The notes beneath the pieces were generated by a model. The model was not told the origin of the DNA. It saw only the letters and a list, made by a program, of their open reading frames with translations, and ran no database searches. The translations under genes were made by a program, and so were the position numbers. A stretch of 20,392 nucleotides of DNA, taken from positions 1-20,392 of the IMG/VR virus record IMGVR_UViG_3300020171_001477; one strand, 5' to 3'. Shown here one piece after another: positions 1 through 20,392 of this stretch. The first letter of the stretch is position 1. Each line of letters starts with the position of its first letter. This stretch comes from a virus.

Positions 1-364
1 TGACCGGTATTTGGTCATCAATCGCTCTGGCCTTAGTGTTATCACCGCTACACGGCACCACCACCACGGTTTTAACGGCAAAAGATGTATCTGCAACCAA
101 AGTGCTGTCTAGGACAGGCAAAATGCCAGTAGCAGTCATTACAACCGTGAAGACTGGAGCCCAAGCCCCTGTCTCTCGCGTGTTTTTCTCCCAAAAAAGC
201 CAGCCGACTTCATCTCCCCAATTTGTAGTTTGATACAAAGAATCCGCATCCTGGTCTGTCACTAAACAGCCAAATTTTACCGCTTTGCGTTCCTGGTCAA
301 CACCGGCTGTATGCTCTCTATAAATCTTTCGACCTTGTCTGCCTTGATCTTCTAAATAACTCAT
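1..364 (-). CDS. Partial second copy of tail-tip / receptor-binding-type protein (3' end off the left edge)
   Basis: The first 121 codons of a gene whose 3' end lies beyond position 1. It begins at the ATG at 364-362 (MSYLEDQGRQGRKIYREH...). Its encoded peptide is identical to the first 121 residues of the gene at 1195-413, which sits directly upstream in transcription order. At the nucleotide level, 1-364 matches 832-1195 except at positions 128, 131 and 248, all third codon positions and all synonymous. Identity stops four bases upstream of the start codon, so the duplicated unit begins at the gene start. The ribosome-binding site is weak (only a CCGG-A-rich leader). Location after the tail hub and the shared N-terminus suggest a tail-tip or receptor-binding protein with a virion-attachment N-terminus, but no family was recognised. 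Whether the C-terminal part also matches cannot be seen here. Confidence 0.75.
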   Translation of the reverse strand, partial: MSYLEDQGRQGRKIYREHTAGVDQERKAVKFGCLVTDQDADSLYQTTNWGDEVGWLFWEKNTRETGAWAPVFTVVMTATGILPVLDSTLVADTSFAVKTVVVVPCSGDNTKARAIDDQIPV

Positions 365-412
365 TTTTTTACCGGAGTGTCGTAACCCTAATCAAGATTA
401 GATTTACCACAC
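365..412. other. Short intergenic spacer with a 14-bp palindrome
   Basis: This is the 48-bp gap between the two tandem tail-tip genes. It contains CTAATC-AA-GATTAG at 388-401, two 6-bp arms around a 2-base centre. No T-run follows it on the minus strand, so it does not look like an intrinsic terminator. It may be an operator, a recombination remnant or chance. Confidence 0.3.
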
Positions 413-1195
413 TTACTCTAAATAAAAGTTAAAAACATTACCCTGCGTGTCTGTATTTAAAACCAAATTAAACTCAGGAAAAGTAACTCTAAATTCTGCG
501 TCTGGGTCACCTTGTCCGGGCAAAGCAACAAAATAAGCATAAGTAGCTATCCCCACTAGTTCTTTGATTCCCGGATAAATTCTGCCAATTTTAAAAGGAG
601 GTGTATTGTCTATAAACATCGTAAGAGGATCAATTGGTATTATAGCTAATATTTCGCCACCCGGAGTTGGTGTCCAACCACCAGCACCATCAGCAATTAC
701 AGGCCGTCCTGTTGTGCCCCCTAAATCCTCAATATATAAAAATCCGGTGCCTCCTCCAAATTCTAAGGGGGTAAAAATCAATTCATAATCGAGATCCGAG
801 CTGGCCTGCATCACCAATCCGAAGTCCCCACTGACCGGTATTTGGTCATCAATCGCTCTGGCCTTAGTGTTATCACCGCTACACGGCACCACCACCACGG
901 TTTTAACGGCAAAAGATGTATCTGCAACCAAAGTGCTGTCTAGGACAGGCAAAATGCCTGTGGCAGTCATTACAACCGTGAAGACTGGAGCCCAAGCCCC
1001 TGTCTCTCGCGTGTTTTTCTCCCAAAAAAGCCAGCCGACTTCATCTCCCCAATTTGTAGTTTGATACAAAGAATCCGCGTCCTGGTCTGTCACTAAACAG
1101 CCAAATTTTACCGCTTTGCGTTCCTGGTCAACACCGGCTGTATGCTCTCTATAAATCTTTCGACCTTGTCTGCCTTGATCTTCTAAATAACTCAT
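413..1195 (-). CDS. Putative tail-tip / receptor-binding-type structural protein
   Basis: A 260-residue protein whose ATG (1195-1193) overlaps the TGA of the upstream tail-hub gene as ATGA, so it is probably translationally coupled to it. The N-terminal 121 residues are duplicated exactly in the next gene (364-1). The C-terminal half is rich in Gly, Pro and Thr with alternating hydrophobic residues (for example residues 150-190), consistent with a beta-rich virion protein. There is no signal peptide, membrane segment or enzyme motif. An IPVSGD motif near residue 118 resembles an LPVSGD motif in the small protein at 10986-10645; such PVSG motifs occur in beta-structured phage proteins. Assignment as a tail-tip or receptor-binding component rests on gene order and on the duplicated N-terminus. 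Another baseplate or tail-accessory role is equally possible. Confidence 0.6.
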   Translation of the reverse strand: MSYLEDQGRQGRKIYREHTAGVDQERKAVKFGCLVTDQDADSLYQTTNWGDEVGWLFWEKNTRETGAWAPVFTVVMTATGILPVLDSTLVADTSFAVKTVVVVPCSGDNTKARAIDDQIPVSGDFGLVMQASSDLDYELIFTPLEFGGGTGFLYIEDLGGTTGRPVIADGAGGWTPTPGGEILAIIPIDPLTMFIDNTPPFKIGRIYPGIKELVGIATYAYFVALPGQGDPDAEFRVTFPEFNLVLNTDTQGNVFNFYLE

Positions 1196-3303
1196 TTTCT
1201 AATCTCGTTCGCGGTGTCTCCGCGTGTTACGTGTTTATGCAAATAATTTATAGTATCTTGGGGCAAAGTCTGTTCTAAAGTAGGATCCGGAGGTGTATCA
1301 CGCATATCGATTATGGTTTGTAGCCCTCCCTCACCAAACGTATATGTTACACTCTTTAAGTTTCCATTTAATTTAATCATTTGCGCGCCAGCCATTTTGA
1401 CCTGTCCCACAACCCGATCCCTAAACTGATTCATTATTTTTGCCGCCTCAGAGGCAGCTAACGCAGTAATTATCTTTTCGTTGAGTGGTATTGCCGGATC
1501 ATAATCCACTGCCTCCGCACCGTCATTGTTAAACTGTCGCAAAGGGAATCTGGCAAATTCCATCCTGCTCAGGTACTCAATGTTAGGCCCTGTTCCCGTG
1601 CCATAGTCCCAAGAAACAGGATAATATTTCCCAGCGAAATTATAACGAGTTGTGCCCCATGTGTCCTCTTTGCTATCTGCCTGCCAGACCACAGAAATTA
1701 TAGTTTCTAATGTATGCTGCTCCCTCAAGTTTGCTTGTGACCACAAATGCTTTGACGCAGAAGGAGAAATCCCAGGCAAATTATCAATCGCAGAAGGGAT
1801 TACGGCTTCAACATTTTGCGTCAAATCAGGCGGATAAGACACGCGAAAAATACCAAGAGCCTCATTTTCCACAACTACCGTTCCAAGGGTCGGCCGCTGT
1901 CGATACGGGTCTTCATCCGTTACAACCCAATTATAACTTAGATGTGCCCAGGAGGCTGTGTTTTTGGCCACTGACGGGGTACGGACTCTAGGGATTATGC
2001 AATAGTCTGCCCAAAGCGGCGAGGGGGGGGAAAAGTGAGAATAATTGTCAATTATAGAAACTCGCCTCGCCTCCCAAAACTTAATTTGGTCGACGTAATA
2101 AGGGTCTATTTGATAGCACTGCCGATAATGACTTTTTATCGCATTTGCAAGTTGCATCGCTAAATTGTAATTTCCAAGTATCTCTATTCCTCCCGATATC
2201 GTCGTAAGAAGCAAAGCGATATGGAATTCAAGTCGACTTGAAAACCACAAAGTTCTAACTGATGCGTCGCTAACACCTATTGCCTCAAGAAGCCTCCACA
2301 TTGGGATATATTCCCCAACTTTAAAGTTAGAATAAGGAACCGGAACTCGAACAATATTTTCACAACCCAAAACTCTTCTTAATTCAATATCCTCCTGCTT
2401 GTCCAGGCCGCTGGAGGAAAGAGGAAGCGCGGTCGGTGCCCACATTTCATAGGATATATTCTGACTTGTAGAAGCAACCAGCTTCGTCTCAACCTTCTTT
2501 TCAAATTTGACAGTAACTTTTTGGGGACGTATTCGACTAAGTTCCTGCCTGTAAAGAATTCCAGGCCCGGTTTTTTCATAAGCCTGAGCTTGTAAAAGAA
2601 GATCAATCTCAGCTCCATCAAAATAATCTATGCTGTAGACATAAACCTTCCCGTTTGGCAGTATTCCCAAATTCATCCTTGACCTGGCGAGCAAATTAGC
2701 AAATCCAGAATAAACATCTACGCCCTCTAACTCAACGTTTTCAACAATATAAGAATGATCTGCTTGACTAACAGTAGAATCAAAATCTATGTCCATTTTC
2801 CCCATTTCTATTTCGAGAATTTCTTTTATAGAGAATGGCTTTCCGTCGTTTTTAACTGACCATGGCAGGTATCTCCCTACAGAATAGGTGTCTATCGCTG
2901 CCCGCAAAGAAGCGGGGTCTAAAATAGGAGAGGTTACAGAAATACCAATTTCGTTTTTTTGCCTAGTCTTATTATACGCGCAATAGAATTTCTTACCACG
3001 CCACGAAAACCTTACGTCTCCCAGTTGCCACATTGTATGGAAATCATCTACCCCTTTCCCTTGCATGAGATAGACCTGATTAAACTCCAATACGCGAGAC
3101 TGAAATCCTGTAAAATTTGTGCCTCCAAACACCTCTAACTTAATCGTAGTGGGGTTAGGGACCGCTTTTAGTTGGTTATCCAAAGGCCCATTAGGCACTA
3201 CAAAAGAAGTGAAATAGGGAGACGGGCCAGCCGTAAGCGACCAACTAAACTCGTGCTGGATCATAGGCACATCGCCAATTATTACGCGAGGCTCAGACCA
3301 CAT
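1192..3303 (-). CDS. Putative tail hub / tail-associated protein
   Basis: A 703-residue protein starting MWSEPRVIIGDVPM at an ATG that overlaps the preceding TAA (TAATG). An 8-base G tract just upstream (3318-3311 on the minus strand) sits at ribosome-binding-site distance. The N-terminal 120 residues look beta-rich, and the body contains lengths typical of tail hub or Tal-type proteins (a segment around residues 150-240 reading as extended strands with Tyr and Asp). I see no lytic or protease motif. Its place after a large tail protein and before the tail-tip genes fits a baseplate or tail-tip hub. A C8 homopolymer on the coding strand (2030-2023) encodes Pro-Pro near residue 425 and is a potential slippage site. 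The assignment is from position and general character, not from a confident family match. Confidence 0.5.
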   Translation of the reverse strand: MWSEPRVIIGDVPMIQHEFSWSLTAGPSPYFTSFVVPNGPLDNQLKAVPNPTTIKLEVFGGTNFTGFQSRVLEFNQVYLMQGKGVDDFHTMWQLGDVRFSWRGKKFYCAYNKTRQKNEIGISVTSPILDPASLRAAIDTYSVGRYLPWSVKNDGKPFSIKEILEIEMGKMDIDFDSTVSQADHSYIVENVELEGVDVYSGFANLLARSRMNLGILPNGKVYVYSIDYFDGAEIDLLLQAQAYEKTGPGILYRQELSRIRPQKVTVKFEKKVETKLVASTSQNISYEMWAPTALPLSSSGLDKQEDIELRRVLGCENIVRVPVPYSNFKVGEYIPMWRLLEAIGVSDASVRTLWFSSRLEFHIALLLTTISGGIEILGNYNLAMQLANAIKSHYRQCYQIDPYYVDQIKFWEARRVSIIDNYSHFSPPSPLWADYCIIPRVRTPSVAKNTASWAHLSYNWVVTDEDPYRQRPTLGTVVVENEALGIFRVSYPPDLTQNVEAVIPSAIDNLPGISPSASKHLWSQANLREQHTLETIISVVWQADSKEDTWGTTRYNFAGKYYPVSWDYGTGTGPNIEYLSRMEFARFPLRQFNNDGAEAVDYDPAIPLNEKIITALAASEAAKIMNQFRDRVVGQVKMAGAQMIKLNGNLKSVTYTFGEGGLQTIIDMRDTPPDPTLEQTLPQDTINYLHKHVTRGDTANEIRK

Positions 3304-5222
3304 TAGTAGACCCCCCCCGTGTTTGCCAAACCTGCAACGTAAAGAAAATTTTGAGTGAAACTGGCGACATATAGAGTGATTTCACCTAAACCCGCAGCAG
3401 TGCCAGAACCCGCACCCACGCGCTTTTTTTGGATATTGCGCTGGATGTCAAGCTGGATATACTCTGGCCCCAGGCTCGGAGGTTCCCAAATTCCCAAATT
3501 CGCAAGCTGTAAAACCTGAATACTCCTCCGAAAAAGTCTTTGCTCCCCTAAACTATATATATTGTAAGTGTTCGGCTTGCCATCCCATATTTTTTGATAC
3601 GTAATCCCTGCATTTTTATTCATCGTGATAGTCTCTGATAACTGAATTATCTGAGACGACGAGCGAGGAGCAATAAAAGTAATTGAGCCGGACACTGCGT
3701 AAGTGTGCGGATTAATCCTGTAATTTTCGTTCTGAGCGACATAGTTTTGCCCCGATTGCGAAAAGTTCGTTAATCCAAGCACATCGTAAGCGTGCTTGAC
3801 AAGCCATGGTCTTATCGTATTAATGTAAATATCGTTTATTCCTGTATCTAAAACAACTGCGTCTCTCGAAATCTGCGCAGAATAATTGACCGTGACCGTC
3901 ACGGGTGCTAAAGAATTAAATCCAGCCTCACTTAATCCATACTCTTGACCCAAATTTACGCTATAATCACATTGTGCCAAAACAATACTCGCTACATTTA
4001 GCTCCGATTCGCTGTCATTTGTCAATAATTCGTTATAAACGAGAGTAGAGTTGCATATCTTTTGCTCCATCTCTTCTCGAACATTTTCGCTTATTAGCTC
4101 GTAAGCGCCTCCAAGAGACGTAAGAATCGAAGCTGCCCAAGTTTTACCGGCTAAAGTGTAGTTCGCCAATGCCGAACTGGCACCACCGGCGGTATAAGTT
4201 AAAGTAAAATTAACGGTGCGTCTCCGGCTCCCAGGATAAGCAATAGTAAAATTGGCATCTCGTCTATACCCATAACCTACTGCGTCAGCCGGCAACTCGC
4301 AAACAAGCGAGAATCTATAAAATCGCAAGGTGTCATCATCGCTTGTGTTTGAAATTAAGGCTAAATTCGGCACAGCCAAAAATCCCGTGTTTGCCGTATG
4401 ACCGTATGAATACTGCGGAGAGCCACCAAAGCTCATTGTCAAATCTTTGTTTTTTTGCCTTAATGCTATCTCTGCCGTATCCGCGCTGCTATGGGACACA
4501 GCAAACTCACATGAAAAAGAAAGAGTATTATATTGTTCGGAAAGAGTAAAATTATTGTAGCTGGCTGGTATGCTATAACTATTATAGACCACCGCTATAG
4601 TAGTCTTTTCTTGATACCTGCGTGAAAACGAAAGAATTTTGTTTTCCTGCTCGTAACTTACCGAGCTGTGCAAGAGCTCCGCAGACCCTACCAGACCAGC
4701 AGCAATCGCATTTGCCCATGTCGGACCGTAAGTGTCATAATTCTGTTTTGCCGTTTTTACACCGCTTCCGCCGTCAGGAGAACCGGTATATTTCCCAGAT
4801 ATATTAACGATTTTTCGCTGCTGGATACTCTGCTCCATAGCGATTTGGGCCTCTTGGCGAAAGTCGTAGCCCGTTAAATCAGCAGGAAGCGAAAGCTCCA
4901 AACTGAATTTGTATGCCCGTGACCTGGCAGTCGAAAGCTCGTTTGTGATCTTGTCCAAACTTGCCTCTTGTAGAAACCCCGTGTTTGCAGAATGAGAAAA
5001 AGAATATTCCGCAGTTGCTCCAAACGTAAGAGTAAACGTCGCGTATCTGTCCCTTAGCTTCGATTCGGCTAAGGCGCAAGCCGTGACAAAATTTGACTCT
5101 GTGTCTGACGTTACAACAAACGTACACGAAAACACCGCTTTCGTATAACTCTTTGAGAAAAAGAATTTGTCGTAGATATTCGGGATTGTGTATCCGTTAT
5201 AAACCGCTGTTATATCCGCCAT
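3303..5222 (-). CDS. Large tail structural protein with tandem internal repeats
   Basis: A 639-residue protein with start ATG at 5222 preceded by GGGGA. It contains two clearly homologous domains of about 200 residues: roughly residues 5-206 and 209-400. Both begin with a VYN-[GS]-Y-[TS]-IP motif, then share FSC-[TE]-F, an H-[ST]-ANTGFL motif (residues 77-84 and 275-282), an S-L-x-x-[LE]-L-PAD-x-x-GY motif, and a TWA-x-x-I element near the end. Residues about 410-639 look like a diverged third copy (PW-x-x-x-H-A-Y-D-V-L-G-L, then a Y-rich strand region). No membrane or enzymatic motif is visible. Tandem beta domains in a tail module suggest a tail-tip, tail-shaft or baseplate ring component. 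The gene ends ACG GGG GGG GTC TAC TAA, overlapping the next start. Confidence 0.55.
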   Translation of the reverse strand: MADITAVYNGYTIPNIYDKFFFSKSYTKAVFSCTFVVTSDTESNFVTACALAESKLRDRYATFTLTFGATAEYSFSHSANTGFLQEASLDKITNELSTARSRAYKFSLELSLPADLTGYDFRQEAQIAMEQSIQQRKIVNISGKYTGSPDGGSGVKTAKQNYDTYGPTWANAIAAGLVGSAELLHSSVSYEQENKILSFSRRYQEKTTIAVVYNSYSIPASYNNFTLSEQYNTLSFSCEFAVSHSSADTAEIALRQKNKDLTMSFGGSPQYSYGHTANTGFLAVPNLALISNTSDDDTLRFYRFSLVCELPADAVGYGYRRDANFTIAYPGSRRRTVNFTLTYTAGGASSALANYTLAGKTWAASILTSLGGAYELISENVREEMEQKICNSTLVYNELLTNDSESELNVASIVLAQCDYSVNLGQEYGLSEAGFNSLAPVTVTVNYSAQISRDAVVLDTGINDIYINTIRPWLVKHAYDVLGLTNFSQSGQNYVAQNENYRINPHTYAVSGSITFIAPRSSSQIIQLSETITMNKNAGITYQKIWDGKPNTYNIYSLGEQRLFRRSIQVLQLANLGIWEPPSLGPEYIQLDIQRNIQKKRVGAGSGTAAGLGEITLYVASFTQNFLYVAGLANTGGVY

Positions 5223-5225
5223 TTA

Positions 5226-5858
5226 TTATTCCCCATGAGCTTGCCAATTTTTATATATGTCTCGCTGTTGTTTCCCCCTTAACTGAGAGAAGTCATTATG
5301 ATAATATTCTCGTCCTTCTTCCCTGTAAAACGACCCTTCAATCACATTGTCTATTACGTCTGTTCCGGAAAACCGCATTTCCTCATTCATTAAAAGCTGT
5401 GCGTGCATCCCTCTTTTCCCTTTTCTTTGCAGATTTTCATAAAGAGTCCCACTTTCCTCTCTTGACAAAGGATGACCTGCTTCAGCATATTCTTTGGCTA
5501 TTTTTCTCGCTTCGATACGCGGTTCAAAAGTTGCCTCAACCGTAGCCGTTGCGCCGCTTGCGATATCCTTACCTATGTTTTGCAGGGTTTGCGTGATCGG
5601 GGCCACAAGCGCAGTACCAAGCAAAGTAAACCCAGTGCTTATGCCGGCCGTTATACCACCAACCACCGCCCCCATGTGCTTGTCTATATTAAACGCACCT
5701 TTCGCCTCCTGAAGAATCGGACTTTTTCCAAGATCCATAAAATCCGAGCCTTTTTTTTGCTGCCCCGCCTGATTCGTCGCTGTTGCGTTGTTTTGCGCAG
5801 AAGTCGCTAACTTCTCTAGCGTAATAATCAACTGTCTCATCGTTTCCTCGGAAACCAT
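5226..5858 (-). CDS. Small tail-module protein with a hydrophobic core (possible mini tape measure)
   Basis: A 210-residue protein. The start is taken as the ATG at 5858, which overlaps the upstream TAA as TAATG and has GGAG nine bases before it; an ATG six codons earlier (5876) is less well placed. Residues about 62-95 form a Gly-, Ala- and Ile-rich hydrophobic stretch (HMGAVVGGITAGISTGFTLL, then GTALVAPI), flanked by a polar N-terminus rich in Gln and Asn and a charged, probably helical C-terminus. In siphophages the position after the tail tube and terminator belongs to the tape-measure protein, which also carries hydrophobic segments but is usually several times longer. It could be a very short tape measure, an ejected membrane-pore protein or a tail-assembly factor. 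No family was recognised. Confidence 0.55.
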   Translation of the reverse strand: MVSEETMRQLIITLEKLATSAQNNATATNQAGQQKKGSDFMDLGKSPILQEAKGAFNIDKHMGAVVGGITAGISTGFTLLGTALVAPITQTLQNIGKDIASGATATVEATFEPRIEARKIAKEYAEAGHPLSREESGTLYENLQRKGKRGMHAQLLMNEEMRFSGTDVIDNVIEGSFYREEGREYYHNDFSQLRGKQQRDIYKNWQAHGE

Positions 5859-6343
5859 TAGTATACACTCCAACAATATGCGTTAAAAACAAGAGAAGCA
5901 AAATACAAAGGAACATTATGACCAATAAAAGCCGACTTAGAGATGTTTTTGGAGACTAACACAACCTTATCGGTTGAGAGAGTGATCTGCTTAACTAGAT
6001 CAGTTAGCACTTCTTTCTCTATAGCCTTTAGGCCAGCTCCGCTACTTGTGTCTGGTACGCGATTACGGCCTAAAACCCCGCCTTCGCCGTAATTTTGCGC
6101 GATATTTTCGACAAAAAGCATGATCGTAAAATTTTGGATCTGTAAACCCGGATGTTCATCATGGGATAGCGTACCCTGATCGACCACAAATGCGCAGGGT
6201 TTGGCATATTGCGACAGAGCCATAATCGGGGTGTCACCAACCACATAAACGCTACTTGGCCCGAATACCTTATTGGCTGTACCAGGCCAAACTAACACCC
6301 TTAATGCATCTCTGGTGCGTGAGAGAATCTGTTCTGGTGTCAT
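5858..6343 (-). CDS. Putative tail terminator / tail completion protein
   Basis: A 161-residue protein if translation begins at the ATG at 6343 (MTPEQILSRTRDALRVLVWP). The reading frame stays open to a TTG at 6400, but that start lacks a ribosome-binding site and would overlap the upstream gene, so I prefer 6343 despite a poorly spaced AAGGA just before it. Length, an N-terminal helix, then mixed alpha/beta sequence with a Gly-rich loop near the middle, and location between the tail-tube gene and the tail-tip genes all fit tail-terminator or neck-closing proteins of the lambda gpU / Mu gp37 type. That role is inferred. It ends TAA overlapping the next ATG (TAATG). Confidence 0.45.
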   Translation of the reverse strand: MTPEQILSRTRDALRVLVWPGTANKVFGPSSVYVVGDTPIMALSQYAKPCAFVVDQGTLSHDEHPGLQIQNFTIMLFVENIAQNYGEGGVLGRNRVPDTSSGAGLKAIEKEVLTDLVKQITLSTDKVVLVSKNISKSAFIGHNVPLYFASLVFNAYCWSVY

Positions 6344-6371
6344 ATCCTTACCAATCCGTATAATCGCATTA

Positions 6372-6569
6372 TCATGATTTTCCCTTCCTTTTCTGCGCAA
6401 TTCTATCTAATCTACCCTTCCCTTTTGCAGTATTGGGAGATTTAGCGGAAAAAATTTCCGCAAAAATCCGGGCATATATTTCTTCTTCTTCGGGAGAAAT
6501 CATAAAAGCGGGTGCATCTACGCCTTTGTTCCTTTTCGCAGGCACTTCTACGCGTTTGTTCGTTTTCAC
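6372..6569 (-). CDS. Small basic protein, unknown function
   Basis: A 65-residue protein that begins at a GTG (6569), with AGGAG eight bases upstream and only three bases after the preceding stop codon, so translation initiation is well supported. The sequence has a Lys/Arg-rich start, a short acidic helix (SPEEEEIYARIFAEIF), and a strongly basic tail (KGKGRLDRIAQKRKGK). The acidic helix between basic ends suggests a protein- or nucleic-acid-binding accessory of head or tail assembly. I do not recognise the family. Small basic ORFs of this type are common between the tail-tube and tape-measure positions. Confidence 0.6.
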   Translation of the reverse strand: MKTNKRVEVPAKRNKGVDAPAFMISPEEEEIYARIFAEIFSAKSPNTAKGKGRLDRIAQKRKGKS

Positions 6570-6572
6570 AAT

Positions 6573-7673
6573 TTATACTCCTTTTGCTTGTAAATACGCC
6601 TCTAGCGTCCTTCTGCCTACGCTTTCTTTCTCCAAATCCATGTATCCTTGCCATTTCGTACCCATCAAGATTGCTTTCCCAACTAAAAAATTGCCTGCTC
6701 TGTCGTAATAGAGTGGATCGTCTAATCTTTCCCTAATAAGCGTCGTAAATTTCCCATCTTTTTTTATCTCCTCTTTTGGAATGTGCACAGATGCAATTTG
6801 GGCCATTTCCGCAGGAGTTTCAGCCATAAATTTTTTTCTACCCGTTAAACTTTGTACTACTCTATTTGCAGCGTCTTTAAACTTCTTTCTAGTTTCCGTC
6901 TCGGCATTAAAACCGGTTCGGGCCCAAACGTAAGCCCCATGCGATAGACCCGCTTCTAAAAAAAGCCTACGAAATTTGAATTTATCGTAAAACGTAAGTG
7001 CATCACGCAGCGCCTTAGGTGCCTTACCCCCTCCTTGTTTATAAAGAACAAGAGCTTCTTGTTCCACAGTTTTGTTTATAAAATCAACGCTTATTATCAC
7101 GACACCCTCATCGCTATTTGCTTCGATCCGTATTGCAGAATATCCTCCGAATATTTTTATTTTCACATCTTTTCCTAAGACAGAAAGGGCTTGTAAAAGA
7201 TCGTCTTTTGTTAGGGATTCCGGCGCAAGAAGATGTTTAAGAGTTTCTTTTTCTGCGGGACTAAAGCCGGCGTATCTAAAAAAATCAAGCTTTTCCCTAG
7301 CCTCAAGATACAGGCTCGTCGTAGCAATAAGCTTAGATCGCGCTTTGCTGAATCTCTCCCTTTGCTGTTTTACTCTGCGGCTAAAAAGATCGTGTCTCTC
7401 CGTCCCCTCGGCCTCTTTACCCAGTGCCTCCTCTTGCTTTTTTAAAGTTGCCTCGATTTTATCTCTTTTTGCTTGTTGCTCCGCAACCCCCTTTGCCAAC
7501 TCGGATACTTTTTCTTGTTGAGCCCCTTCTGATTCGCGCATGTAATATAGTTTTTGCCCTTTCCCCCCTTCCACCTCACACACAGAATTTGGATCTTGTG
7601 CCAAAAGCGCCTGTGCCGCCGCAGAAGATAAAGGTCTACCGCCAGGACGATCACACCCAAATCGTATTATCAT
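6573..7673 (-). CDS. Shared N-terminal module plus acetyltransferase-like C-terminal domain
   Basis: A 366-residue protein. The start is the ATG at 7673, one base after the upstream stop and preceded by AAAGGA. An in-frame ATG at 7757 would add 28 residues overlapping the previous gene and lacks the conserved beginning. Residues 1-32 carry the shared motif MIIRFGCDRPGGRPLS with Cys7 and Cys32, the only cysteines in the protein. Residues about 55-118 form a charged helix with KKQEEALGKEAEGT. Residues about 180-260 (IRIEANSDEG, then HGAYVWARTGF) resemble the core of GNAT-fold domains seen in phage virion and polyvalent proteins, where a G-Y-x-x-W-P-R-x-G-F motif occurs; here it is G-A-Y-V-W-A-R-T-G-F. 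Acetyltransferase activity is not shown, because a clear acetyl-CoA loop is not obvious. Its neighbour (8709-7675) is a paralogue in the N-terminal half. Confidence 0.65.
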   Translation of the reverse strand: MIIRFGCDRPGGRPLSSAAAQALLAQDPNSVCEVEGGKGQKLYYMRESEGAQQEKVSELAKGVAEQQAKRDKIEATLKKQEEALGKEAEGTERHDLFSRRVKQQRERFSKARSKLIATTSLYLEAREKLDFFRYAGFSPAEKETLKHLLAPESLTKDDLLQALSVLGKDVKIKIFGGYSAIRIEANSDEGVVIISVDFINKTVEQEALVLYKQGGGKAPKALRDALTFYDKFKFRRLFLEAGLSHGAYVWARTGFNAETETRKKFKDAANRVVQSLTGRKKFMAETPAEMAQIASVHIPKEEIKKDGKFTTLIRERLDDPLYYDRAGNFLVGKAILMGTKWQGYMDLEKESVGRRTLEAYLQAKGV

Positions 7674-7674
7674 C

Positions 7675-8709
7675 TCAATCCTTTTTTTCTGGTAAGAACG
7701 TAATATAAAATAAATTTCCAAGCGGTCTCGGAATTGAAAACTCCCGATTCTCTTCATTCATAGCCATATACTCATGGTAATCACTCAGCGGATGCAAGTC
7801 AATCACCCCGTCGTCAGCAAGTTGCATCAACATGTCTTTAAATTCAGGTAGAGAAATATTAGAATTCTTTTTCAATTCTGCATAAACCTCACGAATATTA
7901 GATGTCGCACTAAGACCGTGTGACTGGGCCTTGTTTTTTTTATCCGCTTCGTCGTAAGCAGACCTAAAATCTTTTAAAAGTTTTGGCGAATATTCTTTTC
8001 GTTCTTTCTCCTCGTAAATGTAGTAACTTTGTCCAGGCCAAGAAACATTATCGTCAGAGTCTTTATTCATTTTCCCCGCATCGATCAATGAGTTCAGCAT
8101 CGACCGAAAGTTTACTCTCGGAATTCCGAGCTTTTCCGCCAACTCAGCTTCGTGCATAGTCGCACCAGCCCCCTTCGGGTCATTTGCATTTCTTTTCATC
8201 AACTCTCTTTCTATCCGTTTTTCCAAAGTTTTGGAGACCAACTTCTCCCAAACTAAAGCTTGGGAGGATTTCGTCTCAGGCTTCGTCTCAGGCTTCGTCT
8301 CAGGCTTCGTCTCAGGCGTCGTCTCAGGCTTCGTCTTTCCCCCTACATCTTTTAACAACGCTTTCGCCTCAGCATACTTCGTTTCATCCGCTTTAAGCCT
8401 CTCAACCGCTTTTTGCAGTCTCTCCCTCTGCCGTGCGACCCTGCCGCCTAAGACCCCGTGCTTCTTGGTGCCCTCCTTCGCTTTGCCGAGTGCCTCCTCT
8501 TGCTTCTTTAACCTCGTCTCATGCTTTCCCACCCTCTCCTCAGATTCGACCTTCTCTGCGATGCCTTTGCGGCGATAGTACTTAGGATTATCGGGTTTAC
8601 TGCCAACGCCGAGACAAACAGAATCCTTATCTTTTGCCAATAAAGCGCGCGCTGTGGTCGGCGAAAGGGTCCTCCCCCCAGGTTTCTCACAGCCAAATCG
8701 TATTATCAT
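7675..8709 (-). CDS. Shared N-terminal module, KPET-repeat linker and winged-helix-like C-terminal domains
   Basis: A 344-residue protein with ATG at 8709 overlapping the upstream TGA as ATGA, preceded by GGGGG. Residues 1-32 are the shared motif MIIRFGCEKPGGRTLS with Cys7 and Cys32, its only cysteines. Residues about 60-120 are a charged coiled-coil-prone helix with KKQEEALGKAKEGT. Residues 125-147 are a Lys-Pro-Glu-Thr tandem repeat linker encoded by a 12-bp DNA repeat. Residues about 150-225 (EAELAEKLGIPRVNFRSML, then LIDAGK) look like a winged helix-turn-helix, and residues about 268-340 (SLPEFKDMLMQLADDGVI) look like a second winged-helix-type domain. The layout suggests a DNA-binding effector on a common adaptor. 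Function is unknown. It lies between the tail-tube gene and its paralogue. Confidence 0.65.
   Translation of the reverse strand: MIIRFGCEKPGGRTLSPTTARALLAKDKDSVCLGVGSKPDNPKYYRRKGIAEKVESEERVGKHETRLKKQEEALGKAKEGTKKHGVLGGRVARQRERLQKAVERLKADETKYAEAKALLKDVGGKTKPETTPETKPETKPETKPETKSSQALVWEKLVSKTLEKRIERELMKRNANDPKGAGATMHEAELAEKLGIPRVNFRSMLNSLIDAGKMNKDSDDNVSWPGQSYYIYEEKERKEYSPKLLKDFRSAYDEADKKNKAQSHGLSATSNIREVYAELKKNSNISLPEFKDMLMQLADDGVIDLHPLSDYHEYMAMNEENREFSIPRPLGNLFYITFLPEKKD
8269..8335. repeat. 12-bp tandem repeat encoding (Lys-Pro-Glu-Thr)n
   Basis: Five units of about CTTCGTCTCAGG (+ strand) run from 8269 to 8328, followed by a partial sixth. The unit at 8317 has one change (CGTCGTCTCAGG). Being a multiple of three it stays in frame and encodes a flexible KPET linker between the helical N-terminal part and the winged-helix domains. 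Copy number could vary by slippage without breaking the gene. There are no spacers, so it is not a CRISPR array. Confidence 0.9.
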
Positions 8710-9266
8710 CTTAAAACCCCCGATCCAATCAAACCCATATAATAAAGACCTTCTGCATCATTTGTCTTTCGTATCCCATCAAACACACAAAAATAAACAG
8801 TATCTTCAACGCGACTAAATTTGAATTCCTTACCGAAATTGGGCGCCGATTTTTGCAGAATTGCGCAAGGATTGTTCGCCGTGTCTTCTGGCACAAATAG
8901 AAGAGCTTTAGTGTAAGTAGTAGAAGCTAAAGAAGTACCAGGCACAATTGTCCCTGGTACTGTAATAGTGGCCAAAGAAGTTTGGCCTGGGAAAAGGATT
9001 GAAAGAGCAGTTGTGTTCCAGTTTTTGAGCAATGCCGTAATCCTTACGTTCGTCCCTAAAAAAATTTTCTGGGTGATCTCTTCTCCAAATTCGCTAATTA
9101 AAGTTTTGACACCATAATCAATTTCAATATTAACGCCTTTTTCACAGAAGCCCAGTTTTGTGCCCCATCCGGCCTCGCTCGTTAGCGACGTGGAATTCCA
9201 AAAAAGATATCCAGGGACGCGAAGAACTTCAGCCGGGTTTGGATGCGTCGCAAAAGCATATGACAT
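8706..9266 (-). CDS. Putative tail tube / major tail protein
   Basis: A 186-residue protein starting MSYAFATHPNPAEVLRVPG at ATG 9266. The region GTKLGFCEKGVNIEIDYG followed by FGEEITQKIFLGTNVRITALL has the layout of the tail-tube fold: a short N-terminal strand, a long beta-hairpin with a Gly, then strands carrying alternating hydrophobics. Size is typical for a tail tube monomer. Two small palindrome-rich elements precede it, including a 12-bp palindrome TAGGGTACCCTA at 9268-9279 that overlaps the likely ribosome-binding site (AGGG, eight bases before ATG). It ends ATGA-coupled to the next gene. The family match is by pattern, so another tail protein such as a tail-completion or neck subunit is possible. 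Confidence 0.55.
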   Translation of the reverse strand: MSYAFATHPNPAEVLRVPGYLFWNSTSLTSEAGWGTKLGFCEKGVNIEIDYGVKTLISEFGEEITQKIFLGTNVRITALLKNWNTTALSILFPGQTSLATITVPGTIVPGTSLASTTYTKALLFVPEDTANNPCAILQKSAPNFGKEFKFSRVEDTVYFCVFDGIRKTNDAEGLYYMGLIGSGVLR

Positions 9267-9370
9267 ATAGGGTACCCTAATTGCCGTTAAAAACGTTACT
9301 TTTTAATTGGGTGTTTTTACACATAAAAGACAATAACTTTGTCGCCATCGCCACCGTGGAGAGGGTGTGG
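9267..9370. other. Intergenic spacer (104 bp) before the tail-tube-like gene
   Basis: One of the few non-coding gaps in the window. On the minus strand it has a small GTGT-A5-ACAC-like hairpin, the near-palindrome CCACGGTGG, and the 12-bp palindrome at 9268-9279. I see no convincing sigma-70 promoter. A 23-codon ORF (9348-9277) lies within it but has no ribosome-binding site. Confidence 0.4.
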
Positions 9371-10645
9371 TTATGCGTCAGGATATGTCGGAGCGCCAGA
9401 TGTATGGGGTAAATGTTTCGAAAATAGCCTAGCCAGCCAATATTGGATTCTGCCAGTATTCACGGCCGAATCAACAAAAGTGAAATAATCACCTTTCAAA
9501 AAATCAGTTGCTCCTGAGACTAATAGATAGTGTAGTCCAGAAAACATTATCGGCTGAGCCAAGACTATTTCGTCCACCAACAGAGTACCCACGGTTCTAG
9601 AGGCTAAACTAATCTGACATCTAGCCCCTAAGCCAGAATTGTCTTCTTTGAAGACGTCGTACCAGCCTTTTGCTGAAGATCCAATACCTAGCGTTAGGTC
9701 AGTCCATCCGCTTTGTGCAACTAGAGCAACGACCTCGGTTTGCGATCCCAGCCGAATTGTTAAATTACCATCACATGCCGTTTCGCGATAAAACCTAACA
9801 ATCAAAAACGTAGGTTTTGTAAGGTCTAGCGAGACCGAGCCTAAGTTTTGCAAAATGTTGCCGTTATCTAAGAATCGTAAAGATTTGCCTGTAGTAAGGC
9901 CAGGGGCCTTTCTAAAGATAGTAGTTGTCTCACTCGCAAAATTGGTGGCTGCGGACAAAGTCCACCCTGTTGCGGCAAAAGTCGCTCCACTCCCGCTAAC
10001 AGTCTCGAAACTAGGATTGGTAAGGATTCCATCGACTGCCCGTTTAGCATTCATAGAAACTGAACCGCTTGCCGCAGTTCCAAGCTCGATTTCGTCTACC
10101 TTAGACGTTCCTACGCCGTAAAGCAATGCCTCTTCGTTGCCCAGCGTCCTCCCTCCGCTTCTGTCTGTCGCAATTTTAACGCGAATAGTCCCGACGACCG
10201 GTTGGCCAGATTCTAAATCGTGAGAAGACTTGTCTTTTGTGACCGTGTAAACTGTCCCAGACCCAATATTGCTCACATAGGGGGTAATCGCCCCATACGT
10301 GAAATTTCTTTCCGTCACCGTCTCAGAGGCATCAACCATCCCATGATAAATATCGTCCAGTGCGGCCCCAATCGTTGTCGCAATTGAATTGTAGCCGTTA
10401 CGGGCTAGCTCTAAAATCATAGCTTGCAACAAATTCGAATTTGTTAGAAGAGAAGAGAACGAGCTACGAAAAGACGTCGCCGCTGACTGAGTTGCTGAAA
10501 TATGCGTCCCTTCGTAACTTTGCTGTAATGTGTCCAATAAAGTGGCTAAATTAGGAGAGTTTGACGAGCCATACAAAAAAGTCTGATCGAAAATCTTTAT
10601 GGCATTAGCCAATTGTGTCCATAATTCTGTTTTGCTCGCCCCCAT
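9371..10645 (-). CDS. Virion structural protein with a jelly-roll-like C-terminal domain
   Basis: A 424-residue protein starting MGASKTELWTQLANAIKIFD at an ATG overlapping the upstream TAA (TAATG). Residues 1-110 look helical. Residues about 205-370 begin with the NPSFE element (LTNPSFETVSG) and continue through GWTLS and W-T-x-L-T-L-G strands to an LLVDEIVL strand, an arrangement typical of carbohydrate-binding-type jelly rolls. Residues 153-168 contain an IRVKIATDRSGGRTLG segment that resembles the IRFGCDRPGGRPLS motif of the three shared-module proteins, but internal and without cysteine. The likely role is a neck, head-fibre or adhesin-like decoration protein; a sugar-binding role is inference from the fold pattern only. 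Confidence 0.55.
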   Translation of the reverse strand: MGASKTELWTQLANAIKIFDQTFLYGSSNSPNLATLLDTLQQSYEGTHISATQSAATSFRSSFSSLLTNSNLLQAMILELARNGYNSIATTIGAALDDIYHGMVDASETVTERNFTYGAITPYVSNIGSGTVYTVTKDKSSHDLESGQPVVGTIRVKIATDRSGGRTLGNEEALLYGVGTSKVDEIELGTAASGSVSMNAKRAVDGILTNPSFETVSGSGATFAATGWTLSAATNFASETTTIFRKAPGLTTGKSLRFLDNGNILQNLGSVSLDLTKPTFLIVRFYRETACDGNLTIRLGSQTEVVALVAQSGWTDLTLGIGSSAKGWYDVFKEDNSGLGARCQISLASRTVGTLLVDEIVLAQPIMFSGLHYLLVSGATDFLKGDYFTFVDSAVNTGRIQYWLARLFSKHLPHTSGAPTYPDA

Positions 10646-10986
10646 TAATCTGCCTCCACCAAGGTGTAAGATATGCCATCTGTGACAGCCGCCCCAACTG
10701 ATATAATATAGAGCTTGTTCATATCATCGCCACTGACCGGTAGTTGATAGAAACCGGCCGGCCATCTACAGCGCGTGGTATCTGCCGCAATTCTAATTAC
10801 TGCGGCAGCCGCAGTTGCCGCGATAGTCCAATAAAAATTTGCTGCCACATACACGAAAATTTGCATTGTCATATTCCCGGTACCATCAATTTCCAAAGCA
10901 GTACCGCTACTGACCGGCAAATCCTCTGTGACCTGTGTAGTAGAAACCTTACCGTATACAGACTCTACCCCACTAATTTTGCTCAT
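10645..10986 (-). CDS. Small beta-rich structural protein, unknown function
   Basis: A 113-residue protein starting MSKISGVESVYGKVSTTQ. The ATG at 10986 overlaps the previous stop (TAATG) with GGAGGATG upstream, and the gene ends TAATG-coupled to the next start. It contains two PVSG motifs (LPVSSG near residue 24 and LPVSGD near residue 82) with alternating hydrophobic residues between, consistent with a small beta-sandwich or spike-like virion protein. There are no transmembrane or catalytic motifs. Its position between the DUF1320-like connector and a large virion protein suggests a neck or decoration component. Confidence 0.55.
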   Translation of the reverse strand: MSKISGVESVYGKVSTTQVTEDLPVSSGTALEIDGTGNMTMQIFVYVAANFYWTIAATAAAAVIRIAADTTRCRWPAGFYQLPVSGDDMNKLYIISVGAAVTDGISYTLVEAD

Positions 10987-11432
10987 TATTCATCCTCCGC
11001 TATTTCGCTGATTTTGATTGTTCTGCGTCCAGCACTCCAGACTTTTGATCCTCTATCAAAATCCGGCCTGGCATTGGTTTTTTCTGGCGTAGGAACAAGA
11101 GTGCTATTGGTGTCAGAAAGCATATATCTCATGTCTTGGAGCCCTTTTAATGCGCCATAGAATCGTTTGCCCCTGCCCGTCATCATCCCGCTGTCCCTAG
11201 ACTTGTAATCCTCAAGAAAAAAGATTACTCCTTGAACTAAAATTGAGAGATGACTCGAATTCCCAGTATCGGCAATGACGCCGGACATTCGCTGGAAATC
11301 CCCGGTAGCGTCGTCGCACGCGGCTTCTAACACATCCGTATCGACAATTACCGCCGTGCCGTCTTCTTGCGTAAGCTCAACAAGCCGCTGTGCACCAATC
11401 CGAGTTATTACTGCTGTTCCTAAAACGCTCAT
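10986..11432 (-). CDS. Head-tail connector protein, DUF1320 / Mu gp36-like
   Basis: A 148-residue protein starting MSVLGTAVITRIGAQRLVELTQEDG. The ATG overlaps the upstream TGA as ATGA, with AGGA six bases away. The N-terminal half follows the DUF1320 (Mu gp36) pattern: a short helix, a conserved L-V-E-L-T-Q-E-D-G turn, then a long helix with D-V-L-E-A-A-C-D-D-A-T-G-D-F-Q. That family sits between the capsid and tail genes as a head-tail connector or adaptor ring, and this gene is in the same relative place, two genes after the major capsid gene. The C-terminal third is hydrophilic. Confidence is moderate because the family match is by eye. Confidence 0.6.
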   Translation of the reverse strand: MSVLGTAVITRIGAQRLVELTQEDGTAVIVDTDVLEAACDDATGDFQRMSGVIADTGNSSHLSILVQGVIFFLEDYKSRDSGMMTGRGKRFYGALKGLQDMRYMLSDTNSTLVPTPEKTNARPDFDRGSKVWSAGRRTIKISEIAEDE

Positions 11433-11965
11433 TTTTTCCTGCCTTTTCCTTGCAGCGAATAAAGCTCTTCTTTGCTGTTCTCCACTTCGTCTTTCGAGTC
11501 ATGTAGTATTTTTTCCCGGTTCTCATAAAAATCAGATACGGGATTAAAGTCTTTGACAGGTATAAACGTAATCCAATCACTAACCAAGACGTCAAAAGCG
11601 GGAAAATACTCCATCTCGTCTGAATCCCTTTTCCAATTCTTATTCGACTTACGAGGTATTGTAATAACCTTTTCTTTTGAGCGCGACTTGATCGCCTCTG
11701 CCTGCTTTTCTGTAAATTTTCGAACTAAGACTCCATAGTCATAGTGTTTCTCTTGGTTCTGAACGTAAGAGGCTTCAGATGAGATTACCCGCTTCTCAAA
11801 GCTAACTGGCCCAATTTGGCAATACTCGAAGGGAGCATCTGGCTTCACGGCGCAAACATAGTCAAGATACTCTTCTACTTCTGTCGACACAGGCATTTTG
11901 AAAGGATCAAGTTTTTTTACTTTTCTCTCTTTTGTCTCAACACAGGTCGATTGTGTCAGGTACAT
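11429..11965 (-). CDS. Hypothetical head-neck region protein
   Basis: A 178-residue protein starting MYLTQSTCVETKERKVKK at ATG 11965, preceded by AGGAG with a seven-base spacer. It is hydrophilic, with a Lys-rich middle (SRSKEKVITIPRKSNKNWK) and an acidic, helical C-terminus. It lies immediately after the major capsid gene, where Mu-like phages carry a short gene of unknown role (gp35 position). No recognisable domain. The gene starts in a stretch where an AATTAGGAGTA motif occurs twice, at 11971-11981 and 11997-12007. Confidence 0.55.
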   Translation of the reverse strand: MYLTQSTCVETKERKVKKLDPFKMPVSTEVEEYLDYVCAVKPDAPFEYCQIGPVSFEKRVISSEASYVQNQEKHYDYGVLVRKFTEKQAEAIKSRSKEKVITIPRKSNKNWKRDSDEMEYFPAFDVLVSDWITFIPVKDFNPVSDFYENREKILHDSKDEVENSKEELYSLQGKGRKK

Positions 11966-11970
11966 AATTC

Positions 11971-12007
11971 TACTCCTAATTGCTAGTCTGTTAGGGTACT
12001 CCTAATT
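11971..12007. repeat. Two copies of TACTCCTAATT (+ strand) flanking the gap after the capsid gene
   Basis: On the minus strand the 11-base AATTAGGAGTA occurs at 12007-11997, overlapping the capsid stop codon, and again at 11981-11971, where its AGGAG serves as the ribosome-binding site of the next gene. The first copy has no start codon at a useful distance. It may be a duplicated leader or the remnant of a lost small ORF. Confidence 0.45.
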
Positions 12008-12986
12008 ACGAATTATTCACTTTTATGATACAGGCAGGGAAAAAAGGCCCCAATCGAGTTCGAACGTCGCTATATAACGCGTTTTCGTTGTACTCCCTAG
12101 CTTTATCCGAATTCATCATGTCTGCTGCTATCGTTCTTACATCTTTCGGCCCACGATATGCGAATGGCTTAAAATACGAATGTCGCATCACGACGTACCA
12201 ATCCACCGTGTCAGTCAAATATTGGTTCAAAGAGTACTCAAACGTACCCTTAATATAATTGCTTTCAGCGGTGTTTGAGGTATTGTCGATTTTAATGAAT
12301 TCAGACTGAGACGCTTTCTGAAAAACTTGATTGGCCTCTTTGGGTGCAATCACAAACAAATTTTTATATGCTACGTCTTCTTCACTAAAAATCGGTTTGC
12401 CGGCTGTCGGATCCACAAAAGCCATAATCCTCTGCTGAACAGATGCGAAATCTTGCACGATTCCCGATACTGTCAATCCACTACCAGTTATGATGTTGCC
12501 TCCTGTTGCCCCAAATCGAGCTGCGCCATCTCCATCTGTAGCCGAAAAAAGAGATACGCCGTCATAAGCCGTCAAGAGAGAGGGATTTAAGTCTGCAGTG
12601 CCATTAAAATACTCGCTCGCAAGCACGTCAGGCAACATAAGAAAACGCTTAACTGCCATTTGGACATGAGTTCGCATATCTCCAAGCTGGTCATCTTCCT
12701 CATCCCATCCAGACCACGGAATCGTAAGGTCGTAGGGCACTATGTTCATGGTCAGCACCCTATCTTTAAAGGTCTGGTACTGTCTAGGCATCCCGTAATT
12801 CCAGAGTTTTACAAAGGGGAGGCTCTCTTTAAAAGGATAGCTAGCGTTACGAATATTTGTGTACTTCAGTTGCCGCATTAAGACTTCTTGTTGTTTTTCG
12901 TACACAGGAAACTGTTGGCGCCATGTCTCCATTAATTCATTTATAACGCCCGCTTTCAAACTTTCGGTATTAACTGCGATTGGCAT
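12006..12986 (-). CDS. Major capsid protein, Mu gpT-like (HK97 fold)
   Basis: A 326-residue protein starting MPIAVNTESLKAGVINELME at ATG 12986, with AGGAGA five bases upstream. Size and gene order (protease/scaffold, decoration protein, capsid, connector) fit a major capsid gene. The pattern resembles Mu-like major head subunit gpT: an N-terminal helical arm, a W-x-x-x-MPRQYQTFKDRV element, then YDLTIPWSGWDEEDDQLGD (residues 85-103), a long helix (residues about 104-120), and a YDG-x-S-LF element. Late residues include DTVDWYVVMRHSYFKPFAY, typical of the P-domain strands. The strong ribosome-binding site fits high expression. No delta domain is obvious, consistent with scaffolding being supplied by the upstream gene. 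Confidence 0.75.
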   Translation of the reverse strand: MPIAVNTESLKAGVINELMETWRQQFPVYEKQQEVLMRQLKYTNIRNASYPFKESLPFVKLWNYGMPRQYQTFKDRVLTMNIVPYDLTIPWSGWDEEDDQLGDMRTHVQMAVKRFLMLPDVLASEYFNGTADLNPSLLTAYDGVSLFSATDGDGAARFGATGGNIITGSGLTVSGIVQDFASVQQRIMAFVDPTAGKPIFSEEDVAYKNLFVIAPKEANQVFQKASQSEFIKIDNTSNTAESNYIKGTFEYSLNQYLTDTVDWYVVMRHSYFKPFAYRGPKDVRTIAADMMNSDKAREYNENALYSDVRTRLGPFFPACIIKVNNS

Positions 12987-12996
12987 AATTTTCTCC

Positions 12997-13866
12997 TCAA
13001 GCTCCGGGTAAATATTCTACTATGGCGTAAAGATGAAAGGCTGCGGCAACGTCAGCGGTAAAACCTGTGCCAGACGCAGCCATTTCCAATATCACAACGT
13101 CACCCATGTGAACTTCGTTTAGAGCCGTGATCGCGGTTGCGTCAATCGCGGTTCCCATGTCTGTATACACATCACAGCTCGTATATGCGAGGCTTAGAAC
13201 GCCCCCTGTGACATCTACGGTATCAATTGCCAAATTGATACTTTGTGCTCCGGCGACTGCGGCGTTGTCGTGAGCGACAGGTAAAGCGTGCAAAGATATA
13301 AATTTATAGTGATCTTGCGCGGTTTCTGTCCAAATCGTTGCGGCAGCGGTGCCTTGGAATGCGTTTGTAGGGAAAGTCCCAAAGGATTTTATTTCACGCG
13401 GTGGGCGCATTAAAGACAACAAAACACTGTCGATAAAATCAAAAAGATACACGTCGCAGTAAGTTGTTGCTCGCCAGTTCGTCAAAATCCCAATCGGTAA
13501 GCCGGTTGCGGGACGAGTTAAGGTCATCGTTTGCCCGTCTGTAGCATAAATAAATTTGCCGGCATCAGTTACGGCAGACACGCCCGTAACGCTTACGTTA
13601 TCTAATATAATCCCTCCACGCGAAACGGATTTATACGTAGCAGTGCCGTCCCCGGTCAACAACGCATTATTGCCGTTTGCCTGTCCAACAACAACCCCTA
13701 TACCGGCCAGCTCATTTGCATCATCAGCAAATTCGCTGTGCCCAAGGCTGAAATTGTGTGCAAGCAAACCACCAACAGTCAATGCCTCAGAACTTTTTAT
13801 AATCCGTTCCAATCTTTGTCTATCAAGCACATAATTTCTAGTAATCGTAGCTGTAGGATCTGCCAT
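12997..13866 (-). CDS. Putative head decoration / capsid accessory protein
   Basis: A 289-residue protein starting MADPTATITRNYVLDRQRLE, with AAGGAG upstream of the ATG at 13866. Residues about 50-140 (LAGIGVVVGQANG, then VSRGGIILDN and LPIGILTN) show the Gly- and Val-rich strand pattern typical of DUF2190-type or similar capsid-decoration proteins, which lie between scaffold/protease and major capsid in many phages. The C-terminal half continues as a beta-rich, Ala- and Thr-rich region. No catalytic or membrane features. Alternative: a head fibre protein. The next gene, the major capsid gene, starts 11 bases downstream. Confidence 0.6.
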   Translation of the reverse strand: MADPTATITRNYVLDRQRLERIIKSSEALTVGGLLAHNFSLGHSEFADDANELAGIGVVVGQANGNNALLTGDGTATYKSVSRGGIILDNVSVTGVSAVTDAGKFIYATDGQTMTLTRPATGLPIGILTNWRATTYCDVYLFDFIDSVLLSLMRPPREIKSFGTFPTNAFQGTAAATIWTETAQDHYKFISLHALPVAHDNAAVAGAQSINLAIDTVDVTGGVLSLAYTSCDVYTDMGTAIDATAITALNEVHMGDVVILEMAASGTGFTADVAAAFHLYAIVEYLPGA

Positions 13867-13885
13867 TTTTATCTCTCCTTATTCG

Positions 13886-14632
13886 TCAATTAAACATTTT
13901 CTTATAAGAACCAGGAGCTACCTGCTCCATTTCTACATTGTATTCTACCCATTTCTCCGCGGTGGGCCACATAGCCACAAATTTGTCCGCAGCGTCTCGA
14001 TTGCGTTGGTTTACTGTATCCGCATAATCTTTCAAAACGCTTTTGGCGAATTGCATAGTCGCAGGGTCTTGTTGAAATTTTGCCAAGACCTTGTTAGAGT
14101 CAACTCGCGTAAAATTTTGAGCGAATTTGCTGGCTTCGTGTATTGGATATCTTGCAGAACGAGACTCAATCATATCTACAAAAACTTTTCTGTCTTTGTC
14201 ACTTGAGAATTTCTGCAAGTTTTCTACTTCTTCTTCAAAGATCAAAGATGGATTTTCTTCACAAATCGCTTTTAGTCTGCTCGCATGAATCGAGACGTTC
14301 CCATGATGCTCTATCTGCCGAAGTCTCTTAGAAATCTCGTTTAACTGCATCGCGACAGAAGAGGTCGGAGGAGCAATCTCCTGTTGTCCCGCTGCAGCCT
14401 GCTTCTCCTCTTCTTCTCCGGATAGAAGCATATCCAAGACCTCGGCCATCTTCGAAACCTTTGCGTCTATTCCCTGCAGAAGCTCGTGACATTGTCCCAT
14501 CATTTCTTCGGGATTAAACGAAACCGCTTCCACGTTCTCCTCTAAGCCGGGGGTTTCTGCTTCATCCTGGGGAGATGTTTCTTCAGGCCCGTGCTCGTCT
14601 GTTTGCATTTTTTTAATTGATTTTCTGGACAT
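13886..14632 (-). CDS. Nested scaffold protein, in-frame internal start within the protease gene
   Basis: At codon 194 of the protease gene there is an ATG (14632) preceded by AAAGGAG with a nine-base spacer (AAGGAGAAAATAAAAATG), a better ribosome-binding site than most genes in the window have. Translation from it would give a 248-residue protein equal to the acidic helical scaffold half, starting MSRKSIKKMQTDEHGPEETS. Phages including lambda (C/Nu3) and Mu-like phages encode the scaffold as an internal in-frame product of the protease gene, so this is very likely a real separate product. Its role would be to guide assembly of the capsid before being degraded. Confidence 0.65.
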   Translation of the reverse strand: MSRKSIKKMQTDEHGPEETSPQDEAETPGLEENVEAVSFNPEEMMGQCHELLQGIDAKVSKMAEVLDMLLSGEEEEKQAAAGQQEIAPPTSSVAMQLNEISKRLRQIEHHGNVSIHASRLKAICEENPSLIFEEEVENLQKFSSDKDRKVFVDMIESRSARYPIHEASKFAQNFTRVDSNKVLAKFQQDPATMQFAKSVLKDYADTVNQRNRDAADKFVAMWPTAEKWVEYNVEMEQVAPGSYKKMFN

Positions 14633-15211
14633 TTTTATTTTCTCCTTTGTTGTCCCCCCGCACAGATCACAAAACGCATCATCATCATCCGCGCGGAATT
14701 GAAGCACTTGCTCTCTAAGCGAACAAGTATACTGTTGAATGGTGTTTAGTTTGGTTTCCTCCTCCTCTAAATTCAGGATAGGAAATTGGAAAAATGACGC
14801 TTGGCTCTCAAGAAGCGCAAGCGAAAGAATTTTCTTTTTGTCGGCGTGGTACTCGACGGATCGGTAAGGATATTTCAAATCTTTTATTTGCATGAATAAA
14901 ACGTCTGGTATCTCTACCAAATCGGCAAAAAATGTCTTCCCATCAAACCGGAGATTGTCAAGAAATCCAGCTCCTGTTTTATTCTCTGTAGATCCTTCGG
15001 CTTGATGTTCGATGTGGGCGCGAGGATAATAACCGTCTGTCCGCTCTTCGTTAAAATTTTTAACTATCTCGGCGCCGTCCCTCTTGTCTAATTTACCTCT
15101 TTTTTTGTCTTTAAAGGTCTGAAAGATAGGTATGTCGAAGACCGTATATTTGCCGTTCGGCTGCTGTGTCCATTTATACTTTACTTTGGTGAATATCCCT
15201 GTTCCGCGCAT
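13886..15211 (-). CDS. Head maturation protease with C-terminal scaffold domain (Mu I-like)
   Basis: A 441-residue protein starting MRGTGIFTKVKYKWTQ at ATG 15211; the upstream portal gene ends in GGGAGGTTAA, so that run also serves as the ribosome-binding site. Residues about 25-145 have the pattern of prohead proteases: DGYYPRAHIEHQ (residues 59-70, candidate His), AGFLDNLRFDGKTFFADL, then YPYRSVEYH (residues 114-122, candidate catalytic Ser118) and a LALLESQASFFQFP element. Mu-like protein I proteases share this layout, where a Y-R-x-x-S-P element carries the serine. The C-terminal 240 residues are acidic and helical with coiled-coil-prone segments, as in scaffolding domains. A CDLC pair at residues 181-184 is unusual. 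An internal start is described separately. Confidence 0.65.
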   Translation of the reverse strand: MRGTGIFTKVKYKWTQQPNGKYTVFDIPIFQTFKDKKRGKLDKRDGAEIVKNFNEERTDGYYPRAHIEHQAEGSTENKTGAGFLDNLRFDGKTFFADLVEIPDVLFMQIKDLKYPYRSVEYHADKKKILSLALLESQASFFQFPILNLEEEETKLNTIQQYTCSLREQVLQFRADDDDAFCDLCGGTTKEKIKMSRKSIKKMQTDEHGPEETSPQDEAETPGLEENVEAVSFNPEEMMGQCHELLQGIDAKVSKMAEVLDMLLSGEEEEKQAAAGQQEIAPPTSSVAMQLNEISKRLRQIEHHGNVSIHASRLKAICEENPSLIFEEEVENLQKFSSDKDRKVFVDMIESRSARYPIHEASKFAQNFTRVDSNKVLAKFQQDPATMQFAKSVLKDYADTVNQRNRDAADKFVAMWPTAEKWVEYNVEMEQVAPGSYKKMFN

Positions 15212-15215
15212 CTAA

Positions 15216-16424
15216 TTAACCTCCCATACTCTTTGCAAGTGCATCCGGATTGTTTTTGAGATTTTCTTCTGTTTGCACCCGGATTTTAAATTTTATTTCG
15301 CCGGGCGTGGGAATATCCATCCCCATTGCCACGAAATTCTTACGATTCCTCAAAATGAAATCGTAAACCAAGTCTCTCGCCAAGACCTCTTCGAGTCTTA
15401 AGCGGTTATACTGTATTATCGACTGCGTTGCGCCCCGGTGTATCTGTCCCAAAGCGTAACTTCCAACCGACGGCGCTCCTGTCGTCAATTCCGCTCCAAG
15501 AATCGCGAGCTGTATTTTCGTGTCGGCATAATTCATCAAATCGGAAAGGATGTTATTGCCCGTGCTCCCAGCCTCGTTAAATTCTATTTTGTCAGATTTA
15601 TCCATCACAACCATATGCCGAGACCGAGCAGATTCAAAATCTGATATAATTTTATTAACGCGGGCTTCGGCAGAAGGAAAGCCAGTCCCCAAAGCCGCAT
15701 TGATCGCCGCTTTTGCGGCGTCTATAAACACCGTCATAAAAGGCTTGCTCCAGCTTTCGCATAAATCCGCCCAATACTGGATCACTTTCGATTTTATATA
15801 AGCCAGGTGATACAAAATATCTCCGAGCCCACGATGATACGGGTTTAGCTCCTCCCATTCGTGTATATACCATATGAAGTCCTGCACTGACAGTTCAGCA
15901 TAAGGCTCTATTGCCTTGTCTTCTAGCACTACGAACGAGTCTACAAGTGGACAATAGATCGTCCAGTACATTTTATTCCTGTCTTTTGGGTCTCGCTCAA
16001 TTCGCAGTCGCCTGCGATCCACCTCTTTAATTTGTTTTGGGACGTCCCAAACCAACGTCTGGTACTCTTTCCATCGCTCTTTCTCCCAATATTTCTTCTG
16101 TATCCCAAGCCCAAACAAAACGCCACCATAGATCAAAGATTTCCTTGCATGGGTGAAATCTTCTATCCCGCTTAATGCTCGCATAATAAGCTTCTTTAGC
16201 AGTTTGTCTTGACATTCGATTTCGTAATATTCTCCGCACGCCATGATTGACAGGAGGTGTAATGAGTGAGCAATTGCCGGATCGTTTTTCAATACCTCGT
16301 AATAGCTGTCAGAGCTAGGAGAATCGGCATATTCGTTCGGTATATAGCCGATGTACATACCGGTTACCTGCCTCAGCTCCGTGACGTATTGCGGCATATA
16401 CTGAATTCGCGCTTTAACGACCAT
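15216..16424 (-). CDS. Portal protein
   Basis: A 402-residue protein starting MVVKARIQYMPQYVTELRQV. The pattern matches portals of the Mu gp29 / DUF935-like type: SYYEVLKNDPAIAHSLHLL (pairs of helices), then ARKSLIYGGVLFGLGIQKKYW, a DFIWYIHEWEE stretch, and a long stem-like helix LAYIKSKVIQYWADLCESW. It lies after the terminase and before the protease, as expected. The portal forms the ring at one vertex through which DNA is packaged and to which terminase docks. The ATG overlaps the end of the 48-residue protein gene by 11 bases. It lacks a strong ribosome-binding site of its own, so coupled translation is likely. Confidence 0.7.
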   Translation of the reverse strand: MVVKARIQYMPQYVTELRQVTGMYIGYIPNEYADSPSSDSYYEVLKNDPAIAHSLHLLSIMACGEYYEIECQDKLLKKLIMRALSGIEDFTHARKSLIYGGVLFGLGIQKKYWEKERWKEYQTLVWDVPKQIKEVDRRRLRIERDPKDRNKMYWTIYCPLVDSFVVLEDKAIEPYAELSVQDFIWYIHEWEELNPYHRGLGDILYHLAYIKSKVIQYWADLCESWSKPFMTVFIDAAKAAINAALGTGFPSAEARVNKIISDFESARSRHMVVMDKSDKIEFNEAGSTGNNILSDLMNYADTKIQLAILGAELTTGAPSVGSYALGQIHRGATQSIIQYNRLRLEEVLARDLVYDFILRNRKNFVAMGMDIPTPGEIKFKIRVQTEENLKNNPDALAKSMGG

Positions 16425-16560
16425 GTTTTTTTCTCTTTTCTTTTGCCTCTGCCAAAATCTTAGCTTTTTTCAACTTTTCTAAATCAGGATATATTTTTGC
16501 AAAACATGCAAGGAGTTTTTTTTTCTCTTCTTCTGTCAACCTCTCGTTCTCTGCTTTCAT
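16414..16560 (-). CDS. Small Lys-rich protein, unknown function
   Basis: A 48-residue ORF that is easy to miss because of its size: start ATG at 16560, stop TAA at 16416-16414. AGGAGG lies ten bases before the ATG, and the ATG overlaps the TGA of the upstream ParB-like gene as ATGA. The peptide MKAENERLTEEEKKKLLACF has an acidic helical start, then a strongly basic end (KILAEAKEKRKKH). It overlaps the portal start by 11 bases, so it also couples translation of the portal. No family is recognised. It could be a small assembly factor or mainly a coupling ORF. Confidence 0.65.
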   Translation of the reverse strand: MKAENERLTEEEKKKLLACFAKIYPDLEKLKKAKILAEAKEKRKKHGR

Positions 16561-17954
16561 GCGAATAACTCCTCCTGTCCTGACGTTTTCATTCCTAGAG
16601 ATTTTATAAAACCAGGAAGGAAAGAATAAACGTGCTCATAAATTTCGTTCATTTTATCTCTTTGATCTTTACGATTGCCTACCCTGCCTACTTTTTTTGA
16701 GCCATCATCAAGTATTTTTGAAAGCTCTTTCTCGGTTTTGAAGTGATCAAATATTTTTAAATATTCGTTTGCTTTCGACGCAAGCAATTTTGAAGTACCG
16801 GCCTCGATACTGCTACCTGCACGCTCGAGTATATCTTTACCTCTTGCAGCAGAACCAAAAAGCCGTTTTTCTCGCGAGAGCTTGCTTTTTATAAAGCTCT
16901 GCAAGTTGGCTCGCTCAAAATAATAATCCTCATCTTCTTCAACTTCCCCGTACAAATCTTGTGTTTTCTTTGTCGTGGTAGTTGACGATTTCATCAAATC
17001 GACCATTTCGTTTACCAAATCCCCTGTTACCCTCCTGCCTTTCTTTTCTTGCAGTTTAATCATTTCGAAGAGGCGATATTGCTTTTCTTCGCTAAAACCA
17101 GAGCCGCCGATTGCAACCCCTAAATCCTTATTTACCTCACCCTCCGCCACAAGACCAAAAATTAGCTTAGGCAGATTTGATAAAGCAAACCCCTGAGCCG
17201 CAACTGCATCTTTTAACTGGATCCCAAAAGATTCTAACGCCTCTTTCTTTAACCCTGAGTCTCTAAAAAATTTAGCAGCGTCGATTCCGTCCCCTCTGCC
17301 CTCCGCGATATTTGCCAGAGCACCAATGGCCCGCGCTTCTTTCGCTGAGTTTACCTCCAGGAATCTCACCGCAACCTTTTCGGCGCCGTGCCTCTTTGCT
17401 AATGCAAGACGATTATGACCATTGACCACATAGGTATTTTTATTTTCGGGGTCAGTCCAAACCAGAAGCATACCGGCAAAAATCGGATCGTATTTCTGGA
17501 TACTACTTAGACTCCCTACTTCCCCCGACTTTGTCTGTTCACCCAAAATTTTATATTGAAATCGCTTTGGGTCTGCTAAAATTTTGTCTGGAGAAATCTC
17601 GTCAAGCCGACGATAAACCTCTGCTGCTTGCTTCTCTACACCTTTCACCACTTCTTTTGCTTTTCCCTTTAAGGCGTCGAGCTTCATTTGCATTCGTTCT
17701 TTTGTGTCTTTAAGTGATTTCTCTTTCTTCGTCCCAGGTCGCACTGTCTTTAACGCCTCTTCTTTGCCTTTTATCCGTTCTTTTAGCCGTTCTTTCAATG
17801 AGGCCGTTTTGCTTCCTGCTTTTCGATATCGGAGCGTTTTACCCGTTCTTTCAGATCTAACCGTGCAAATGTCCCCAGGTGGAATTTTCGCAATAGACGT
17901 ATCGGACAATGGGCGCCCACCTGGCTTGTCACATCCAAATCTAATTACGCTCAT
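16557..17954 (-). CDS. Shared N-terminal module fused to a ParB-like nuclease domain
   Basis: A 465-residue protein. The start is the ATG at 17954 (MSVIRFGCDKPGGRPLS), preceded by AAGGGA and overlapping the terminase stop by 14 bases; an in-frame ATG 22 codons earlier lies well inside the terminase gene and is unlikely. Residues 1-30 carry the shared motif with Cys8 and Cys30, the only cysteines in the protein. Residues about 50-105 are a charged helix with KGKEEALKTVRPGT. Residues about 118-225 match ParB-like domains of the DdrB type: FQYKILGE, then YDPIFAGMLLVWTDPE, VVNGHNRLALAKRHG (GHNR at 179-182), and EARAIGALANIAEGRGDG. Such domains bind or cut DNA in phage polyvalent proteins. The C-terminal 200 residues are helical, with a Thr-rich linker near 324-328. 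It lies between terminase and portal, where a nuclease could act during packaging. Confidence 0.7.
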   Translation of the reverse strand: MSVIRFGCDKPGGRPLSDTSIAKIPPGDICTVRSERTGKTLRYRKAGSKTASLKERLKERIKGKEEALKTVRPGTKKEKSLKDTKERMQMKLDALKGKAKEVVKGVEKQAAEVYRRLDEISPDKILADPKRFQYKILGEQTKSGEVGSLSSIQKYDPIFAGMLLVWTDPENKNTYVVNGHNRLALAKRHGAEKVAVRFLEVNSAKEARAIGALANIAEGRGDGIDAAKFFRDSGLKKEALESFGIQLKDAVAAQGFALSNLPKLIFGLVAEGEVNKDLGVAIGGSGFSEEKQYRLFEMIKLQEKKGRRVTGDLVNEMVDLMKSSTTTTKKTQDLYGEVEEDEDYYFERANLQSFIKSKLSREKRLFGSAARGKDILERAGSSIEAGTSKLLASKANEYLKIFDHFKTEKELSKILDDGSKKVGRVGNRKDQRDKMNEIYEHVYSFLPGFIKSLGMKTSGQEELFA

Positions 17955-19278
17955 TTTTTTGTGTCCCTTGAAACGAATAGATGTCAAAACCCTGTGATAC
18001 TTCGCAAAAAGCGACCACATAAGAGAGAGCGGCAGGAGATTGAAAAAACTTGGTTAGAGGTAATTCTATTTCGGCTTTTTCTCGCTCTTCAGGCTGCTTA
18101 TCCGGCCACTTACACTCTTTTAGCTCGTGTATAAGATTCTCACAACCAGCGAAAACATGAATCTTGCTCGTCCCAGTATCGCGTATCTTCAAACAATTTT
18201 GAATAGCCTGCACTCGTCTCAAAGTTCCAATCTGCTTCGTATATTTCCGCTCATCATTTGTCGTGCATTTTATTCCGTTTTTCGCTAACTGCTCTAATCC
18301 TTCTTGATCTCGATAATCACCAATCGATGCCAAAATCCGCTTCCCTTTGCTTTTCTCTATAATAATCGGGGACACATCGTTTATAAGGGTTTGAGTAGCA
18401 AACACCTCATCTATCACGTAATACTCGCGATTAGGGGATATAGCAATAAAAAGACATACGAACGGATTTTGATACCCGCGTTGTATGGCCCGAATTATGG
18501 GCCAATCCTCAATCCCCGTAGGGATTTCTCGAAAAATATGACAATCCTGAAAGTTGAAAACCTTGCCACGCCGAGATACAAACAGACCCTCATATTGTTC
18601 TTTAAACACATTTTCGTCGAGTTCTTTTCTTGCGATTTCGTACTCCTCCCGGCTAAAGGTAGGATTGTCTATGGTGGCAAATTGCCAGGATGCCCAATCG
18701 GAGAAATTCGGATCTTGTGAAAGCCCATTTTCAAAAAAAATCCTAAATAGTCCAGCATCGCTATTTGGCGTCGAAGCGGCTATTAACCGTCCGTTTCTAG
18801 GGCCTAGTCTCGCTCGGAGCATTCTCTCCCATGGAGCTCTTGCTACCTGGGAAGCCTCGCCAAGCACTATCATATCAAGCTCCTCCCCCAACAGAGTCTG
18901 TGCCTTTTCGGTTGACTTCGTCTTTACAAAACTGCCCCAGGGGAATTCTAATTTCCTAGATCCGCGAGAGGCGGATGTGATTTTGGCAGCATCTGTCAAC
19001 CTCTTCCCATCAACATAAATTCTAGATAGAAATTCCAAAGCCCAATCAAATTCTTTATCAGCGAGCTCGTATTGTGACGAGACGCACCAGATACGCTTTT
19101 TTGGGAACATGAGCATAAACGCAATTTCGGCACCTGCCGCCATACTTTTCCCCGATCTCGCTCCCGCTGCAATTGCCCGAAAACGAGCCGTACTTTGGTG
19201 AATTTCTGCTTGCTTCGGGTGAGGTGTATACCCACAACTTTTAAAGAAATTGAATTTGCTTTGTATTTCTGTATGCAT
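17941..19278 (-). CDS. terL: Large terminase subunit (TerL), nuclease motifs degenerate
   Basis: A 445-residue protein with start ATG 19278 (MHTEIQSKFNFFKSCGYTPH); no strong ribosome-binding site. Residues 39-45 (GARSGKS) form the Walker A; residues 135-141 (DMIVLGE) are Walker B with catalytic Glu141, in the variant GE form; residues 163-172 (RLIAASTPNS) are the coupling motif III. The nuclease half is recognisable (RGYQNP at 267-272, VIDE at 288-291, SIGDYRDQEG), but the usual first catalytic Asp (I-D-x-G-Y-x-x-P) is replaced by Gln266, and the C-terminal D-A-L-R-Y element reads AALSY, without Asp. Only Asp321 of the three acidic residues seems retained. It powers DNA packaging into the head through the portal. 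Cleavage ability is doubtful from sequence. Confidence 0.8.
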   Translation of the reverse strand: MHTEIQSKFNFFKSCGYTPHPKQAEIHQSTARFRAIAAGARSGKSMAAGAEIAFMLMFPKKRIWCVSSQYELADKEFDWALEFLSRIYVDGKRLTDAAKITSASRGSRKLEFPWGSFVKTKSTEKAQTLLGEELDMIVLGEASQVARAPWERMLRARLGPRNGRLIAASTPNSDAGLFRIFFENGLSQDPNFSDWASWQFATIDNPTFSREEYEIARKELDENVFKEQYEGLFVSRRGKVFNFQDCHIFREIPTGIEDWPIIRAIQRGYQNPFVCLFIAISPNREYYVIDEVFATQTLINDVSPIIIEKSKGKRILASIGDYRDQEGLEQLAKNGIKCTTNDERKYTKQIGTLRRVQAIQNCLKIRDTGTSKIHVFAGCENLIHELKECKWPDKQPEEREKAEIELPLTKFFQSPAALSYVVAFCEVSQGFDIYSFQGTQKNERN

Positions 19279-19297
19279 AACTTAATTCTACGCGAAC

Positions 19298-19363
19298 AAA
19301 AAAAAAGCGCAATCACTTTCCAACAGTTTGGTAAAAATCCAACCAGGTGGAAGGTGATTGCGC
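19298..19363 (-). terminator. 16-bp hairpin followed by T9, probable intrinsic terminator or attenuator upstream of terL
   Basis: GCGCAATCACTTTCCA at 19307-19322 pairs with TGGAAGGTGATTGCGC at 19348-19363 with a single mismatch, around a 25-base loop. On the minus strand the stem is followed by nine T (19306-19298), the classical terminator layout. Another T9 precedes the stem (19378-19370), and similar CGA-x-C-A9 sequences flank both sides. The terminase start lies 20 bases after the T-run, leaving almost no room for a separate promoter. It therefore either separates expression of the small genes from the late module, with antitermination, or is an attenuator. Confidence 0.65.
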
Positions 19364-19378
19364 TCGACCAAAAAAAAA

Positions 19379-19451
19379 CGCAGGAGTGCTATTCTCGTAA
19401 GTCTAGTTCTGTTTAGACTTACAAGAAGGGCGCGGGAGTGCTATTCTCGTA
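19379..19451. repeat. Direct repeat flanking a 9-bp hairpin in the terL leader
   Basis: CGC-[AG]-GGAGTGCTATTCTCGTA occurs at 19379-19399 and at 19431-19451, one base different in 21. Between them, 19397-19422 is a perfect inverted repeat, GTAAGTCTA and TAGACTTAC around an eight-base loop. The second copy overlaps the last codons of the 45-residue zinc-ribbon gene (ACGAGAATAG on the minus strand). It may be a repeated operator or terminase-recognition element, or a small duplication of the gene end. Confidence 0.75.
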
Positions 19452-19578
19452 GCACGAAAAAATCATAATCGCTCAGGATTTGCCTGCACGCCACGCAATA
19501 ATAATGATCCTCTTCTTTAGTGGCAATAATGCAATTTGTGGCGTCGCATTTAGGACAATAAGAATTTTCTACTATCAC
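19441..19578 (-). CDS. Small zinc-ribbon protein (45 residues)
   Basis: A small ORF with GTG start at 19578 and AGGAG five bases upstream, two bases after the stop of the neighbouring zinc-ribbon gene; it ends with TAG at 19443-19441. It encodes two Cys pairs, CPKC (residues 8-11) and CVAC (28-31), 16 residues apart, plus an extra Cys16 and a nearby His25, the layout of a zinc ribbon. Small zinc ribbons in phages may bind nucleic acid or partner proteins. It is a second, unrelated-looking zinc ribbon next to the 60-residue one, so the two may act together. Confidence 0.7.
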   Translation of the reverse strand: MIVENSYCPKCDATNCIIATKEEDHYYCVACRQILSDYDFFVLRE

Positions 19579-19580
19579 AA

Positions 19581-19763
19581 CTACTCCTCGGTTTTAAACG
19601 TTTTGGCACATTGGTAGCACAAAAAATAGCGGAGTGTTTTCATAGAAAAATGATTTAACGTTTTTTGCTGCCTTACTTGTTTTCCGCAACAATAGGGACA
19701 TTGCACGCGAGGATGCGCGATTGTCCTCATAACTTTTTCTTTGTATTCTTTCTTGTCTTCCAC
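19581..19763 (-). CDS. Zinc-ribbon protein (60 residues)
   Basis: A 60-residue protein starting at a GTG (19763) with AGGAGA upstream, one base after the preceding stop codon. It carries CPYC (residues 22-25), an adjacent Cys26, and CYQC (residues 49-52), typical zinc-ribbon pairs, in a basic background (KVMRTIAHPRVQ, then QVRQQK). It likely binds nucleic acid or another protein. Its neighbour downstream is another zinc-ribbon ORF. No further domain is recognised. Confidence 0.65.
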   Translation of the reverse strand: MEDKKEYKEKVMRTIAHPRVQCPYCCGKQVRQQKTLNHFSMKTLRYFLCYQCAKTFKTEE

Positions 19764-19764
19764 T

Positions 19765-20013
19765 TTAGTCTCCTGAAATACTAATGTTCGCTTTTTGTCC
19801 TCTCAAAGTCAAATCACCGTCGCTGTCAATTTCAGATACGCCAGACAGATTTTTCCTTAGCTCTCGTTGATATAGCCTGCCCAAAATGAATTCGACTACT
19901 AACTTGCGTTCGTAATTGAGTATGCTATTTAAAAATATCGTGACGTACTCGATCAATCTCTCGTCATTTGTGATCGCCTCGGCGATTTTATCTTTGTTGA
20001 ATAACGTCTCCAT
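19765..20013 (-). CDS. Small helical protein, unknown function
   Basis: An 82-residue protein beginning METLFNKDKIAEAITNDERL, using the ATG at 20013. A GGGAGG box lies eight bases before it; an ATG two codons upstream (20019) is only two bases from the box, so it is less likely. The gene overlaps the end of the previous one by 26 bases. Residues 1-55 are predicted helical with alternating hydrophobics (YVTIFLNSILNYERKLVVEF). No motif is recognised. It could be a terminase small subunit partner, a DNA-binding protein or an unrelated accessory. Confidence 0.5.
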   Translation of the reverse strand: METLFNKDKIAEAITNDERLIEYVTIFLNSILNYERKLVVEFILGRLYQRELRKNLSGVSEIDSDGDLTLRGQKANISISGD

Positions 20014-20374
20014 TACCATTACCTCCCATTATTTTTTCCCATACAGCCCCATAATCTTCCGGCGAAAATGCCTGCCGTTTATCCTTTTTAAAACTTGGAT
20101 GATAGGCCTGCATGACCGTTTTATACACAATACCAAAAAATTTATGTTCGGGGCTCTCGAGGATAACCCGGCTTTGGTCTAACGCGATTTCTAGCAAGCC
20201 CACATTCTCCCCAAAAAGTGGTGGGGATATCGCAGCTATCGTTTCTGCCTTCGCCTGATTCTCTCTCCACCTCCGAAACCGCATTCTTAACCCCTTATCT
20301 GTATCGCAAGCACCCCTTTCACTCATGCCTGCGTCGATTTTGGCCTGAATAATTTCTCCCTCTTGCTTTGTCAT
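19988..20374 (-). CDS. Hypothetical protein, possible small terminase subunit by position
   Basis: A 128-residue protein starting MTKQEGEIIQAKIDAGMSER at ATG 20374, preceded by GGAGGAGAGAA. The N-terminal 45 residues look helical and basic (GLRMRFRRWRENQAKAET), like a helix-turn-helix DNA-binding segment; the rest is helical with a YKTVMQAYHPSFKKD stretch. It lies upstream of the terminase cluster with three small genes between. No family is recognised, so a small terminase role is only a suggestion from location and apparent DNA-binding character. Confidence 0.45.
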   Translation of the reverse strand: MTKQEGEIIQAKIDAGMSERGACDTDKGLRMRFRRWRENQAKAETIAAISPPLFGENVGLLEIALDQSRVILESPEHKFFGIVYKTVMQAYHPSFKKDKRQAFSPEDYGAVWEKIMGGNGNGDVIQQR

Positions 20375-20392
20375 TTCTCTCCTCCAAAAAAA

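Follow-up and report, generated by a model that had tools for sequence, protein, structure and literature searches.

A probable recent tandem duplication of a putative modular tail-tip gene in an uncultured tailed phage

The repeated gene start at the left edge of the window

The window, that is, the whole 20,392-nt stretch of DNA that was analysed, makes up the entire IMG/VR record IMGVR_UViG_3300020171_001477, which is classed as linear and ends inside the first of two copies of a repeated gene start (Table 1). The complete copy, gp260, lies in the tail module directly after gp703 and downstream of the gene for the Ig-domain protein, and the order is the same in the relative G001 described below. 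Neither gp260 nor gp703 had a PHROG or Pfam match (E<=0.001), a PDB sequence search gave no credible match for either module of gp260, and the AlphaFold models were poor (pLDDT 35 for gp260 and 32 for its N-terminal module). The earlier note had spoken of a tail-tip gene; gene order and G001 fit this designation, and no family or PDB match speaks for it. gp260 is a two-module protein at the position of a tail-tip component; from that order and that relative we infer its putative tail-tip location, docking role and receptor binding. Since it matched no known tail fibre or receptor-binding protein family, gp260 is regarded only as similar to receptor-binding proteins and is not filed as a member. 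The gene at 8636-9979 in locus L018, 5' of the relative's gp703 homologue, resembles gp639 by eye, in an unscored comparison (YNGYTIPN.../YNGYTLPN...).

Table 1. Coordinates of the tail-end features and of the portal gene in the window (L005, L006, L008 and L009 are loci of relatives).
Feature	Position	Strand	Evidence or remark
Probable de Bruijn-graph vertex (k=127): identical stretch at the contig edge	1..127	-	matches 832-958; first mismatch at 128
Copy 1: 5' part of a gene, 121 codons, same N-terminal module, cut by the record end	1..364	-	99.2% identity to 832-1195
Spacer between the gp260 stop and the copy 1 ATG, 48 nt, unique	365..412	-	sequence
Copy 2 (gp260): complete gene, 260 aa	413..1195	-	N module residues 1 to ~144, C module ~152-258
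gp703: large gene, presumed tail hub/central tip protein	1192..3303	-	overlaps the gp260 start by 4 nt; homologues at 46%
gp639: tail gene with internal repeat	3303..5222	-	ORF list; no family match
Probable tail tube protein with Ig domain, at the start of the tail module	8706..9266	-	phrog_2175, 3.1e-08
Portal protein, query used to reach relatives	15216..16424	-	phrog_113, 8.3e-25; 51-56% to L005, L006, L008, L009

At an offset of 831 nt, positions 1-367 and 832-1198 are the same save at three pairs of positions (128/959, 131/962 and 248/1079; 99.2% identity). This identity starts 3 nt before the ATG of each copy (ATGs at 364 and 1195), and the 367-nt match is far beyond chance, the runner-up direct repeat within the window being 114 nt long at 70%. 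Read on the coding (minus) strand, these differences are GCT/GCC, ACT/ACA and GAT/GAC, each at codon position 3 and each synonymous. Thus, both the 364-bp repeat from each ATG and the three silent third-position differences were found as they had been described from the letters of the DNA. The reading frame of copy 1 is open through all 121 visible codons up to the contig edge; the last visible residue, 121, still belongs to the shared N-terminal module (~144 aa), and the C-terminus lies beyond the record. The arrangement is that of a tandem duplication, with adjacent similar copies joined by a unique spacer, for which no second match was found in the window or in the fetched relative loci. 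This 48-nt spacer links the end of gp260 to the second ATG, and the collapse of a repeat cannot make such a spacer; the genuine second gene start proposed in the earlier note is therefore supported. The spacer (minus strand) also contains a small palindrome, CTAATCTTGATTAG, with a 6-bp stem and a 2-nt loop. No clear Shine-Dalgarno sequence was seen upstream of the copy 1 ATG, and copy 1 might therefore be vestigial or poorly expressed; that of gp260 is weak, and GGAG-like motifs occur at several other genes of the window.

Random single-base changes in the repeat stretch would be silent in 23-30% of cases, depending on transition bias, and the observation that all three changes are silent has a P of ~0.01-0.03, which is suggestive of constraint at the protein level. 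The earlier note had taken the synonymous changes to speak for a paralogue under purifying selection and not for an assembly artefact. The analysis did not support this argument, given such a P and given that alleles of one gene from two strains would look alike, so that silent changes do not alone separate a paralogue from an allele. Purifying selection deduced from three silent changes was accordingly rejected as weak.

Inward from the contig edge, the copies are identical for exactly 127 nt, a length equal to the k used at JGI. The published JGI command line for metaSPAdes reads -k 33,55,77,99,127, with 127 as the last k (PMC11584781), and assemblers of such type are known to yield terminal repeats of k-mer length (PMC8116208). 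Other runs between mismatches are at most 116 nt long and 119 nt separate the last mismatch from the repeat end; these being shorter than 127 nt, the contig edge is the sole merging point at k=127 in the visible repeat. A toy de Bruijn graph with k=127 was built for four models of the unseen continuation (immediate difference, a shared 60 nt, a shared C-terminal half and a further full unit). In each of them the rightward unitig started at window base 1, and the outcome was the same for divergent and identical continuations. Since the edge identity equals the highest k in customary JGI runs of metaSPAdes, a contig stop at a branch of the assembly graph is most likely, the k of 127 for this sample being deduced from the number itself. 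The visible end of the repeat was then most likely set by the assembler and is not a biological boundary, so 364 nt is a lower limit of the repeat length and the true repeat may be longer than seen in the record. Apparent repeat boundaries of this kind, here probably assembler-set, are a trap when metagenomic virus contigs are scanned for partial duplications.

Relatives and re-assortment of modules

Relatives were reached only through the portal protein, to which proteins from four IMG/VR records are 51-56% identical. An exact 45-nt probe from the repeat found no other record in IMG/VR, from which close records may have been withheld; single-protein searches of IMG/VR with gp260 and gp703 gave no usable relative, nor did searches among phages with gp260, gp703 and gp639, and a plasmid search returned nothing. 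The sole relative covering the tail end is G001 (IMGVR_UViG_3300010332_000111, 24,641 nt), which is also the only match to the N-module across all of IMG/VR. G001 shares 99.93% identity with QMOK01000024.1, a contig of the MAG titled Chloroflexi bacterium isolate B10_G9 (Guay9). In 400 genomes of the phylum of this MAG gp703 was found in that MAG only, and in 396 genomes of its class the portal was found there and in one weak match of 77 residues. Two IMG/VR records with different sample numbers, G001 and G002 (loci L009 and L008), show no difference over 13,822 nt, and G002 breaks off within the gp703 homologue. The window portal also resembles the Mu gp29-type family (phrog_113) of Mu-like phages such as Rhodobacter phage RcapMu (NC_016165.1), with 24-31% identity over parts of the protein, but the tail-tip genes set the window apart from these phages, being without a counterpart in the phage collection. 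The virus group to which the window belongs has hardly any described members.

Like the window, G001 and QMOK01000024.1 have a gp703 homologue (46% identity, at the same gene position in both), then a gene with the N-module and then genes with the C-module; unlike the window, they have one N-module, the modules are on separate proteins, and a kelch-type region and further genes come after. Directly after the gp703 homologue, G001 encodes a 457-aa protein (L015 2251-3624) that carries the N-module (residues 9-143 against gp260 12-143, 50%, 2e-37) and has no match to gp260 in the rest of its length. The C-module is found on two other proteins, one of 217 aa (L015 3693-4346; residues 115-214 against gp260 152-257, 35%, 1.7e-10) and one of 493 aa (L015 4346-5827; residues 114-185 against gp260 180-258, 33%, 5.6e-7), the latter ending in kelch repeats (Pfam). 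These two proteins form a tandem pair with a common N-terminal region (34% over 217 aa); the first 86 nt of their genes from the ATG are 79% identical, and an additional 77-nt tandem duplication lies across the start of the gene pair. Between gp260 and G001, the N-module is better conserved (50%) than the C-module (35%). A conserved N-module with exchanged C-terminal parts is therefore seen between relatives, in a comparison with the one distant relative G001, and this supports a modular tail tip in this phage group.

Receptor-binding proteins commonly evolve by keeping a conserved N-module and re-assorting their C-terminal parts. Phage receptor-binding and tail-fibre proteins in general have a conserved N-terminal attachment part and a variable C-terminal tip; gp260 resembles them in its better conserved N-module, in its less conserved and re-assorted C-terminal part and in its late position in the tail operon. 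It differs from them in having no sequence match to the described families, variability between the two copies is not seen in the window, and receptor binding is putative.

Gene pairs anchored at their starts recur in the group. In locus L006, two adjacent genes have nearly identical leaders (~45 residues) and diverge afterwards, and in the window an N-terminal leader is common to two adjacent genes. G001 adds the 217/493-aa pair with its 77-nt duplication and two tandem genes (L015 10733(-) and 11619(-)) that resemble each other at their 5' ends (173 nt, 84%) but not in their C-terminal parts; by eye, the latter two look like BRO-type antirepressors. On these individual cases, it is plausible that module duplication is a habit of these genomes.

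Explanations for the repeat

Taken together, we consider it probable, with appreciable reserve, that a modular tail-tip gene of an uncultured tailed phage was duplicated in tandem, recently and in this lineage alone. Since G001 has a single N-module, the duplication is lineage-specific as far as sampled; events of this kind are common in phages, and the lineage is one that has been little sampled. Probably, the N-terminal module (~144 aa) docks on a tail tip formed with gp703 and the C-terminal one (~108 aa) points outward. Tandem copies that share a docking module would sit at equivalent sites of the virion, which could leave the outward part free to vary or to be swapped by recombination, as is seen across the genes of G001. 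Exchangeable tips of this kind are plausible in the virus group; for the present pair they are a candidate.

How copy 1 ends is a matter of about equal odds. That it carries a different C-terminal part, so that a common anchor would bear exchangeable tips, is what the earlier note proposed and has somewhat less than an even chance. The joining of the N-module in G001 to an unrelated C-terminal part, with the C-modules on other proteins, argues for this ending, as do the stronger conservation of the N-module and the recurrent start-anchored pairs with differing ends; against it, copy 1 is visible only within the N-module. If copy 1 does end differently, an early step of tip diversification would have been caught naturally, in which the anchor was duplicated and the tip then exchanged. 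It is just as credible, and again a little short of even, that the copies match fully or almost fully from end to end, in a plain tandem duplication of possibly at least three units of ~831 nt with no divergent tips. The contig stops at a shared 127-mer, and since 150-nt reads would span a repeat that only just exceeds 127 nt, the failure of the contig to extend hints at continued identity. All four graph models, the one with a further full 831-nt unit included, also start the contig at base 1. However, the paralogous neighbours in G001 differ in their C-terminal parts, and nothing direct comes from beyond the contig edge. A tandem array of tail-tip genes that grows or shrinks, with a near-identical docking module and with C-modules swapped between positions, would let one population display several tips with no dedicated recombinase or reverse transcriptase, neither of which was seen nearby; we think such an array improbable.

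We regard each of two further explanations as having a slim chance. The assembler might have strung together the alleles that a single gene has in strains living side by side, so that no one strain would possess the two copies; every difference is silent, as would be expected of strain alleles, and the contig edge is a probable branch point of the graph, but a chimeric join exactly inside the unique 48-nt spacer would be needed. Alternatively, copy 1 might be a non-functional remnant of a tandem duplication under loss or conversion. Its lack of a clear Shine-Dalgarno sequence, where several other genes of the window have GGAG-like motifs, is in line with this, and the short 77-nt duplication in G001 looks vestigial too; on the other side, the 121 visible codons are open, every difference is synonymous, and the Shine-Dalgarno sequence of gp260 is also weak.

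Neighbouring genes and a shared leader

Several genes near the tail and portal regions drew attention in their own right. The gene at 16557-18020 (-) of the window matches phrog_21, annotated as a portal protein, over residues 145-447 (phrog_21 positions 1024-1328, 2e-48), despite the true portal being the next gene. The gene at 7675-8709 (-), which adjoins the probable tail tube gene, has winged-helix matches (TFIIE_alpha at 6.7e-06, TrmB and Mnd1), and within it a 12-nt tandem repeat at 8270-8336 codes for PETK units. Shortly after its tail-tip genes, G001 has a gene whose product resembles Ser/Thr protein kinases (L015 6929-8116 (+); Pkinase, 4.5e-18).

A leader with the consensus FGC(D/E)(K/R)PGGR.LS was seen near the N-terminus of genes at 7658(-), 8694(-) and 17936(-) in the window and at 2353(+) and 3452(+) in L006. 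The three bearers in the window are otherwise different proteins, and the two genes of L006 adjoin, their leader DNA being nearly identical over ~150 nt. This leader could be a targeting or packaging signal.
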